This document shows, in pieces, positions 1-64,000 of a stretch of 64,000 bases of DNA. Source of the DNA: Hanstruepera marina (GTDB lineage: Bacteria; Bacteroidota; Bacteroidia; Flavobacteriales; Flavobacteriaceae); the NCBI RefSeq assembly GCF_019880635.1, contig NZ_JAINVX010000006.1:62001-126000 (forward strand), in the 5' to 3' direction. How positions within the stretch are numbered: position 1 is the first letter of the stretch; each line of letters begins with the position of its first letter. Both the position numbers and the translations under genes were made by a program. A model generated the notes under the pieces. It searched no databases and was not told the DNA's origin. It worked only from the letters and a program-made list of their open reading frames with translations.

Positions 1-1103
1 AAAAGTTTATCTCCAGAAGTTTTGGCTATAGTTTCAGATTCTCCAGTCACAAAACTATAGTCAATTCTAGCTTTACCGTTAATTAAAATGCCATCTACAG
101 GGATGAGTTCTTCATTTCTAATAAGTAATCTATCTCCTTTTTCTATATCATAGACCTGAATAGGTGTTTCCTCGCCTTCAGAAATTTTTGTAATGGCTAT
201 AGGGAAATAGGATTTATAATCGCGTTCGAATGATAAAAATGAATAGGTTTTCTGTTGAAAAAATTTCCCTAATAATAAAAAAAACACCAGGCCCGTTAGG
301 CTATCGAAAAAACCAGAGCCTAAATCAAAAATAATTTCAACTGTACTTCTTATAAACAGTACTGCAATACCTAATGCAATTGGAACATCTATATTTAAGA
401 GTTTAGATCGAAGCCCTTTATAAGCCGAAATAAAATAGTCTTGTCCAGCATAAAAAACAACAGGCAGAGAGAAAGCAAACATAATCCACCTAAATAAGTG
501 TTTATATTTTTCCAACCAGAATTCGCCAACTTCAAAATATTCCGGGAATGATAAAAACATAACATTACCAAAGGCAAAGCCAGCAATACCTAACTTGTAA
601 ATTAATGAACGATTTATATGTTCTTCACCGGTTTTAAAATCGTCGAGCGAAATGTATGGTTCATACCCAATAGAGCTTAAAAGCAATACAACATCTTTTA
701 AAGTTACGGCTTCGGAATTATACGTAACCCTAACATTTTTTTTGCCAAAATTTACTTGAGAAGCAGTAATATTTGCATTTAATTTAGACAAGTTCTCAAG
801 AATCCAAATACAGGAACTACAGTGAATATGTGGAATATATAATGTGGCAACTTGAATTTTTCCATCATTAAATTCGGTTAGCCTTTCTATAATATTTTCT
901 TGCGACAGAAAATCATATTTCCCTTGAATTTCTTTTGGAATCGCTCCAGGAGCATTTTGAAAATCGTAATAACAGGTTAAATCGTTTTCAGAAAAAATTT
1001 CATAAACAGTTTTACAACCATTACAACAAAACACTTTTTCGTCGTAAGTTATTTGTTCTGAATTACATATATCACCACAGTGGAAGCAAGAAGCCTTGTC
1101 CAT
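1..1103 (-). CDS. ccoI: Copper-translocating P1B-type ATPase, CcoI/FixI type (5' part, cut by window edge)
   Basis: Membrane pump expected to supply copper to the cbb3-type cytochrome oxidase. I translated the minus strand from the ATG at 1103 and it stays open to the window edge, about 367 residues. The N-terminus has a cysteine-rich metal-binding domain (C6-x2-C9, then C26-C27-x2-C30), followed by an HMA-like domain with CSSC near residue 94. Several membrane helices follow, with the P1B-type stretch LNIDVPIALGI, and then the actuator motif TGES close to the edge. The phosphorylation (DKTGT) and ATP-binding parts lie outside the window. The double N-terminal metal-binding arrangement and the divergent Crp/Fnr gene are typical of ccoI in Bacteroidota cbb3 loci. 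That it serves the oxidase is inferred, because the ccoN/O/P genes are not in view. Confidence 0.85.
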   Translation of the reverse strand, partial: MDKASCFHCGDICNSEQITYDEKVFCCNGCKTVYEIFSENDLTCYYDFQNAPGAIPKEIQGKYDFLSQENIIERLTEFNDGKIQVATLYIPHIHCSSCIWILENLSKLNANITASQVNFGKKNVRVTYNSEAVTLKDVVLLLSSIGYEPYISLDDFKTGEEHINRSLIYKLGIAGFAFGNVMFLSFPEYFEVGEFWLEKYKHLFRWIMFAFSLPVVFYAGQDYFISAYKGLRSKLLNIDVPIALGIAVLFIRSTVEIIFDLGSGFFDSLTGLVFFLLLGKFFQQKTYSFLSFERDYKSYFPIAITKISEGEETPIQVYDIEKGDRLLIRNEELIPVDGILINGKARIDYSFVTGESETIAKTSGDKL

Positions 1104-1123
1104 ATAATTTGCTCATTAATACC

Positions 1124-1139
1124 TGTAACAAAAGTCACA
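1124..1139. promoter_or_regulatory. CRP/FNR-type operator between ccoI and the Crp/Fnr gene
   Basis: The sequence reads TGTAA-N6-TCACA, a 16-bp inverted repeat with one mismatch. It is close to the classical CRP/FNR half-site pair TGTGA/TCACA. It sits in the 103-bp divergent region, 20 bp from the ccoI start and 67 bp from the regulator start. A weaker inverted repeat, ATGA-N6-TCAT, lies nearby at about 1160-1173. The likely ligand is the adjacent regulator; this is inference. Confidence 0.6.
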
Positions 1140-1206
1140 AAACATGTGTAAACAATATATGATATTTGTCATGTTTTAACTAACTTTACAGAACATTTTA
1201 TAAGGT

Positions 1207-1884
1207 ATGAGTAAGTGTGAGCAATGTATTGTCCGCCAGTTCAATTCGTTAAAGGCTTTGTCAAAAGAGGAATTAATTAGAATATCTGGCTGCAAGACTA
1301 CAAGAACAGTAAAAAAGGGCGAAATTATTTTTGAAGAAGGCGAGAACATAAATGGTGTTTTTTGCATTAAAGATGGCATTTGTAAACTTTCTAAATTAAG
1401 TGCAAACGGCAAAGACCAAATTGTTAAGCTTGTTGTAAAAGGTGATTTGCTAGGGCAGCGTTCTTTGGTTGGTGAAGAGTCAGCTAATTTGAGTGCTGTA
1501 GCTTTAAATGATATGGAAGTTTGTTTTATACCCAAACATGAAATCATGAATGATTTACAACAAAACTCAAAGTTTTCATTTGATGTCTTGCAACAAATGG
1601 CTAAAGATTTAAAAGAGAGTGACGACATTATTGTTAATATGGCTCAAAAGTCTGTAAAACAACGTTTAGCCGAAACTTTAATTTATGTTTACAACCATTT
1701 TGGAAATAATGACGAAGGGTTTTTAGATGTAATTTTATCCCGAGAAGATTATGCCAATATAGTTGGAACAGCTACAGAGTCGGCTATTAGAATATTATCG
1801 CAACTAAAAAAAGAAGGTTTAATATCTACTTCTGGTAAGCAAATAAAGATAGAAGACTTAAAAGGTCTTGAACATATAGAATAA
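1207..1884 (+). CDS. Crp/Fnr family transcriptional regulator
   Basis: A 225-residue DNA-binding regulator. It has an N-terminal cyclic-nucleotide-binding-like beta-roll (about residues 15-130, with KKGEIIFEEGE and the glycine turns) and a C-terminal winged helix with recognition region TESAIRILSQLKKEGLI at about 190-206. It carries Cys4, Cys7, Cys29, Cys53, Cys59 and Cys106. The CxxC start recalls oxygen-sensing FNR, but the spacing does not match the E. coli FNR ligand set (20, 23, 29, 122), so an iron-sulfur cluster is possible but unproven. It is divergent from ccoI with a CRP/FNR-type palindrome between, which suggests control of microaerobic respiration and of its own gene. It ends at a strong hairpin shared with the converging peptidase gene. 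Confidence 0.88.
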   Translation: MSKCEQCIVRQFNSLKALSKEELIRISGCKTTRTVKKGEIIFEEGENINGVFCIKDGICKLSKLSANGKDQIVKLVVKGDLLGQRSLVGEESANLSAVALNDMEVCFIPKHEIMNDLQQNSKFSFDVLQQMAKDLKESDDIIVNMAQKSVKQRLAETLIYVYNHFGNNDEGFLDVILSREDYANIVGTATESAIRILSQLKKEGLISTSGKQIKIEDLKGLEHIE

Positions 1885-1914
1885 AAAACGCTCTCAATTT
1901 TGAGAGCGTTTTTA
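1885..1914. terminator. Bidirectional rho-independent terminator
   Basis: A perfect stem, AAAAACGCTCTCA pairing with TGAGAGCGTTTTT, flanked by A and T runs. It lies between the converging Crp/Fnr and S9 peptidase genes and can serve both. Confidence 0.85.
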
Positions 1915-1916
1915 GT

Positions 1917-3863
1917 TTATTTTTCAGCTTCGATTTCAGTATCAGGTATTTCACCATCGACAGGTTTGTTAACCTCTTTAAGGTAAGTATCTAAAAATTT
2001 CAGAATACTACTGTAAGCTTCAATTTGATTTTCCTTTTTAACAAAGCCGTGCCCTTCATCTTCAAATAAAACATATTCAACTGGAACACCATTTGCTCTA
2101 ACACCTTCAACTATTTCATCAGATTCCACTTGCAATACTCTAGGGTCTTGTGAACCTTGCAGAACAATTAAGGGTTTAGTAACCTTATCAGTATGAAACA
2201 AAGGCGATATGCGTTTTAGTCTAACAGAATCAGCTGAATAAGGGTCTCCTAGCTCCAAATAAAGCGATTCCCTAAACGATTCCCAATAAGGGGGAATACT
2301 TTTTAAAGTACGCAACCAATTGGTAACACCAAATATGTTTACGCCTACATCAAACTCTTCGGGAGTGTAAGTTAAGGCAGCCATGGTCATATAACCCCCA
2401 TAAGAACCTCCAATAATTCCAATTTTATCACCATCAATTTCAGCTTGTGTTGTCAGCCAGTTTTTGCCTTCAACACAATCTTGTAAATCTTTTTCACCAT
2501 GGTTTAAATCATCCATTTTATAAAAGGTTTTGCCATAACCGCTACTACCGCGATTATTGACGGCTAAAACAGCATATCCGTGATTTACTATATACTGTAT
2601 CAAAGAACTGAAATTTTGACGCGATTGTCCTCCCGGACCACCATGCACCCAAACCATTGCAGGTACTTTATTGGTTTCAGAGGCTTGATGCGGTAGGTAA
2701 TAAATGGCTGGAATTTCTACACCATCAAACGATTTGAATCTAACAACTTTTGCTGTTACCAAATCATCTGGGTTAATCTCTTTATTAAGAACATTGGTCA
2801 GTTTATGTTGTTCTTTGGTTTCAAAATTGTAAGTGTATAAATCTGAAGGTGTGTTAGAACCTCCAACATACATGCGCATCCAATTTTCATCTTCAGAAAA
2901 ATTAACGCTAGTTATACTTTTGTCTCCAAAATCAGGTAATTCTATGGGTTTCATAGTGCTGGCATCCAAAACTTCGATAGTATTTTTTCCATCTTCGTTT
3001 ACAAAAACGGTCATGTACTTACCCTTTTCTGTAAAGCTTGAACCCCAAATATCCCAGTTTTTTTCTAAAACTTTAGTTTTCTCACCAGTTTCCAGATTAA
3101 AAGCCATTAGATAAGCAAATTCAGCACCATCATCCGTGGTATAATAAAATGTATTATTATCGATAGAAAAACCTTGGGCAGAATTACCACTTAAATTCTC
3201 ATTGATTTTTACTTTTTTATTGGTCTCCCTATCTACTAAAAATAAATCACTATCATTGGTGTTTAAAGATTTTGATAGTGCGATGTATTTTTCATTATTT
3301 GAAATGCTGTTTAGATTAAGCCCGTCGTTATTTTGATAAAATAGTTTAGAAGAGAAGTCCTCAATATTCATTTCATAAACATCAAAATACCTAGAATCTC
3401 TTTTATTGGAGCCATAATAGAATTTAGTTTTATCGTCCGACCAGCCATAAAAATTAGATTTTGCACCTTCAAACGGTGTTAAATCTGTAATATTTCCGTT
3501 AGATTCTCTCATATAAATATGATCTAACTCATCTCCATTTCCATCAGATGAAAACAAAATGCGTTCATCATTGGGGAAGTACGAAATGGCAAAAATTGAA
3601 GAACTATCCGATTGTGTTAGCGGTTTAAATTCACCTCCTTTTACAGGTATTTCATATAAATTATAAATTCCAGATCGGTTACTATGTACCAATAATTTTG
3701 AATTATCAGGCGCAAAACTACCATTGCCTACAGCTTCATTATCCATAAACTGCTCAATGGAATACAAGTTGATTTCAGGGGCTTTTGCAACATCTGTTTC
3801 TTTAGTATCATTTTTACAGGATAAAAATGCACCAATTAAACATACTACTAAAAGTTTTTTCAT
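1917..3863 (-). CDS. S9 family (prolyl oligopeptidase-type) peptidase, lipoprotein
   Basis: A 648-residue exported serine peptidase. The N-terminus MKKLLVVCLIGAFLSCK is a lipoprotein signal with cysteine at residue 16. Residues about 30-380 form WD40/TolB-like propeller repeats. The C-terminal alpha/beta hydrolase has VHGGPGG (oxyanion region), nucleophile Ser in GGSYGGYM (about 486), Asp in GSQDPRV (about 573) and His in EDEGHGF (about 604), so the triad is complete. Such enzymes trim peptides or remove acyl-amino acids; the true substrate is unknown. The tail after about 630 is acidic. It follows a 1077-residue BNR protein on the same strand with a 30-nt gap and may share its transcript. 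Confidence 0.9.
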   Translation of the reverse strand: MKKLLVVCLIGAFLSCKNDTKETDVAKAPEINLYSIEQFMDNEAVGNGSFAPDNSKLLVHSNRSGIYNLYEIPVKGGEFKPLTQSDSSSIFAISYFPNDERILFSSDGNGDELDHIYMRESNGNITDLTPFEGAKSNFYGWSDDKTKFYYGSNKRDSRYFDVYEMNIEDFSSKLFYQNNDGLNLNSISNNEKYIALSKSLNTNDSDLFLVDRETNKKVKINENLSGNSAQGFSIDNNTFYYTTDDGAEFAYLMAFNLETGEKTKVLEKNWDIWGSSFTEKGKYMTVFVNEDGKNTIEVLDASTMKPIELPDFGDKSITSVNFSEDENWMRMYVGGSNTPSDLYTYNFETKEQHKLTNVLNKEINPDDLVTAKVVRFKSFDGVEIPAIYYLPHQASETNKVPAMVWVHGGPGGQSRQNFSSLIQYIVNHGYAVLAVNNRGSSGYGKTFYKMDDLNHGEKDLQDCVEGKNWLTTQAEIDGDKIGIIGGSYGGYMTMAALTYTPEEFDVGVNIFGVTNWLRTLKSIPPYWESFRESLYLELGDPYSADSVRLKRISPLFHTDKVTKPLIVLQGSQDPRVLQVESDEIVEGVRANGVPVEYVLFEDEGHGFVKKENQIEAYSSILKFLDTYLKEVNKPVDGEIPDTEIEAEK

Positions 3864-3893
3864 TGTTTAAAATTTTAAGTTTTGTAGGTTTTT

Positions 3894-6800
3894 TTAATTG
3901 ATTTTGAAGGTCTTAATGTCTTTAAACGGATTTATATTTAATTCCTCCATGTTAGATTGGTATGTTTGCCAATCGTTTTCAAAGAATGTATTGGTTTTTT
4001 CAAAAGCATCATTGATAGCATTTTTGGCGAAATCCATAAGCTGTGTTTCGGTTCTGGTTAAACCATTTTGACTGGAATTCACATAACTTCGCGCAGCACT
4101 TAATCGATTAGAAACCGTCATTTCCCTACTTCTGGTAATACCTTGTCTTTTGTCTTCCTTTCCGAGATAAACAGCTATTAACTCATCAATCTTTTCAATG
4201 ATTTCCTTTGAAGCTTTTATATCATCTTTATATTTTTCTTTATCCAATTTTTTTAAATCAGATTGATATTTTTTGGCTATGTTTTTGCTTTCAACTAATT
4301 GTTTAACAGCATCGGCAACTTGTTGTTGTAGGATTTCAATTTCTTTAGCTGCATTGTAAACTTCGTTAATATTTTGTTGCGAAATGTCAATTCTAGGATC
4401 GGATTCCACAGTTATAAATTCTTCGGATGTTTGATCGCCATAGCTCATAACTACTTTATAACGACCTGGTTTAACGCTCACGCCTCCAGGTTCATTTTTT
4501 GATTCCCTAATACTACGCGAGGGTCTGGAAACTCCAGCTTCATCCATATACCAGGTCCATTTGTGTAAGCCTGATTCTTCAGGTGTTTTGCGTTTTAAAG
4601 TACGTATTAAACGATCACCGTCATAAAATTGCATGGTAATGGAATCCCATTTAATAACATTTTCCTCCTTTTCAGCATTATCACTGTTATCTTCTTTAGG
4701 GGCTTCACTTTCACCTTCATTTTCTTTTTCTGAATTTTCATCTTTCTTTTTCTCATCAACTTTAATGAAATAGGAGAGGATGGCACCATAACCTCTATTG
4801 TCACCATGGTACATGGCATCTGCTCCAAAACGACTTCCGGTTGGTTGCTGATAAGCTGCTTGATAAGCCGTTGGAGGCTCAAACAATTCTAGTTTTGAAT
4901 CGATGATTGATTTGTCTTTAGCCATTGCACGTAATGGTCTAATATCATCCAATACCCAAGCTGCACGCCCAAATGTACCAATAACCAAATCGTGTTCTCT
5001 TGGTTGAATCACTAAATCTTTTACAGATACTGTAGGGAAGCCTTCAGTCCATTTGGTCCATTTTTTTCCTGCATCTAGAGATATGTACAAACCATCATCA
5101 GTGCCTAAAAAGAGTAGGTTAGGTTCTTCAATATCTTCAACTATTGCCAACGTGTAACTTTCCACATCATTTTCATCAACAATACGTGTCCAAGTTTTAC
5201 CATAATCTTTGGTTCGGTATGCATAAGGGGTGTAATTAAATCGCCTATAATCGTTGGCTATTAAAAGGGCTTCGCCTTTATTTTTATTACTCGCTTTAAT
5301 TTGAGGAATCCAACTTCCAGAACGTAAGCCTTTAATGTTTTTAGAAACATCGGTCCATGTTTCACCACCATTCTGGGTAATGTGAACACGGCCATCGTCC
5401 GTTCCAACCCAAAGCATGTCTTTTTCAACTGGAGAAGGTTCAATTACTAAAATGGTACAATGGTTTTCAGCACCCGTAGCATCCATAGTCAATCCACCAC
5501 TTTCAGATTGTTTTTGTTTTTCAGGATCGTTAGTCGTTAAATCTTCAGAAATAACGTCCCAAGTTTCACCCTTATCCGTAGATTTATGCACAAACTGACT
5601 TCCAAAGTATACCGTGTTATTGTTAAAAGGGTCAATGTTTATTGCAGAATTCCAATTAAAACGTAAAAGTGTGTCCTCATCTGGAGGTGTTGGTCTAACC
5701 ATAAAGTTATTTCCGGTTTCCCAGTCATAACGCATAACATAGCCTTGTTGGCTCATGGTCCAACCATATCTAGCATTATCCTTATCAGGAATTACGTCAA
5801 ACCCATCGCCAAAACTTATTTCTTGCCAGTAAGAATTTCGGATACCTTGAGCACGCCAAACGTAAGCAGGGCCAAGCCATGAGCCATTGTCCTGCATGCC
5901 ACCATAAACGTTATAAGGAAATTCATTATCCACGTTTATATGATAAAATTGAGCTACAGGTAAATTACCAATAAAACGCCAGGTTTTACCACCATCGTGT
6001 GTAATATTCATGCCTCCATCATTGCCATCAATCATAAAGCTGCCATCTTTTGGATGCATCCACCAAGCATGATGGTCAGGATGGACACCGTTATTTACAC
6101 CATAAGCAGGCATGAGTTGACTGAAGTTTTTCCCACCATCTTCACTAACGTTAACGTAGGTAAATACTGAATACACGCGATTTTCGTTTTGCGGGTCTAC
6201 ATAAATTTCGGAATAATAAAAAGGCCTGTTTCCAATATCATTTTTATCATTGATTTTTCGCCATTTAAAGCCACCATCTTCACTTTTGTACAGTGCATTC
6301 TTCTTGGCTTCAACTAAAGCATAAATTATATTAGGCTTATTGGCAGCTATAGCAACACCTATACGGCCTAAATTGCCTTCGGGAAAGCCATCGTCTGAAG
6401 TTACTTTTTTCCAAGTTTCACCACCATCATAAGTAATATGCAAACCTGAACCTTCACCACCGGAATTAAAAAACCATGGATCACGTTTGTGCTCCCACAT
6501 GGCAGCAATTAATTTATTAGGATTTGTTGGATCCATAATTAAATCGGCAGCACCTGTTTTGTTGTTTGCAAACAAGATTTTTTTCCATGTTTTACCACCA
6601 TCAGTAGTTTTGTAAACACCGCGTTCTGGGTGTTCGCCCCATGGTGAGCCAATGGCTCCTGCATAAACCACATTAGGGTTAGTTGGGTCTATAATCACAC
6701 GATGAATATGCCTCGTTTTTTCAAGACCCATTAGTTGCCAGTTTTTACCACCATCTAGTGATTTATAAATACCATAACCGCCATTTAAGCTATTTCTTGG

Positions 6801-7127
6801 ATTTCCTTCTCCTGTTCCCACCCAAATCACACTAGGGTTGGATTGCTGAATGGCTACAGCGCCAATGGAGGCCGTAACCTCATTGTCAAAAATTGGCTCC
6901 CATTTAATGCCTCCTGAAGTTGATTTCCATAATCCACCAGAAGCGGTACCCACATACATGACATCAGGATTGTTATGAACCACATCAATAGCTGTAACAC
7001 GTCCAGACATACCACCTGGACCTATGTTTCGTGGTTTCATGTTTTTGACTAAATCTAATGAGAATTCTTGTTGCGGAAACACAAAGGTCATGCTAAAAAG
7101 CATGATTAGGGATACTATTTTTTTCAT
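3894..7127 (-). CDS. Exported sortilin/VPS10-like BNR-repeat beta-propeller protein
   Basis: A 1077-residue protein with a signal peptide (MKKIVSLIMLFSMTFVFPQQ). It carries at least ten Asp-box (BNR) motifs of the S.DGG..W type through residues about 60-740, such as TSGGIKWEP, SLDGGKNWQ, TTDGGKTWK and TYDGGETWK, which build tandem beta-propellers. A lysine- and glutamate-rich linker follows at about 780-815. The C-terminus (about 820-1077) has a beta-sandwich-like part and a helical, coiled-coil-prone part. This architecture is common in Bacteroidota and is often annotated 'glycosyl hydrolase' or 'sortilin-like', but no sialidase catalytic residues can be assigned, so binding or scaffolding is more likely than hydrolysis. 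It has no T9SS sorting domain. It is followed by the S9 lipoprotein. Confidence 0.82.
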   Translation of the reverse strand: MKKIVSLIMLFSMTFVFPQQEFSLDLVKNMKPRNIGPGGMSGRVTAIDVVHNNPDVMYVGTASGGLWKSTSGGIKWEPIFDNEVTASIGAVAIQQSNPSVIWVGTGEGNPRNSLNGGYGIYKSLDGGKNWQLMGLEKTRHIHRVIIDPTNPNVVYAGAIGSPWGEHPERGVYKTTDGGKTWKKILFANNKTGAADLIMDPTNPNKLIAAMWEHKRDPWFFNSGGEGSGLHITYDGGETWKKVTSDDGFPEGNLGRIGVAIAANKPNIIYALVEAKKNALYKSEDGGFKWRKINDKNDIGNRPFYYSEIYVDPQNENRVYSVFTYVNVSEDGGKNFSQLMPAYGVNNGVHPDHHAWWMHPKDGSFMIDGNDGGMNITHDGGKTWRFIGNLPVAQFYHINVDNEFPYNVYGGMQDNGSWLGPAYVWRAQGIRNSYWQEISFGDGFDVIPDKDNARYGWTMSQQGYVMRYDWETGNNFMVRPTPPDEDTLLRFNWNSAINIDPFNNNTVYFGSQFVHKSTDKGETWDVISEDLTTNDPEKQKQSESGGLTMDATGAENHCTILVIEPSPVEKDMLWVGTDDGRVHITQNGGETWTDVSKNIKGLRSGSWIPQIKASNKNKGEALLIANDYRRFNYTPYAYRTKDYGKTWTRIVDENDVESYTLAIVEDIEEPNLLFLGTDDGLYISLDAGKKWTKWTEGFPTVSVKDLVIQPREHDLVIGTFGRAAWVLDDIRPLRAMAKDKSIIDSKLELFEPPTAYQAAYQQPTGSRFGADAMYHGDNRGYGAILSYFIKVDEKKKDENSEKENEGESEAPKEDNSDNAEKEENVIKWDSITMQFYDGDRLIRTLKRKTPEESGLHKWTWYMDEAGVSRPSRSIRESKNEPGGVSVKPGRYKVVMSYGDQTSEEFITVESDPRIDISQQNINEVYNAAKEIEILQQQVADAVKQLVESKNIAKKYQSDLKKLDKEKYKDDIKASKEIIEKIDELIAVYLGKEDKRQGITRSREMTVSNRLSAARSYVNSSQNGLTRTETQLMDFAKNAINDAFEKTNTFFENDWQTYQSNMEELNINPFKDIKTFKIN

Positions 7128-7171
7128 TTGGTTTGGTTTGTTAAACTTTAAAATTAATGAAAAAGAAATGG

Positions 7172-7738
7172 TTAATTTCTTGTTTTCATATTTTTAACAC
7201 AGTAGGAAATTATTTCAGAAATTCGTTTTTTACGGGTTTCTGGGCGTTTGGCTTGATTAATCCAGTATAAATAGCCTTTTCTGTAGGAGGGTGCAAAGTT
7301 TTGATAATTTTCAAATGCTTTAGAGTTTTTATCAAATGCTTCTTGAAGATCTTGGGGAATGATTTCGTTTTCAACATCATCTAATACCGACCAACTGCCA
7401 TTTTCTTTAGCTATTTTAATTTTTTCAAAACCACTTTCATGCATCAGGTTATGGGCCGTTAACTCTATGATATATTTTTTATTAAGGGCGCTCCAGACAC
7501 TTTTAGGATTTCGAGGTGTGAAATACTGACGACGTTTCCCATTGCCCAAGCTTTTTACAGTAGAGTCTATCCACCCATAGCATAAAGCCACTTTTACGGC
7601 TTCTTCCCAACGCATACTTTCTTTGGGGTGATCAACTTTGTAAAATATCAGATAAACACCTGAATGTTTATTATGGTTTTCATGAAGCCATTCTCGCCAT
7701 TCGTAATCCGTTTTAAAATATAGCTCTGGGTAGTTCAA
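7172..7738 (-). CDS. YdeI/OmpD-associated (OmdA) family protein
   Basis: A 188-residue cytoplasmic protein. It has the family signatures YFKTDYEWREWLHENH near the N-terminus, the central ALCYGWIDS with YFTPRNPKSVWSALNKK, and a C-terminal basic region WINQAKRPETRKKRISEII (YdeI pattern 'A.R.ETR..RI'). Relatives are linked to resistance to cationic antimicrobial peptides, but the molecular role is unclear. Translation appears to start at a TTG five bases after the stop of the M1 peptidase gene, giving the expected family N-terminus; there is no ATG in a suitable place. Tight spacing suggests co-transcription with the peptidase. Confidence 0.82.
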   Translation of the reverse strand: MNYPELYFKTDYEWREWLHENHNKHSGVYLIFYKVDHPKESMRWEEAVKVALCYGWIDSTVKSLGNGKRRQYFTPRNPKSVWSALNKKYIIELTAHNLMHESGFEKIKIAKENGSWSVLDDVENEIIPQDLQEAFDKNSKAFENYQNFAPSYRKGYLYWINQAKRPETRKKRISEIISYCVKNMKTRN

Positions 7739-7742
7739 CTAA

Positions 7743-9380
7743 TTACAGTTTTTTGCTGAAGACGTAAAAGTCTTTATCAATTGTAATGCCATCTGAATTT
7801 ATAGGTTGGGTTTTCCATTCAGCATTAGGGAAAAGCCATTGTTTTTCATCTCCGATGTTTACTTCAATTGGCATATCGAACTTTTTAATAATATTTGTCC
7901 AACGGTATTTTAAATTACCGTCTTTAATTTCATATTCCAATGTCGGAATCATGGCCGTTCTTAAATATTGGTTGAAGAATTCTGTTAAATCAATACCTGT
8001 TTGTTGACTGATGTAATTTTCAATTTGTTCTGTGGTAACGGTTTGGTGGTAAAAAGTACTGTTTAAACCTCTTAAAATTTGTCGCCATTTTTCATCATCT
8101 TCAATAAGTTGACGCAAGGTATGAAGCATATTAGCACCTTTGTAGTACATATCTCCTGAACCTTCCTTATTAACATTGTAAGGACCGATAAGTGGTCGGT
8201 CATTCTGAATAAGTTTTCGTGTGCCAATAACGTATTCAGAAGACGCTTCCTTTCCGTAGTAATAATCTAAAAATAGATTTTCAGAATACGCGGTAAACCC
8301 TTCGTGAATCCACATGTCTGCAATGTCTTTATTGGTAATGTTATTTGCAAACCATTCGTGACCAGCTTCATGGATGATAATAAAATCGAATTTTAATCCC
8401 CAACCAGTGCCTGACAAATCATTGCCTAAATAGCCTTTTTTATACTGGTTGCCATAGGTAACCGAACTTTGATGCTCCATACCTAAATATGGCACTTCAA
8501 CCAATTTAAATCCATCTTCATAAAACGGGTAAGGTCCAAACCAATGTTCAAAGGCTTTCATCATTTTTGGAGCGTCTTTAAAATGTTCTTTCGCTTTATC
8601 AAGGTTATAACTCAATACATAATAATCTAAATCCAATGGGCCTTTTTCACCTTCGTATACTTCTGAAAAATGAACATAATCGCCTATGTTGACATTTACA
8701 CCATAGTTATTAATAGGGTTGCTTACAAACCAATTGGAAGTAACAGTCTCATCATTATTCTCTTTAACAGACCTTAAACGACCATTTGAAATATTGCTTA
8801 AGCCTTTTGGATTAGTAACAGTAATAAGCATGCTATCAACCTCGTCATACATGTGATCTTTGTTTGGCCACCATACACTTGCACCTAGTCCTTGACAAGA
8901 GGTTGCTACCAAATGATTTCCGTTGTTATCTTTTTTCCATGAAAAACCACCATCCCAAGGTGCACGAACAGCTTCTTTAGGATGCCCTTCATAATGAACA
9001 TCTATGGCGTTTGTAGTATTTGGTATTTGCTTGTCAATAAGCGCAATAAAATGTGCATTGCCATCACGTGTTACATTGAGCGTTTTGCCATTTTGGGTAG
9101 CTTTAGTAATAACTAATGGTTCTTGTAGATCTATTTGAATTGTAGAGTTAGGTTTTAAAACCTTATACTTTATGGTGTTTTTCCCCGAAATAAATTTTTC
9201 ATCAGGATCAACCGAAACGTTTAAATGGTAATAGGTTAAATCCCACCATTCCCGTTCAGGTGTAATAGTTCCTCTTAAGGTGTCTTGACGGGTAAAGTTC
9301 TTTTTTTCTTGAAGAAGACCTTGACCGAAACTACTGACTGAAATAAAAACAAGGACAAATAATATATTGAAATGCTTCAT
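7743..9380 (-). CDS. M1 family zinc metallopeptidase, exported
   Basis: A 545-residue aminopeptidase-like protein with a cleavable signal peptide (MKHFNILFVLVFISVSSFGQ). The zinc site is complete: HEAGH (about 336-340) and the downstream glutamate in WIHEGFTAYSE (about 359). The usual GAMEN exopeptidase motif appears as GMEHQSS, a change seen in short bacterial M1 relatives. The N-terminal beta domain (about 25-220) is present; the long C-terminal HEAT-like domain of aminopeptidase N is absent, which explains the short length. It probably releases N-terminal residues from peptides in the periplasm or outside the cell. It is the first gene of a two-gene unit with the YdeI-like gene. Confidence 0.9.
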   Translation of the reverse strand: MKHFNILFVLVFISVSSFGQGLLQEKKNFTRQDTLRGTITPEREWWDLTYYHLNVSVDPDEKFISGKNTIKYKVLKPNSTIQIDLQEPLVITKATQNGKTLNVTRDGNAHFIALIDKQIPNTTNAIDVHYEGHPKEAVRAPWDGGFSWKKDNNGNHLVATSCQGLGASVWWPNKDHMYDEVDSMLITVTNPKGLSNISNGRLRSVKENNDETVTSNWFVSNPINNYGVNVNIGDYVHFSEVYEGEKGPLDLDYYVLSYNLDKAKEHFKDAPKMMKAFEHWFGPYPFYEDGFKLVEVPYLGMEHQSSVTYGNQYKKGYLGNDLSGTGWGLKFDFIIIHEAGHEWFANNITNKDIADMWIHEGFTAYSENLFLDYYYGKEASSEYVIGTRKLIQNDRPLIGPYNVNKEGSGDMYYKGANMLHTLRQLIEDDEKWRQILRGLNSTFYHQTVTTEQIENYISQQTGIDLTEFFNQYLRTAMIPTLEYEIKDGNLKYRWTNIIKKFDMPIEVNIGDEKQWLFPNAEWKTQPINSDGITIDKDFYVFSKKL

Positions 9381-9412
9381 ATTTAATTTTTTACTAAAAT
9401 ACTAAAAAAAGG

Positions 9413-9442
9413 AAAGCCGTTCCAATGACTGAAACGGCTTTT
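9413..9442 (-). terminator. Terminator at the end of the fad operon
   Basis: AAAGCCGTT pairs with AACGGCTTT around an 11-nt loop. On the minus strand the hairpin is followed by a T-rich run, so it ends transcription after fadE and isolates the M1 peptidase gene. Confidence 0.8.
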
Positions 9443-9467
9443 CACTCCTAACTAAACTTAACTATAA

Positions 9468-11276
9468 TTAAAAGCAGTACTTATTTTCAGCTTTTACTTT
9501 TTCGGCAATTTCATTACGTAAATCCACGATGTCTGGATAATTCTGATATTTTGTGAAACGTTTAAGTCCTATAAGCATCATACGTTGTTCATCGCCTTCG
9601 GCAAAAGAAATAATACTTTCTTTTCCTTTGTCTTCAACAATATTCACGGCATTGTATAAATATAATTTTGCCATGGCTATTTGAACAGATTGTTCTTTCT
9701 CACCAAATCGTTTGGCATTCTTTTCAGTACGTAGAATAGCAGATTCAGCCATGTAAATTTCAATAAGAATGTCTGCTGCAGCTACCAATAATTGTTGGTG
9801 GCCTTCTAAATCAGGACCAAATTTTTGAACTGCACCACCAGCAACCATTAAAAAGGTTTTCTTTAACTTCTTAATCATTTCTTTTTCTTCAGTAAATAAT
9901 TCAGAATAATCAGGTGTGTCAAATGATGGGATACCCATCAATTCATCTTGCACAGCTTGGGCTGGGCCCAGTAAATCCACATGGCCTTTCATTGCTTTTT
10001 TAACCAACATGCCTACAGATAGCATACGGTTTATTTCATTGGTCCCTTCATAAATACGAGCAATTCTAGCATCTCTCCAAGCTGCTTCCATTGGCGTTTC
10101 TTTTGAGAATCCCATACCTCCAAAAATTTGAATACCTTCATCAGCACAGTTTTGAACATCTTCAGACACGGCTACTTTTAATATAGAGCATTCAATGGCG
10201 TATTCCTCAACACCTTTTAATTCGGCTTCTTGATGTGAATTTCCAGCAGCTTCTCTTAAGGCTATGCGGTCTTCAATATTTTTGGAAGCACGATATGTAG
10301 CCGATTCACCTGCATAGGCACTAGCAGCCATTTCAGCCAACTTCTTCTTTATAGCTCCAAAATCAGATATTCTGGTTTTAAATTGTTTACGTTCATTGGC
10401 ATATTCTACAGCTGTAGTTGTAATACGTCTTTGTGAATCCAAACAAGCAGCTGCTAATTTAATACGTCCAACATTAAGTGCATTCATGGCAATTTTAAAG
10501 CCTTCGCCACGACCAGCTAGCATGTTTTCAACAGGAACAACCGTATCATTAAAGAATACTTGTCTGGTTGAAGAGGCATGGATACCAAGTTTATGTTCTT
10601 CTTCACCTAAAGTAATGCCATTTGTGTTTTCAGGATCGTACTCCACGATAAAACCAGTAATATTTTTATCATCTTCAATACGCGCAAAAACAATCATTAA
10701 ACGGCAAAATCCAGCATTTGAAATCCACATTTTTTGACCGTTAATTTTATAAGTTTTTCCATCGGCAGAAAGTTCGGCAGTTGTTTTTCCAGAATTGGCA
10801 TCACTACCAGCACCTGGCTCTGTTAAGCAATAAGAACCAAACCATTCTCCAGATGCTAATTTTGGTACATATTTTTGTTTTTGTTCTTCGGTACCGTATA
10901 AGGTTATTGGCATGGTGCCAATTCCAGTATGCGCACCAAAGGCTGTACTAAATGAACCTGTACCACTCGAAATATAGTCACATGTCAATACAGTTGATAC
11001 AAAGCCCATTCCTAATCCACCATAGGCTTCAGGAACGGCTACTCCTAAAAATCCGAGTTCACCAGCTTTTCGCATGCATTCTTCGGTTAAGGCGTAATCT
11101 TTTGCTTCAAATCTATCCTTGTGTGGAATAATTTCACGGTCATTAAATTCCATAACCGCTTCTTTCATCATCTTTTGTTCTTCTGAAAAGTCTTCAGGAG
11201 TAAACACATCCTCGCAGTTAGTTTCCTTTACCAGAAACTGTCCGCCTCTTAATATGTCTTTTTCGGTTGCTTCCAT
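9468..11276 (-). CDS. fadE: Acyl-CoA dehydrogenase
   Basis: A 602-residue FAD enzyme that makes the first oxidation of beta-oxidation, acyl-CoA to trans-2-enoyl-CoA. The middle domain has YCLTEPGAGSDANS (flavin/substrate contact) and MWISNAGFC. The C-terminal dehydrogenase domain has ARIYEGTNEINRM, with the catalytic-type glutamate in YEGTNEI. An additional C-terminal helical domain (about 440-602) makes it longer than the roughly 380-residue short-chain enzymes, like the Bacillus FadE/VLCAD type. I chose the ATG at 11276 (MEATEKDIL); an upstream in-frame start at 11351 would overlap the thiolase gene and add 25 atypical residues. Last gene of the marR-fadN-fadA-fadE operon. Confidence 0.92.
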   Translation of the reverse strand: MEATEKDILRGGQFLVKETNCEDVFTPEDFSEEQKMMKEAVMEFNDREIIPHKDRFEAKDYALTEECMRKAGELGFLGVAVPEAYGGLGMGFVSTVLTCDYISSGTGSFSTAFGAHTGIGTMPITLYGTEEQKQKYVPKLASGEWFGSYCLTEPGAGSDANSGKTTAELSADGKTYKINGQKMWISNAGFCRLMIVFARIEDDKNITGFIVEYDPENTNGITLGEEEHKLGIHASSTRQVFFNDTVVPVENMLAGRGEGFKIAMNALNVGRIKLAAACLDSQRRITTTAVEYANERKQFKTRISDFGAIKKKLAEMAASAYAGESATYRASKNIEDRIALREAAGNSHQEAELKGVEEYAIECSILKVAVSEDVQNCADEGIQIFGGMGFSKETPMEAAWRDARIARIYEGTNEINRMLSVGMLVKKAMKGHVDLLGPAQAVQDELMGIPSFDTPDYSELFTEEKEMIKKLKKTFLMVAGGAVQKFGPDLEGHQQLLVAAADILIEIYMAESAILRTEKNAKRFGEKEQSVQIAMAKLYLYNAVNIVEDKGKESIISFAEGDEQRMMLIGLKRFTKYQNYPDIVDLRNEIAEKVKAENKYCF

Positions 11277-11299
11277 TGCTATAAATTGTATTTTGTTTT

Positions 11300-12490
11300 T
11301 TAATTTAAAAATTCGAAAATTCCACAAGCGCCTTGACCTGTCCCTACACACATGGTAACTGCTCCGTATTTTCCTTTCATATTGCGTTTGCGCATTTCAT
11401 CAAACAGTTGAACTGACAGTTTAGCACCAGTACAACCAAGTGGATGTCCTAATGCAATAGCACCACCATTTACATTAACAATATCATTATTCAAATCCAG
11501 TTCCCTGATAACAGCTATTGATTGTGATGCGAACGCTTCATTAAGTTCAATTAACTCCAAGTCAGATTGTTTTAAACCTGCTTGTTTTAAGGCTTTTGGA
11601 ATGGCTTTTACAGGACCAATTCCCATGATTCGCGGCTCCACACCAGCAGCAGCATAGTTTACCAAACGTGCAATAGGTTTAAGGTTTAGTTCCTTTACCA
11701 AATCTTCACTCATAATCATCACAAAAGCAGCACCATCGCTCATTTGCGAGGAGTTTCCAGCAGTAACACTACCACCTTGAGCAAATACTGGTCTTAATTT
11801 TGCCAATGCTTCTAAATTAGTACCTTTTCGTGGGCCTTCATCTTTTGTAACTGTGTATGATTTTGTTGCTTTTTTACCGTTTTCATCAATATAAGTTTGC
11901 TCTACTTCAATAGGCACAATTTGATCTTGAAAACGATTCTCGGCTTGAGCTTTTAAAGCTTTCATGTGTGAGTTGTAGGCAAATTCATCTTGGTCTTCAC
12001 GAGAAACTTTAAACTGATTGGCTACAGCTTCAGCTGTATTACCCATTCCCCAATAGTATTCTTCATGGCCAGCTTTAACAATGTCATAATTCAATTCAGG
12101 TTTAAAACCTGTCATTGGAACAGCACTCATACTTTCAGCACCACCTGCTATAATACAGTCAGCCATTCCAGCTTGAATTTTTGCCGTTGCAATTCCTATA
12201 GTTTCAATTCCAGAAGAGCAAAATCTGTTTACAGTCACACCAGGAACATCTACAATATCCAATCCCATTAATGAAATGAGTCGTCCCATGTTTAAACCTT
12301 GCGAACCTTCAGGCATGGCATTACCTACAATCACATCATCAATGCGTTTTTTGTCAAAATCGGGTAGCTCTTTCATCATATGAGCTATGGTTTCAGCAGC
12401 TAACTCATCGGTTCTTTTAAAACGGAACACGCCTTTTGGTGCTTTACCAACAGCTGTTCTATATGCTTTTACTATATATGCTTGTTTCAT
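11300..12490 (-). CDS. fadA: Acetyl-CoA C-acyltransferase (3-ketoacyl-CoA thiolase)
   Basis: A 396-residue thiolase catalysing the last step of beta-oxidation, cleaving 3-ketoacyl-CoA with CoA to release acetyl-CoA. The nucleophile is Cys91 in NRFCSSGIETI, with His349 in GGAIALGHPLGCTGA and the second cysteine, Cys381, in CVGTGQGACGIFE. Length is standard. It lies 4 nt after fadN and 23 nt before fadE, so it is firmly within the operon. Confidence 0.95.
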   Translation of the reverse strand: MKQAYIVKAYRTAVGKAPKGVFRFKRTDELAAETIAHMMKELPDFDKKRIDDVIVGNAMPEGSQGLNMGRLISLMGLDIVDVPGVTVNRFCSSGIETIGIATAKIQAGMADCIIAGGAESMSAVPMTGFKPELNYDIVKAGHEEYYWGMGNTAEAVANQFKVSREDQDEFAYNSHMKALKAQAENRFQDQIVPIEVEQTYIDENGKKATKSYTVTKDEGPRKGTNLEALAKLRPVFAQGGSVTAGNSSQMSDGAAFVMIMSEDLVKELNLKPIARLVNYAAAGVEPRIMGIGPVKAIPKALKQAGLKQSDLELIELNEAFASQSIAVIRELDLNNDIVNVNGGAIALGHPLGCTGAKLSVQLFDEMRKRNMKGKYGAVTMCVGTGQGACGIFEFLN

Positions 12491-12494
12491 TTTA

Positions 12495-14903
12495 TTAGTT
12501 TCTTAAAGGTTTTCCTGTTTTTAACATGTGTTGGATGCGCTCTAGAGTTTTTCGTTCCGTACACAACGATAAAAATGCTTCGCGTTCGAGATCTAAAAGA
12601 TATTGTTCAGATACCAATGTAGGTTCTGACAGGTCACCACCAGCCATAACGTATGCCAATTTGTTGGCTATTTTATGATCATGCTCACTAATATAATTTG
12701 AAGCTTCCATAGAATCCGTTCCAACTAAAAACATTCCCAAAGCTTGTTTACCTAACACTTTAACGTCTGTTCTTTTAACAGGTTTGGTATAACCAGCATC
12801 AGCCATTAATTTGGCATGGGCTTTGGCAGTTGCAATTTGTCTGTCTTTGTTTACTACAATAACATCTTTGCCTTTTTGAAGAATTCCCAAATCAAAAGCT
12901 TCGTAAGCTGAAGTTGATACTTTAGCCATTCCAATTGTTAGGAAATACTCTTGCAAGACGTTTAATTCAACATCTCCTTTTCGGAATGTATCTTGGGCTC
13001 TTAAAGCCATTTCTTTGGAACCACCTCCACCAGGAATGACACCAACCCCAAATTCCACCAATCCAATATAAGTTTCAGCTGCCGCAACAACTTTATCGGC
13101 ATGCATTGAGAGCTCACAACCACCACCAAGAGCCATTCCATGAGGAGCAGCTACCGTTGGGATGGAAGAGTAGCGCATACGCATCATGGTATCTTGGAAA
13201 TATTTGATTGCCATGTTCAGTTCGTCATATTCTTGCTCTGCAGCCATCATAAAAATCATACCTATATTGGCACCAACCGAGAAGTTAGCAGCTTGATTCC
13301 CTATAACTAATCCTTCGAAGTCTTTTTCTGCTAAATCAACGGCTTTATTTAGACCAGCTAAAACATCACCACCAATCGTGTTCATTTTAGATTGGAACTC
13401 ACAATTCAGTATTCCATCTCCTAAATCCTCAATAACAACACCTGAATTCTTGAATACTTCATTAGATTTTCTAATATTATCTAAAATAATGAAGGCGTCT
13501 TGTCCAGGTATTTTAGTTTGTTTTTTCGATGGAATATCATAGAAATAGGTAGCACCTTCTTTTACTGAATAAAATGATTTGCTTCCAGAAGTCAGCATCT
13601 CATTTACCCAATCGGCTACTTGATGCCCTTCAGATTTAATTAGCTCCAACCCTTTTTCAACACCTACAGCATCCCAGATTTGGAATGGACCATGTTCCCA
13701 TCCAAAGCCAGCTTTCATGGCATCATCTATTTTGTATAAATCATCAGAGATTTCTGGAATCCTGTTCGAAACATAAGCAAACATGGCCGCAAAATTCTTA
13801 CGATAGAATTCGCCAGCTTTGTCTTTTCCAGAAACTAGAATAGGAAAACGATCAATTACTTTATCTACAGTCTTAGTTAATTCAAGTGTGGCAAACTGTG
13901 CTCGTTTTTTAGACCGATATTCTAAAGTGTCTAAATCAAGCGATAAGATGTCACTTTTACCTTTATCGTCTTTTACTTTTTTGTAGAAGCCTTGTCCGGT
14001 TTTGCTACCCAACCATTTGTTCTCCATCATAGTGTTGATGAAGTCGGGAAGTTTAAACAACTCATGAGCTTCATCGTTGGGGCAATTGTCATAAATACCA
14101 TTTGCAACATGAACTAATGTGTCCAAACCAACAACATCAACGGTTCTGAAAGTTGCTGATTTTGGTCGGCCAATTACAGGACCAGTTAATTTATCAATTT
14201 CTTCAATGGTTAGACCTAATTCTTTTACTTGATGAAATAAGCTTTGAATTCCAAAGATTCCAATTCTATTTCCAATGAAAGCAGGTGTGTCCTTGGCAAT
14301 AACCGATGTTTTTCCTAGATACTTTTCACCATATTCATTTAAAAAGTCTAATATATCATGAGAAGTTTTAGGACCTGGAATAATTTCAAATAGTTTTAGG
14401 TAACGGGCCGGATTGAAGAAGTGCGTTCCACAAAAATGTTTTTGAAAGTCTTCGCTTCGACCTTCACTCATAAAGTGGATAGGAATCCCTGATGTATTTG
14501 ATGTGATAAGTGTGCCAGGAGTTCTGAATTTTTCAATGTTCTCAAATACTTGTTTTTTGATATCCAAGCGCTCAACCACTACTTCAATAACCCAATCGAC
14601 ATCTTTAATTTTAGCTAAATCATCTTCTAAATTTCCTGTTGAAATTCGATTGGCAAATTTTTGATGATAAATAGGAGAGGGTTTAGATTTTAAAGCGGTT
14701 TGTAGTGATTGATTTACAATACGGTTGCGTACGACCTTGTCTTCTAATGTTAAGCCCTTGGCTTTTTCAATATCGTTTAGTTCTCTTGGAACGATATCGA
14801 GTAGGAGCACATCAACACCAATATTGGCAAAATGACAGGCAATACCGCTTCCCATTATTCCTGAACCAATAACAGCTACTTTGTTTATTCTACGTTTACT
14901 CAT
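12495..14903 (-). CDS. fadN: 3-hydroxyacyl-CoA dehydrogenase / enoyl-CoA hydratase, FadN type
   Basis: An 802-residue bifunctional beta-oxidation enzyme with the dehydrogenase first. The NAD-binding loop GSGIMGSGIACHFA is at residues about 13-26, the catalytic HFFNP motif at about 161, and two 3HCDH C-terminal domains follow. The enoyl-CoA hydratase domain is C-terminal (about 500-700), with both glutamates present in GGGCELSMHAD (about 598) and EFGVGVIPGGGG. This order is the reverse of E. coli FadB and matches Bacillus FadN, as does the operon order fadN-fadA-fadE. It starts one base after the marR stop codon, implying translational coupling. Confidence 0.94.
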   Translation of the reverse strand: MSKRRINKVAVIGSGIMGSGIACHFANIGVDVLLLDIVPRELNDIEKAKGLTLEDKVVRNRIVNQSLQTALKSKPSPIYHQKFANRISTGNLEDDLAKIKDVDWVIEVVVERLDIKKQVFENIEKFRTPGTLITSNTSGIPIHFMSEGRSEDFQKHFCGTHFFNPARYLKLFEIIPGPKTSHDILDFLNEYGEKYLGKTSVIAKDTPAFIGNRIGIFGIQSLFHQVKELGLTIEEIDKLTGPVIGRPKSATFRTVDVVGLDTLVHVANGIYDNCPNDEAHELFKLPDFINTMMENKWLGSKTGQGFYKKVKDDKGKSDILSLDLDTLEYRSKKRAQFATLELTKTVDKVIDRFPILVSGKDKAGEFYRKNFAAMFAYVSNRIPEISDDLYKIDDAMKAGFGWEHGPFQIWDAVGVEKGLELIKSEGHQVADWVNEMLTSGSKSFYSVKEGATYFYDIPSKKQTKIPGQDAFIILDNIRKSNEVFKNSGVVIEDLGDGILNCEFQSKMNTIGGDVLAGLNKAVDLAEKDFEGLVIGNQAANFSVGANIGMIFMMAAEQEYDELNMAIKYFQDTMMRMRYSSIPTVAAPHGMALGGGCELSMHADKVVAAAETYIGLVEFGVGVIPGGGGSKEMALRAQDTFRKGDVELNVLQEYFLTIGMAKVSTSAYEAFDLGILQKGKDVIVVNKDRQIATAKAHAKLMADAGYTKPVKRTDVKVLGKQALGMFLVGTDSMEASNYISEHDHKIANKLAYVMAGGDLSEPTLVSEQYLLDLEREAFLSLCTERKTLERIQHMLKTGKPLRN

Positions 14904-14904
14904 G

Positions 14905-15360
14905 TTACTTAAGTATGTGTTCTTTTTGGTTATATATTTTTTTATTTGAAATCATGTTGTTTATAAGTTCAGCTACTTCATAAAAGTGATCGAGCTTATC
15001 TTGCGAAATATTCTTGCGAATGGCTTCATTAAATGTTAAAACTTTTTCTCTTGAATATGCACGTTTCTCGCGTCCAAATTCTGTTAAATGGATGATGACG
15101 CCACGACCATCTTCAGGATTTGGTTTACGTTCTATTAAACCTTTTTCTTCCATGGTCTTAAGTGTTCTTGAAAGGCTAGTCGCTTCCATTCCCATTTTTG
15201 GACCTAAAGAGGTAGATGGTGTACCATTATCAGGATCTATACTCAATAAAGCAAAGCCTGTTGCCATAGTAGTCTCGAATTGTGCAGCCTCTTCGTTGTA
15301 CATTTTATTTATGGCTAACCATGTGGTTCTGAAGACGTAATCAATGGTTTTATCCTTCAT
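14905..15360 (-). CDS. MarR family transcriptional regulator of the fad operon
   Basis: A 151-residue winged-helix regulator. The core SLSRTLKTMEEKGLIERKPNPEDGRGVIIHLTEFG (recognition helix and wing, with the DxR wing tip as DGRG) is typical of MarR. It is the first gene of the operon and lies directly downstream of a 24-bp palindrome, so autorepression together with fadNAE is likely. By analogy with fatty-acid-responsive regulators the ligand may be acyl-CoA; this is inference, and other fadN operons use TetR-type FadR instead. Confidence 0.9.
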   Translation of the reverse strand: MKDKTIDYVFRTTWLAINKMYNEEAAQFETTMATGFALLSIDPDNGTPSTSLGPKMGMEATSLSRTLKTMEEKGLIERKPNPEDGRGVIIHLTEFGREKRAYSREKVLTFNEAIRKNISQDKLDHFYEVAELINNMISNKKIYNQKEHILK

Positions 15361-15379
15361 ATATTGGAATTTTGGAATC

Positions 15380-15387
15380 CAAATATA
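15380..15387 (-). promoter_or_regulatory. -7 promoter element of the marR-fad operon
   Basis: On the minus strand this reads TATATTTG, an exact match to the Bacteroidota TAnnTTTG element. It lies 20 nt upstream of the marR start and 6 bp from the 24-bp palindrome. No clear TTG is seen at -33; the palindrome occupies that place. Confidence 0.65.
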
Positions 15388-15393
15388 AGAAAT

Positions 15394-15417
15394 ATTTATT
15401 ATGCATGCATAATAAAT
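15394..15417. promoter_or_regulatory. 24-bp perfect palindrome, probable MarR operator
   Basis: The core ATGCATGCAT at 15401-15410 is flanked by ATTTATT on the left and AATAAAT on the right, so all 12 bases of each arm pair. It covers the spacer and -33 region of the fad promoter, so bound repressor would block RNA polymerase. It is the only such element in the 119-bp gap between the acyl-CoA synthetase gene and marR. Confidence 0.75.
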
Positions 15418-15479
15418 TGTGAAATTTTTTAAAATATTGAAATGAAAACACCTGATTATTTAGTCAGGCATTTAATGCA

Positions 15480-17246
15480 TTAAGAGCGGTAAATTTTTTC
15501 GATAAGATCTAGATACTTTTCTTTGATTATTTTTCGTTTCATTTTCATGGTAGGTGTGAGGTGACCACCATCTATAGTCCAGACATCAGGAGTAATTTCA
15601 AACTTTTTTATTTGTTCCCATTTACCAAATTTTTTATTGGCAGCATCGATTTCTTCTTGAATTCTAACTTTTAATTTTTGATTTTCTATAATAGATTCAG
15701 TGGAAAACTCAATATTATGGCGTTTAGCCCATTCCTTTACAAATTCGTAGTTTATCTGAATTAAGGCAGCGGGCATTTTTTCACCTTCACCAATAACCAT
15801 TATTTGTTCAATAAAACGAGATTGCTTGAATTCGTTTTCTAGTAGGGCAGGAGCTACATATTTTCCGCCGGAAGTTTTAAATATTTCTTTCTTACGATCT
15901 GTGATTTTAAGAAAACCATCTGAATCGATTTCACCAATATCCCCAGTGTGGAAATAATTTCCTGTCATGACTTCAGCAGTTTTTTCTGGATCTTTATAAT
16001 AGCCCTGCATTACGTTGGGGCCTTTTACCAATATTTCACCATCATCAGCAATTTTAACCTCTACATTGTCAATAATACGTCCTACAGTTCCAATTTTAAA
16101 CCCTTTATCCCTTTGGTCATTTACTGAAATTACGGGAGAAGTTTCTGTTAAACCATAGCCTTCCATGATAGGCATACCAGCTGCAGCAAACATTCTCGTT
16201 AGACGCGGTTGTAAGGCAGCACTACCAGAAACCATGAGTTCTAAATTACCACCAAGACCTTCCTGCCATTTGCTAAAAATAAGTTTGCGTGCCAGCTTTA
16301 ATTGTTTTTCATACCACCAACCATTAGTACCATACGGTTCGTATTTTAAACCCAAATCTATTGCCCAAAAGAAAAGTACTTTTTTTAATCCTGACAACTC
16401 ACTGCCTTTAGCAACAATTTTGTCATAAACCTTTTCGTATAGCCTTGGAACCGCTGTCATAACATTGGGTTTGACTTCCTTAAGATTATCGCTCATAGCT
16501 TCTATGGATTCCGCAAAATAAATTTCAACACCGCAGAATTGATATAGATACAAAATCATGCGTTCAAAAACATGACATACAGGAAGAAAACTCAAGGATT
16601 TTGATTTGCCATAATCAAAAGGAACCCGTTTTTCACTATCCAAAACATTTGATACAATATTATTATGTGAAAGCATTACACCTTTAGGTGTTCCTGTGGT
16701 TCCTGAAGTATAAATTAAAGTAGCTAAATCATCAGGTTTAACTTGACTTTTCCGGTCTTCAACAACATCTTGATTAGAGTCATCTTTTCCCAGTTCCAAA
16801 ACTTCTTTCCAATTGGATTCGCCAATGACGTCATCAAAAGTATAAACGCCCTTAAGTTTCGTGTTGTTTTTAATGGCATTTAATTTCTCAACAATCTCTT
16901 TATCAGATACAAAACAATACGTAGCTTCAGAGTGGTTTAGAATATATTGATAATCTTCTTTAGATATAGTAGGGTATATAGGTACATTTTGTGCGCCAAT
17001 CTGCAAGACGCCTACATCCATTATATTCCATTCTGTTCTGTTGGTTGTAGAAATTACAGCTATTTTATCATTTGAATTAACACCTAAACGTATCAAACCA
17101 CGGCTAATAGCGTTGGCTTGATTAATATATTCTTGAGTTGAAATTGAAACCCACTCACCATTATACTTAGTAGTAAAGGCTTTATTAAGGTTATAGGTTT
17201 CAAGTTGGTAGTAAGGAAAATCAAAAAGTCTGGTAATATCTGCCAT
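15480..17246 (-). CDS. fadD: Long-chain fatty acid-CoA ligase (AMP-forming)
   Basis: A 588-residue acyl-CoA synthetase that activates fatty acids with ATP and CoA, feeding the adjacent beta-oxidation operon. Motifs are LIYTSGTTGTPKG (P-loop, 177-189), GYGLTETSPVIS, YFHTGDIGE and DRKKEIFKTSGGKYVAP with the hinge and catalytic-loop region, plus a C-terminal lysine-rich stretch. The length matches the long-chain family (FACL/VLACS-like in Bacteroidota). It is transcribed in the same direction as marR-fad but separated by 119 bp containing the operator, so it may be a separate unit or read through. Confidence 0.92.
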   Translation of the reverse strand: MADITRLFDFPYYQLETYNLNKAFTTKYNGEWVSISTQEYINQANAISRGLIRLGVNSNDKIAVISTTNRTEWNIMDVGVLQIGAQNVPIYPTISKEDYQYILNHSEATYCFVSDKEIVEKLNAIKNNTKLKGVYTFDDVIGESNWKEVLELGKDDSNQDVVEDRKSQVKPDDLATLIYTSGTTGTPKGVMLSHNNIVSNVLDSEKRVPFDYGKSKSLSFLPVCHVFERMILYLYQFCGVEIYFAESIEAMSDNLKEVKPNVMTAVPRLYEKVYDKIVAKGSELSGLKKVLFFWAIDLGLKYEPYGTNGWWYEKQLKLARKLIFSKWQEGLGGNLELMVSGSAALQPRLTRMFAAAGMPIMEGYGLTETSPVISVNDQRDKGFKIGTVGRIIDNVEVKIADDGEILVKGPNVMQGYYKDPEKTAEVMTGNYFHTGDIGEIDSDGFLKITDRKKEIFKTSGGKYVAPALLENEFKQSRFIEQIMVIGEGEKMPAALIQINYEFVKEWAKRHNIEFSTESIIENQKLKVRIQEEIDAANKKFGKWEQIKKFEITPDVWTIDGGHLTPTMKMKRKIIKEKYLDLIEKIYRS

Positions 17247-17336
17247 CTGTCTTGTCTAATTTGAAGACATGCAAATTATGAAATAAAAAGGTATTATCAA
17301 ATGGGAAAAATATCTTCAATTAGAATTCAAAATCTT

Positions 17337-18098
17337 TTATGTATCCATTAATGCGGACATGACTTTAATAAAATCTTCCTTTTTTGAACGTGAGATACTT
17401 ACGGAATCGTTATTGTTCATGATTATATAACCGCCATCAGATTTAATATATTTTTTCACTTCCTTTAAGTTTATAAGAAAGCTGTTATGAACACGCATAA
17501 AATCTTGTTCGAAGAGCAAATTTTCATATTCTTTTAAATGCTTGCTAACCAAAATAGTTTCTTTGTTTTTTAATATAAACTTGGTATAGGAACCTTCTGC
17601 TTTACAATAAAGAATGTTATTTACTTCAATAAATTCAAAACCATCAGAAGTTGCTAAACAAATCTTATTTAAAGTAGGTTTCCGTTGTTTGAGATTCAGC
17701 ATTAGTGTCTCTAATTGTTTTTTATAAACGTCTTGGTTTTTCTTTTTTCTTGCTTTTTCAACGGCATTTTGTAGTTCTTCTAAATCTATGGGTTTTAATA
17801 AATAATCTAAAGAGCTAAATTTAACAGCTTTAATGGCATATTGGTCGAAAGCTGTGGTGAATATAACATCGAATTGAATATTATTAAGTCGGTTTATGAC
17901 ATCAAAGCCAGTTCCTGTTTGTAATTCAATATCTAAAAATACCACATCAGGTTTTAATTGTGCTATTGTTGAAACCGCTTCTTCAACTGATTCGGCCAAT
18001 CCAACGATTTCAATATTTAAGCAAAACTCTTCTAACAGGTTTTTTAATGATTCTCTGCTGTGTTTTTCATCTTCAACTATAACTGCTCTTAATTCCAT
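17337..18098 (-). CDS. LytTR family response regulator
   Basis: A 253-residue two-component regulator. The receiver domain (1-120) has the acidic pair E9/D10, phosphoacceptor Asp56 in VVFLDIEL, Thr81-Thr82 and Lys102 in LLKP. The LytTR DNA-binding domain (about 150-250) has FIEVNNILYCKAEGSYTKF and DFMRVHNSFLINLKEV. It is 7 nt downstream of a LytS-like kinase gene and is the only output protein for two sensor genes. Family members bind pairs of short direct repeats two helical turns apart, which makes the repeats at 22332-22449 candidate targets. Confidence 0.93.
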   Translation of the reverse strand: MELRAVIVEDEKHSRESLKNLLEEFCLNIEIVGLAESVEEAVSTIAQLKPDVVFLDIELQTGTGFDVINRLNNIQFDVIFTTAFDQYAIKAVKFSSLDYLLKPIDLEELQNAVEKARKKKNQDVYKKQLETLMLNLKQRKPTLNKICLATSDGFEFIEVNNILYCKAEGSYTKFILKNKETILVSKHLKEYENLLFEQDFMRVHNSFLINLKEVKKYIKSDGGYIIMNNNDSVSISRSKKEDFIKVMSALMDT

Positions 18099-18105
18099 GT
18101 TTTCT

Positions 18106-19938
18106 TTAATAGTTAATTTTTATAATAACTCTTGTTCCAGCTGCTAAGTTATTGGCATCGTATTTATCAATTACTTCAATATTGCAGTCTGATTGGTTAT
18201 TGGTTTTTAAGCGTTCTTCAGTAACTTCTAATCCTCTAGATTTATTAGTATGCCGTTTGAATTTTTGAGCGGCCTCTCTTCCAATTCCATTGTCATCAAT
18301 TATACATTCTAGATAAGTTTGTTTATCGTTAAATTTTATTACTAATGATTTGTCTTTTGATTTTTTGTTTAGCAAGCCATGAATTATAGCATTTTCAATA
18401 AATGGTTGAATTATTAGCATGGGTATTTCAATAATATCTTGCTCTACTTTTGGAGCAATAATAATCTCGTATTTAAAAGAATTGTCAAAGCGTAATGCTT
18501 CTAATGCTAAATAGTCATTAATCATTTTTATCTCATCTGAAAGTACAATTCTTGATTCCATAGAGCTTTCCAGTATATTTCTTGTGAGTCTGCTAAATTT
18601 TGATAAATATTTTAATGCTCCCGTTTTATTATTGTCTGTTATAAAATGTTGTATGGAACTTAAAGCATTAAATATAAAATGTGGGTTTATTTGAGCCCGA
18701 AGCGCTTTGTTTTTGTTTCTAATAGCTTCTTCTTGATACCGTAATTTTTGCTTAAACTCTTCTTGAATTTTATAAGCTAATCCAGATGCGAAAATTAAAA
18801 CCTCTAGGGTAGATCCTGCAATCATATATCTTGCATCGCTAAAAAACAATAGAGCCAATGCACCAGCCATATAAAAGAAAGAACCGATTACAACAAAGTA
18901 AGCTAGTTTATTGACACTTTTCCAGATTAAATATATCATACCCACTAAACCAAAAACGGTCATTATGAGTTGCTCAAATCGTAATAGATATATATGACCA
19001 ATAAGATAGTTAAAACCAAAGAAAAAAGCATCTAGAATAATAAGAAACACTAATAGATAAGCGATAGCTTTTAAGGCTACATGTAGTCTTTTATAAGTTG
19101 TTTTAGTATTTAAATAATGGATGATGAATAATATGTAACACAGGTTTATAGCCATTTGCGAGATTTGGAAAAAGGCATAACTCAATAAACCATAAGAACC
19201 AAAGAAAACCTCATGTAGCTTAAATACCTCGGAGTTTAAATAGAGTAGCAAGAATAATACATACAACATGTAATATAAAAATTCTTGACGTTGGGAATAA
19301 ATATAAAAAGCTAAAGTTAAAAAGAACATGATGATACAAATTCCACTGAAAATATAATATGGAGCAAGCCGTTTTATATTTTCAGTGGAATAATAATATC
19401 TAGTTAAATGTTCTACATGAGTGGATGCAAATCCAATTTTCCAATTTGAAATGTTACTAATGTAGGCTGTACGCTTTAACTTTAAAATAAGGTATCGATT
19501 GTAGATTAAGTTTTCTGGTTTAAAAGGAATACCTGCACCATATAAAACAGATCTATCTTTTTCTGAAAATTCAAATCTTCCATATTTTTCTTCGGACAAA
19601 CCATTTTTTGTTTGCTTATAAAGCGTTGCATGTTCAAACTTTGGCATTTTTAAAAACCACAATGTATCTTTAGAAATTGTAGTTAAATGCTTTTCAAAAT
19701 CTATAAGCATCCAATAGGTGAGAGAAGGATGTGTTATTTCTTGTTTTAAAAGCGTAGAATTGAATATTGATAAATTTGATAGAACATCAGATATAGACAA
19801 TGTGTCTAGTTCTGTTTTATAAACTTCAAAATGTAAAGGTGTACTTTTTCTGTTAATTGAATTTTGAGCATAAATTAAGTTGCTTGTCAAAAAAAGAAAG
19901 CTAAAAAATAATGTAATAACAAAACTTTTTTTTATCAT
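18106..19938 (-). CDS. 7TMR-DISM sensor histidine kinase, LytS-like
   Basis: A 610-residue membrane sensor. It has a signal peptide, an extracytoplasmic 7TMR-DISM-type domain (about 28-180) and seven or so transmembrane helices at about 190-390. A LytS-type HisKA_7TM/His_kinase region starts with INPHFIFNALSSIQHF (His about 416). The ATP-binding part is intact, with NAIIHGL (N box), DDNGIG (G1, about 548) and SRGLEVTEERL (G2). It should sense an external, perhaps carbohydrate, signal and phosphorylate the neighbouring LytTR regulator. Its start codon directly follows the stop of the GAF-kinase gene, so the two are coupled. Confidence 0.9.
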   Translation of the reverse strand: MIKKSFVITLFFSFLFLTSNLIYAQNSINRKSTPLHFEVYKTELDTLSISDVLSNLSIFNSTLLKQEITHPSLTYWMLIDFEKHLTTISKDTLWFLKMPKFEHATLYKQTKNGLSEEKYGRFEFSEKDRSVLYGAGIPFKPENLIYNRYLILKLKRTAYISNISNWKIGFASTHVEHLTRYYYSTENIKRLAPYYIFSGICIIMFFLTLAFYIYSQRQEFLYYMLYVLFLLLYLNSEVFKLHEVFFGSYGLLSYAFFQISQMAINLCYILFIIHYLNTKTTYKRLHVALKAIAYLLVFLIILDAFFFGFNYLIGHIYLLRFEQLIMTVFGLVGMIYLIWKSVNKLAYFVVIGSFFYMAGALALLFFSDARYMIAGSTLEVLIFASGLAYKIQEEFKQKLRYQEEAIRNKNKALRAQINPHFIFNALSSIQHFITDNNKTGALKYLSKFSRLTRNILESSMESRIVLSDEIKMINDYLALEALRFDNSFKYEIIIAPKVEQDIIEIPMLIIQPFIENAIIHGLLNKKSKDKSLVIKFNDKQTYLECIIDDNGIGREAAQKFKRHTNKSRGLEVTEERLKTNNQSDCNIEVIDKYDANNLAAGTRVIIKINY

Positions 19939-21153
19939 TTAATTAATGATTGGTAAAGTAATTTTAATTGTATTCCCTACAATTTTATTCTTATTCCTTT
20001 TAAAAGTAATATGCTTTTTAATTCCATAGTTTTTACCCTTATTAAGTAACCGTATTTGATCCTGCCAATTCATGATTTTTTGACGATATTCTGGATTGTA
20101 TTTAGCTTCTGTAAGTTTAAGTGGATCGTGATTATAGTTTATAAGAACAACTACCGATTTTGAAGACATATTGAAATTAATCTCAATTTTTTGATTTTTA
20201 TGCTCATTTAAAATAGAATGTTCTATTAAGTTTTCCATTAAGGTTTGAATAAGAAAACTAGGTATTTTAACATCTAGATTGTCTTCTTTATTAGTTTTAA
20301 TTTCAAAGTTAATTTTGTCACTGTACCTTAATTTTTGAAGTTTAAGATACCATTTTAATAAATTAATTTCATCAAGAAGAGATACTGTTTCACTCTCGAT
20401 ATTTTTTAAATAGAAACGAATTAACTTACTAAATACAGATAAAAATTCTAGTGCGTCTTTTTTCTGATTTGAAGTAATAAAATATTGAATAGAGTTTAGC
20501 GCATTAAAGACAAAATGAGGATTTAATTGCGAATGCAAGACCTTTAGTTTTAAATCGATAAGTTGCTTTTGAATTTCTAAAGATTTTTTTTGTTCTTCCT
20601 GATATTTTTTTTGTGTCCTTAAACCTTTAAGCTTTATTGCCGTAATAGAAGACATGGTTAATAGCATATGCAAGTGATGTTCTGTAAAAAAGTTCTTTTC
20701 AGGATGTTCGCAATCTATTATACCAATTACTTGACCGTCTATAATTATAGGGACACAAACCTCAGACAATCTAAACTCGTCATCCATTCGGTATCTTTTA
20801 TCTTTAGAAGTGTCATGAATTAGCTCTGCATTGCCAGTTTGCGCTACGTGACCAACAATACCTGTTCCTAAAGGTCTATCAACAGGAGCATGAATTTCTA
20901 AATCTTTAGGGTTTTTTGGGCCATATGCTGCTTTTTGTAGCATAGTATCTCCAGTTTCATTAAGGAGGTATACTACACAATCTACAAAGCCTAATTTGGA
21001 AATACAGTTTTTAGCTAAGTCCCAAAGTATGGCTTCTTCATCATTAATATCAAGCAAAGACTCTGAAAAATACATAAGCACATCTGAAAACTTGTTTACA
21101 TCTGTTTCCGGATATAACTGTGAATTTTGTGTTATCTTCATTTTAGGCTTCAT
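19939..21153 (-). CDS. GAF domain LytS-like kinase with degenerate ATP-binding domain
   Basis: A protein of about 404 residues, cytoplasmic, with no membrane segment. The GAF domain (about 25-165) is followed by a short coiled coil and a LytS-type phosphoacceptor region LNPHFVFNALNSIQYF (His about 212). The ATP-binding region is eroded: the N box reads NLIEHSI, and where the intact neighbour has DNGIG this protein has INYNHDPLK. It may therefore not autophosphorylate and could act as an accessory sensor. I used the ATG at 21153; a TTG at 21159 and an ATG at 21141 are alternatives. It is the first gene of the sensor-sensor-regulator operon. Confidence 0.85.
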   Translation of the reverse strand: MKPKMKITQNSQLYPETDVNKFSDVLMYFSESLLDINDEEAILWDLAKNCISKLGFVDCVVYLLNETGDTMLQKAAYGPKNPKDLEIHAPVDRPLGTGIVGHVAQTGNAELIHDTSKDKRYRMDDEFRLSEVCVPIIIDGQVIGIIDCEHPEKNFFTEHHLHMLLTMSSITAIKLKGLRTQKKYQEEQKKSLEIQKQLIDLKLKVLHSQLNPHFVFNALNSIQYFITSNQKKDALEFLSVFSKLIRFYLKNIESETVSLLDEINLLKWYLKLQKLRYSDKINFEIKTNKEDNLDVKIPSFLIQTLMENLIEHSILNEHKNQKIEINFNMSSKSVVVLINYNHDPLKLTEAKYNPEYRQKIMNWQDQIRLLNKGKNYGIKKHITFKRNKNKIVGNTIKITLPIIN

Positions 21154-21231
21154 TGTCAATACAGAATTTGCTTCGATATTAAATTTAGGTCATTAAATTA
21201 CAATTAAAAAAATTGTTTTTAAAAATATAAT

Positions 21232-21261
21232 AGCGCAGTGGAATTCAAATACCACTGCGCT
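21232..21261 (-). terminator. Terminator after the lipoprotein gene
   Basis: AGCGCAGTGG pairs perfectly with CCACTGCGCT around a 10-nt loop. On the minus strand an AT-rich run ending in TTTTT follows. It separates the lipoprotein gene from the sensor operon. Confidence 0.8.
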
Positions 21262-21271
21262 TTGTAAAGTT

Positions 21272-22267
21272 TTATCGTGCATAGAATATATCTACATCAA
21301 CGAAGAATACGTTGCCTTGAATTTCCAAATCTTTAACGTACATAAGTCCGGCATTTCCATCGTAGGTCAAAAAACTGTAAATTTTCCCAATGTTAACACC
21401 TTCAGCTTTTTCTTCATGAGAATTAAAGGATGCATCTTCAAATAAATTCATTATTTCAAATGAATCGTAAATGTTTAGTTCATAAAACTCCTCAGCAGTC
21501 ATCGAAATTTCTTTGAATTTTGTAATGCTTTTTTCAGTTAAATTATCTGTAAGTTGAGTTTCTATGGTTATGTTAGGTGATGAAAAATATAACCCAGAAC
21601 CATCGTTCCAACTTAAAACCGCTACTACATTTTTATCTAGTGTACTAGTATTCATGCCATTTATCGTTTCCTTTTTAAGTTCATAATAATCAGCATAAAC
21701 ATAATATGGAAAATTATTGGCTGCACTTGGAGGGTTATCCGTCCTCATTGCTAGATATTCAAAATGCATAGGCATTTTTGTTTCAGTTTTAGCAAATGAT
21801 AAATTGTCAGCATTATTATTAATGTCTAATAACAAAGCTTTAAACTCAATAACATCATTTACATCATCTTCACTTAATATATAGTTTAAGTTGTAAGTAA
21901 ATGTATTGCTTCCTTCTACGTAGTTGGGATGAGTAATGTCTATGGTTTCATATTCTGAAGCACTTCCGTTTACAACTTTTTCAATAACTAATGTATCAAA
22001 ACCATCTGGCGCTGTTGCTTTTATGGTGTATTGTAAAGAACCAGTGCTTGGACTTCCAACAACACCATAGTTTGTACTTGTTTGTCCATTTAATAATGTA
22101 AGAGAAGGAAGAATAGCTTGTGGCTCAGAATTTTGAATGGGTTCATCATCTTTACTGCAGCTGGTTAATACAGTTGTAAGTCCTAATAAAATAAAGCTTA
22201 AAACAGCTAGATATTTAATTGAATGTCTTTTGCTTTTTAATTCGTGATTTTTTTTAATTCGTGTCAT
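21272..22267 (-). CDS. Hypothetical lipoprotein
   Basis: A 331-residue protein of unknown function. A basic N-terminus of about 17 residues is followed by a hydrophobic stretch ending in TSCSKDDE, a lipobox with Cys near residue 37 and the SKDD pattern typical of surface or outer-membrane lipoproteins in Bacteroidota. The rest is probably beta-rich and secreted; I recognise no domain. It is divergent from the T9SS/S74 protein pair, and both promoters are flanked by mirrored repeats, so it is probably co-regulated with them by the LytTR system encoded just downstream. Confidence 0.8.
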   Translation of the reverse strand: MTRIKKNHELKSKRHSIKYLAVLSFILLGLTTVLTSCSKDDEPIQNSEPQAILPSLTLLNGQTSTNYGVVGSPSTGSLQYTIKATAPDGFDTLVIEKVVNGSASEYETIDITHPNYVEGSNTFTYNLNYILSEDDVNDVIEFKALLLDINNNADNLSFAKTETKMPMHFEYLAMRTDNPPSAANNFPYYVYADYYELKKETINGMNTSTLDKNVVAVLSWNDGSGLYFSSPNITIETQLTDNLTEKSITKFKEISMTAEEFYELNIYDSFEIMNLFEDASFNSHEEKAEGVNIGKIYSFLTYDGNAGLMYVKDLEIQGNVFFVDVDIFYAR

Positions 22268-22295
22268 GATTTTTTTTGTTTATTGATTTATGACG

Positions 22296-22303
22296 CAAAC
22301 ATA
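22296..22303 (-). promoter_or_regulatory. -7 element for the lipoprotein gene
   Basis: Reads TATGTTTG on the minus strand, an exact TAnnTTTG match, 28 nt from the ATG. The nearest upstream AATTGA repeat starts exactly 28 nt further upstream (at 22332). Confidence 0.65.
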
Positions 22304-22331
22304 CAGGCACTTCTTTCTAGAAAAACTCCAT

Positions 22332-22365
22332 AATTGATAATTGGTATTCTTCAATTGACAAATGG
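22332..22365 (+). promoter_or_regulatory. Tandem repeats, 21-bp pitch (pair A-B), upstream of the lipoprotein promoter
   Basis: Two direct copies of about 13 bp, AATTGATAATTGG at 22332-22344 and AATTGACAAATGG at 22353-22365, start 21 bp apart. This two-turn spacing is typical of LytTR-family operators. The pair is the mirror image of the C-D pair. Confidence 0.65.
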
Positions 22366-22413
22366 TTTTAATAGCGTTTACAACTATGTTTTTTTACAAT
22401 TCTGGGTATAACT

Positions 22414-22449
22414 TGTCAATTATCAATTGGAAAATGTCATTCATCAATT
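22414..22449 (-). promoter_or_regulatory. Tandem repeats, 21-bp pitch (pair C-D), upstream of the T9SS gene promoter
   Basis: On the minus strand two copies, AATTGATAATTGACA starting at 22428 and AATTGATGAATGACA starting at 22449, lie 21 bp apart. The 22449 copy is 28 nt from the plus-strand -7 element at 22478, the same distance as in the opposite promoter. Confidence 0.65.
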
Positions 22450-22477
22450 AACAACAATTAGTAAGGTGATTAGATAA

Positions 22478-22485
22478 TAGATTTG
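22478..22485 (+). promoter_or_regulatory. -7 element for the T9SS/S74 gene pair
   Basis: Reads TAGATTTG, an exact TAnnTTTG match, 27 nt before the ATG at 22513. It overlaps a TTG at 22483 that would otherwise look like an in-frame start, which is one reason to place the start at 22513. Confidence 0.65.
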
Positions 22486-22512
22486 GTTTCAAATACAATT
22501 AATCAATTTATT

Positions 22513-23004
22513 ATGAAATCAATTTTACTATTTATCTGTGTGCTATTATTTGCAACGCATAGTAATGCACAAGACATTTCAAAACAAGTCATAGGGGCTT
22601 CAGGAGAAACCCTAACAGGTACATCTCATGTTTTAGCATTCACTGTAGGTGAATCTATAGTGGGCGAAATTCAGAACAATGCGACTTTAAGCCAAGGATT
22701 CTGGTCTATACTTCTAAACGAAGGAACTTTAAGTATAGATTATGAAGAGGAGATAATGGAGTATGTTCAAATATATCCTAATCCTGTAAGTGATTATTTA
22801 AATATAAATACTAGCAATAAGTTTAGCTCTAAAACAAGTATAAGCCTTTATGATTTGAATGGGAAACTACTCATAGTAAAGGAAATTAATACTAATATGG
22901 ATACAAGGTTAGATATGACTAAACTATCACATGGACTTTACTTTTTAACAATCAAGACTTTAGATAACAGATTTAATAACACAATAAAAATTATAAAACA
23001 ATAA
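22513..23004 (+). CDS. Small secreted protein with T9SS type A sorting domain
   Basis: A 163-residue protein with signal peptide (MKSILLFICVLLFATHSNAQ) and a C-terminal T9SS sorting domain: VQIYPNPVSDYLNI, then SLYDLNGKLL and LSHGLYFLTIKT. The mature part before it is only about 60 residues (DISKQVIGASGETLTG..., FTVGESIVGEI, LSQGFW), a pattern I have seen in small proteins next to tail-fibre-like genes in Bacteroidota; its function is unknown. It is 3 nt upstream of the S74 protein gene and surely co-transcribed. It should be exported through the outer membrane by the type IX machinery. Confidence 0.85.
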   Translation: MKSILLFICVLLFATHSNAQDISKQVIGASGETLTGTSHVLAFTVGESIVGEIQNNATLSQGFWSILLNEGTLSIDYEEEIMEYVQIYPNPVSDYLNINTSNKFSSKTSISLYDLNGKLLIVKEINTNMDTRLDMTKLSHGLYFLTIKTLDNRFNNTIKIIKQ

Positions 23005-23007
23005 ATC

Positions 23008-24861
23008 ATGAAAACTATTTTACCAATTTTAAAAATTATAATCTACATGCTTAATTTACTATTAAGCATAGGGATTTACGCTCAACAAGGAATTAATTAT
23101 CAAGGTGTAGCACGAGATGCTCAAGGCGATTTAATGATAGAAGTTGAAATAACATTAGATTTCAATATTAATGAAGCAACGCCGAATGGTACTACTGTAT
23201 ATGCAGAAAGCCATGTTACCAATACTGATGCAAATGGTGTGTTTTCTGTATTGATAGGAAACGGTTCTGCTACATTAAATCTTTTTGAAGATATTAATTG
23301 GGCATCACAACGTCATTTTTTGAATGTTTCATTACAAGGAGAAGAGGTAGGTACAACAGAATTTATGTCGGTACCATATAGTAAAGCTATAGGAAACTGG
23401 CAAGCTCATGGTAATGGCGTTACTACTAAAGGAACTGGAGGTTCCATTTATATTGGAGATAATGCAGGAGAGCTAGATAATTTAGATGATAACCATAATA
23501 TTGGAATAGGAGATAATACATTGGTAAACAATACCACAGGTGTTAGAAATATAGCATTTGGCGAGGAAGCCTTATATTCTAATGAAACTGGCACCAATAA
23601 TTTCGCTGCAGGTTACCAATCACTTCATACAAATACTCAAGGCTTGAGTAATGTCGCGATTGGTATATATTCACTTCATGAAAATAGAGATGGATTTGGT
23701 AATATTGGAATAGGAGGTTATACATTAACGAATAATACGATAGGTAGAATAAATATCGCTATAGGAGATAGATCTGGCTATCATAATACTACAGGGGAAA
23801 ATAATATTGCTATAGGAGAAGAAGCTTTATTTTTTAATACTACAGGGTCATCAAATATCGCCATTGGAGCATTTGCATTAAAGGATAATGTTGCGTCAGA
23901 TTATAATATTGCTATTGGAAGAAGAGCTCTTGAAAGCAATACGATGGGAGTGGATAATGTAGCTTTAGGTTATCTATCGTTGAGTTCTAGTGAGGAAGGT
24001 GGCGCCAATACTGCTATTGGCTCTGGATCTATGAGATACAAGGTTTCAGGCGATTTTAATACGGTTTTGGGTCATACTGCATTAAGGAACAATGCTACAG
24101 GATTCAATAATGTGGCTATTGGTTCTGCTGCTGGATTTTTTAATCAAGGCAGTGATAATATATTCCTCGGTACTGCAGCAGGATTAGAAGAGGAAGGAAG
24201 CAATAAACTATACATTGAAAATTCTTCGAGTGCTACACCATTAATTTATGGAGAGTTCGATAATGATATTATTGGATTCAACGCCAAAGTTGGTATCGGA
24301 ACACAAAGCCCAAATATGCCTCTACATATAACAACCCACAATGACGTGAGTTTAGGATTAGGATCAGGAACATTAGTTATAGGCGAAGAATTGGGGCAAA
24401 ATATAGCTATGGACCGAAATGAAATTCAAGCAAGAAATGCTGGTCTGGTTTCTGATCTTTATTTGCAAAATGAAGGTGGTAATGTAAGAATTGGTGGTGC
24501 AATTGTACAGGCTTCGGATAGACGACTAAAACGTGATATTGAAGATATATCATATGGTCTTTATGAGATTATCCAATTGCGTCCAACAGAGTATTTCTGG
24601 AAGGGTAGAGAACAAGAGTTTAAGTCATTAGGATTGATTGCGCAGGAAGTAGATAAAGTGATTAAAAATGTAGTTGATTATAGTAAAGAAGAAGATAAAT
24701 ACGGCGTAAACTACACCGAGTTAATTCCTGTGCTAATTAAGGCAATTCAGGAACAACAACTCATTATTGAAACACAGCAAAAGAGAAACAATAGACAGTC
24801 ACAAGAACTATCTGATTTAAATTCCAGAATTGAAATTATTGAATCAAAATTATTACAATAA
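23008..24861 (+). CDS. Surface fibre-like protein with YadA-head-type repeats and S74 intramolecular chaperone domain
   Basis: A 617-residue protein. The signal peptide ends at about residue 25 (GIYAQQ), followed by a beta domain (GINYQGVARDAQGDL, common in Bacteroidota tail-fibre-like proteins). Residues about 145-410 hold roughly a dozen repeats of the form N.AIG..AL..N..G.N, like the left-handed beta-roll of trimeric adhesin heads. The C-terminus (about 505-570) is a Peptidase_S74 domain: ASDRRLKRDI keeps the Ser and Lys used for self-cleavage in phage endosialidases, followed by the GLIAQEV signature, then a coiled coil (about 580-617) suited to trimerisation. No T9SS sorting domain is present. 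It is probably an adhesive trimeric fibre that folds through its chaperone domain. Confidence 0.85.
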   Translation: MKTILPILKIIIYMLNLLLSIGIYAQQGINYQGVARDAQGDLMIEVEITLDFNINEATPNGTTVYAESHVTNTDANGVFSVLIGNGSATLNLFEDINWASQRHFLNVSLQGEEVGTTEFMSVPYSKAIGNWQAHGNGVTTKGTGGSIYIGDNAGELDNLDDNHNIGIGDNTLVNNTTGVRNIAFGEEALYSNETGTNNFAAGYQSLHTNTQGLSNVAIGIYSLHENRDGFGNIGIGGYTLTNNTIGRINIAIGDRSGYHNTTGENNIAIGEEALFFNTTGSSNIAIGAFALKDNVASDYNIAIGRRALESNTMGVDNVALGYLSLSSSEEGGANTAIGSGSMRYKVSGDFNTVLGHTALRNNATGFNNVAIGSAAGFFNQGSDNIFLGTAAGLEEEGSNKLYIENSSSATPLIYGEFDNDIIGFNAKVGIGTQSPNMPLHITTHNDVSLGLGSGTLVIGEELGQNIAMDRNEIQARNAGLVSDLYLQNEGGNVRIGGAIVQASDRRLKRDIEDISYGLYEIIQLRPTEYFWKGREQEFKSLGLIAQEVDKVIKNVVDYSKEEDKYGVNYTELIPVLIKAIQEQQLIIETQQKRNNRQSQELSDLNSRIEIIESKLLQ

Positions 24862-24873
24862 AAAAAGCATTTG

Positions 24874-24881
24874 TATTTTTG
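24874..24881 (+). promoter_or_regulatory. -7 element for tRNA-Pro
   Basis: TATTTTTG matches TAnnTTTG and lies 11 nt before the tRNA, the expected distance for a start just upstream of the mature 5' end. No clear -33 element is seen. Confidence 0.55.
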
Positions 24882-24892
24882 CGTCCTTAATT

Positions 24893-24967
24893 CGGGATGT
24901 GGCGCAGTCCGGTTAGCGTACACGGCTGGGGGCCGTGTGGTCGCAGGTTCAAATCCTGTCATCCCGA
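24893..24967 (+). tRNA. tRNA-Pro (anticodon GGG)
   Basis: A cloverleaf can be drawn. The acceptor stem CGGGATG pairs with CATCCCG. The anticodon stem CACGG/CCGTG encloses the loop CTGGGGG with anticodon GGG. The T arm is GCAGG-TTCAAAT-CCTGT and the discriminator base is A. CCA is not encoded. It reads CCC and CCU proline codons. A hairpin terminator follows at 24980-25023. Confidence 0.95.
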
Positions 24968-24971
24968 CAAA
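24950..24971 (+). repeat. tRNA-Pro 3' end, first copy of a 22-nt direct repeat (att-like)
   Basis: This stretch covers the 3' half of the T arm and the acceptor strand plus four bases beyond. It is repeated exactly at 25082-25103. The 3' end of a tRNA gene is the usual integration target of tyrosine-recombinase elements. Confidence 0.75.
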
Positions 24972-24979
24972 CTAAAGCG

Positions 24980-25023
24980 AAAAGCTAATGTAGAAAGTTT
25001 ACTTTTTTAAGTTAGCTTTTTCT
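24980..25023 (+). terminator. Probable terminator after tRNA-Pro
   Basis: AAAAGCTAA pairs with TTAGCTTTT, with a small inner stem AAAGT/ACTTT and a T-rich tail. Confidence 0.6.
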
Positions 25024-25081
25024 TTAGAGACAATTAAAGCGTAGCTTTAATTTGCAATAGTAGCGATGTAAAAGGATTCTC

Positions 25082-25103
25082 CAAATCCTGTCATCCCGAC
25101 AAA
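25082..25103 (+). repeat. Second, orphan copy of the tRNA-Pro 3' end
   Basis: An exact 22-nt copy of 24950-24971, 132 bp downstream, with no tRNA body attached. The 110 bp between the copies hold only hairpins (the tRNA terminator, and AATTAAAGC/GCTTTAATT at 25032-25052) and no gene. Confidence 0.8.
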
Positions 25104-25137
25104 AAAAGGAGCTTAATTTTAAGCTCCTTTTTTTTTT
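25101..25137. terminator. Bidirectional terminator next to purL
   Basis: AAAGGAGCTTAA pairs with TTAAGCTCCTTT, flanked by A7 and a run of T. It ends immediately before the purL stop codon on the minus strand. Confidence 0.85.
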
Positions 25138-25138
25138 G

Positions 25139-28100
25139 TTATTTATTCTCAATCCATTTTCTAGCATTAACAAAGGCTTCCAGCCAAGGCGATACCTCGT
25201 CTTTTCTGCCTTTAGGGTAGTTAGCCCAGTTCCATTGGAAGGTAGAACGCTCAATATGCGGCATGGTTACTAAATGACGGCCTGTTTTATCACACATCAT
25301 GGCGGTGTTGAAATCTGAACCATTAGGGTTGTGCGGATAGCCTTCGTAACCGTATTTAGCTACAATGTGATACTTGTCTTCGGTATACTGTAAACTGAAT
25401 TTGCCTTCGCCATGCGAAATCCAAACCCCTAACGTGCTACCTGCTAATGATGATAACATTACAGAATTGTTTTCTTGAACTTTTACCGAAGTAAATGAAC
25501 TTTCGTGCTTATGCGAATCGTTATGAATCATTTTTCCATGTTCCTCATGGTCTGGATTAATAAGGTCTAACTCCATCCACAATTGACAACCATTACAAAT
25601 ACCAACAGACAAGGTGTCTTCTCTTTTAAAGAAGTTTTTAATCACTTCATTTGCTTTTTCATTATATTTAATGGCACCTGCCCAACCTTTTGCAGAACCC
25701 AAAACATCAGAGTTTGAGAAACCACCAACAGCACCCAAGAATTGAATGTCTTCTAGGGTTTCGCGCCCCGAGATTAAATCGGTCATGTGGACGTCTTTGA
25801 CATCAAAACCTGCTAGATACATGGCGTTTGCCATTTCTCGCTCACTATTACTGCCTTTTTCTCGTAGAATAGCTGCTTTAGGCCTTGGTTTGCTGTTATC
25901 TAATTCAGGAAGTTTTCCTGTAAAATGCATTGGGAATTCAAACTGTAGCGGTTGGTTTTTATAATTATCAAAACGGTCTTTGGCCAACCCGTTTGCTGTT
26001 TGTTTTTGGTCGAGTAGGAAAGAGGTTTTGTACCACATGTCGCGTAAGCGAGACACTGTCATGGTGAAAACATCGGTATCATTAATAACACTCAATACAT
26101 CAGCATTGGTAACTTTTCCTATGTTGAAGAACTCAATATTAGCTTCGTTAAATGCGGTTTCTACTGAATCATCTTTGGCTTGAATAACCAATCCTGCATT
26201 TTCAGCAAATAAAACTTTAAACGAATCTTTTTCGGCTAAAGCGGTGATATCTAATTCTGCGCCCAAATTATTATCAGCAAAACACATTTCAAGCAATGTT
26301 GTTATTAAACCGCCAGAAGCTACATCATGTCCCGCAACAATTTGTTCTTCAGTTATTAATTGTTGAATAGTGTTAAAAACTGTTTTTACATAATCGGTAC
26401 TTTGTACATTAGGTGTGGTATTGCCTATTTTGTTTAGTATTTGTGCAAACGAACTGCCACCTAATTCAAAGCTGTCTTGAGACAGATTGATATAGTAGAT
26501 ATCGCCAGCATTTTTTTGCAATACGGGCTCTACAACTTGATTGATATTATTGCAATTTGCTGCAGCTGATATAATAACAGTTCCAGGAGCAATGACATCT
26601 TCATTTGGGTATTTCTGTTTCATGGAAAGCGAATCCTTTCCGGTAGGGACATTGATACCTAAATCGATAGCATACTCTGATACAGCTTGGACTGCTTCGT
26701 ATAATCGAGCATCTTCACCTTCGTTTTTGCACGGCCACATCCAGTTTGCAGATAACGATACACTTTGTAATCCATCTTTTAAAGGAGCCCAAATAATGTT
26801 GGTTAACGCTTCGGTTATAGCATTTCTACTACCTGCTTTTGGGTCAATCAATCCAGAAATAGGAGCGTGACCAATACTTGTTGCAATACCTTCCTTGCCT
26901 TTGTAGTCTAAAGCCATTACTGCAACATTATTTAGCGGTAACTGTAATGGACCTGTACATTGTTGTTTAGCCACTTTTCCACCAACACATCTATCTACTT
27001 TATTGGTCAACCAATCTTTACAAGCTACAGCTTCCAGTTGTAAAAGTTGGTCTAAATAATCGTAGAATTTTGTTTTATCGTAATTGGTTTCAGCATAATT
27101 CCTATGTACAGTTTTATCATGCATGAAGGTTTTAGGTGAACTGCCAAACATATCATCCATACCTAAATCCATAGGTTTTTCTCCAGTGGTTTTTGATTCA
27201 AAAGTAAAACGATGGTTACCAGTAACATCACCAACAGTGTACATTGGAGAGCGTTCACGCTCTGCAATTTTTTGAAGTGTTTCAATATGTTTTTTGGCAA
27301 TAACTAATCCCATGCGCTCTTGCGATTCGTTGCCTATAATTTCTTTGGCAGACAATGTTGGGTCACCGACAGGCAATTTATCTAAATCGATATGGCCACC
27401 GGTTTCTTCAACCAATTCAGAAAGACAATTTAAATGACCACCAGCACCATGATCGTGAATAGAAACAATATAGTTTTCATCACTTTCTACCATACCGCGG
27501 ACTGCATTTGCAGCACGTTTTTGCATTTCAGGATTAGAACGTTGTACCGCATTTAGCTCGATTCCTGAAGAAAATTCACCAGTGTCGGCAGATGAAACCG
27601 CAGCACCACCCATACCAATACGATAATTTTCACCACCAAGAATAACCACTTTGTCGCCAACTTTTGGTGTATCTTTTAAAGCTTGATTGGCTTTTCCGTA
27701 GCCAATACCACCTGCTTGCATGATAACTTTATCAAAACCAAGTTTTCTAGCATCTTCTTCGTGCTCAAAAGTTAAAACCGAACCACAAATTAAGGGCTGA
27801 CCGAATTTGTTTCCAAAATCTGATGCACCATTACTGGCTTTTATTAATATATCCATTGGTGTTTGGTACAACCAAGGACGTTCTGCCATGGCCTGTTCCC
27901 AAGGTCTGTTTTCTTCCAGTCTTGAATAGGAAGTCATATACACAGCTGTTCCAGCCAAAGGAATAGAGCCTTTTCCTCCTGCTAATCTATCACGAATTTC
28001 ACCACCCGAACCTGTTGCAGCTCCATTAAAAGGTTCAACTGTTGTTGGAAAGTTATGGGTTTCGGCCTTTAAAGAAATTACAGATTCAAAATCTTCAGTT

Positions 28101-28801
28101 TGATAATATTCAGGAACATCAGCGCGTTTAGGTGCAAATTGTTCAACTTTTGGACCTTTTATAAAGGCTACATTATCTTTATAAGCTGAAACAATGTCGT
28201 TAGGGTTTTTGTTTGATGTTTCACGAATCATTTTAAATAATGAAACAGGCTTTTCTTCGCCATCGATTACAAAGGTGCCGTTAAAGATTTTATGACGACA
28301 GTGTTCGCTATTGACTTGAGAAAATCCAAATACTTCAGAATCGGTTAAGGGTCTTCCTATTTTTTTCGCAACACCTTCTAAATAGGTTATTTCCTCATCA
28401 CTTAAAGCCAAACCTTCCTGTTGGTTGTAAACCGAAATATCATTAATCTCAATGATAGGTTCTGGCTTAATGTTAATTGTGAAGGATTCTTGATTCAACC
28501 CATTAAACTTTTCTGAAATCATAGGGTCGTAACCTTTGAAGTCTTTACTGCACGATTCAAATTCTTCAATACGGATTATACCATCAATCCCCATGTTTTG
28601 GGTAATTTCAACAGCATTGGTACTCCAAGGTGTTATCATGGCAGCCCTTGGCCCAACAAAAAAAGCATCGATTGATGCTTGTTCTATTTTAGGTTGATTG
28701 CCAAATAACCATACAAGTTTAGTAATATTTTCAGTTGATAATTCTTTTGTTGCTTGAACAGCAAATACTTTACTGTTTTGGTTTCCGAAGAAGTGAATCA
28801 T
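25139..28801 (-). CDS. purL: Phosphoribosylformylglycinamidine synthase (large single-chain form)
   Basis: A 1220-residue enzyme of purine synthesis converting FGAR to FGAM with glutamine and ATP. The length fits the gamma-proteobacterial/eukaryotic-type PurL that fuses the synthase to its glutaminase. The synthase half has FSQVNSEHCRHKIFNG and LKAETHNFPTTVEPFNGAATGSGGEIRD near residues 155-290. The glutaminase carries the nucleophile Cys in GICNGCQLW (about 1070) and His/Glu in WISHGEGKF. It stands alone as a purine gene here, with its own promoter (TAAATTTG at 28834-28841) and terminator. Confidence 0.96.
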   Translation of the reverse strand: MIHFFGNQNSKVFAVQATKELSTENITKLVWLFGNQPKIEQASIDAFFVGPRAAMITPWSTNAVEITQNMGIDGIIRIEEFESCSKDFKGYDPMISEKFNGLNQESFTINIKPEPIIEINDISVYNQQEGLALSDEEITYLEGVAKKIGRPLTDSEVFGFSQVNSEHCRHKIFNGTFVIDGEEKPVSLFKMIRETSNKNPNDIVSAYKDNVAFIKGPKVEQFAPKRADVPEYYQTEDFESVISLKAETHNFPTTVEPFNGAATGSGGEIRDRLAGGKGSIPLAGTAVYMTSYSRLEENRPWEQAMAERPWLYQTPMDILIKASNGASDFGNKFGQPLICGSVLTFEHEEDARKLGFDKVIMQAGGIGYGKANQALKDTPKVGDKVVILGGENYRIGMGGAAVSSADTGEFSSGIELNAVQRSNPEMQKRAANAVRGMVESDENYIVSIHDHGAGGHLNCLSELVEETGGHIDLDKLPVGDPTLSAKEIIGNESQERMGLVIAKKHIETLQKIAERERSPMYTVGDVTGNHRFTFESKTTGEKPMDLGMDDMFGSSPKTFMHDKTVHRNYAETNYDKTKFYDYLDQLLQLEAVACKDWLTNKVDRCVGGKVAKQQCTGPLQLPLNNVAVMALDYKGKEGIATSIGHAPISGLIDPKAGSRNAITEALTNIIWAPLKDGLQSVSLSANWMWPCKNEGEDARLYEAVQAVSEYAIDLGINVPTGKDSLSMKQKYPNEDVIAPGTVIISAAANCNNINQVVEPVLQKNAGDIYYINLSQDSFELGGSSFAQILNKIGNTTPNVQSTDYVKTVFNTIQQLITEEQIVAGHDVASGGLITTLLEMCFADNNLGAELDITALAEKDSFKVLFAENAGLVIQAKDDSVETAFNEANIEFFNIGKVTNADVLSVINDTDVFTMTVSRLRDMWYKTSFLLDQKQTANGLAKDRFDNYKNQPLQFEFPMHFTGKLPELDNSKPRPKAAILREKGSNSEREMANAMYLAGFDVKDVHMTDLISGRETLEDIQFLGAVGGFSNSDVLGSAKGWAGAIKYNEKANEVIKNFFKREDTLSVGICNGCQLWMELDLINPDHEEHGKMIHNDSHKHESSFTSVKVQENNSVMLSSLAGSTLGVWISHGEGKFSLQYTEDKYHIVAKYGYEGYPHNPNGSDFNTAMMCDKTGRHLVTMPHIERSTFQWNWANYPKGRKDEVSPWLEAFVNARKWIENK

Positions 28802-28833
28802 TATGTTTTAGTTTGTGTGATGTTTTAAAGATG

Positions 28834-28841
28834 CAAATTTA
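28834..28841 (-). promoter_or_regulatory. -7 element for purL
   Basis: TAAATTTG on the minus strand, an exact TAnnTTTG match, 32 nt before the purL ATG. No good TTG is seen at -33. Confidence 0.5.
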
Positions 28842-28910
28842 CTTCTTTTTGATGTATTTTCTTCTATTAGTTGATTTGAAAATGTTGAGTTATTCACGTG
28901 TTTATTAACC

Positions 28911-28945
28911 AAAAAAAAGTCTCGAAATTTTTCGAGACTTTTTTA
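28911..28945 (-). terminator. Terminator after the endonuclease gene
   Basis: AAAAGTCTCGAAA pairs with TTTCGAGACTTTT, flanked by A and T runs, directly after the stop codon at 28947 on the minus strand. Confidence 0.85.
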
Positions 28946-28946
28946 T

Positions 28947-30830
28947 TTAATTTTTTATCAGTTTTTTACTGATTGATTTATCGCCTTGAGTAATCTTGAC
29001 AATGTAAACACCAGTCTTTAAACTTGACGTGTTTATTGTGCCCGAACGCCTTAAGGTTTCGTTTAAAACTTGCTTACCAAGAATATTATAAATCGATATA
29101 CTTGTTTTTTCAGGACTTTTTAGGTTGATATTTAGTATGTCTTTAACCGGATTAGGATAAATTTTGATTTCATTAAAACTATATTCTATTGTGCTTAAAG
29201 TTTGTGTGTGATTACCTAAATCGGTACAATTATCTTGAGGAAACGAATTCCATTCATTAATATCAAAGGTTGTAACAGGTTCGGTTATTTCTGGCTTTCT
29301 GACTAAAGTGACATCTTTAGCATAATCTGCGCTGCTGTTAAAATCACCTAAAATATCTATTAAAATATCATTTTTAAAAAGTCCAATGGCATCATTCCCA
29401 TTAAATGACGTAATAGCATTATTTAAATCATCGTATTCAGAAGTGCAAACTGCTGCACTTCCATTGGCGATAACATATACGTCTTCATTTATTATTTCAG
29501 CATTAGCAGGAAACGAATATGGTGAACCCCAAGAAGCATTGCCGTTTGCACTTAATTTTAAAGTGTACATTGATAAATCAGTTATATCGGCTCCAGTAAA
29601 ATTTGCTATTTCCAAGACTTTGTTATTTCCACTACCTTCAATATACTCTGAAAAGAATAAATCAACTCCTCCTCCAGATGAACCGTTATTTGTAGTTGTT
29701 TCACAATCTTGATTGCTAAAGCCAGATTCATTTCCTGTAGCGTCTTTGGCTTTAATGGTAAAGCAATAATTTGTGTCAGGTGTCAAACCAGTAACTGTAA
29801 ATGAAGTTGTATTCGTATTAAATGTGTTATTACCATCAACATAGATATCGTATGAAGCCACCGCAATATTATCTGTTGAAGCTATCCAGTTTAAATCGAT
29901 TGTATTGTCCGTAGGGTTTGATGCCACTAAATTTGTAGGATCTGTTGGAGCTTCGGTATCAGGTGTTGTGTCCCAAATTAAAGCTACCCATTCTGGATGG
30001 TCAACAAATGGATTTCTGTTACTTTGGTGGTTGTAATAAATATTGTTGTTTCTGTCTATTTCTTTTTGTGAGACAGGATCGTTTTCATGCCAAGTGATTA
30101 AAATATTCAGAAACGGATCTGACAACACCTTGTCCGAACTACCATCAAACATATCATAAGCAGACCAGGCGCTAATTTGATCTTCATAACGTGTTGCAAA
30201 ATAAAAATATATCCTAGCGATGTCGCCTTTAAACTCATCTATAGGCTCAAAAACTGTGTTTGTATATCCTGCAGAGTAGCCACTATTTAGATTTCCACCT
30301 AGTTTAGAACCGTTTAATGTTGGGTTAGAAATTCCACTTTGATTAACCAAATCATTATCATCAACTCGACCAAAAGGGTAATTGCTTCTAAAGCCATTTA
30401 CACGACCATCAGTAGGCATTAGTATGTGTGCATCACTGCGCATTGGTGTAGCCGAACTGAAAACCGATTGTGGGATAATATGTTCTTTATTATAACAATC
30501 GCCTTCACCAGAATAATTACCACACTCATCTGTTGTAGGTGAAAAATTATAAGGATCGTTAGGCGTATTATTACCACCATTAGGTATTTCAGAATAAATA
30601 TCTAGAATAGTGTTACTTCCATTGGAATCGTAATAATAATCGCGCTCGTAAGTGGAAATAAAGCCATCCATGGCATCGTATCCTTGATCGTTATGAGCAT
30701 CAATAATATTATGCAGTTGTGTTTTTAAAGTATAGCCTGTACCTGTTGCAGAATCATAATATCCTGAAGGTATTTGTGCAAAAATAGTTGAGGTTAATAC
30801 TAAAAATAGAGCTGTGTAAAATTGTTTCAT
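28947..30830 (-). CDS. Secreted endonuclease I family nuclease with FnIII, lamin-tail and T9SS sorting domains
   Basis: A 627-residue extracellular nuclease. After the signal peptide (ending TIFAQ, residue 19), the endonuclease I domain (about 20-285) shows YNKEHIIPQSVF (catalytic His region), DAHILMPTDGRVNGFRSNYPFG and HPEWVALIWD. A fibronectin type III domain follows (about 293-380), then a lamin-tail-like domain (about 390-510, LFFSEYIEGSGNNKVLEI). The T9SS sorting domain is at about 555-627 (IKIYPNPVKDILNI, ISIYNILGKQVL, KTGVYIVKITQ). It likely degrades extracellular DNA for phosphate and nucleosides. The layout is common in marine flavobacteria. It is separated from the upstream methyltransferase gene by one base. 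Confidence 0.92.
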   Translation of the reverse strand: MKQFYTALFLVLTSTIFAQIPSGYYDSATGTGYTLKTQLHNIIDAHNDQGYDAMDGFISTYERDYYYDSNGSNTILDIYSEIPNGGNNTPNDPYNFSPTTDECGNYSGEGDCYNKEHIIPQSVFSSATPMRSDAHILMPTDGRVNGFRSNYPFGRVDDNDLVNQSGISNPTLNGSKLGGNLNSGYSAGYTNTVFEPIDEFKGDIARIYFYFATRYEDQISAWSAYDMFDGSSDKVLSDPFLNILITWHENDPVSQKEIDRNNNIYYNHQSNRNPFVDHPEWVALIWDTTPDTEAPTDPTNLVASNPTDNTIDLNWIASTDNIAVASYDIYVDGNNTFNTNTTSFTVTGLTPDTNYCFTIKAKDATGNESGFSNQDCETTTNNGSSGGGVDLFFSEYIEGSGNNKVLEIANFTGADITDLSMYTLKLSANGNASWGSPYSFPANAEIINEDVYVIANGSAAVCTSEYDDLNNAITSFNGNDAIGLFKNDILIDILGDFNSSADYAKDVTLVRKPEITEPVTTFDINEWNSFPQDNCTDLGNHTQTLSTIEYSFNEIKIYPNPVKDILNINLKSPEKTSISIYNILGKQVLNETLRRSGTINTSSLKTGVYIVKITQGDKSISKKLIKN

Positions 30831-30831
30831 A

Positions 30832-32043
30832 TTATTTTTTTTCCATTAAAGCCATGTAAAATCCATCGTATCCAGATTCGTGGGCCAATACTTTTTTGTC
30901 TTCTACAAATTTAAAATCTTTTCCTAAATCAGATTTTAAAAATGCTTTTACTTGATTTTGGTTTTCAGTTGGTAAAATAGAACAGGTTGCATAAACCAAT
31001 TGTCCTCCAGATTTTACCATACGTGAATACTGCTGTAATATATCTTGTTGTGTGTTTTTAATTTTTTCAATAAAAGATGCTTCTAACTTCCATTTGGCAT
31101 CTGGGTTTCGACGTAATACGCCTAATCCTGAACAAGGCGCATCAATCAATACACGATCAGCTTTATCATAAAGTTTTTTTATGACTTTGGTAGAGTCTAT
31201 TGCACGTGTTTCAATATTATGAGCACCATTTCGTTTTGCTCTGCGCTTTAATTCATGGAGCTTATTGGCGTAAATATCCAAGGCAATAATCTGCCCTTTG
31301 TTTTCCATTAATGCTGCTAAATGTAGGGCTTTGCCACCTGCTCCAGCACAAGCATCAACAACACGCATACCTGGTTTTACATTTAAAAAGTTTGCAACCA
31401 ATTGTGATGAGGCATCTTGAACTTCAAAAAGGCCATCTTTAAAAGCTTCAGTTTGGAAAACATTAGCTCGTTCTTTTAATTTTAAGGCATTTGGGTAACC
31501 TTTTATAAACTCGGTTTCGATATCTAGATCGAATAAAGTGGCCTGAAGTTTTTCTTTTGTTGTTTTTAAGGTGTTTACCCTTAAAATTACATCAGCTTGT
31601 TGGTTAAGCGCATGAATTTCTTTTGTCCATTTTTCTTCACCCAATTCGTTTATTCCAAGTTCATCTATCCAATCTGGAATAGACTCACTATATTTTCTGG
31701 TTTTTGATAATTCGTCAAAACGACCTTTGATTTTTCTGGTAGGTGTACCTTCAAAATATTTCCAATCAGGCAACTTAATACCTTTTAAGGTTGCCCAAAC
31801 CGCAAACATACGCCATAGGTTATCACGGTCAAAAGGTTCTTTTACTTCAGCAATTTCGGCATATAAACGTTTCCACCTCACAATGTCGTAAGTTGTTTCT
31901 GCAACAAAAGCACGATCACGACTTCCCCAACGTTTATCACGTTTAAGGAGTTGTTGGATAACCTTATCAGCATACTCGCCCTCGTTGAAGATTTTCATTA
32001 ATCCATCAATGGTGGCAAAACATAAATTTCTGTGTAAACGCAT
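30832..32043 (-). CDS. RsmB/NOP family RNA cytosine-C5 methyltransferase
   Basis: A 403-residue SAM-dependent enzyme methylating cytosine in rRNA or tRNA. An N-terminal NusB-like helical domain (about 10-150) is followed by the Rossmann methyltransferase. The SAM loop is VVDACAGAGGKALHLAA (about 225-241). The two cysteines of the RCMT mechanism lie in DAPCSGLGVLRRNPD (about 302) and YATCSILPTENQ (about 352). The exact target (such as 16S C967 for RsmB) is likely but not certain. A -7 element TACCTTTG sits 19 nt upstream on the minus strand. Confidence 0.9.
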   Translation of the reverse strand: MRLHRNLCFATIDGLMKIFNEGEYADKVIQQLLKRDKRWGSRDRAFVAETTYDIVRWKRLYAEIAEVKEPFDRDNLWRMFAVWATLKGIKLPDWKYFEGTPTRKIKGRFDELSKTRKYSESIPDWIDELGINELGEEKWTKEIHALNQQADVILRVNTLKTTKEKLQATLFDLDIETEFIKGYPNALKLKERANVFQTEAFKDGLFEVQDASSQLVANFLNVKPGMRVVDACAGAGGKALHLAALMENKGQIIALDIYANKLHELKRRAKRNGAHNIETRAIDSTKVIKKLYDKADRVLIDAPCSGLGVLRRNPDAKWKLEASFIEKIKNTQQDILQQYSRMVKSGGQLVYATCSILPTENQNQVKAFLKSDLGKDFKFVEDKKVLAHESGYDGFYMALMEKK

Positions 32044-32061
32044 TCTATTTTATTAGGCGTG

Positions 32062-32069
32062 CAAAGGTA
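32062..32069 (-). promoter_or_regulatory. -7 element for the RNA methyltransferase gene
   Basis: TACCTTTG on the minus strand, an exact TAnnTTTG match in the 64-bp divergent region. Confidence 0.5.
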
Positions 32070-32107
32070 CGTTTTAATTACGTATTTTTATCCTAAATAT
32101 TTTATAA

Positions 32108-33148
32108 ATGAGGAAATTATTACTATTTGTAGTGGCTGTGTCTTGCCTGTCTTGCCAGACTGAAAAAGAGATTCAAAAAAGAAAATTAACAGATATTGAG
32201 TTTAAAACCATATTGGAGGATTCTACGTTAAGCGTTCGTGCCATAGAGATTTTAGACCAAGAGAGTCTGGCTTTTGCAGCCAATAATAATACCTATGGAT
32301 TATATAATAGTGAAGCCGATAAATGGTTGATTTCTAAAATTGAACACGATTCTTTGGATATTGAGTTTAGGGCCATTGCAAACAATACAATAGATTTTTT
32401 TATGATAAGTGTTGGAAATCCAGCTCTATTGTATAAAACTGGCGATACCGGTGAAATGGAGTTAGTTTACAAAGAAGAACATGACAATGTGTTTTATGAT
32501 TCCATGAAATTCTGGAATAATCAAGAAGGTATTGCCATTGGTGATACAACAGATGATTGTTTGAGTATTATTATTACTAGAGATGGTGGGTTTACTTGGC
32601 AAAAATTATCATGTAGCAAATTGCCAAAAGGTATAAAAGGAGAAGGTGCTTTTGCAGCTAGTAATACCAATATTGATATTGTTGGAGATGAGACATGGGT
32701 TGCAACAACCACAGGTAGAGTTTATTATTCGCCAGATAAAGGGTTTAATTGGGAAGTAATTGAAACACCAATCATTAAAGCCAAAGAAACAGAAGGTATT
32801 TATTCAATGGATTTTTACGATAACTTAATGGGTTTTGCTATTGGAGGTGATTATACCAAACCGGCTGATAGTTCTGCAAATAAAATTAGAACACTAAATG
32901 GTGGAAAATCTTGGCAATTAGTAGCCGAGAATCAAAGTCCGGGTTACAGAAGTTGTATACAATATATTCCTAATGGAATAGGGAATGAGCTAATTGCAAT
33001 AGGATTTAAGGGTATAGATTATTCAAATGATAACGGTGAAACTTGGAGCCATTTAAGCGATGAAGGCTATTATACTATTAGGTTTTTAAATGATAGTGTA
33101 GCCTACGCTGCTGGCTCCAAGCAGATTTCGAAATTGATGTTCAAATAA
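32108..33148 (+). CDS. BNR-repeat / YCF48-like lipoprotein
   Basis: A 346-residue protein with a lipoprotein signal, LLLFVVAVSCLSCQTEKE (Cys at about 17). Asp-box motifs are spread through the chain: TRDGGFTWQKL, SPDKGFNWEV, TLNGGKSWQL and SNDNGETWSHL, which indicates a single beta-propeller like the Ycf48/Hcf136 group. Automatic pipelines often call it 'oxidoreductase', but no cofactor motif is visible. Function unknown; presumably a periplasmic or outer-membrane-anchored assembly or binding protein. It converges with the ECF sensor gene over a shared hairpin. Confidence 0.82.
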   Translation: MRKLLLFVVAVSCLSCQTEKEIQKRKLTDIEFKTILEDSTLSVRAIEILDQESLAFAANNNTYGLYNSEADKWLISKIEHDSLDIEFRAIANNTIDFFMISVGNPALLYKTGDTGEMELVYKEEHDNVFYDSMKFWNNQEGIAIGDTTDDCLSIIITRDGGFTWQKLSCSKLPKGIKGEGAFAASNTNIDIVGDETWVATTTGRVYYSPDKGFNWEVIETPIIKAKETEGIYSMDFYDNLMGFAIGGDYTKPADSSANKIRTLNGGKSWQLVAENQSPGYRSCIQYIPNGIGNELIAIGFKGIDYSNDNGETWSHLSDEGYYTIRFLNDSVAYAAGSKQISKLMFK

Positions 33149-33178
33149 AAAAAGAGAAGCAAAGGCTTCTCTTTTTTT
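33147..33178. terminator. Bidirectional terminator
   Basis: AAAAAAAGAGAAGC pairs exactly with GCTTCTCTTTTTTT around a 4-nt loop, between converging genes. Confidence 0.85.
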
Positions 33179-33629
33179 ATGGTTTATCATCTCCTTTTTG
33201 ATGACGACGTTTTTTAAATTCTTCAAACATTTTGCGTTTAAAGTCGTCTTCCACTTTCTTTAGGAGAACTATTTTTTTTGACGATATGACGTTTTGTAAA
33301 TCTGAAATATAATTGTTGTACAAATCATTTCGCTCGGTATTCGAATTCTTAAACTTTTGCAATAGTGTATTGGCTTGAGCTTCAGTCATGTTGTCAATGT
33401 CAATAGATTTGCGATCTCTGTACATCTCTTCACGCATCTTGTTCATACGTTCTTCAAAAGCATTATAAATAGGCCAGAATTTTTCGGCTTCTGTTTTTGA
33501 TAAGTTTAATTTCTCTGTTATATAGGCAGTTTTTAAAGCTTTAATTTTCTCGTTTCTGTCCATTCTATCTTGAGAAAAAGAAATGGTATAAAACAATAAA
33601 CAGATAAATAATATTAGGGTATTTTTCAT
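33177..33629 (-). CDS. Periplasmic Spy/CnrX-like sensor of the ECF sigma factor system
   Basis: A 150-residue exported, mostly helical and highly charged protein. Signal peptide ending TISFSQ (residue 19), then KIKALKTAYITEKLNLSKTEAEKFWPIYNAF, a pattern seen in Bacteroidota proteins named 'sensor of ECF-type sigma factor', with a central EERMNKMREEM coiled-coil-like helix. It resembles the periplasmic helical-hairpin proteins Spy and CnrX. It lies last in a sigma factor, membrane protein, sensor operon, with a 12-nt gap. The signal sensed is unknown. Confidence 0.78.
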   Translation of the reverse strand: MKNTLILFICLLFYTISFSQDRMDRNEKIKALKTAYITEKLNLSKTEAEKFWPIYNAFEERMNKMREEMYRDRKSIDIDNMTEAQANTLLQKFKNSNTERNDLYNNYISDLQNVISSKKIVLLKKVEDDFKRKMFEEFKKRRHQKGDDKP

Positions 33630-33641
33630 TTTGTTGCTATT

Positions 33642-34136
33642 TTATTCAAGATCAAAATCTAAATCTTCTAATTCAGTATTGTTGTATAGATAGTCTTCAA
33701 GGTTAACATCGCTTAAAGTTTCTTCTAGAATATGGTTTTCAAAAGTACTAGTATTGGTAATTAAATTACTTAATTCTGCGGATTCAAAGTCTGAAGTTAA
33801 TAAATAATTTTCTAACGTTTCACTATCAAGAGAAGCAAAGTTGATATTGTTTTTTGAGGTTGGAATAATTAATAACATCAAAAATACAGCAGCTATGCTT
33901 GCTACGTAAAGGATTGTTTTTTTGTTGAATAATGAAATGACTTTAGTTTCTGATTCGATAGGTGTTAGATCAACTTTAAATGTATTTAAATATCCTTCAG
34001 GTGCTTTAAATCCAGAATCAGAAACCTTTTCTTTTAATTGTAATTCTAAATGAAGATTGTCTTCAAACTGATTGAAGTAATTATCAGGAGTTTTAAAACC
34101 CGATGTTTTGACGTTATGTAAATTGTTTTTTGTCAT
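33642..34136 (-). CDS. Putative anti-sigma factor, single-pass membrane protein
   Basis: A 164-residue protein. The N-terminal cytoplasmic part (1-88) contains the same motif twice: SGFKTPDNYFNQFEDNL (about 12-28) and SGFKAPEGYLNTFKVDL (about 41-57). One transmembrane helix follows (about 89-107, TILYVASIAAVFLMLLII) and then an acidic periplasmic tail rich in Glu, Asp, Leu and Asn. The GFK.P..Y motif is common in flavobacterial proteins encoded after ECF sigma factors. There is no zinc-binding HxxxCxxC motif, so it is not a ZAS-type anti-sigma factor. The role is inferred from topology and position, 36 nt after the sigma gene. Confidence 0.7.
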   Translation of the reverse strand: MTKNNLHNVKTSGFKTPDNYFNQFEDNLHLELQLKEKVSDSGFKAPEGYLNTFKVDLTPIESETKVISLFNKKTILYVASIAAVFLMLLIIPTSKNNINFASLDSETLENYLLTSDFESAELSNLITNTSTFENHILEETLSDVNLEDYLYNNTELEDLDFDLE

Positions 34137-34172
34137 GGTCTACTTAATAAGACTCTAAAATTTAATAAAGGT

Positions 34173-34718
34173 TTAATTATCTTCGGTTAAATACGCTTCA
34201 ATTTTTTTAACGGCTATATGGTATGATGCTTTTAGGGCACCTTCACTAGTTTCTAATATTTCGGCCATGTCCATGTATTTTAAATCTTGAAAATACTTCA
34301 TGTTAAATACTAATTGCTGTTTTTCTGGCAATGTGGCAATGGCTTCTTGTAATTTTAATTGAATGTCATTGCCTTCAAAGTATACATCTGACTTTAGGTT
34401 CTGAATATTGTTTTGTTGTAAATCTTCATTTGAAATTTTCATTTCTCTCGCACGTTTATTAATAAAGGTTATAGCTTCATTTGTTGCAATGCGATATAGC
34501 CACGAGTATAGCTTGCTATCCCCTTTAAAGCCTTCAATATTTTTATAAACTTTAATAAATGTGTTTTGAAGGACATCGTCAGCATCGTCATGCGATTTTA
34601 CAATGTGACGAATATGCCAATACAACCGTTCTTTGTAAAGCGATACAAGCTCGTTGAACGCCACATGTTTGGTGCGTTCGGTTTTTAGATTTTCTAATAA
34701 AGCAGCTTCTTGGCTCAC
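34173..34718 (-). CDS. ECF-family RNA polymerase sigma factor
   Basis: A 181-residue sigma-70 factor of the extracytoplasmic-function group. Region 2 is DDADDVLQNTFIKVYKNIEGFKGDSKLYSWLYRIATN (about 40-80), with the D-x2-QNTF core binding RNA polymerase. Region 4 is LPEKQQLVFNMKYFQDLKYMDMAEILETSEGALKASYHIAVKKIE (about 127-172), the -35-binding helix-turn-helix. Translation starts at GTG (34718); no ATG fits. First gene of the sigma, membrane protein, sensor unit, so the operon is probably self-activated once the membrane partner releases the sigma factor. Confidence 0.92.
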   Translation of the reverse strand: MSQEAALLENLKTERTKHVAFNELVSLYKERLYWHIRHIVKSHDDADDVLQNTFIKVYKNIEGFKGDSKLYSWLYRIATNEAITFINKRAREMKISNEDLQQNNIQNLKSDVYFEGNDIQLKLQEAIATLPEKQQLVFNMKYFQDLKYMDMAEILETSEGALKASYHIAVKKIEAYLTEDN

Positions 34719-35000
34719 AAAGATATTTTATAGTTAGACCATTTAAATGTAATAAAGTTTAATGTCTTTTTTATTATTTACATAACAGTCTGAAAAACAA
34801 AATATTATATTTCAAATAATCGATTAAAGGCATAAAAACACGATAAAATGCATTTTTTTCTTGGTCTTTTCATTTTTTTAGTATATGTTTACAACTCCTA
34901 ACCAACTTATGTTTGTTAGTCGTCCCCAAGTCTAACAAGAACAAAAAAAGAGCAAAATTTATTTTTTGCTCTTTTTTAATTTAAATATTGTGTTGAAGTT
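34719..35000. other. Intergenic region with no gene found
   Basis: About 280 AT-rich bases between the ABC exporter and the sigma factor gene. I see no coding frame. It holds a hairpin at 34913-34938 (TTGTTAG/CTAACAA, 12-nt loop with CCCC) directly followed by the terminator at 34943-34978. The pair could be the 3' part of a small plus-strand RNA, but no promoter could be assigned. Confidence 0.5.
34943..34978. terminator. Terminator downstream of the ABC exporter gene
   Basis: AAAAGAGCAAAA pairs with TTTTGCTCTTTT around a short AT loop, with A and T runs on both sides, so it can work in either direction. Confidence 0.75.
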
Positions 35001-36830
35001 TTAATCGAAACTCTGCATTTCCACTAGTCTTTTGTACATGCCATTTTTTGCTAAAAGGTCTGAATGTGTTCCTTGTTCAACAATCTCACCATGTTGCATA
35101 ACAATTATCTCGTCTGCATTTTGAATTGTAGATAATCTATGGGCAATAACAATAGATGTTCTGTTTTTCATCATATTTTCTAATGCTAATTGAACAAGTC
35201 GTTCGCTTTCTGTATCTAGTGCTGAAGTTGCTTCATCTAAAATCATTATTGGAGGGTTTTTAAGCACCGCTCTGGCAATGCTTAAACGTTGTTTTTGACC
35301 TCCAGAAAAATTATTTCCAGCATCACCAACATTGGTATCAATACCTTCAGGTAGTTTTTGAACAAACTCCCAAGCATTGGCAATTTTTAAAGCATCAATA
35401 ATTTCCTCATCAGTGGCATTGGGCTTACCGATTAAAATGTTGTTTTTTATGGAATCGTTAAACAAAATGGAGTCTTGAGTAACTAGCCCCATGTGTTCGC
35501 GTAATGATTTTTTAGTAACATTTTTAATGTCTATGCCATCTATTTTGATGCTTCCTTTGTTCACATCGTAAAAACGCGTTACCAAATTGGCTATGGTACT
35601 TTTTCCACTTCCAGATTGGCCAACAAGCGCAACGGTTTTTCCTTTTGGCACTTGAATTGAAAAGTTTTTAAGAACGAATTCGTCTTCATATTTAAATGAA
35701 ATATTTTCAACAGAGATTCTATCTTTAAAATCGCCAAGTTCCTTTGCATTAGGGAGATCAGGCATGCTATTTTCTTCGTGTAAAATTTCAAAAACACGGT
35801 CGGCTGCTGCCATGCCATTTTTTACTTTATATGATGCTTTACTTATTGCTTTTGCTGGTGTTAGAATAGCATAAGCAAGTCCCATAAACGCAATAAAGGT
35901 TGTGCCTTCAATTACTTTATCTATTAATACCAATTTACCACCATACCATAATAAAACAGCTATGGTTGCAATACCTAAAACTTCACTTACAGGTCCGGCA
36001 AGATTGTTTTTTAAGCCAATTTTATTTGAAAGGTTTAAAATTTTGTCTGCGGAATTTGTAAACTTATTTGTAAAAATAGATTCAGCATTATAGCTCTTTA
36101 CAATTTTCAGCCCTGTTAACGATTCTTCAACAATAGAAATTAGCTTTCCAGATTCTTGTTGGGCACGTAATGATTTACTCTTGAGGCTTTTTCCAATTCT
36201 TGAAATCATAAAACCTGCTATTGGAATAAAGCATAATACAAACAACGATAATTCCCAGCTAATTGTAAACATGAGAATTAATGAAAAGATGATAGTTAAA
36301 GGTTCTCTAACAATAAGTTCTAGAATGATAAAGAATGAATTTTGCATTTCATTAATATCGCCAAGAATTCTTGCCATAACATCACCTTTTTGCCTTTTGG
36401 AGTAAAAACCTAAAGGAAGTTGGATTATTTTGTTATACATGTCTTTTCTTAAAGCGGTTAAAACACCATTCTTTAAAAACATAACATGCTGCATGGCTAA
36501 ATATCCAAACAGATTTTTTAGAATAAAGGTTGAAATTACTATGGCTATAACAATAACTAAAGCCATTTGTGCATTTCCATCTTGTAAATACCCACTAACT
36601 TTATAATTAAGCAAATTTTCGCCATAATCTTTAATGTCTCCAATACCTGTCCAAACAGGCGCTTTTCTTACTATTGTTGTTTTGTCAAACAAAACATTTA
36701 GCATAGGTATTAAAGACACAAATGCTAAAGAACTGAATAAGGCATATAGTAAATTGAATAAGACATTTAAAATGACATGCGATTTAAATTTCTTAATAAA
36801 AGGTAATAACTGATGAATTATTTTTTTCAT
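35001..36830 (-). CDS. ABC exporter, MsbA-like half-transporter
   Basis: A 609-residue fused permease-ATPase. Six transmembrane helices lie in residues about 15-330; the nucleotide-binding domain has Walker A GQSGSGKST (about 405), signature FSGGQKQRLSIARA, Walker B IMILDEATSALD and the switch His in IVIAHRLST. Two such chains form an exporter; lipid A/phospholipid flipping by MsbA is the best-known role for this size and type, but a drug or lipid substrate cannot be told apart from sequence. Its ATG follows the phosphohexomutase stop with no gap, so the two are translated from one message. Confidence 0.88.
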   Translation of the reverse strand: MKKIIHQLLPFIKKFKSHVILNVLFNLLYALFSSLAFVSLIPMLNVLFDKTTIVRKAPVWTGIGDIKDYGENLLNYKVSGYLQDGNAQMALVIVIAIVISTFILKNLFGYLAMQHVMFLKNGVLTALRKDMYNKIIQLPLGFYSKRQKGDVMARILGDINEMQNSFFIILELIVREPLTIIFSLILMFTISWELSLFVLCFIPIAGFMISRIGKSLKSKSLRAQQESGKLISIVEESLTGLKIVKSYNAESIFTNKFTNSADKILNLSNKIGLKNNLAGPVSEVLGIATIAVLLWYGGKLVLIDKVIEGTTFIAFMGLAYAILTPAKAISKASYKVKNGMAAADRVFEILHEENSMPDLPNAKELGDFKDRISVENISFKYEDEFVLKNFSIQVPKGKTVALVGQSGSGKSTIANLVTRFYDVNKGSIKIDGIDIKNVTKKSLREHMGLVTQDSILFNDSIKNNILIGKPNATDEEIIDALKIANAWEFVQKLPEGIDTNVGDAGNNFSGGQKQRLSIARAVLKNPPIMILDEATSALDTESERLVQLALENMMKNRTSIVIAHRLSTIQNADEIIVMQHGEIVEQGTHSDLLAKNGMYKRLVEMQSFD

Positions 36831-38561
36831 TTAGTTAAGTTGTAAATCCTTTACAATAGCATCAATTCTTGTTTCTAACATTTTGTTGGTAGATTCAAAT
36901 TCTGCTCTAGAACTTAATTCTTGATTGACACTAATATAGAATTTAATTTTTGGTTCCGTTCCGCTAGGTCTTAAAGCAATCTTACTACCATCTTCAGTGT
37001 AATAGATTAGCACATTGGATTTTGGAATATCAATATCTTGGGTTTCTCCTGTTAGCATGTTTTTTGCTTTTGATAGTTGATAATCTTCAATACTTACAAC
37101 TTTTGAGCCGTTTACTTGTGTTAACGGGTTGTTACGTGCATCAATCATCATTTTCTTAATTGCGTTAGCACCTTCAATCCCTTTTTTGGTCATGGATATT
37201 AAGCGTTCTTTATAAAAACCGTGTTTGATATATAAATCAATTAAGGATTCATAAAACGAATATCCTTCAGCTTTTGCCTGTGCTGCAATTTCGCAAGCTA
37301 AAAGTGTAGATGTTACAGCATCCTTATCGCGTACAAAATCGCCTACCATAAACCCGAAGCTTTCTTCTCCACCACCAATAAAATCAAGATTTGGAAAATC
37401 TTTAATCATTTTGGCTATCCATTTAAAACCAGTTAGCCCAATTTTACATTCAACATTGTAAGCTTTTGCCAATTCTAGCATCATAGGAGTGGACACAATA
37501 GTCGAGCCAATAAACTCCTTACCCTTTATTTTGTTGTTTTTCTGCCATTGTTTCAGTAAAAAAGCTGTCATAACGACCATGGTTTGATTACCGTTAAGTA
37601 AAATCATGTTATGGTCTAAATCGCGAACAGCAATTCCAACACGGTCACTATCAGGGTCAGTACCAATTACAATATCGCCATTAACTTTTTCTGCCAAATT
37701 TAAAGCCATTTTTAAGGCTTCTGGCTCTTCAGGGTTTGGCGACTTAACTGTTGGGAAATCGCCATTTGGTTCGGCTTGTTCTTCAACAATATGAACCTTA
37801 TTGTAACCTGCTTGTTTTAGGGTTTCTGGAATGGTAGTTATAGAGGTTCCATGCAATGAAGTAAATACAATGTTTAAATCATCTTTAGCTGCTTGTGAGG
37901 TGTTAAAACTTCCATTTTCCACAGACGATTCAATAAAAACTTGATCGATTTCTGAACCTATAATGTTGATAAGAGATTCGTTTGGATTAAATTTTATATC
38001 TGAATAGTTTAAACTATTTATTTCAGAAATAATTTCAGCATCTTGTGGTGGTACCAATTGCCCGCCATCTTGCCAGTAAACCTTATAGCCGTTATATTCT
38101 GGAGGATTGTGAGATGCTGTTAGTACAATGCCACAATGACAATTTAAGTATTTTAACGCAAATGATAATTCTGGAGTAGGGCGTAAATCTTCAAACAAGA
38201 ACACTTCAATATTATTTGCTGAAAACACGTTAGCAACAATTTTAGCTAGTGATTTGCTGTTATGTCGACAATCAAACGCAATGGCTACTTTAAGGGTTTC
38301 CTTTGGGAACGATTGTTTAAGGTAGTTACTTAAACCTTGTGTGTTTTTTCCTAAAGTATATTTGTTTATTCTGTTGGTGCCAATTCCCATTACACCACGC
38401 ATGCCACCTGTTCCAAACTCTAAATCTTTATAGAAGGCTTCTTCAAGTTCTTTGGGGTTGGTAGCAATTAGATTTTTTATATAATCTTGAGTGTCCTTAT
38501 CAAAAGCAGGTGTCAACCAGGTGTTAACACGTTCTAATAATTTTGGTTCAATATGTATCAT
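36831..38561 (-). CDS. Phosphoglucomutase/phosphomannomutase (phospho-sugar mutase)
   Basis: A 576-residue alpha-D-phosphohexomutase interconverting sugar 1- and 6-phosphates. The phosphoserine loop is [13 protein letters not shown] (Ser about 147), the metal loop [10 protein letters not shown] (about 307), the sugar loop GGGEESFGF, and the phosphate-binding loop [12 protein letters not shown] (about 533). The length fits the PgcA/PGM2-like branch. I preferred the ATG at 38561 ([12 protein letters not shown]) over a TTG at 38582 that would add seven atypical residues. Followed directly by the ABC exporter gene; the two products may both serve envelope glycan or lipid synthesis. Confidence 0.92.
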
Positions 38562-38639
38562 ATTACTGTTTATAGCGTACAAAAATACGCAATAGAAAAT
38601 AATGAGTTAGTGAAATGCGAGTTAATTTAAAATCAAGTA

Positions 38640-39587
38640 TTACAAATTGATTTTTTCTTTAATTAAATAGCGTTTCTTGTCCTGTTTACTACGAAGTATA
38701 ATTTCACCAAGAAATCCAGCAACAAAAAACTGTGTTCCAATGATCATGGTCGTTAAGGCTATATAAAATTGAGGACGTTGTGTAATTAGTCGTCCAGTAG
38801 GATTAAAAAACACTTTGTCAATGCCTAAATACAGAGCAAAAGCAAACCCAATTGTTAACATGACTACTCCCAAGGCACCAAATAAATGCATTGGTCTTCT
38901 ACCAAAACGTGATAAAAACCAAATGGTAATTAAATCGAGAAATCCGTTAATAAATCGATCCATACCAAATTTAGTTTCACCATACTTTCTGGCTTGATGC
39001 TTAACTACCTTTTCTCCAATATTGCTGAAGCCAGCATTTTTAGCCAATACCGGAATATAACGGTGCATTTCACCATTAACATCAATGTTTTTTACCACAT
39101 TAATGTTGTAGGCTTTTAGACCACAATTAAAATCATTGAGTTTTACTCCAGACGTTTTTCTGGCAGCCCAATTAAATAATTTAGAGGGTATGTTTTTAGA
39201 CAATACAGAATCATACCGTTTTTTCTTCCATCCAGAAACCATATCATAGTTATCATTAATTATCATATCGTATAATTCTGGTATTTCTTCGGGATTATCT
39301 TGTAAATCGGCATCCATTGTAATAATCACTTCACCTTGAGCTTTTTCAAAACCTGCATGTAAGGCCTGTGATTTGCCAAAGTTTTTTAAAAAGCGAATAC
39401 CTTTTATATGATTGTTTTTTTGCGAAAGTTGATTTATGGTTTCCCAAGAACCATCAGTGCTACCATCGTCAATAAAGATTATCTCATAAGAAAAATGATT
39501 GGATTGCATAACATTTACAATCCAATCATGTAATTCTTGTAAAGACTCTTTTTCGTTAAGTAGTGGTATGACTACTGATATATTCAT
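38640..39587 (-). CDS. Family 2 glycosyltransferase, DPM1/GtrB-like
   Basis: A 315-residue membrane glycosyltransferase. The GT-A domain shows SVVIPLLNEKESL, IIFIDDGSTDGSW, TMDADLQDNPEEIPEL (DxD-like Asp residues) and KHQARKYGETKFG. Two C-terminal transmembrane helices lie at about 230-255 and 268-295. The family transfers glucose, mannose or similar sugars from a nucleotide to polyprenyl phosphate at the inner face of the membrane. Downstream of the DUF4199 gene on the same strand with a 40-nt gap, a pairing frequent in flavobacteria. Confidence 0.88.
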   Translation of the reverse strand: MNISVVIPLLNEKESLQELHDWIVNVMQSNHFSYEIIFIDDGSTDGSWETINQLSQKNNHIKGIRFLKNFGKSQALHAGFEKAQGEVIITMDADLQDNPEEIPELYDMIINDNYDMVSGWKKKRYDSVLSKNIPSKLFNWAARKTSGVKLNDFNCGLKAYNINVVKNIDVNGEMHRYIPVLAKNAGFSNIGEKVVKHQARKYGETKFGMDRFINGFLDLITIWFLSRFGRRPMHLFGALGVVMLTIGFAFALYLGIDKVFFNPTGRLITQRPQFYIALTTMIIGTQFFVAGFLGEIILRSKQDKKRYLIKEKINL

Positions 39588-39627
39588 TAAAAATGATTTC
39601 TAAATTTCAAAATCAAATGTACAGAAA

Positions 39628-40155
39628 TTATTCTTCGTCAGGATTATTTTTCTTAACAATTAAAGCAACAATCAATCCAATTATACTGTATATAACAAGT
39701 CGTACAACATATGCTTGGGCTTGTGCACCGATGGAAAAATTATCTTTTTTCTCCGCTTCAACCATAGCCTCTTGTATAGCTTCTTTGGGAGCTCCAAAAT
39801 TCTCTAGGGTTTCTTTGGTTAAAATTAAAATTTGCTCGTTTAAATACTGCGCAGCATCAGGATCGACGAATGTGAATATAATAATGCCAACTACTGTAGC
39901 TATTAAGGTTCCAATTGCTATAGTTATGAAATAGGCGGTAAATGCTTCTTTAAAAGATAAAAAACCTTGTTGCTGCTTGAATTTCACAGCAGAATAGGCG
40001 CCTAAACCTACTGCTATTAAAAACAGAATAATACCTAACCACCATTTTGTGAATAAATCAAGGTTTACGGCATAAACAAGAACAGAAATTACAGATAACA
40101 ATAGTCCAAGAATTAGACCGTTATTAATTGACATAGATTTTAAAGATTTTTCCAT
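39628..40155 (-). CDS. DUF4199 domain membrane protein
   Basis: A 175-residue integral membrane protein with four predicted helices: about 12-30, 36-53, 70-95 and 145-166. The loop before the last helix is charged and helical (LTKETLENFGAPKEAIQEAMVEAEKKDNF). It matches the DUF4199 pattern of Bacteroidota, whose function is unknown. Upstream of the GT2 gene, so it may assist a polyprenyl-linked sugar pathway; that is only a guess from position. Confidence 0.8.
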   Translation of the reverse strand: MEKSLKSMSINNGLILGLLLSVISVLVYAVNLDLFTKWWLGIILFLIAVGLGAYSAVKFKQQQGFLSFKEAFTAYFITIAIGTLIATVVGIIIFTFVDPDAAQYLNEQILILTKETLENFGAPKEAIQEAMVEAEKKDNFSIGAQAQAYVVRLVIYSIIGLIVALIVKKNNPDEE

Positions 40156-40247
40156 TATTTTTGGTTTTAGTTAATTACAATGGGTTAGTAAACAAATATA
40201 CCAAAACGTTACAGAAATTTGTAAATAATAAAAAAAACAAAAAAGTA

Positions 40248-40277
40248 TTGTAAGTTTATTAAAATTACTTAAATTTG
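40248..40277 (+). promoter_or_regulatory. Promoter of rpmE2
   Basis: TTG at 40248-40250, a 19-nt spacer and TAAATTTG at 40270-40277: a complete match to the Bacteroidota housekeeping promoter. The start codon is 37 nt downstream. Confidence 0.8.
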
Positions 40278-40314
40278 CACCTCGAAAAAAGTAATGACAT
40301 TAAAGCATTTAGTG

Positions 40315-40566
40315 ATGAAAAAAGATATACATCCAGAAAATTATAGAGTAGTTGCATTTAAAGACATGTCTAACGACGACGTTTTTTTAACTAAATCTAC
40401 TGCAAATACTAGTGAGACTATTGAAGTTGATGGTGTTGAATACCCATTGGTAAAAATGGAAATCTCTAGAACATCTCATCCATATTATACTGGTAAATCT
40501 AAATTAGTAGATACTGCTGGACGTATTGATAAGTTTAAAACGAAGTACGCTAAATTTAAAAAGTAA
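40315..40566 (+). CDS. rpmE2: 50S ribosomal protein L31, type B
   Basis: An 83-residue ribosomal protein beginning [18 protein letters not shown]. The type B (zinc-independent) form is shown by the absence of the CxxC zinc ligands and by the [22 protein letters not shown] signature. I chose the ATG at 40315; an in-frame ATG at 40294 would add MTLKHLV, which is absent from the family. It has its own promoter and terminator and is monocistronic. Confidence 0.96.
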
Positions 40567-40587
40567 ATTTAGTTTCAAATATATTTT

Positions 40588-40619
40588 AAAAGCCTTTCAA
40601 CTATTGAAAGGCTTTTTTT
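40588..40619 (+). terminator. Terminator of rpmE2
   Basis: AAAAGCCTTTCAA pairs with TTGAAAGGCTTTT around a 3-nt loop, followed by T7. Confidence 0.9.
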
Positions 40620-40640
40620 ATTTTTACCAAAAGCATAACT

Positions 40641-41816
40641 ATGAACTATATACTTTTTGATGGGCCTTCGCGTAACAATCTATTGCCGTTTACTTTTACC
40701 AGGCCTGTAGCGGATATACGTGTTGGAATTTTGACCATACGTGAAAAATGGGAGCGTTATTTAGAGTATACCACAACCACCATTACTGAAGAATACTTAT
40801 CGGATAAGTATCCTATGGTAGAGTTATCTGAAAATGTTCTAATAAATGCATCGTATTTGCCCAATCAAGAATTAGCTGAAATGATTAAAGGCCTTGGTGA
40901 AAATCAAGCTATTTTTAAAGAAGAAGATGTCATAGCGTTTTTCACTAAAGACACACAAGAAGATGTGAATTTTGAAAGCTATGAAGCCATTGAATACCAT
41001 GATGAAATTCTGAAAATAGAAAATACTTGGGATATTTTCACTAAAAATGGAGAGGCTATTGTTGAGGATTTTGAGCTTTTAACTAAAGGAAGGCAGTCGG
41101 CAGTAATTCCTAAATCTGTTAATACAATTAGGGCTGAACATATTTTTATTGAGCAAGGTGCTTCATTAGAGTTTGTAACTCTTAATGCTACCAATGGACC
41201 AATTTATATTGGTAAGGATTCTGAAATTATGGAAGGCAGTTTTATTCGTGGACCTTTTGCATTATGCGATCATGCAACTGTTAAAATGGGTGCTAAAATT
41301 TATGGGCCAACAACGGTTGGACCATTTAGTAAAGTAGGAGGTGAGGTTACAAATTCAGTTCTTTTTGGATATTCAAACAAAGGGCACGATGGTTATTTAG
41401 GTAATTCTGTATTAGGAGAATGGTGTAATTTAGGTGCAGATACCAATAATTCTAATTTGAAAAATAACTATGCTCATGTTAGATTGTGGAATTACGAAAC
41501 TGAAAATTTTGCCAAAACAGGTTTGCAATTCTGTGGACTTATGATGGGTGATCATAGCAAGTGCGGTATTAACACCATGTTTAATACTGGAACAGTAGTA
41601 GGCGTAAGCACTAATATTTTTGGCAGTGGTTTTCCAAGAAATTTTGTGCCAAGTTTTTCTTGGGGCGGTAGTAACGGCTTTACTACATATTTAACAAAAA
41701 AAGCTTTTGAAGTAGCTAAAGTTGTTATGGCTAGAAGAAATATTGAATTTACAGAGCAGGATGCTGCCATTTTAGAGCATGTGTTCGAGGAAACTAAAAA
41801 GTATAGACGCGATTAG
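40641..41816 (+). CDS. GlmU-family putative sugar nucleotidyltransferase
   Basis: A 391-residue protein. The N-terminal part, MNYILFDGPSRNNLLPFTFTRPVADIRVGILTIREKW, is a diverged nucleotidyltransferase start. The C-terminal half is a left-handed beta-helix of hexapeptide repeats (about 180-340; IYIGKDSEIMEGSFIRGP, GAKIYGPTTVGPFSKVGG), as in GlmU. The classical GxGTRM nucleotide loop is missing, so activity as a true GlmU uridylyltransferase is doubtful; acyl- or nucleotidyl-transfer to a sugar phosphate is likely. Conserved in Bacteroidota under the name 'GlmU family protein'. Its end overlaps the converging lipoprotein gene by 4 nt. Confidence 0.82.
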   Translation: MNYILFDGPSRNNLLPFTFTRPVADIRVGILTIREKWERYLEYTTTTITEEYLSDKYPMVELSENVLINASYLPNQELAEMIKGLGENQAIFKEEDVIAFFTKDTQEDVNFESYEAIEYHDEILKIENTWDIFTKNGEAIVEDFELLTKGRQSAVIPKSVNTIRAEHIFIEQGASLEFVTLNATNGPIYIGKDSEIMEGSFIRGPFALCDHATVKMGAKIYGPTTVGPFSKVGGEVTNSVLFGYSNKGHDGYLGNSVLGEWCNLGADTNNSNLKNNYAHVRLWNYETENFAKTGLQFCGLMMGDHSKCGINTMFNTGTVVGVSTNIFGSGFPRNFVPSFSWGGSNGFTTYLTKKAFEVAKVVMARRNIEFTEQDAAILEHVFEETKKYRRD

Positions 41817-43396
41817 TTACTTTTCTCTACACGTTTTAGCTCCAATAGGTTGATAGGATTAATACCCAAACCACTTACGGATTTTCTGGTAAATCGAACT
41901 ACTTCATCATAAAACAAAGGAACAATTGGTGCTTTTCCCATTACTAAGCTGTCCATTTGACTGTATAAAGCTTCCCTGTTTATGGTATTAGTTTCCGTAA
42001 ATGCTTGTTCGTACCATCTATCAAAAGTTTCATTCGTATAATGGGTGTAATTCGGTCCGTTAGGAGCAAAGTTTTTACTGTAAAACAATGATAAGTAGTT
42101 TTCAGCGTCAGGATAATCTGCAACCCAACTGGCTCTAAATAAATCCAGTTTACCATTGGCTTTGGCATCTTTTAAGCTTGAAGCTGGAATGACATCAACA
42201 TTAACTTGTAAACCTGTTTTTTGTAATTCACGCTGAATGTATTCGCAAAAACTCAAGTAGTTACTGGTTGTGGTTATGCTAATTTCAGGGGATGCTATTC
42301 CAGTTTCTGTTTTGAAATTATTGACTAACTCCTTTGCTTTTTCTGGATTATATGTAAAACCTATATTAGGGTTATAACCCGGTAAACCTTTTGGAATAAA
42401 ACCGCCAGATGCAGGTATTCCAATGCCGTTTCGCAAATACAACATCATATTTTTTCTGTCAAAACCAATATTTATGGCTTCGCGTATGAGTTCTGATTGT
42501 ACTTCGGTAATATCAGATTCCATAAAGAAACCTAAATATTCAGTATTTAAGTAAGGGCCTCTAATCATGTTAACATCCTTACTGTAAGTATGTCGTAATT
42601 CGCCTTTTGCTGTCAGTAATTCATCTTTATATGAGGCGTCTAAGCCAGAAACATAGTCTATGTTTCCTTGAGCAAATTGTAGAAACTCACTTTGTTTATC
42701 AGGTAAAAAAGTTATAGCCACAGCTTCTAAATAGGGCAGATTATTTCCGTTTTCGTCTTTTTCGAAGTATGACGTGTTTTTTCTAAAAACCAACTTTAAA
42801 TTTTCTTCCCAGCGTTTAAATTGAAATGGTCCTGTGCCAATAGGGTTAGATCTGAATTCATTCCCGTAATACTCAACCACTTCTTTGGGAACAACTGAAC
42901 AATATTTCATGGTCAATAAGCCTAAAAAAGCAGGAAAGGGCTGTTTTAACTGAATTTGAAAAGTAGAATCGTTAACAGCTTTAAACTCTTTAACTTTATT
43001 TAGTACCCAACTACCAGGCGAGGCTAAATTAGGATCTTTTATTCTGTTGAAACTATAAACAAAATCTTGTGCATTAACAGTACGCGTTGAATCCTTACCA
43101 AATATTATGTGCTTGTGAAAATAAACATCATTTCTTAAGTAAAATGTATAAGAAAGAGCATTGTCTGAAATATCCCAATCTTTAGCTATACAAGGTAATA
43201 CCTGAAGCTCATTATTTACTTGAACCAAGCCGTTAAAAAGTTGGTTAGTTGCCCATATATCCGCCAAATCTTTTGAGAAAGCAGGATCCAAAGAGCTAAT
43301 ATTTTTATGTTCGTTGTATTTAAAAACTTTAAGAGAATCTTCTTTTTTTGATGTACATCCAATAAAAAGTAAGAAAATTATGAATTGATATTTCAT
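41813..43396 (-). CDS. Oligopeptide-type ABC transporter substrate-binding lipoprotein (family 5)
   Basis: A 527-residue periplasmic solute-binding protein of the SBP_bac_5 (OppA/DppA) family. Lipoprotein signal MKYQFIIFLLFIGCTSKK, Cys at 14. Family features: HKHIIFGKDSTRTVNAQDFVYSFNRIKDP, IGTGPFQFKRWEENLKLVFRKN, and the C-terminal FRASWVADYPDAENYLSLFYS. No permease or ATPase genes are adjacent, so it may work with a transporter encoded elsewhere, or bind peptides for another purpose. No promoter was assigned. Confidence 0.9.
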   Translation of the reverse strand: MKYQFIIFLLFIGCTSKKEDSLKVFKYNEHKNISSLDPAFSKDLADIWATNQLFNGLVQVNNELQVLPCIAKDWDISDNALSYTFYLRNDVYFHKHIIFGKDSTRTVNAQDFVYSFNRIKDPNLASPGSWVLNKVKEFKAVNDSTFQIQLKQPFPAFLGLLTMKYCSVVPKEVVEYYGNEFRSNPIGTGPFQFKRWEENLKLVFRKNTSYFEKDENGNNLPYLEAVAITFLPDKQSEFLQFAQGNIDYVSGLDASYKDELLTAKGELRHTYSKDVNMIRGPYLNTEYLGFFMESDITEVQSELIREAINIGFDRKNMMLYLRNGIGIPASGGFIPKGLPGYNPNIGFTYNPEKAKELVNNFKTETGIASPEISITTTSNYLSFCEYIQRELQKTGLQVNVDVIPASSLKDAKANGKLDLFRASWVADYPDAENYLSLFYSKNFAPNGPNYTHYTNETFDRWYEQAFTETNTINREALYSQMDSLVMGKAPIVPLFYDEVVRFTRKSVSGLGINPINLLELKRVEKSN

Positions 43397-43452
43397 TTTA
43401 TTGCTTAAAAAAGCATATATTTAAGTGGTTATTAATCTAAAAATTTAAATGT

Positions 43453-44298
43453 ATGAAAAAAAATTACATCTTATTTCTATTTACTCTTTTAACTATTGGT
43501 ATGACAAACGCCCAAGTTACATTATCGCAATCTGTAGATCCAGTCAATGTGACCGATGGAGGGGTGGCTTGTTGGAATAATGGTAATGGTGAATATCGTG
43601 AAAACTCATTTATGAGAGCATATAATTTAACCGATTTTGGTATTACCGATGCTTTTGATATTACGTCAGTAGAATATGGGCAAGGTGCAGCTGATGATGG
43701 AAAAGAAATAACACTTAACATCTATACGGCGACTTCAGATGATTTAACCACAGCTACACTTACTTTAGTTGGCACGGCTTCGCATACATCGGCAGCTGCT
43801 GATGATTTAACATTGGTTAGTGTTGCACTTTCAGCTAGTATACCTGCAAATTCAACAATTGCTTTTGAGGTTTTAGCAGGAGATAGTGGAACAAATGCAG
43901 GTGAAACTTTTTTTCCTGGTATTAATGCTGCGGGAGAAAATGACGATAGTTACTTAATGTCGGCTTCATGTAATATTAATGTGCCGACTACTACTACTAT
44001 TGTTGGTTTTGCAGACAATCAATATGTTATGAATGTGGTTGGTAATCTTTTAAGTGTTGACGAGTTTGAAATGAGCCAAATTTCTGTTACTCCAAATCCT
44101 GCGGCAGATTATATTAATATTGAAATTCCAAATAACAGCTTAAACTTTGTTTCGGAACTGTATGACATTACGGGAAAACAGGTTTTAAGAAAGGAAAATT
44201 TAGAAACGCTTGATGTTTCCCAATTGAAAACAGGAATTTATATTTTAAGAATAAAAACAGATAATGGTGTTGTTTCTAGAAGAATTGTAAAGGAATAG
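43453..44298 (+). CDS. Secreted protein with T9SS sorting domain
   Basis: A 281-residue protein with signal peptide (MKKNYILFLFTLLTIGMTNAQ). The mature part (about 22-205) is beta-rich and acidic, with a Thr-, Ala- and Asp-rich sequence (LNIYTATSDDLTTATLTLVG), resembling a jelly-roll or lectin-like domain; no catalytic motif is seen. Residues about 212-281 form the T9SS type A domain: ISVTPNPAADYINIEI, ELYDITGKQVL and KTGIYILRIKTDNG. Function unknown; exported and probably processed by the type IX system. Ends before a hairpin terminator. Confidence 0.85.
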   Translation: MKKNYILFLFTLLTIGMTNAQVTLSQSVDPVNVTDGGVACWNNGNGEYRENSFMRAYNLTDFGITDAFDITSVEYGQGAADDGKEITLNIYTATSDDLTTATLTLVGTASHTSAAADDLTLVSVALSASIPANSTIAFEVLAGDSGTNAGETFFPGINAAGENDDSYLMSASCNINVPTTTTIVGFADNQYVMNVVGNLLSVDEFEMSQISVTPNPAADYINIEIPNNSLNFVSELYDITGKQVLRKENLETLDVSQLKTGIYILRIKTDNGVVSRRIVKE

Positions 44299-44321
44299 AA
44301 CACGTTGTATTTAAAACTTTT

Positions 44322-44355
44322 AAAGAGCGCTTTTTCATTAAAGTGCTCTTTTTTT
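44322..44355 (+). terminator. Terminator after the T9SS gene
   Basis: AAAGAGCGCTTT pairs with AAAGTGCTCTTT (one G-U pair) around a short loop, followed by a T run. Confidence 0.8.
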
Positions 44356-44356
44356 G

Positions 44357-44364
44357 TAAATTTG
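44357..44364 (+). promoter_or_regulatory. -7 element for mtaB
   Basis: TAAATTTG, an exact TAnnTTTG match immediately after the upstream terminator, 26 nt before the GTG start. Confidence 0.55.
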
Positions 44365-44390
44365 CATCCATTTTGAAAATTATTTAGCTC

Positions 44391-45716
44391 GTGCGCAAAA
44401 AAGTAGCTTTTTATACATTAGGCTGTAAACTTAACTTTTCAGAAACATCAACAATAGCCAGAAAATTTGTTAATGAAGGTTTTGATAGAGTTGATTTTGC
44501 TGAAGTCGCAGATATTTACGTGATTAACACCTGCTCGGTTACTGAAAATGCCGATAAGCGTTTTAAAAGTATTGTAAAGCAGGCTCAAAATAGTAACCCA
44601 GAAGCATTTATAGCTGCTGTTGGTTGCTATGCGCAATTAAAGCCCCAGGCTCTTGCCGATGTTAGCGGTGTAGATTTGGTTTTAGGAGCTACTGAAAAAT
44701 TTAAAATTACAGATTACCTTAACGATCTTTCTAAAAATGATATGGGAGAGGTACACTCCTGTGAAATTCAAGAAGCTGATTTTTATGTAGGAAGTTATTC
44801 ATTTGGAGATAGAACTAGGGCTTTTTTAAAAGTACAAGACGGATGCGATTATAAATGTACATACTGTACGATTCCTTTAGCTAGAGGTATTTCGCGTAGC
44901 GATACAGTAGAGAATGTTGTAAATAACGCAAAAAAAATTGCTTCTCAAAATATCAAGGAAATCGTTTTAACTGGTGTTAATATTGGCGATTACGGAAAAG
45001 GTGAATTTGGTAATAAAAAACATGAGCACACATTTTTGGATTTAGTTTCTGAATTGGATAAGGTTGAAGGTATTGAGCGTTTAAGGATATCTTCAATAGA
45101 ACCTAATTTGCTTAAAAACGAAACTATAGAACTTGTAGCTAATTCAAATTCTTTTGTCCCACACTTTCATGTACCATTGCAAAGTGGAAGTGATGCTGTT
45201 TTAAAGCGTATGAAGCGTCGTTATTTAAGTAAGTTGTATGTTGATCGGGTAAATAAAATAAAAGAAGTTATGCCCAACGCTTGTATTGGGGTAGATGTTA
45301 TAGTGGGCTTTCCAGGTGAATCTGACGACGATTTTTTAGAAACCTACAATTTTTTAAATGAGTTAGACATTTCCTATTTACATGTTTTTACCTATTCTGA
45401 ACGACCAAATACAGAAGCAGCCGAAATGAGCAATATAGTTCCTAAAAACATTCGTACAAAGCGCAGTAAGATGTTAAGAGGTTTATCGGTAAAAAAACGC
45501 CGTGCTTTTTATGAAAGTCAAATTGGTAAAAAACGTTCGGTATTGTTTGAAAGTGAAAATAAAGAAGGATACATTTTAGGTTTTACCGAAAACTACGTAA
45601 AGGTTAAAACGCCTTGGAATCCAGAACTCGTAAATACAATTCATGAAGTTGAATTACATGAAATAGATGAAGACGGATTGGTAAGAATAGAATTAATTAA
45701 AGAGTTGGTAGCTTAA
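44391..45716 (+). CDS. mtaB: tRNA t6A37 methylthiotransferase (MtaB-type radical SAM enzyme)
   Basis: A 441-residue enzyme adding a methylthio group to N6-threonylcarbamoyladenosine-37 in tRNA. The N-terminal UPF0004 domain carries cluster cysteines 12, 48 and 79 (TLGCKLN, INTCSV, VGCYAQ). The radical SAM cluster is C152-x3-C156-x2-C159 in DGCDYKCTYCTIP. A TRAM domain lies at the C-terminus. The opening FYTLGCKLNFSETS separates MtaB from MiaB and RimO. Translation starts at GTG (44391); the next ATG would lose the first cluster cysteine. Confidence 0.92.
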   Translation: MRKKVAFYTLGCKLNFSETSTIARKFVNEGFDRVDFAEVADIYVINTCSVTENADKRFKSIVKQAQNSNPEAFIAAVGCYAQLKPQALADVSGVDLVLGATEKFKITDYLNDLSKNDMGEVHSCEIQEADFYVGSYSFGDRTRAFLKVQDGCDYKCTYCTIPLARGISRSDTVENVVNNAKKIASQNIKEIVLTGVNIGDYGKGEFGNKKHEHTFLDLVSELDKVEGIERLRISSIEPNLLKNETIELVANSNSFVPHFHVPLQSGSDAVLKRMKRRYLSKLYVDRVNKIKEVMPNACIGVDVIVGFPGESDDDFLETYNFLNELDISYLHVFTYSERPNTEAAEMSNIVPKNIRTKRSKMLRGLSVKKRRAFYESQIGKKRSVLFESENKEGYILGFTENYVKVKTPWNPELVNTIHEVELHEIDEDGLVRIELIKELVA

Positions 45717-45718
45717 AA

Positions 45719-46021
45719 TTATATTCTAACACCAACAGGAAGCATACTCTTATACTGTCTGTTTTTTCGTATAAATTTTGCTATTTCAGGACTAGTAGGA
45801 ACTACGCTTAAGTTACGGTCTTCAATATGCTTTAAAACAGCAACAATAAATTCGTTTTGTAATTCTTCAGAATAGACTGATTCGGGAATTATAAGCTTGG
45901 TTAGGAAAATCTTACGCTCTTGAAGTGAATATTCAATCTTGGCAAGTGAATCATCAAATTTCAATTCAAACTGACGTAAGAAGTCATTGTCTATAAGTTC
46001 ATGTGCTTCAATCATAATCAT
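45719..46021 (-). CDS. Small GNAT-like (Acetyltransf_CG type) protein
   Basis: A 100-residue protein. The order (beta-rich FELKFDDSLAKIEYSLQERKIFLTKLIIP, then a helix LQNEFIVAVLKHIEDRNLSVVPTSPEIAKFIRKNRQYKSML) follows the short GCN5-related YjdJ group, where the last part reads 'P.CP....F...P.Y..L'. The acetyl-CoA loop (Q/RxxGxG/A) is not visible, so catalysis is doubtful. Function unknown. A -7 element TACTTTTG sits on the minus strand at 46081-46088. An alternative ATG lies two codons later. Confidence 0.6.
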   Translation of the reverse strand: MIMIEAHELIDNDFLRQFELKFDDSLAKIEYSLQERKIFLTKLIIPESVYSEELQNEFIVAVLKHIEDRNLSVVPTSPEIAKFIRKNRQYKSMLPVGVRI

Positions 46022-46133
46022 ATACTTTTATTCAATGGAATTATAAGGAGTGTCCACTATTTTTCAATAGTTTTGTAACGCAAAAGTACAAAAAAATATT
46101 GTTATTTTAAACAATTAGCTGCCTTAATGCCTT

Positions 46134-46805
46134 ATGAATCAAGAATTAATACATGTGTATTTTATGCCAGGAATGGCAGCAAGCCCAAAAATATTTGAAA
46201 ATATTAAACTACCAGAAAGTCAGTTTGAAATGCACTTTTTGGAGTGGATAATACCAAATCAAAAGGAATCAATACAAGATTATGCTTTACGAATAGCCGA
46301 AGATATCAAGCATGATAATCCTGTGCTTGTTGGTGTTTCATTTGGAGGTGTTCTTGTTCAAGAGATAAGTAAGCATGTTAAAGCATCGCGATTAATAGTT
46401 ATTTCCAGCGTGTGTTCTAAATATGAGTTGCCAAAACGTATGAAAATTGCTCGAAAAACTAAAGCTTATATTATGGCGCCTACAAGTGTTGCAAGTAAAA
46501 TAGACGTTTTTGCAAAATATGCCTTTGGGTCTAACGTAAAAAAACGTTTAGAGCTTTATAAAACATATTTATCGGTTAACGATAAGCGTTATTTAGATTG
46601 GGCCATTAAAGAGATGGTTTGTTGGGACCAAGAGGAAGAACCTGAAAACGTAATACATATTCATGGCGAAAAAGATATGGTCTTTCCACATTGTCACATA
46701 AATAATTGTATTACAATTAAAGGCGGTACTCATATTATGATTCTCAATAAATTTAGATGGTTTAATGAGAATTTACCAAAACTTATTTTAAACGGTCATC
46801 TATAA
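46134..46805 (+). CDS. Alpha/beta hydrolase
   Basis: A 223-residue small hydrolase. The nucleophile elbow is GVSFGGV (Ser about 70), a candidate acid lies in IHGEKDMVFPH (about 183), and the C-terminal His in IKGGTHIMI (about 204) completes the triad. YVHFMPG-like start MNQELIHVYFMPGMAASP. Substrate unknown (ester or lipid derivative). It starts a plus-strand run continuing into the lytic transglycosylase and cardiolipin synthase genes after 43 nt. Confidence 0.8.
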   Translation: MNQELIHVYFMPGMAASPKIFENIKLPESQFEMHFLEWIIPNQKESIQDYALRIAEDIKHDNPVLVGVSFGGVLVQEISKHVKASRLIVISSVCSKYELPKRMKIARKTKAYIMAPTSVASKIDVFAKYAFGSNVKKRLELYKTYLSVNDKRYLDWAIKEMVCWDQEEEPENVIHIHGEKDMVFPHCHINNCITIKGGTHIMILNKFRWFNENLPKLILNGHL

Positions 46806-46848
46806 AGAATAGCGTTTTTTTTCATAACTTTAGTGAAAATTCCCCTCA

Positions 46849-47778
46849 ATGAAAACTGTAAAAAACATATTGGCCTTATTTGGATTGATGGCACTTGCCG
46901 GAATCTTTATTTTTGCATTACAAGATGCACCAAGTGATGAAAATTTTGAAAAGAAATTAATAAACGATTACAATGTTTATGCGTTGCAAGTTCCTGACAA
47001 TTTGAATTTTGCTGGAGAACCTTTGCCTCTTGACAATCCTGATATTTATGAACGCATGGATAGAGAGTTGTTGGTAAATACATACTGGCAGTCTAATGGA
47101 TTGCTGATGTTTAAAAGAGCCCATAAATATTTTCCAGTAATTGAACCTATTTTAAAGAAAAATGGAATACCAGATGATTTTAAATATCTCGCTGTTATTG
47201 AAAGTGGCTTGTTAAATGTAGTCTCACCAGCTGGAGCACGTGGGGTATGGCAAATAATGCCCAAAACCGGAAGGGAATTTGGGTTAGAAGTTAATGATAA
47301 TGTAGATGAGCGTTATCATTTAGAAATGGCCACGGAGGCAGCTTGTCAGTACCTAAAAGATTCTAAAGATAGATTAGGCTCATGGACTTTAGCGGCTGCG
47401 GCATACAATGCAGGCATGTCAGGTATTTCCAGACGTTTGGAAGACCAAAATGTATCCAATTATTACGATTTGCTTCTTGGTGAAGAAACAGGGCGCTATA
47501 TGTTTAGGATTGTAGCGCTCAAGGAAATTTTGTCACATCCTAATAAATATGGTTTTAACTTTAGAACAAAGGACTTATATACAGAAGTTCCTACTTATAA
47601 AGTACCGGTAGATACTGCAGTTACAGACTTTGCAGCTTTTGCCAAAAAATTCGATATCAATTATAAAATTCTAAAAATTCACAATCCTTGGTTGCGTGAA
47701 CCGCATTTAAACAATAAGTCTAGAAAACAGTATTATATTGAAATTCCAAAAGAAGGATACTATTCAACTAATCCTTAA
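46849..47778 (+). CDS. Lytic transglycosylase domain protein (MltD/SLT-like)
   Basis: A 309-residue murein hydrolase. An N-terminal hydrophobic segment (about 8-25, ILALFGLMALAGIFIFAL) acts as signal or anchor. The SLT domain (about 95-230) has the catalytic Glu in AVIESGLLNVVSPAGARGVWQIMP (about 118) and the typical AAAAYNAG motif. No LysM repeats are seen, unlike E. coli MltD. It cleaves peptidoglycan strands to 1,6-anhydro ends during wall remodelling. Its stop is directly followed by the cardiolipin synthase ATG. Confidence 0.9.
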   Translation: MKTVKNILALFGLMALAGIFIFALQDAPSDENFEKKLINDYNVYALQVPDNLNFAGEPLPLDNPDIYERMDRELLVNTYWQSNGLLMFKRAHKYFPVIEPILKKNGIPDDFKYLAVIESGLLNVVSPAGARGVWQIMPKTGREFGLEVNDNVDERYHLEMATEAACQYLKDSKDRLGSWTLAAAAYNAGMSGISRRLEDQNVSNYYDLLLGEETGRYMFRIVALKEILSHPNKYGFNFRTKDLYTEVPTYKVPVDTAVTDFAAFAKKFDINYKILKIHNPWLREPHLNNKSRKQYYIEIPKEGYYSTNP

Positions 47779-49233
47779 ATGGTTGATTTTTTAAAAGAAC
47801 ACATCTGGTCTATTTTAATAGGGTTAAACTATCTTTTAGCTCTAATAGCTATTGTTGTTATTCTATTTAAAAATATTAACCCTACAAAAACCTTGACCTA
47901 TATTTTGGTTTTGGTTATGTTTCCATTCCTTGGACTATTGGTGTATTATTTTTTTGGACAGGAGTATAGAAAGAATAAAATATTTAACAGAAAGAGTATC
48001 TTAAATAAAAGTGTCGTAAAACGCATAAGCAATGAATTCATTCTCGATCAAAAAGATTTAAAGCGTTTAGATGATTTTTTAGATGATAAAATTAGATTGG
48101 TTAGGTTGCTTTTTAATTCAGAAAACACACCTGTAACGAAGCACAATAAAGTAAAAATACTATTAAACGGTAAAGAAAAATTTGAGTTTTTATTTAGTGA
48201 TTTAAAGAAAGCTAAACATCACATTCATTTAGAGTATTACATTTTTAAAGATGATAACATTGGAAGTGAATTAATAGATATCATTTGCGATAAGGCGCTA
48301 TCAGGTATTTCAGTACGCTTAAGTTTTGACGATGTAGGTAGTAAAATTTCAAATAAGTCAAAACGTAAGCTTAAAGAGAGTGGTGTAGAATTTCATCCGT
48401 TCATGCCTGTATTGTTTCCAGGATTTACGGGTAAAATGAACTATAGAAACCATAGAAAGATTGTTGTTATTGATGGAGATATAGGATATGTAGGAGGAAT
48501 AAACGTTTCTGACAATTATGTGAACTATAAAAACGGTGAATCGTTTTGGAGAGATACCCACATGCGAATTGAAGGAGAAGCTGTTAAACAACTTCAACTC
48601 CATTTTTTAATGACTTGGGATTTTGTTTCCAATTCGAACTTAAAAATAACTCAAAGTTTTTTTCCAGATACACAGGTTAAACAAGAATTGGCTGTTCAAG
48701 TTGCTGCTAGTGGACCAGATTCTGATTGGGCTAATATTATGGAAGCTATTTTTGTAGCCATTAATACTGCTGATAATTACGTGTATATAACAACTCCCTA
48801 TTTTATCCCTAACGATCAAATAATAACGGCACTTCAGGTAGCTGCTAAAAGTGGAGTAGATGTCAGATTGCTAATTCCTAAAGCGTCAGATTCTTGGACT
48901 GCCAAATATGCAACTAACTCGTATATTGAAAAATTACTTGAAGCCCAAGTTAGAGTCTACAGATATACTAACGGATTTATTCATGCAAAAACTATTGTAG
49001 TCGATGACATTTTCTGTACCGTTGGCACAGCAAATCTTGATTATAGAAGTTTCAATATTAATTTTGAAATAAATGCCTTGGTCTATAATTCTAAAACAAG
49101 TTTAGAGTTAAAATCACAGTTTTCAAACGATTTAAAAGATAGCGAAGAACTAACATTGCAAGATTGGCAAAATCGTCCTTCAGTTAATAAGATAAAAGAA
49201 GCATATTCGCGACTTTGGTCACCATTACTATAG
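47779..49233 (+). CDS. cls: Cardiolipin synthase
   Basis: A 484-residue membrane phospholipase D-family enzyme that joins two phosphatidylglycerols. Two N-terminal transmembrane helices (about 8-58, PLDc_N domain). Two HKD motifs are intact: HRKIVVIDGDIGYVGGIN (about 224) and HAKTIVVDDIFCTVGTAN (about 402), both with the downstream G(G/T) box. Length matches ClsA. It is translationally coupled to the lytic transglycosylase gene. It ends 5 nt from the converging TPR protein gene with no terminator between. Confidence 0.94.
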   Translation: MVDFLKEHIWSILIGLNYLLALIAIVVILFKNINPTKTLTYILVLVMFPFLGLLVYYFFGQEYRKNKIFNRKSILNKSVVKRISNEFILDQKDLKRLDDFLDDKIRLVRLLFNSENTPVTKHNKVKILLNGKEKFEFLFSDLKKAKHHIHLEYYIFKDDNIGSELIDIICDKALSGISVRLSFDDVGSKISNKSKRKLKESGVEFHPFMPVLFPGFTGKMNYRNHRKIVVIDGDIGYVGGINVSDNYVNYKNGESFWRDTHMRIEGEAVKQLQLHFLMTWDFVSNSNLKITQSFFPDTQVKQELAVQVAASGPDSDWANIMEAIFVAINTADNYVYITTPYFIPNDQIITALQVAAKSGVDVRLLIPKASDSWTAKYATNSYIEKLLEAQVRVYRYTNGFIHAKTIVVDDIFCTVGTANLDYRSFNINFEINALVYNSKTSLELKSQFSNDLKDSEELTLQDWQNRPSVNKIKEAYSRLWSPLL

Positions 49234-49238
49234 CACTA

Positions 49239-49817
49239 TTAACGTTTACTGCGTCTATTTTGTCTTGCAGAAGTTGGCTGTCCGTAATGTTGTTTTGGAA
49301 TTGAAGTTCTTTTCATTTGCTGCTTAAACATCTTAATTTGATCAGCTAGCATATTTCTCTTGTCAAGCTTTTCAGCTTCTTTCAATAATAATTGAGCCTC
49401 CTGTTTGCGTCTTTTTGAAAATGCTATTCCCGCTAAATTCAATTTAGCCATAGCTAAATCATGATCCATGGATAGTCCTAAAGCAACAGCATTTTTAAAA
49501 TATTTTTCTGCTTCATTCATATTGTCCTGGCTTAACATAATACCATGAAGGTAATTATAGTATCCTTCTTGCTTTTTTACTAGTGCAGAACTCGGATTTT
49601 TAATTTTGCTCAACCATTTTTTGGCGCCTTCAAAATCTTGTTTACGCAATCTTAAAAATGCTAATAATATAAACTCGTTTTTAAAGTATAAGAAAATAAA
49701 TATTCCAGAGAGTAGAATATACATAATGCCATTACCAATATTTCCTTCTGTAAATTGATAAATTGCAAAAGCAATAATCCCGAAAGCAATAATTAATTTG
49801 ATAACTTTATTGTACAT
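49239..49817 (-). CDS. Membrane-anchored TPR protein of unknown function
   Basis: A 192-residue protein. Two close hydrophobic helices (about 6-21 and 28-54) anchor it, followed by tetratricopeptide-like repeats (about 60-165, e.g. GYYNYLHGIMLSQDNMNEAEKYFKNAVALG and KLNLAGIAFSKRRKQEAQLLLKEAEKL). The C-terminus is basic (HYGQPTSARQNRRSKR) and presumably faces the cytoplasm. Found in flavobacteria as a hypothetical protein. A short distance upstream on the opposite strand lies the rpmH promoter. Confidence 0.72.
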   Translation of the reverse strand: MYNKVIKLIIAFGIIAFAIYQFTEGNIGNGIMYILLSGIFIFLYFKNEFILLAFLRLRKQDFEGAKKWLSKIKNPSSALVKKQEGYYNYLHGIMLSQDNMNEAEKYFKNAVALGLSMDHDLAMAKLNLAGIAFSKRRKQEAQLLLKEAEKLDKRNMLADQIKMFKQQMKRTSIPKQHYGQPTSARQNRRSKR

Positions 49818-49931
49818 GTTTTAATGGTATTTTATAATAAACTTGCTACATTTTCAGCAAGTATTCAATTTCACTTCATTTAGACTGCAAAGAAACTAAA
49901 TTTTTATTGAAAAAATATTTTTAAAATAAGG

Positions 49932-49962
49932 TTTGTCAAATAAAAAAGGGTTTGTATATTTG
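49932..49962 (+). promoter_or_regulatory. Promoter of rpmH
   Basis: TTTG at 49932-49935, a 19-nt spacer and TATATTTG at 49955-49962: full match to the Bacteroidota consensus. The leader to the ATG is about 70 nt and includes a small inverted repeat TTTTGGGA/TCCCAAAA near 49972-49997. Confidence 0.82.
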
Positions 49963-50036
49963 CACGCAGTTTTGGGAGTATGTTTTGAAATCCCAAAATC
50001 TAAAAAATAATTAAGAAGATTTTAAAGATATAAGTA

Positions 50037-50198
50037 ATGAGTAAAAGAACATTTCAGCCATCAAAGCGTAAGAGAAAAAATAAGCATGGCTTTAGAGAAA
50101 GAATGGCTACTGCCAATGGTAGAAAAGTCCTTGCACGTAGACGCGCAAAAGGAAGAAAGAAATTATCTGTATCTTCTGAACCAAGACATAAGAAATAA
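50037..50198 (+). CDS. rpmH: 50S ribosomal protein L34
   Basis: A 53-residue, very basic ribosomal protein, translated by hand: [19 protein letters not shown] at the start, followed by [21 protein letters not shown], the family signature. It is slightly longer at the C-terminus ([13 protein letters not shown]), as is usual in Bacteroidota. It has a consensus promoter and its own terminator. The neighbours rnpA and dnaA found in many other bacteria are not present here. Confidence 0.97.
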
Positions 50199-50220
50199 TG
50201 ATTAACAATTGTTAATATTT

Positions 50221-50252
50221 AAAGGTGTTACTTAGGCGTAACACCTTTTTTT
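50221..50252 (+). terminator. Terminator of rpmH
   Basis: AAAGGTGTTAC pairs exactly with GTAACACCTTT around a 6-nt loop, followed by T7. Confidence 0.9.
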
Positions 50253-50268
50253 GTACCCTATTGATAAC

Positions 50269-50276
50269 TATTTTTG
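50269..50276 (+). promoter_or_regulatory. -7 element for carB
   Basis: TATTTTTG matches TAnnTTTG and lies 18 nt before the ATG at 50295, which shows that an in-frame TTG at 50274 is part of the promoter and not the start. Confidence 0.55.
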
Positions 50277-50294
50277 CAAAACAAAATTTTTAAC

Positions 50295-53147
50295 ATGCCA
50301 AAAAACAAAGACATAAAATCGGTTTTAATTATAGGCTCTGGTCCAATTATTATTGGTCAAGCATGTGAGTTTGATTATTCTGGAACACAATCTTTACGAT
50401 CATTACGAGAAGATGGAATTGAAACGATCCTTATAAATTCTAATCCTGCAACAATCATGACAGACCCTTCCATGGCAGATCACGTTTACTTGTTGCCTTT
50501 AACTACCAAATCTATAATTAAAATATTAAAAGAACATCCGCAAATTGATGCCGTTCTTCCTACCATGGGAGGGCAAACAGCCCTTAATTTAGCTATTGAA
50601 GCAGATGAAAAAGGTATTTGGGAAGATTTTGGAGTTAAATTGATTGGTGTTGATATTGATGCCATTAACATTACCGAGGATCGCGAGCAGTTTAGAGAGC
50701 TTATGATTAAGATTGGTATACCAATGGCTCCACAAGCTACGGCTACATCATATTTAAAAGGAAAAGAAATAGCCCAAGAATTCGGTTTTCCTTTAGTAAT
50801 TAGAGCATCTTATACATTAGGTGGAGCAGGTGCATCAATTGTTTATAAAGAAGAAGATTTTGATGAACTATTGACACGTGGTTTGGAAATTTCTCCTATC
50901 CACGAAGTCATGATTGACAAAGCGATGATGGGGTGGAAGGAATACGAATTAGAGCTATTGCGTGATAAGAATGATAACGTGGTTATCATTTGTACCATCG
51001 AGAACATGGATCCAATGGGAATCCACACAGGAGATTCCATTACTATAGCACCAGCCATGACATTGTCTGATAAAACCTTCCAACGTATGCGTGATATGGC
51101 TATTCACATGATGCGCAGCATAGGCGATTTTGAAGGTGGATGTAATGTACAGTTTGCTGTAAGCCCAGATGAAAAGGAAGAGATAATAGCTATTGAAATT
51201 AACCCACGTGTATCACGTTCTTCAGCTTTAGCAAGTAAGGCTACGGGATACCCAATTGCTAAAGTGGCAACTAAATTGGCTATTGGTTATTCGTTAGATG
51301 AATTGACAAATCAAATTACCGGTTCAACGTCGGCATTATTTGAGCCAACCATCGATTATGTAGTTGTTAAAATACCACGTTGGAATTTTGATAAGTTTGA
51401 AGGGTCAGACAGAACTTTAGGTCTTCAAATGAAAGCTGTTGGTGAGGTTATGGCTATTGGTCGTTCGTTCCAAGAAGCTTTACATAAAGCCACACAATCG
51501 CTTGAAATTAAACGTAATGGATTGGGTGCTGATGGGAAAGGCTATAAAAATTACGATCAAATAATTGACAAACTTACACATGCCAGTTGGGACCGTGTTT
51601 TTGTGATTTACGATGCTATTCAAATGGGAATTCCTTTAAGTCGTATTCATGAAATCACTAAAATTGATATGTGGTTTTTAAAGCAATATGAAGAGCTATT
51701 CTATTTGGAAAGAGAAATTTCAAAGTTCACTATTGATACTATTGATCGTGATTTATTACTGGAAGCCAAACAAAAAGGTTATGGCGATAGACAGATAGCT
51801 CACATGCTAAAATGTTTGGAGAGCCAGGTTTATAAAAAGCGTGAAGAATTCAATATAAAACGTGTTTATAAATTAGTTGATACTTGTGCTGCAGAGTTTA
51901 AGGCTGAAACCCCTTATTATTACTCAACTTTTGAAAATGAAGTAGAAAACTCTAATGGAAATAAAAAACCTATAAATGAGAGTGAAGTAAGTGATAAGAA
52001 GAAAATAATTGTATTGGGTTCTGGTCCTAACCGTATTGGACAGGGTATAGAGTTTGATTATTGTTGTGTACATGGTGTTTTGGCTGCTTCAGAGTGTGGT
52101 TACGAAACCATTATGATAAACTGTAACCCTGAAACCGTTTCAACGGATTTTGATATTGCGGATAAACTGTATTTTGAACCTGTATTTTGGGAACACATTT
52201 ACGATATCATTCAGCATGAAAAACCTGAAGGCGTTATCGTTCAGTTAGGTGGTCAGACTGCTTTGAAATTAGCGGAGAAATTAGATAGGTATGGTGTAAA
52301 GATATTAGGAACAACATACCAGTCTTTAGATTTAGCTGAAGATAGAGGAAGTTTTTCTAAACTCTTAAAGGAAAATAGCATTCCTTACCCAGAGTTTGAC
52401 GTAGCTACTACAGCCGATGAAGCGTTGGAGGTGGCTGATAGATTAGATTTTCCAATTTTGGTAAGGCCTTCTTATGTGCTTGGTGGTCAAGGCATGAAGA
52501 TTGTTATCAATAAGAAGGAATTAGAAGAGCATGTTGTAGATTTATTGCGCGGCATGCCTGATAATAAATTATTGTTGGACCACTATTTAGACGGTGCTAT
52601 TGAAGCAGAAGCAGATGCGATTTGCGATGGTGAAAATGTGTATATTATTGGAATAATGGAGCATATTGAGCCTTGTGGAATACACTCGGGTGATAGTAAT
52701 GCGACATTGCCGCCATTTAATTTGGGCGAATTTGTTATGCAACAGATAAAAGACCATACTAAAAAGATAGCTTTAGCGCTTAATACAGTTGGTTTAATTA
52801 ACATTCAATTTGCTATAAAAGACGATAAAGTTTATATTATAGAAGCCAACCCAAGAGCGTCTAGAACGGTTCCATTTATTGCTAAAGCGTATGGTGAACC
52901 TTATGTAAATTATGCTACTAAAGTGATGCTGGGAGACAAAAAGGTAACAGACTTTGATTTTAATCCTAAATTAGATGGATTTGCTATAAAACAGCCAGTG
53001 TTTTCTTTCAATAAGTTCCCTAATGTAAACAAACAGTTAGGTCCTGAAATGAAGAGTACTGGTGAAAGTATTTTATTTATTGATAGTCTAAAAGATGATG
53101 AGTTTTATAACTTGTACTCAAGACGCAAAATGTATTTGAGCAAATAA
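50295..53147 (+). CDS. carB: Carbamoyl-phosphate synthase large subunit, without the C-terminal allosteric domain
   Basis: A 950-residue enzyme making carbamoyl phosphate for pyrimidines and arginine. Two ATP-grasp halves are visible: GSGPIIIGQACEFDYSG at about 14-30 and GSGPNRIGQGIEFDYCC at about 575-591, each with its own ATP-binding lid (GGAGASIVY, GGQGMKIVI) and NPR.SRS/NPRASRT metal-site motif. The chain ends at RRKMYLSK, where the second synthetase domain ends; the roughly 120-residue MGS-like regulatory domain of E. coli CarB (1073 residues) is absent. carA is not next to it. The start at 50295 (MPKNKDIKS) is preferred over the TTG at 50274. Confidence 0.95.
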   Translation: MPKNKDIKSVLIIGSGPIIIGQACEFDYSGTQSLRSLREDGIETILINSNPATIMTDPSMADHVYLLPLTTKSIIKILKEHPQIDAVLPTMGGQTALNLAIEADEKGIWEDFGVKLIGVDIDAINITEDREQFRELMIKIGIPMAPQATATSYLKGKEIAQEFGFPLVIRASYTLGGAGASIVYKEEDFDELLTRGLEISPIHEVMIDKAMMGWKEYELELLRDKNDNVVIICTIENMDPMGIHTGDSITIAPAMTLSDKTFQRMRDMAIHMMRSIGDFEGGCNVQFAVSPDEKEEIIAIEINPRVSRSSALASKATGYPIAKVATKLAIGYSLDELTNQITGSTSALFEPTIDYVVVKIPRWNFDKFEGSDRTLGLQMKAVGEVMAIGRSFQEALHKATQSLEIKRNGLGADGKGYKNYDQIIDKLTHASWDRVFVIYDAIQMGIPLSRIHEITKIDMWFLKQYEELFYLEREISKFTIDTIDRDLLLEAKQKGYGDRQIAHMLKCLESQVYKKREEFNIKRVYKLVDTCAAEFKAETPYYYSTFENEVENSNGNKKPINESEVSDKKKIIVLGSGPNRIGQGIEFDYCCVHGVLAASECGYETIMINCNPETVSTDFDIADKLYFEPVFWEHIYDIIQHEKPEGVIVQLGGQTALKLAEKLDRYGVKILGTTYQSLDLAEDRGSFSKLLKENSIPYPEFDVATTADEALEVADRLDFPILVRPSYVLGGQGMKIVINKKELEEHVVDLLRGMPDNKLLLDHYLDGAIEAEADAICDGENVYIIGIMEHIEPCGIHSGDSNATLPPFNLGEFVMQQIKDHTKKIALALNTVGLINIQFAIKDDKVYIIEANPRASRTVPFIAKAYGEPYVNYATKVMLGDKKVTDFDFNPKLDGFAIKQPVFSFNKFPNVNKQLGPEMKSTGESILFIDSLKDDEFYNLYSRRKMYLSK

Positions 53148-53222
53148 TTCAATCTAATTACAGAAGAATTATTATTGTTTTGCTAAAAATGTATTATTTT
53201 AGTAAAAAATATGCTGAATATA

Positions 53223-54086
53223 ATGAAGAAAAAACTACTTTTTTTATCCTTAACCTTAATGTCGGTTGTAGTGTTTGCACAAGTTAGTGCAGGTCAGGTT
53301 GATGATTTTGAGGACGGCACAGTTGAGAATTGGATTATTGGAATTACAGGCCCTTCATCACCTGTTAATGTTGCGACTGGTGGTCCAGCTGGTGTTGACG
53401 ATAACTTTTTAGAATACACCTCTACTGGAACAACTGGAGCAGGTGCTAGAATGGCTATATTCAATTCATTTCAACAATGGTCTGGTGATTTTGTTGCTCA
53501 AAGTGTAGTAGAAGTTCAATTGGATGTCGAAGTATTGACCAATGATTTACACTTAAGATTAGCTTTTCAGGGACCTAATGGAACTCGAATGATTTCTACT
53601 AACCCAGTAATTGTTACAGCTGGATCTGGTTGGAATAGCATTGCCTTGCCTTGTGGCATAAATGATTTTACTGTTCAATCTGGGCCTAATACGGTTTCAG
53701 AAGTTTTGGCAGCTGTTTCAACTATGCGAATAATAAGTGTTAGAGAAGAAAATATTGATAGTTGGAGAGGAGAGGTTATTGCTGCTACATTGCGTGTTGA
53801 CAATATCACAGCTTCTACAACATTATCTCGTAAAGATTTTGATGTTCCTAATAACGAGTTTACAATTTATCCAAATCCAAGCCGATCTAAATTAAATATT
53901 ACTTTACCAACCGTAGAGCATGTTTCTAAAGTTGAAGTTTATAATATTTTAGGTGCTCGAGTTTATAGTACAGTGTTAAATAAATTAAATACGTCAATTA
54001 ATGTTTCACAATGGAATAATGGCGTGTATTTAGTGCGTGTATCTTCAGATTCAGGAACTGTTACTAAACGTTTTGTAAAGCAGTAA
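53223..54086 (+). CDS. Secreted protein with T9SS sorting domain
   Basis: A 287-residue protein beginning MKKKLLFLSLTLMSVVVFAQ, a signal peptide; an ATG four codons earlier (53211) is possible. The mature part (about 21-200) is a beta-sandwich-like domain: QVDDFEDGTVENWIIG, NFLEYTSTGTTGAG and VRLRLAF-type strands, ending with LRVDNITAS, similar to carbohydrate-binding modules that begin 'DDFEDGT'. Residues about 217-287 are the T9SS domain: FTIYPNPSRSKLNI, VEVYNILGARVYS and NNGVYLVRVSSDSG. A role in glycan binding is a reasonable guess only. Confidence 0.85.
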   Translation: MKKKLLFLSLTLMSVVVFAQVSAGQVDDFEDGTVENWIIGITGPSSPVNVATGGPAGVDDNFLEYTSTGTTGAGARMAIFNSFQQWSGDFVAQSVVEVQLDVEVLTNDLHLRLAFQGPNGTRMISTNPVIVTAGSGWNSIALPCGINDFTVQSGPNTVSEVLAAVSTMRIISVREENIDSWRGEVIAATLRVDNITASTTLSRKDFDVPNNEFTIYPNPSRSKLNITLPTVEHVSKVEVYNILGARVYSTVLNKLNTSINVSQWNNGVYLVRVSSDSGTVTKRFVKQ

Positions 54087-54110
54087 GGAAATAAAAATTT
54101 ACTATAATTT

Positions 54111-54136
54111 AAAACCATCGGTTTACTGATGGTTTT
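54111..54136. terminator. Terminator between converging genes
   Basis: AAAACCATC pairs with GATGGTTTT around a short loop, followed by a T run on the plus strand and an A run on the other side. Confidence 0.75.
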
Positions 54137-54137
54137 T

Positions 54138-54842
54138 TTATATCAAAACTGTAAATAATAATCCTGTTATAATAGCAATTCCAAAGCTAATAAGTGTACC
54201 AATCAGTATATACTCGGTAAGTTTTCTGTGTTTACTTTCTTTTAAATCACCAAATCTAAATACGGATTTTGCGGTAATTAAAAAGCCAACAGCTTCCCAA
54301 TGACCTGTAACAATAAAGATGAAGACTAAAAGCCGTTCTAACATACCTATGTATTTTCCAGCATCTTTAAGAGATTCGTTGCCTTTGGTTAGTTCTTTTA
54401 TGTTCCATTTACTGAAAATGGCCTTCATGATTATGGAGACAGGCTGTGTCAAAAATAATAAGCATGTTAGGAGTAATACCGTATTTTCTGTAAATAATTT
54501 ATCAGCCTTTAGGGTGTTATCTGTAAATATGTAGAATGCTATTATAATACTTAATAGATGTAATAATTGATCTACAAAAAACCACAACCGTTTGGTTTTT
54601 TTGGTTTGAAACAATAGTTTACTGGTATCTATAAGAAAGTGGAAAACACCTATAGCTATCAGTAATGGCCATTTTGTTAAGTCCCAAACAATTAAAAACA
54701 TTATAGCTATATGTATAGCGACATGTATGTACAGTTTGGGTGATTTAAGTTTCTTCTTTTCTTTATCCTTAACCCATTTTTTAGGTTGCAGGAAAAAGTC
54801 ACCAATCAAGTGTGCTAATATGAGTTTGATTATTAAAGTCAT
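54138..54842 (-). CDS. DUF3307 membrane protein, partner of SatD
   Basis: A 234-residue integral membrane protein with six or so helices. The conserved start LILAHLIGDFFLQPKKWVKDKEKK (LxHLxGDFxLQ) and the middle GVFHFLIDTSKLLF place it in DUF3307. Function unknown. Its start overlaps the satD stop by 4 nt (ATGA), so the two are translationally coupled and presumably function together. Pairing of SatD and DUF3307 recurs in many bacteria. Confidence 0.85.
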   Translation of the reverse strand: MTLIIKLILAHLIGDFFLQPKKWVKDKEKKKLKSPKLYIHVAIHIAIMFLIVWDLTKWPLLIAIGVFHFLIDTSKLLFQTKKTKRLWFFVDQLLHLLSIIIAFYIFTDNTLKADKLFTENTVLLLTCLLFLTQPVSIIMKAIFSKWNIKELTKGNESLKDAGKYIGMLERLLVFIFIVTGHWEAVGFLITAKSVFRFGDLKESKHRKLTEYILIGTLISFGIAIITGLLFTVLI

Positions 54843-55462
54843 TTTATATTCTTTCTTGTTTGAGCTATTTTGGAGTTAAGCATTTGGTTGACTTCCAATA
54901 TTTCATCAAGATAAGCGCGCTTCATACGTTTGCTAACCGCATCTTGACTTATACCTATTATTTCAGCTATTTCTTTTTGAATTTTATTCTTATTCTCTAG
55001 ATGTAATTTAACAACTTCTGCTGAATTTACAGACCAATTATCCATTAGAATGTTTATGAGTTTTAAATAAAGATTCAACTCATTATCTATACTTCCTGCT
55101 CCTTTTATTTTCAAATTGGTTTTTGTCTGTTTTAAGAACTCCAACAGGTCGCCTGAATTTTGAAAAGCACTTCCATTGGATTCTGTTACTGAAGCACCCG
55201 TGTATGTTTTTGAGCCAATACCTATAGCCATTCTAACATCCAATCCCTTTATCATTTTTACGCAAGCTTTTATATAAACGGCATTTATAAAACAGTTATA
55301 AATATCTTTTATTTCTATTTGAAAACTATCGCCTCTATATATTTCCCAATCTTTAGAATTGGTAGATATAGTTTTTAGAGCTTCCTTTAACGGAGCAAGC
55401 CATATATTCGAATTTTCGTATTGCGTAGAGTTTATAATATCTCCTGTTATAACACCTGTCAT
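54839..55462 (-). CDS. SatD family protein with C-terminal helix-turn-helix
   Basis: A 207-residue protein. N-terminal signature MTGVITGDIINSTQ, then EIYRGDSFQIEI (about 40-51) and VRMAIGIGSKTYTGASVTESNG (about 76-97) followed by SGDLLE. The two acidic sites (Asp8, Asp45) and the order of the segments recall a class III nucleotide cyclase/GGDEF palm fold, which is my inference. Residues about 161-190 (QKEIAEIIGISQDAVSKRMKRA) form a helix-turn-helix. SatD was named from an acid-tolerance locus in streptococci; the biochemical role is unknown. The gene follows three tandem 28-bp repeats and is coupled to DUF3307, so it is probably an autoregulator. Confidence 0.84.
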   Translation of the reverse strand: MTGVITGDIINSTQYENSNIWLAPLKEALKTISTNSKDWEIYRGDSFQIEIKDIYNCFINAVYIKACVKMIKGLDVRMAIGIGSKTYTGASVTESNGSAFQNSGDLLEFLKQTKTNLKIKGAGSIDNELNLYLKLINILMDNWSVNSAEVVKLHLENKNKIQKEIAEIIGISQDAVSKRMKRAYLDEILEVNQMLNSKIAQTRKNIK

Positions 55463-55476
55463 TATTTTATTTTAAA

Positions 55477-55560
55477 TATTCCTTATTTATGGAATAATCA
55501 AAAATATGCCTTTTTTATGGAATAAACAAATATATTCCTTAAATACGGAATTATTAAATG
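55477..55560. repeat. Three tandem 28-bp repeats, probable satD operators
   Basis: Units begin at 55477, 55505 and 55533, with no gap. Each contains TATTCC-N8-GGAATA (unit 2 has TATGCC, unit 3 has GGAATT), a near-perfect palindrome. Units 1 and 2 share 24 of 28 bases; units 1 and 3 share 21. On the minus strand two -7-type sequences, TATTTTTG (55499-55506) and TATATTTG (55527-55534), fall at the unit junctions, so the array overlaps the satD promoter. The first unit is 14 nt from the satD start. Confidence 0.8.
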
Positions 55561-55610
55561 TTCAAACTGAAGGAGTTTTGAAACTAAATTGAAGTAAAAC
55601 AGGTTCTATA

Positions 55611-55979
55611 TTATAAGCGCCTATTACTGCGCTCAACATCTTCTTCAACTTTGGTTATGAAATATTTAGTATCACCTAGCCAGAAAAATGATTTAAACCG
55701 TTCAAAATAGTGTAGCTTTACATATTTCCCTTGAAGTCGCTGTAAATCTTCAATAACTTGTTTTTCATCTTTCTCAACAGAAAATTCAAAAATTTGGGCT
55801 TCAGAAACGCCTTGACTTATTTCGCCTTCCCAAGTTTTTATAATTACTCCTTTATGGCTAAACTTTACCAATTCGCCTGCCCGAATACCTTCGCTATATT
55901 TTGCAAAATAAATAAATACAGCATAGGCGATAAATAGTAGTAGAGCAATGCCTAAAATTTTTAAAAGAAATTTTTTCAT
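55611..55979 (-). CDS. Small membrane-anchored protein of unknown function
   Basis: A 122-residue protein with an N-terminal transmembrane helix (about 8-26, ILGIALLLFIAYAVFIYF) and a beta-rich, basic outer part (GIRAGELVKFSHKGVIIKTWEGEI, VKLHYFERFKSFFWLGDTKYFITKVE). Similar Bacteroidota proteins carry the name '6-phosphogluconate dehydrogenase', which this sequence does not support: there is no NADP-binding motif and it is far too short. It follows rmuC by 14 nt and is likely in the same transcript. Confidence 0.75.
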   Translation of the reverse strand: MKKFLLKILGIALLLFIAYAVFIYFAKYSEGIRAGELVKFSHKGVIIKTWEGEISQGVSEAQIFEFSVEKDEKQVIEDLQRLQGKYVKLHYFERFKSFFWLGDTKYFITKVEEDVERSNRRL

Positions 55980-55993
55980 ATAATTATAAATTA

Positions 55994-57319
55994 TTATTCT
56001 TCGTCATCACTTTCGGCACGTTTTAAAATAGGTTCAGGTAAAGATTTCTTGGCTTTGGCTCCCATTTTTTTCAATTTTTCAACACGCCCTATTAAATTAC
56101 CTTTACCTTCAACCAACTTATTCATGGCTAAAGAATAATCGGCCTTTGCAGCATCAATTTTTTTGCCTACACCTGTTAAATCACTTACCAGTCCTTCAAA
56201 TTTATCATACAAAGCGCCAGCTTGCTTGGCAATTTCCAATGCATTACGTTGTTGTTTTTCATTACTCCACATGGTGTCAACCGTTCGCAATGTGGCCAAA
56301 AGAGTAGAAGGTGTTACAATAACAATATTTTTTTCAAAGGCTTTATTATAAAGGGTGTTGTCTTCATTTAAGGCTACAGCAAAAGCAGGTTCAATAGGGA
56401 TAAACATAAGTACAAAATCGGGAGATTCCATATCGTACAAATCCTCGTATTTTTTTTCTGATAATTGTGAAACATGTTTGGTTATGGAGTTAACATGAGC
56501 TTTAAGAAACATGGGTTTTTCATCATCGTCGGCATTGGCATAACGCTCATAGTCGGTTAGAGAAACCTTACTATCTATAATCATGCGTTTATTATCTGGA
56601 AGGTGTAAAACTACGTCTGGCAAAACACGCGTACCATCTTCACGATTAAAACTCTGTTGTACAAAATATTCGCGATCTTTCTCCAAACCAGATTTTTCCA
56701 AGACGCGCTCCAAGACCAATTCACCCCAGTTCCCTTGCATTTTACTATCACCCTTAAGCGCTTTGGTTAAATTATTGGCTTCTTTGGTCATTTGTTGGTT
56801 CAGGTCTTTAAGTCCCAATAACTGTTCCTTTAAGGCTGAATGCATGCTTATGCTTTCTTTTTGGGATTTTTCAACTTTATCTTCAAAAGTCTTTATCTTT
56901 TCTTGAAGTGGGTTGAGTATTTGTTTGATGTTTTCTTTATTCTGGAGGGTAAATTTTTCGCTTTTTTCATCTAATATTTTACTTGCCATCAATTCAAAAT
57001 CCTTACGTAACTGTTCTTGTTGTTTGGCAAGTTCTTCGTCACGCTTTAGATTAAGCTGCTGTAAGTTTTCAAATTCGGTATTGCGTCGCGTTAGTTCAGA
57101 ATTCAAGAAATCCTTTTCCTTTCTAATGGTTTCCCTTTCAGTTTCAACTTTGGCTAGGTTTTCTTTTAATTCATTAATAGTATTTGACAGTTGGTTTTGA
57201 CGTTCCTCTAAAGTGCTTTTATCTCCTTTACTTTTCAGCTTTGAAATGGTTATGCCAATGTAGGCTCCTATACCTGCTGAAAAAAGAATGGAAAGGATAA
57301 GAATTATACTATCGTTCAT
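55994..57319 (-). CDS. rmuC: DNA recombination protein RmuC
   Basis: A 441-residue protein. The N-terminal transmembrane segment (about 3-23) is followed by a long coiled coil (about 35-200). The RmuC domain follows (about 185-380): QGNWGELVLERVLEKSGL, VLPDVVLHLPDNKRMIIDSKVSLTDYERY (PD-(D/E)XK-nuclease-like core with PD and DSK) and FIPIEPAF. It limits rearrangements between inverted repeats; the exact activity is not established. First gene of a short unit with the 122-residue membrane protein. Confidence 0.92.
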   Translation of the reverse strand: MNDSIILILSILFSAGIGAYIGITISKLKSKGDKSTLEERQNQLSNTINELKENLAKVETERETIRKEKDFLNSELTRRNTEFENLQQLNLKRDEELAKQQEQLRKDFELMASKILDEKSEKFTLQNKENIKQILNPLQEKIKTFEDKVEKSQKESISMHSALKEQLLGLKDLNQQMTKEANNLTKALKGDSKMQGNWGELVLERVLEKSGLEKDREYFVQQSFNREDGTRVLPDVVLHLPDNKRMIIDSKVSLTDYERYANADDDEKPMFLKAHVNSITKHVSQLSEKKYEDLYDMESPDFVLMFIPIEPAFAVALNEDNTLYNKAFEKNIVIVTPSTLLATLRTVDTMWSNEKQQRNALEIAKQAGALYDKFEGLVSDLTGVGKKIDAAKADYSLAMNKLVEGKGNLIGRVEKLKKMGAKAKKSLPEPILKRAESDDEE

Positions 57320-57399
57320 TTAAAATTGAAGTTTACCCAAAGATAAATTTTTAGCTTGAGGATAAAAAGAAATGCCTTTAGATAAATTCAATTTAATTA

Positions 57400-59121
57400 T
57401 TACAACACAGATGTTGTAATTTCAACATCAGCATATTGCCAAGCCGTATTGAATTCTTGCATAATAGCTGTGGCTTCATCTCGTTTACCTTGCGCCATAA
57501 GACTTTCGTATAATCCCATTAAAGACCAACCGTTTTGTCTTAAATCTGATAAGTCTTCAAGATAAACTGCTTCAGCTTGTTGAAATTCACCTGCTTTTAA
57601 CAATACTGCTCCTAAATTTTGTCTTGGAGGAATATGCCAAGCCGAAGGTTCATTATAGATGAGATTGTCTTCCATTTCCACGGCTTTTTCCAGGTGTTCA
57701 ATAGCTGATTTTAAATTGCCCTCAATAGCAGCAATTTCGCCAGCAACAACTTCATAAGCCAGTTTGGCAATGGTGGTTCCGTTGTCAAAACCACTAGCTA
57801 AAATATTTTCCATTTCCGGGTCATTAATTAACGATTCAATAGCGTCTAGTTCTTCTTTGGCTTCTTTGCTGTTATTTTTTCGGGTAAAAGCTACACCTCT
57901 TGAATAATGCCATATAAGCTTTAAATGTTTAATACTGTCATTAGGTTTTGGATAGGTCAAAATATCATTCCACTTTCCAAATCGGGTATAAGCAAGAAGT
58001 GGAGTGGCCGCGAAGTTTTGAAGAAAATGTAACTCTTCCATTTCCCCAATAGGAACTTTTTCAGCTGTTTTCTTGGCAGCATCAATGGCAGTCTCGCTAT
58101 CGCCCAATAAACTTGCTGCTGACCATAAAAAGTGAATATTATGTGGGTAATACCCTAAAGGATACATGCCTTGGGAGTAACATTGAGAAATATAGTCCTC
58201 GTCAGCAAGTATAGCTTTTTGATTGGCTGAAACAGCATCTTTGTAGCGGCCAACCCTTATATATATGTGAGATGGCATATGAACCAAATGACCGGCAGCA
58301 GGCATTAATGTCCCTAATTTATCTGCACTAGGCACAGCTAAATCTGGTTTTGGAAGCTCTACCATATGAATATAATAATGATGAGCTCCAGGACTATTTG
58401 GGTTAATGCTAATGGCTTTTTCTAAAGCCAATTTGGCTTCAGGGATATTAGGAGATGGGTTGCCATCGTTATCCCAGTAATTCCATGGAACCGTATTCAT
58501 CACTGAAGCTGCGTAAAGCGTTAAAATATCTGAATCTTCAGAATAGTCCTTCGCTACCTTTTCCATAGCTTCCATGTATGCTATATTTAATTCAGAAACG
58601 TCCTTTTCTAAATCTGTTGAATACCTAAAAGATAGGGCATGAATTAAAGCCTGTTCTTGATCTGAAGCGTTGTGAGCCAGTTTAATTGCTTTAGCAATGG
58701 CTTCGTTGTATTTTGTTTTTCGTTCGTCATCAGGGAAAGGGTCATTAATGTTTGGACCTAAAGTATAAGCTTGTCCCCAAAAGGCCATAGCTAAATTGGG
58801 GTCAATTCTTGAAGCTTCCAAAAAAGAGCGATGTGCTTCAGCATGATTGAACGCATATGTTAAACGTAGCCCTTGATTAAAAAACTTTTGGGCCATATTA
58901 TTGTTGGTACTAACTTTAAAACTATGGTTACCTAAATTATCAAACAGAGGAGCTATTTGTTTAGTAGTATCAATATCAGTAAGTAAGAACTTTGCGGGTG
59001 TACATTTAATAAAGTTCATGCCTACTTTATCGGGATAATCAGTTTGATTATTGAAATTGAGGAAAAATAGACTACAAACGATAACTAAAAGGAGGACTAT
59101 TGGTATGGACTTGTTTTTCAT
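57400..59121 (-). CDS. Exported tetratricopeptide-repeat protein
   Basis: A 573-residue protein with an N-terminal hydrophobic segment (about 6-24) that could be a signal or an anchor. TPR-like helices run through most of the chain (e.g. FNQGLRLTYAFNHAEAHRSFLEASRIDPNLAMAFWGQAY and LEKAISINPNSPGAHHYYIHMVE), with conserved features of a Bacteroidota family: PSHIYIRVGRYKDAVSANQKAI and NEPSAWHIPPRQNLGAVLL. No catalytic motif. Possibly a periplasmic scaffold. A perfect 9-bp inverted repeat at 57399-57420 lies over its last codons and may help termination. Confidence 0.8.
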   Translation of the reverse strand: MKNKSIPIVLLLVIVCSLFFLNFNNQTDYPDKVGMNFIKCTPAKFLLTDIDTTKQIAPLFDNLGNHSFKVSTNNNMAQKFFNQGLRLTYAFNHAEAHRSFLEASRIDPNLAMAFWGQAYTLGPNINDPFPDDERKTKYNEAIAKAIKLAHNASDQEQALIHALSFRYSTDLEKDVSELNIAYMEAMEKVAKDYSEDSDILTLYAASVMNTVPWNYWDNDGNPSPNIPEAKLALEKAISINPNSPGAHHYYIHMVELPKPDLAVPSADKLGTLMPAAGHLVHMPSHIYIRVGRYKDAVSANQKAILADEDYISQCYSQGMYPLGYYPHNIHFLWSAASLLGDSETAIDAAKKTAEKVPIGEMEELHFLQNFAATPLLAYTRFGKWNDILTYPKPNDSIKHLKLIWHYSRGVAFTRKNNSKEAKEELDAIESLINDPEMENILASGFDNGTTIAKLAYEVVAGEIAAIEGNLKSAIEHLEKAVEMEDNLIYNEPSAWHIPPRQNLGAVLLKAGEFQQAEAVYLEDLSDLRQNGWSLMGLYESLMAQGKRDEATAIMQEFNTAWQYADVEITTSVL

Positions 59122-59229
59122 GACTTTTTGAATTAATGGTTAAAATCGCAGGTAATTAATTCAAAAAAAGTAGTTTAAAGGACTGAAAACTAATAAAGTA
59201 AAGATATGAAATTTTAATCAGAATAAAAA

Positions 59230-60024
59230 TTATTTGTTTACACGAAAGCTTCCCGTTTTTTCATCAAAAGCAATGAGATCTTTTGGGAATAGCTCATTGA
59301 ATGTTCCTTTTTGAATGAGATTACAAGGCATGTCTGAAACCACACAGTCTTTTGTCATAACAATCATTTTATCGCATAACTGAATGGCCAGATCTATTTC
59401 GTGTGATGAGAATAGAATAGTCTTACCAGTTTCTTTAACCAGTTTTTGCAATAATTTTAATATATAAGCTTTGTGGTACATGTCTAAATGTGTTGTAGGT
59501 TCATCTAGAATAATCACATTGGTGTCTTGTGCCAGAGCGCGAGCAATCATAACTTTTTGAAGTTGACCATCGCTTAACTCAAAACATTTTCTATGTTTTA
59601 GCTCAATAATGTTCGTTTGCATCAATGAGTTCTCAATAATATCAATATCGTGTTTTGATAAATTACCAATCCAATTGGTATAAGGTTGTCTTCCCAATGC
59701 TACCAACTCAAATACAGTAAGGTTTTTTGAAACAATTTGTTCAGTTAGTACTAAGCTTAAATTTTTGGCTAGTTCGAGTGGCTGGATTTCCGAAAGGTTT
59801 TTATCATTTAAAATAATTTTTCCTCCTATAGTATCTTGAACTTGTGTTAAGGTGCGTAACAATGTGGACTTACCAATACCATTAGCGCCTACTAAACCAA
59901 TTAATTCACCTGCATGCAAGTCGATATTTATATAGGATGCAATAACGGTTTTTGAGTTCTTAGATTTGTAACCAATGGTTAAATCTTCAGTTTTTAGAAT
60001 GCTATGTAGGTTTTTGTTGCTCAT
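59230..60024 (-). CDS. btuD: ABC transporter ATPase, BtuD/FecE-like
   Basis: A 264-residue ATP-binding subunit of a type II importer. Walker A GANGIGKSTL (about 45), Q-loop, signature LSDGQLQKVMIARAL, Walker B NVIILDEPTTHLD and switch His in LFSSHEIDL. The signature is LSDGQ rather than LSGGQ. It is last in the btuF-btuC-btuD order, overlapping btuC by one base. B12 as substrate is inferred from the divergent riboswitch-controlled TonB receptor; ferric chelates are the alternative. Confidence 0.85.
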   Translation of the reverse strand: MSNKNLHSILKTEDLTIGYKSKNSKTVIASYINIDLHAGELIGLVGANGIGKSTLLRTLTQVQDTIGGKIILNDKNLSEIQPLELAKNLSLVLTEQIVSKNLTVFELVALGRQPYTNWIGNLSKHDIDIIENSLMQTNIIELKHRKCFELSDGQLQKVMIARALAQDTNVIILDEPTTHLDMYHKAYILKLLQKLVKETGKTILFSSHEIDLAIQLCDKMIVMTKDCVVSDMPCNLIQKGTFNELFPKDLIAFDEKTGSFRVNK

Positions 60025-61040
60025 TAAAACATCATTTTACGTTTTCTAACCAATAACCAAATAACCACAGGCGCACCAATTAACGAGGTAATGGCATTTA
60101 TAGGCAATGTATAATCGCTAGTAGGTAGTTGGGCTATGCTGTCACAAATTAGCATAACTATGGCGCCGAGTAAAATAATTGCAGGTAATAGGATTTTATG
60201 GTTTGAGGTGGTAAATACTTGCCGAACAATATGCGGAATAGCTAAACCAATAAACGCAATTGGCCCAGCAAAAGCTGTAATGGTGCCCGCCAATAGACTG
60301 GTAGCGATTATGATAATGAGTCTACTTTTATTGATGTTTAATCCTAAACTTTTGGCGTAGTTTTCTCCTAGTAACAAAGTGTTTAGTGCTTTTATGGAAA
60401 CAATACTCATAAGCAATCCTAAAAGGTAAATACTAAAAAAAACAAACAACTCGTTCCATGATAAGTTTCCAAGACTACCAAAACCCCAAAAAATATACTG
60501 CTGTAACTGCTCGGCTGAACTAAAATAGGAGAGTACGCTAACAATAGCAGCAGTAATGCTGCCAAACATCAAACCGATGATTAAAATGGCCATGGTGTCT
60601 CGTACTTTGGTTGAAACAGCCAATACAGCTAAAAGGACTAAAAAACTACCTAAACTAGCAGCGATAACAATACTCCATTTAGAAATTAATAGCGTTGTAA
60701 AAGCACCACCAAAAACGCCAGCGCCTAATATAACAATGGCTACGCCCAAACTGGCTCCAGAACTTATGCCTAAAACAAAAGGTCCGGCAAGTGGGTTCCT
60801 AAAAAGCGTTTGCATAAGTAACCCAGATATACCTAGACCTGAACCAACAAGTATAGCGGTAATGGCTTTTGGTAATCTGTAGTTTTGAATAATATAGTTG
60901 TCTGATAACCCAAAAAGGCTATTAATTATTTCGTTGGTTGAAATAGATACGGAGCCTAAACTAATATTGATTAAAAAGCAAGCAATCAATAATGCTATTA
61001 ATATTAAGAACGATGCTCTATATGATTTAATTTCCGACAC
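60024..61040 (-). CDS. btuC: ABC transporter permease, FecCD/BtuC family
   Basis: A 338-residue permease with about ten transmembrane helices. Family motifs: YRLPKAITAILVGSGLGISGLLMQTLFRNPLAGPFVLGISSGAS near the N-terminus and AGPIAFIGLAIPHIVRQ in the centre (coupling helix region). It starts at GTG (61040) right after the btuF stop and overlaps btuD by one base. Two copies form the pore of a vitamin B12 or iron-chelate importer. Confidence 0.9.
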   Translation of the reverse strand: MSEIKSYRASFLILIALLIACFLINISLGSVSISTNEIINSLFGLSDNYIIQNYRLPKAITAILVGSGLGISGLLMQTLFRNPLAGPFVLGISSGASLGVAIVILGAGVFGGAFTTLLISKWSIVIAASLGSFLVLLAVLAVSTKVRDTMAILIIGLMFGSITAAIVSVLSYFSSAEQLQQYIFWGFGSLGNLSWNELFVFFSIYLLGLLMSIVSIKALNTLLLGENYAKSLGLNINKSRLIIIIATSLLAGTITAFAGPIAFIGLAIPHIVRQVFTTSNHKILLPAIILLGAIVMLICDSIAQLPTSDYTLPINAITSLIGAPVVIWLLVRKRKMMF

Positions 61041-62219
61041 TTATTTTAATGATTTAAAAAAATGGGTTTCGTAATTAGTGAGTAAGTTAGGGTGACAAAT
61101 TTTTATTAAATCTTTTAAAATTAAATCTGGTCTTGCAATTCCTAATTCATAGTAGGTCACACCACCTGTTGCACCTGTAGTATTACTAAACGAGTAAATA
61201 GATTTATTTTTAAAAGCATCAAATTTAGTGTAATGTTCACTCGCCTTTTCAAGACTTTCATAAGAAGTATAGTAAGAAGGGCTCAACCAAATATCAGCAT
61301 TTTTTGCTTTGTTGTATACGCTTTCAAAACTTAATGCTAAACTTCCATCTCCTTCACTGTTTTGCCATAAGTAGTTAACATTGGCATCCTTTAAAAGTTG
61401 AGCTTCAGGGCTTGTGCTACTGGGTAAATACCATATATCTTTATGCATAGCACCACATAAAATCGATGGTCGCTTGTTGACATTAGCGGCTAATAATTTA
61501 GCTTCGTTGTAGTTGTTTACTATAGTTTTAAAAACAGAATCAGCTTTTTTCTTTTTATTGAATAAAACACCAAAGAATTTAATCCATTCAGCTTTAGCTA
61601 ATGGTGATTTTTCAACCCAATCGCCATTGTATATAACTGGAATACCTGATTTTTTTATGGTTTCGAAAGTTTTGTTATTGCCGTCAATACCAAAACCAAC
61701 AACAACTTCTGGTTGAAGATCCAATAATACTTCGGTGTTTATGCCTTCATTTTTTCCTAACTCTCTAACTTTTTTAGCATCTATCAGAGCACGAGTTTGT
61801 TTTGATGAAACATAATTTGTTCCTGGAAAACCAATAAGTGTTTCTTCAACTTCTAAAAGTTCCAAAGCAGGAATGTGTGTTGTGGAGGTCACTACAATAC
61901 TTTTAATGGGTATAGTTATTATACCGTCATAATCATCTTTGTTGTAGGTGCTTACCATGGCTTGATTTTTAGTGAGCAGAAGATAACTATAGGTCTTTTC
62001 AGAATTTGGCCAAGGCGAATTGATTTGTAGTATTGTATTATTGGCTGTTTTAATAATATTAAATCCTTCAGCATAAGAATTCTCAAGAGTTTCCTTTTGT
62101 GTTGAAGGTAATTCAATTTCTGATTTACTGTTTTCTTTGCAAGTCAAACAAAAAAGTATAATTAATATTATTAATAACGTATTCTTTTTGAGTAACATTT
62201 GTAACTGAAGAAGTTTCAT
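61041..62219 (-). CDS. btuF: ABC transporter substrate-binding lipoprotein, BtuF-like
   Basis: A 392-residue periplasmic binding protein. Lipoprotein signal with ILFCLTCKEN (Cys at about 27); an ATG at 62198 would give the more usual short signal. The fold of class III binding proteins is seen: SIVVTSTTHIPALELLEVEETLIGFP, LDLQPEVVVGFG, and two long halves linked by a helix. It is divergent from the small ORF, cobalamin riboswitch and TonB receptor. Vitamin B12 is the likely ligand by context; the minus-strand leader shows no second riboswitch. Confidence 0.85.
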   Translation of the reverse strand: MKLLQLQMLLKKNTLLIILIILFCLTCKENSKSEIELPSTQKETLENSYAEGFNIIKTANNTILQINSPWPNSEKTYSYLLLTKNQAMVSTYNKDDYDGIITIPIKSIVVTSTTHIPALELLEVEETLIGFPGTNYVSSKQTRALIDAKKVRELGKNEGINTEVLLDLQPEVVVGFGIDGNNKTFETIKKSGIPVIYNGDWVEKSPLAKAEWIKFFGVLFNKKKKADSVFKTIVNNYNEAKLLAANVNKRPSILCGAMHKDIWYLPSSTSPEAQLLKDANVNYLWQNSEGDGSLALSFESVYNKAKNADIWLSPSYYTSYESLEKASEHYTKFDAFKNKSIYSFSNTTGATGGVTYYELGIARPDLILKDLIKICHPNLLTNYETHFFKSLK

Positions 62220-62250
62220 TTACAGATTAAATTTGATAAAAATTTCTATT

Positions 62251-62358
62251 ATGCGTGACGGCTCAAATTTAACAATATATATAGTAGGAGGAATTATATT
62301 ACTTCATTTTTTGGCTGGCTTTATTTATTTGATGTACAAAATGAATAAGAAAAAGTAA
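62251..62358 (+). CDS. 35-residue single-pass membrane protein
   Basis: A short frame from ATG 62251 to TAA 62356-62358. The product MRDGSNLTIYIVGGIILLHF continues to LAGFIYLMYKMNKKK: a short polar start, one transmembrane helix (about 8-29) and a basic end, so the N-terminus is probably outside. Nothing else is known. It sits between divergent btuF and the riboswitch, 31 nt from the btuF start. Hydrophobic core plus positive end argue that it is real, but a chance frame cannot be excluded. Confidence 0.5.
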   Translation: MRDGSNLTIYIVGGIILLHFLAGFIYLMYKMNKKK

Positions 62359-62388
62359 TATTTATGTGCTTGCTTTTATAAAACAACT

Positions 62389-62396
62389 TATTTTTG
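62389..62396 (+). promoter_or_regulatory. -7 element for the riboswitch/TonB receptor transcript
   Basis: TATTTTTG, an exact TAnnTTTG match, placing the start at about 62403. A TTG at 62370-62372 is 16 nt away, slightly short for a -33 element. Confidence 0.55.
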
Positions 62397-62402
62397 CTCC
62401 GA

Positions 62403-62600
62403 ATTTTGGTTCGGGATTGTTTTTCAATTTCGATTAAAAGGGAATCTGGTGAGAGTATTATTTTCAAGTCCAGAACTGTTCCCGCAACTGTAAGCTATAA
62501 GCTTTGTGTTAAACTTCATGTCACTGTCGCACCAAATAGCGATGGGAAGACCAACATAAAGACGCAAGTCAGGAGACCTGCCAAATTCAAACAAATAAGT
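62403..62600 (+). ncRNA. Cobalamin (B12) riboswitch
   Basis: The conserved parts are in order: GGGAATCTGGTGAGAG (62450-62465), AACTGTTCCCGCAACTGTAA (62474-62493), GATGGGAAGACC near 62541 and the B12 box AAGTCAGGAGACCTGCC (62566-62582), followed by the closing region. In high B12 the fold would shut off the TonB receptor start, which is 64 nt downstream. No transcription terminator is visible between, so translational control is more likely. Confidence 0.93.
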
Positions 62601-62663
62601 CAAACTTTCGGGATAAAAGTTTACGTATGATAGTCCATGCGATTCTCGAGCAATTAATTTAAA

Positions 62664-64000
62664 ATGAACAAAAAAACATGGTTTTTTGGTGTGCTTTGCG
62701 CTACATCATTATTGGGATATTCCCAACAACAAACAGATTCAACGAAAGTTGAACGTTTAGAAGAAGTTGTAATTACCGATTCCAGATTTGAATTAAACAG
62801 GGAACAATCGGGTAAGGTAATTACAAGAATTACACGGCAGGATATTGAAAATTTAAAAGGTCAATCGGTTGCAGAAATTATAAATAATACTGTTGGGATT
62901 GAAATTAATGGTGTTAAAAGTAATGCAGGGCAGAATTTGAGTTATTATGTGCGTGGTGGACGTAATAGGCAAGTTTTAGTTTTAATCGATGGTATTGCAT
63001 TAACCGATCCGTCTCAAATTGCCAACGATTATGATTTACGATTGCTTAATGTAAACCAAGTAGAAAGCATTGAGGTTTTAAAAGGGGCATCAAGTACATT
63101 GTATGGTTCTGGAGCAGCTACTGCCGTGATTAATATTAATTTAAAAGAGTCGGCTAAAAAACCTTTTGAAGTGAGCTTACGTTCTATTATTGGAACCAAC
63201 CAATCTCAAGATAATGACAATTATGCCATTAAGAACTTTAATAACGCAGTAACATTTAATGGAACACTAAACAAATTTAGTTATTTGGCCTCTTTTGGAA
63301 ACCAATTTACCAATGGTTTGTCAGCAGTTGAAAATGGAGAAGAACCTGATGCTTTTAACAGCTATAATGGGTTGTTAAAACTTGGATATAACTTTTCTGA
63401 TGCTTTTATATTTAAAGCTTATGGTAGTTTTGATAAATTTAAAGCCGACTTCGATGATGGCTTCTTGTTTCAAGATGCCGATAACCAGTCTATAAGTGAA
63501 CAATTTAGAATAGGTATTTCTCCAGAGTTTAAATACAATAACGGTAGTATAACATTAAATGCTGTTTACAACGATGTAATACGTACAATTGAGTCTAGTT
63601 TTCCGTCAAAATTTTATGCCAATAGTTTTGTGGCAGATTTATTCAACAAATATAATTTTAGCGAAACATTTTATACTGTAGTCGGTTTAAACGCACAGCA
63701 AAATGAAATGGAGAGTTTTGTAATACCCTTTGGTTCTAATGAGTTAGAACAGAGTATTAACCCAGATGAAGCTACATTTACCATTGTAGATCCATACCTT
63801 AATATGGTTTATATTTCTGAATTTGGATTAAATGTAAATGCTGGATTACGTTTAAATAACCATAGTGAATACGGCTCGCATGTGGTTTATAATATAAATC
63901 CTTCGTACCGGAAGGACTTTAATTTTGGGTATTTAAAATTATTGGCAAGCTATAGCACAGCCTACATAACACCATCGCTATACCAACTGTTTGAACCTGC
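62664..64000 (+). CDS. btuB: TonB-dependent vitamin B12 receptor, BtuB-like (3' end cut by window)
   Basis: The first 445 residues of an outer-membrane receptor. Signal peptide MNKKTWFFGVLCATSLLGYSQ; TonB box-like region RLEEVVITDSRFE (about 30-43); plug domain (about 45-165) with YYVRGGRNRQVLVLIDG and VLKGASSTLYGSGAATAVINI, then beta-barrel strands running to the edge. The cobalamin riboswitch directly in front, and btuFCD on the opposite strand, assign the substrate as B12 or another corrinoid. No SusD-type partner is visible. Confidence 0.92.
   Translation, partial: MNKKTWFFGVLCATSLLGYSQQQTDSTKVERLEEVVITDSRFELNREQSGKVITRITRQDIENLKGQSVAEIINNTVGIEINGVKSNAGQNLSYYVRGGRNRQVLVLIDGIALTDPSQIANDYDLRLLNVNQVESIEVLKGASSTLYGSGAATAVININLKESAKKPFEVSLRSIIGTNQSQDNDNYAIKNFNNAVTFNGTLNKFSYLASFGNQFTNGLSAVENGEEPDAFNSYNGLLKLGYNFSDAFIFKAYGSFDKFKADFDDGFLFQDADNQSISEQFRIGISPEFKYNNGSITLNAVYNDVIRTIESSFPSKFYANSFVADLFNKYNFSETFYTVVGLNAQQNEMESFVIPFGSNELEQSINPDEATFTIVDPYLNMVYISEFGLNVNAGLRLNNHSEYGSHVVYNINPSYRKDFNFGYLKLLASYSTAYITPSLYQLFEP

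Follow-up and report, generated by a model that had tools for sequence, protein, structure and literature searches.

Two back-to-back pairs of 21-bp-pitch repeats as predicted activator operators of a BtsR-like LytTR system between flavobacterial surface-protein genes

The locus lies in a 64-kb stretch of DNA (the window) and consists of a minus-strand series encoding a LytTR response regulator, two sensor kinases and a lipoprotein, facing two plus-strand genes for a T9SS protein and an S74 fibre-like protein. The genes, and a hairpin between two of them, are as follows.

17337 to 18098, minus strand: response regulator with receiver and LytTR domains, the proposed ligand of all four half-sites described below
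18106 to 19938, minus strand: sensor kinase with 7TMR-DISM and His_kinase domains, by domain match
19939 to 21159, minus strand: sensor kinase with GAF and His_kinase (LytS-type) domains, by domain match
21232 to 21261, minus strand: terminator-like hairpin, AGCGCAGTGG/CCACTGCGCT, with a T-rich stretch after it, separating the lipoprotein gene from the kinase genes, seen by eye
21272 to 22267, minus strand: 331-aa lipoprotein, first putative target, with a lipobox-like LTSCSK seen by eye and no Pfam or NCBIfam family
22513 to 23004, plus strand: short protein with a T9SS type A sorting domain and, by eye, a signal-peptide-like start, first gene of the second putative target
23008 to 24861, plus strand: 617-aa fibre-like protein with a C-terminal Peptidase_S74 chaperone domain, second gene of the second putative target

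Both domains of the regulator scored above their cut-offs (Response_reg, 72.4 bits; LytTR, 59.8 bits), and the two linked LytS-type kinases matched His_kinase PF06580 at 77.5 and 77.7 bits. The kinases are probably transcribed apart from the lipoprotein gene. An earlier claim that the LytTR protein is the only regulator nearby does not hold, as a MarR-type gene lies at 14905-15360 and the genome contains 17 LytTR domains. For the T9SS protein, we discarded a listed TTG start at 22483, which falls inside the -7 box of the promoter, and take the ATG at 22513 as the likely start. The S74 protein (23008-24861) contains many NxAIGxxAL-type repeats and matched the NCBIfam mosaic adhesive trimer family weakly (26.7 bits, with a cut-off of 60); its sequence suggests a trimeric fibre. 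The purL gene is found in the neighbourhood, at 25139-28801 in the window and also near the regulator in 9 of 80 related loci (the best 80 of 299), namely L058-L061, L065, L066, L094, L112 and L121.

The intergenic region (22267-22513), with the lipoprotein gene on one side and the T9SS/S74 genes on the other, contains two pairs of half-sites, each followed by a -7 element.

22296 to 22303, minus strand: -7 element of the lipoprotein promoter, TATGTTTG, 28 nt (22304-22331) from the proximal half-site
22332 to 22345, minus strand: proximal half-site of the lipoprotein promoter, ACCAATTATCAATT, spaced 21 bp from its distal partner
22353 to 22366, minus strand: distal half-site of the lipoprotein promoter, ACCATTTGTCAATT, pair score 33.1, kept in L058
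22415 to 22428, plus strand: distal half-site of the T9SS/S74 promoter, GTCAATTATCAATT, pair score 30.6
22436 to 22449, plus strand: proximal half-site of the T9SS/S74 promoter, GTCATTCATCAATT, spaced 21 bp from its distal partner
22478 to 22485, plus strand: -7 element of the T9SS/S74 promoter, TAGATTTG, 28 nt (22450-22477) from the proximal half-site

Reading towards the lipoprotein gene, the order is ACCATTTGTCAATT-N7-ACCAATTATCAATT, 28 nt and then TATGTTTG; reading towards the T9SS gene, it is GTCAATTATCAATT-N7-GTCATTCATCAATT, 28 nt and then TAGATTTG, and the pitch is exactly 21 bp in both. The half-sites follow a 14-bp consensus, nnCATYYRTCAATT, and both pairs are arranged head-to-tail and oriented towards their own promoter. 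The copies as framed in the preliminary description read AATTGATAATTGG at 22332 and AATTGACAAATGG at 22353 on the plus strand and, on the minus strand, AATTGATAATTGA from 22428 and AATTGATGAATGA from 22449, with one and two mismatches, respectively, to the consensus given there. When we re-read the two direct pairs from the sequence, the repeat coordinates and the 21-bp pitch proved right, and TAnnTTTG boxes were borne out on both sides at exactly 28 nt from the outer copies. The arrangement had also been called mirror-symmetric: there are indeed two opposed pairs, but they are inverted (strand-symmetric) rather than mirrored. The exactness of this symmetry, which had been offered as evidence against chance, adds none, because two inverted pairs of equal pitch always have one common centre.

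These pairs stand out in both the window and the genome. With a matrix trained without L058, a near-identical relative, they scored 32.6 and 29.9, the third-best pair in the 64-kb window scored 8.9, and the maximum pair score in 300 dinucleotide shuffles was 21.9. Single repeat copies with at most two mismatches were not significantly enriched in the window (26 found, 20.0 expected). No other zero-mismatch pairs exist in the 3.28-Mb genome, where five further pairs had one or two mismatches and the pattern read backwards gave two matches. Searching this genome for a larger regulon returned weak matches only, with no further strong pair, and no pair was found within 1.5 kb of any of the 16 other LytTR genes. 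No strong pair precedes the kinase and regulator genes of the window's genome either, which therefore argues against direct autoregulation there.

A motif search in related genomes, suggested as a check in the preliminary description, revealed that the pairs recur beside orthologues of this regulator. We collected 80 loci around relatives of the regulator (the best 80 of 299) and chose as the orthologue set the 43 loci with at least 56% identity to the window regulator (L058-L098, L101 and L127); some identical loci carry two identifiers (L040 = L058, L054 = L063, L055 = L069, L056 = L061 and L066 = L220). A leave-one-locus-out matrix scan of the 43 orthologue loci detected 63 pairs at 21 bp and zero to three at any of the remaining spacings between 14 and 35 bp. 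Scanning for the plain core CAWYYRTCAATT, with long loci covered to no more than 10.9 kb from their start, gave the same picture: with up to one mismatch per copy there were 17 pairs at 21 bp, two at 42 bp and none elsewhere between 12 and 63 bp, with none for the reversed core, and when up to two mismatches were allowed the count rose to 41 at 21 bp, no other spacing in that range exceeding two pairs. At this looser setting, neither the reversed core in the orthologue loci nor the core in 37 other LytTR loci yielded a pair at 21 bp.

The gene content of these loci was less constant. Among the five genomes of the genus, including the window's own, only G001 also has the lipoprotein together with a protein closely related to the T9SS protein over its whole length, and its region is approximately 96% identical to that of the window and hence little informative. 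Lipoprotein matches at E 0.001 or better occurred in 15 of 397 family genomes; the clear ones beyond the window and G001 were in G145, G198 and G291 (44, 39 and 35% identity; regulator loci L063, L069 and L061). The kinases and the regulator are kept in all three, a clear 21-bp pair lies upstream of the lipoprotein gene in G198 and G291, and the divergent T9SS/S74 genes are kept as well in G145. The full gene set was found in L059 and L060, from a named genome collection, and L218 (G401) was added by a second family draw of 393 genomes, which contributed three more regulator genomes (G401, G411 and G456, the last being the L066 locus). The preliminary description had expected the repeats to accompany the gene pair wherever relatives keep it, and both pairs are present in L058, L059, L218 and L060. 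Both are also present in L062, where a kinase gene takes the place of the lipoprotein gene. In L063/L054, the T9SS-side pair had a low score of 14.0 and the lipoprotein-side pair, located by eye, scored 10.8, below thresholds; read in register, the two pairs of G145 (L063) are followed after 28 nt by TAGTTTTG and TACGTTTG. In this Ichthyenterobacterium locus, the sites of three promoters read ATCAAA, by eye, where others have TCAATT.

L054, 7937 to 8065; L063, 5661 and 11775, both minus strand: Ichthyenterobacterium ATCAAA sites, by eye

Such a concerted shift of sites suggests, at the level of sequence, an altered specificity of the regulator.

We consider it very likely that a single BtsR-like LytTR system works through two activator modules in this region, one serving the lipoprotein gene and the other the T9SS/S74 pair. 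The LytTR response regulator from 17337-18098 would use each pair of half-sites as its operator, an arrangement that would place two regulator molecules on the same face of the helix, 21 bp being two helical turns. Bound just upstream of a TAnnTTTG promoter that does not have a TTG -33 element, the regulators would help RNA polymerase to start, and the intergenic region would amount to two back-to-back activator modules, for the lipoprotein and for the T9SS-protein/S74-fibre pair. On receiving a signal, the two linked sensor kinases would phosphorylate the regulator and both modules would fire. Binding, phosphorylation, and activation rather than repression are what we infer.

The distance between the two pairs bears on whether these modules act alone or jointly. 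The divergent pairs are separated by 48 bp in both the window and L058, by 28 bp in L059 and L218 (the G401 locus), by 49 bp in L060, by 59 bp in L062 and, with the lipoprotein side read in the register of the matrix, by 59 bp in L063/L054. The gap varies among the five lineages while the pitch and the promoter distance stay fixed, and each half can therefore be read as a module of its own. With 10.5 bp per turn, the five gaps nevertheless fall in the same helical phase (P = 0.0005 relative to uniform gaps of 20-70 bp; P = 0.005 with the period left free between 8 and 13 bp), in a test with n = 5 that was devised after the gaps had been seen, and in which four of the lineages share gene-pair ancestry. 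This phasing hints that the two halves may also act together. It is possible, if rather doubtful, that they form a joint operator, with looping or a common complex bringing regulators on both pairs into contact across the gap, and with the two promoters switched as one; such an operator would be a stronger form of the two-module explanation rather than its opposite. The divergent layout in five lineages and the common phase of the gaps favour such coupling, whereas the small sample, the kinship of four lineages and the setting of the test after the data weaken it, as do the many single, non-divergent pairs (L061, L064, L065, L094 and others).

The sign of regulation is suggested by the promoters. 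According to PMC6847099 and PMC9723704, promoters of Bacteroidota combine a -33 TTTG with a -7 TAnnTTTG. Both window promoters have the sigma-A -7 box TAnnTTTG and neither has the -33 TTTG element; by reading, their two 28-nt spacers do not contain a TTG -33 element. A TTG 17-22 nt upstream of the -7 box was found in none of 33 promoters of related loci, with 2.7 expected (P = 0.05, marginal). The 28-nt distance to the -7 box was also found in relatives of the window locus: among 50 distinct pairs, TAnnTTT starts 28 nt after the second half-site in 21, at 27 nt in 4 and elsewhere in 3. TAnnTTT was absent at 27-28 nt in 30 of the 63 pairs, 25 of which belong to the Flagellimonas/Allomuricauda group, where another promoter form may be in use; a few of the 30 are outer pairs of triple arrays. 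The natural reading of the window's layout is that an upstream-bound activator replaces the absent -33 element. Alternatively, the same regulator on the same operators could repress both promoters, or repress one and activate the other, as geometry alone does not give the sign. We regard this as improbable, as the sites lie upstream of the core promoter and not over it, and the rigid 28 nt and the missing -33 TTG are the layout of an activator.

The distribution of the motif argues for this regulator, rather than some other factor, as the ligand. A pair was present in 34 of the 43 orthologue loci but in only 2 of the 37 more distant LytTR loci among the best 80 of 299 (Fisher P 6e-12; related genera are not independent, so P values overstate). 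The remaining 9 of the 43 had no pair above threshold; one of them, L063, has the ATCAAA variant, and L080 and L083 extend just 2.9 and 1.2 kb ahead of the regulator. In a phylogeny of the 80 regulators, 37 of the 50 rows on one side of a branch (SH-aLRT 99) carried the motif label and 0 of the 30 on the other, and the label required 8 changes compared with 26.9 in shuffles; the label of L063 was set by hand, and those of L100 and L104 by the motif scan. In L062 (Flavobacterium sp. AS60), the GAF-kinase gene itself is preceded by a pair at a distance of 54 nt, and in L092 a pair lies upstream of the regulator gene. Conversely, S74 relatives located away from such a regulator had no pair in four loci (L212-L214 and L217), examined with 1.5-kb flanks that may miss promoters.

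Genome-wide presence or absence of a degenerate form of the pattern was tried as a test and dropped as too noisy in favour of nearness to the regulator: this form matched 187 of 397 genomes, of which 176 lack the regulator, with heptad arrays accounting for some of the matches, and it matched 11 of 13 regulator genomes. In the 13 regulator genomes, 15 of 56 pattern matches, counted by eye, were within 10 kb of the regulator gene, where 0.34 would be expected, and the pattern read backwards gave 9 matches in all. The first form of the motif was drawn from the window, G145, G198 and G291, and G001 is nearly identical to the window; with these five left out, 8 of 39 matches were near the regulator, with approximately 0.23 expected (summed by hand). 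It is quite improbable that another, unlinked transcription factor binds the repeats and that the nearby LytTR gene is incidental. Away from the regulator lie 25 of 39 pattern matches with at most three mismatches in 12 regulator genomes (G387 excluded), as an unlinked factor would have it, but the pairs cluster beside this regulator and not beside other LytTR genes, their pitch is that of LytTR sites, and the target genes vary by lineage while the regulator is constant, in loci that were collected by regulator. The anatomy of the pairs, their conservation and their linkage to the regulator clade can be read directly from the loci. The assignment of the repeats to the LytTR protein, made in the preliminary description, draws support from the 21-bp pitch, the 28-nt distance, the linkage to orthologues, the tree and the lack of pairs at the 16 other LytTR genes.

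It is hardly credible that the repeats lack a regulatory role and are left over from simple heptad arrays, (TCAATTA)n, for which a 21-bp pitch would span three periods: such arrays match the pattern in several family genomes, but the leave-one-out counts were 3 at 14 bp and 1 at 28 bp compared with 63 at 21 bp, the distance from pair to -7 box is fixed and no heptad array was seen in the intergenic region. Heptad arrays that mimic the 21-bp pitch, for example (CAATTAG)n and (CAACTAT)n, occur in G257, G027, G207, G269, G320 and others.

What the pairs precede differs among lineages. In L064-L066, L069, L094, L219, L221, L222 and L233, it is a secreted-looking protein of the PPxNDLIENAI type, and the one such protein tested, from L065, has a T9SS sorting domain. 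Other genes found after pairs encode an OmpA-like protein (L072, by eye), a CPBP/Rce1-like membrane protein (L063/L054) and a 220-aa protein with no Pfam match. By eye, most targets in related loci look exported. In the Aquimarina loci L067, L068, L070, L071 and L077, a pair lies upstream of peptides of 60-62 aa, 0.1-2.1 kb downstream of the regulator. These peptides start with MLNNILNLENVKKIDKKQQ or nearly so, contain GG and resemble double-glycine leader peptides; the one tested, from L067, had no Pfam or NCBIfam match. A good operator with a -7 box at 2318-2352 of L060 (minus strand) faces the 3' end of convergent purL, with no ORF of at least 60 aa starting nearby, and may drive a small RNA. 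G387 (L224-L232), which from the similarity of its regulator we guess to be Flagellimonas-like, holds 17 of the 56 operator-like pairs with at most three mismatches, spread over three contigs; 12 of the 17 lie within the fetched stretches, several, by eye, before lipoprotein-like or outer-membrane-like genes. This suggests a wider regulon in that lineage. In L101, an outer-membrane-like reading frame from 8821 onward continues into the receiver domain of the regulator, through either a deletion or an assembly fusion.

A broader reading, which we put forward only tentatively, is that a BtsR-like LytTR clade, found in Flavobacteriaceae and extending to Fulvivirgaceae and other Cytophagales-related lineages, specifies a regulon for surface display that comprises lipoproteins, T9SS-sorted proteins, S74 fibres, outer-membrane proteins and leader peptides. 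A single 21-bp-pitch operator, replacing the -33 element at 28 nt from the -7 box, would mark this regulon, and divergent operators would be kept in helical phase with one complex driving both promoters.

LytTR sites consist of two repeats of 9-11 nt with spacers of 11-13 nt and no common consensus, a rule that the window operators follow at their 21-bp pitch, and in the case of YpdB the bound sequence is a direct repeat of GGCATTTCAT, whose two sites are occupied one after the other and cooperatively (both from PMC4847170). The E. coli YpdA/YpdB (PyrS/PyrR) system, acting at the yhjX promoter, is similar to the present one in combining a LytS/LytTR system with a direct-repeat operator, and some half-sites in our related loci start with GGCATTYRT, to be compared with GGCATTTCAT. 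The YpdB repeats likewise have a 21-bp pitch. The systems differ in that the consensus here extends to RTCAATT, the promoter is a Bacteroidota TAnnTTTG promoter, two kinases are linked, and the targets are surface proteins rather than a transporter.

The best NCBIfam match of the regulator was BtsR, over nearly its full length (124.2 bits, E 5e-36, below the cut-off of 246); a PDB sequence search returned mostly receiver-domain matches. In E. coli, the BtsR site is ACC[GA]CT[CT]A with a 13-nt spacer, which gives the same pitch as here. BtsS has an input of 5TMR_LYT plus GAF, as stated in PMC10653868, whereas the kinases here have GAF alone or 7TMR-DISM, with no 5TMR_LYT match in either. The Aquimarina pairs before GG-leader-like peptides, in five loci, bring to mind Gram-positive peptide systems. 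Gram-positive LytTR regulators of the AgrA/ComE/PlnC type recognize a direct repeat upstream of the promoter whose two copies are two helical turns apart; their consensus, phylum and kinases all differ from those described here.

We found no LytTR operator of this kind described for Bacteroidota or Flavobacteriaceae in a literature of mostly non-subscription full texts, nor in the accessible parts of PMC5395568, PMC10197871, PMC10057207 and PMC11237479. The pairs described here would link one pair of sensors with genes for surface proteins of marine flavobacteria, both lipoproteins and T9SS-exported ones, which makes a signal-driven switch of surface proteins directly testable, and the phased gaps do the same for the coupling of divergent promoters. 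Together, these comparisons place the finding as a further set of predicted LytTR operators with a code that is unusually sharp and transferable for its group, defined by sequence, pitch, orientation and promoter distance closely enough for computational target prediction and for tests at the bench.
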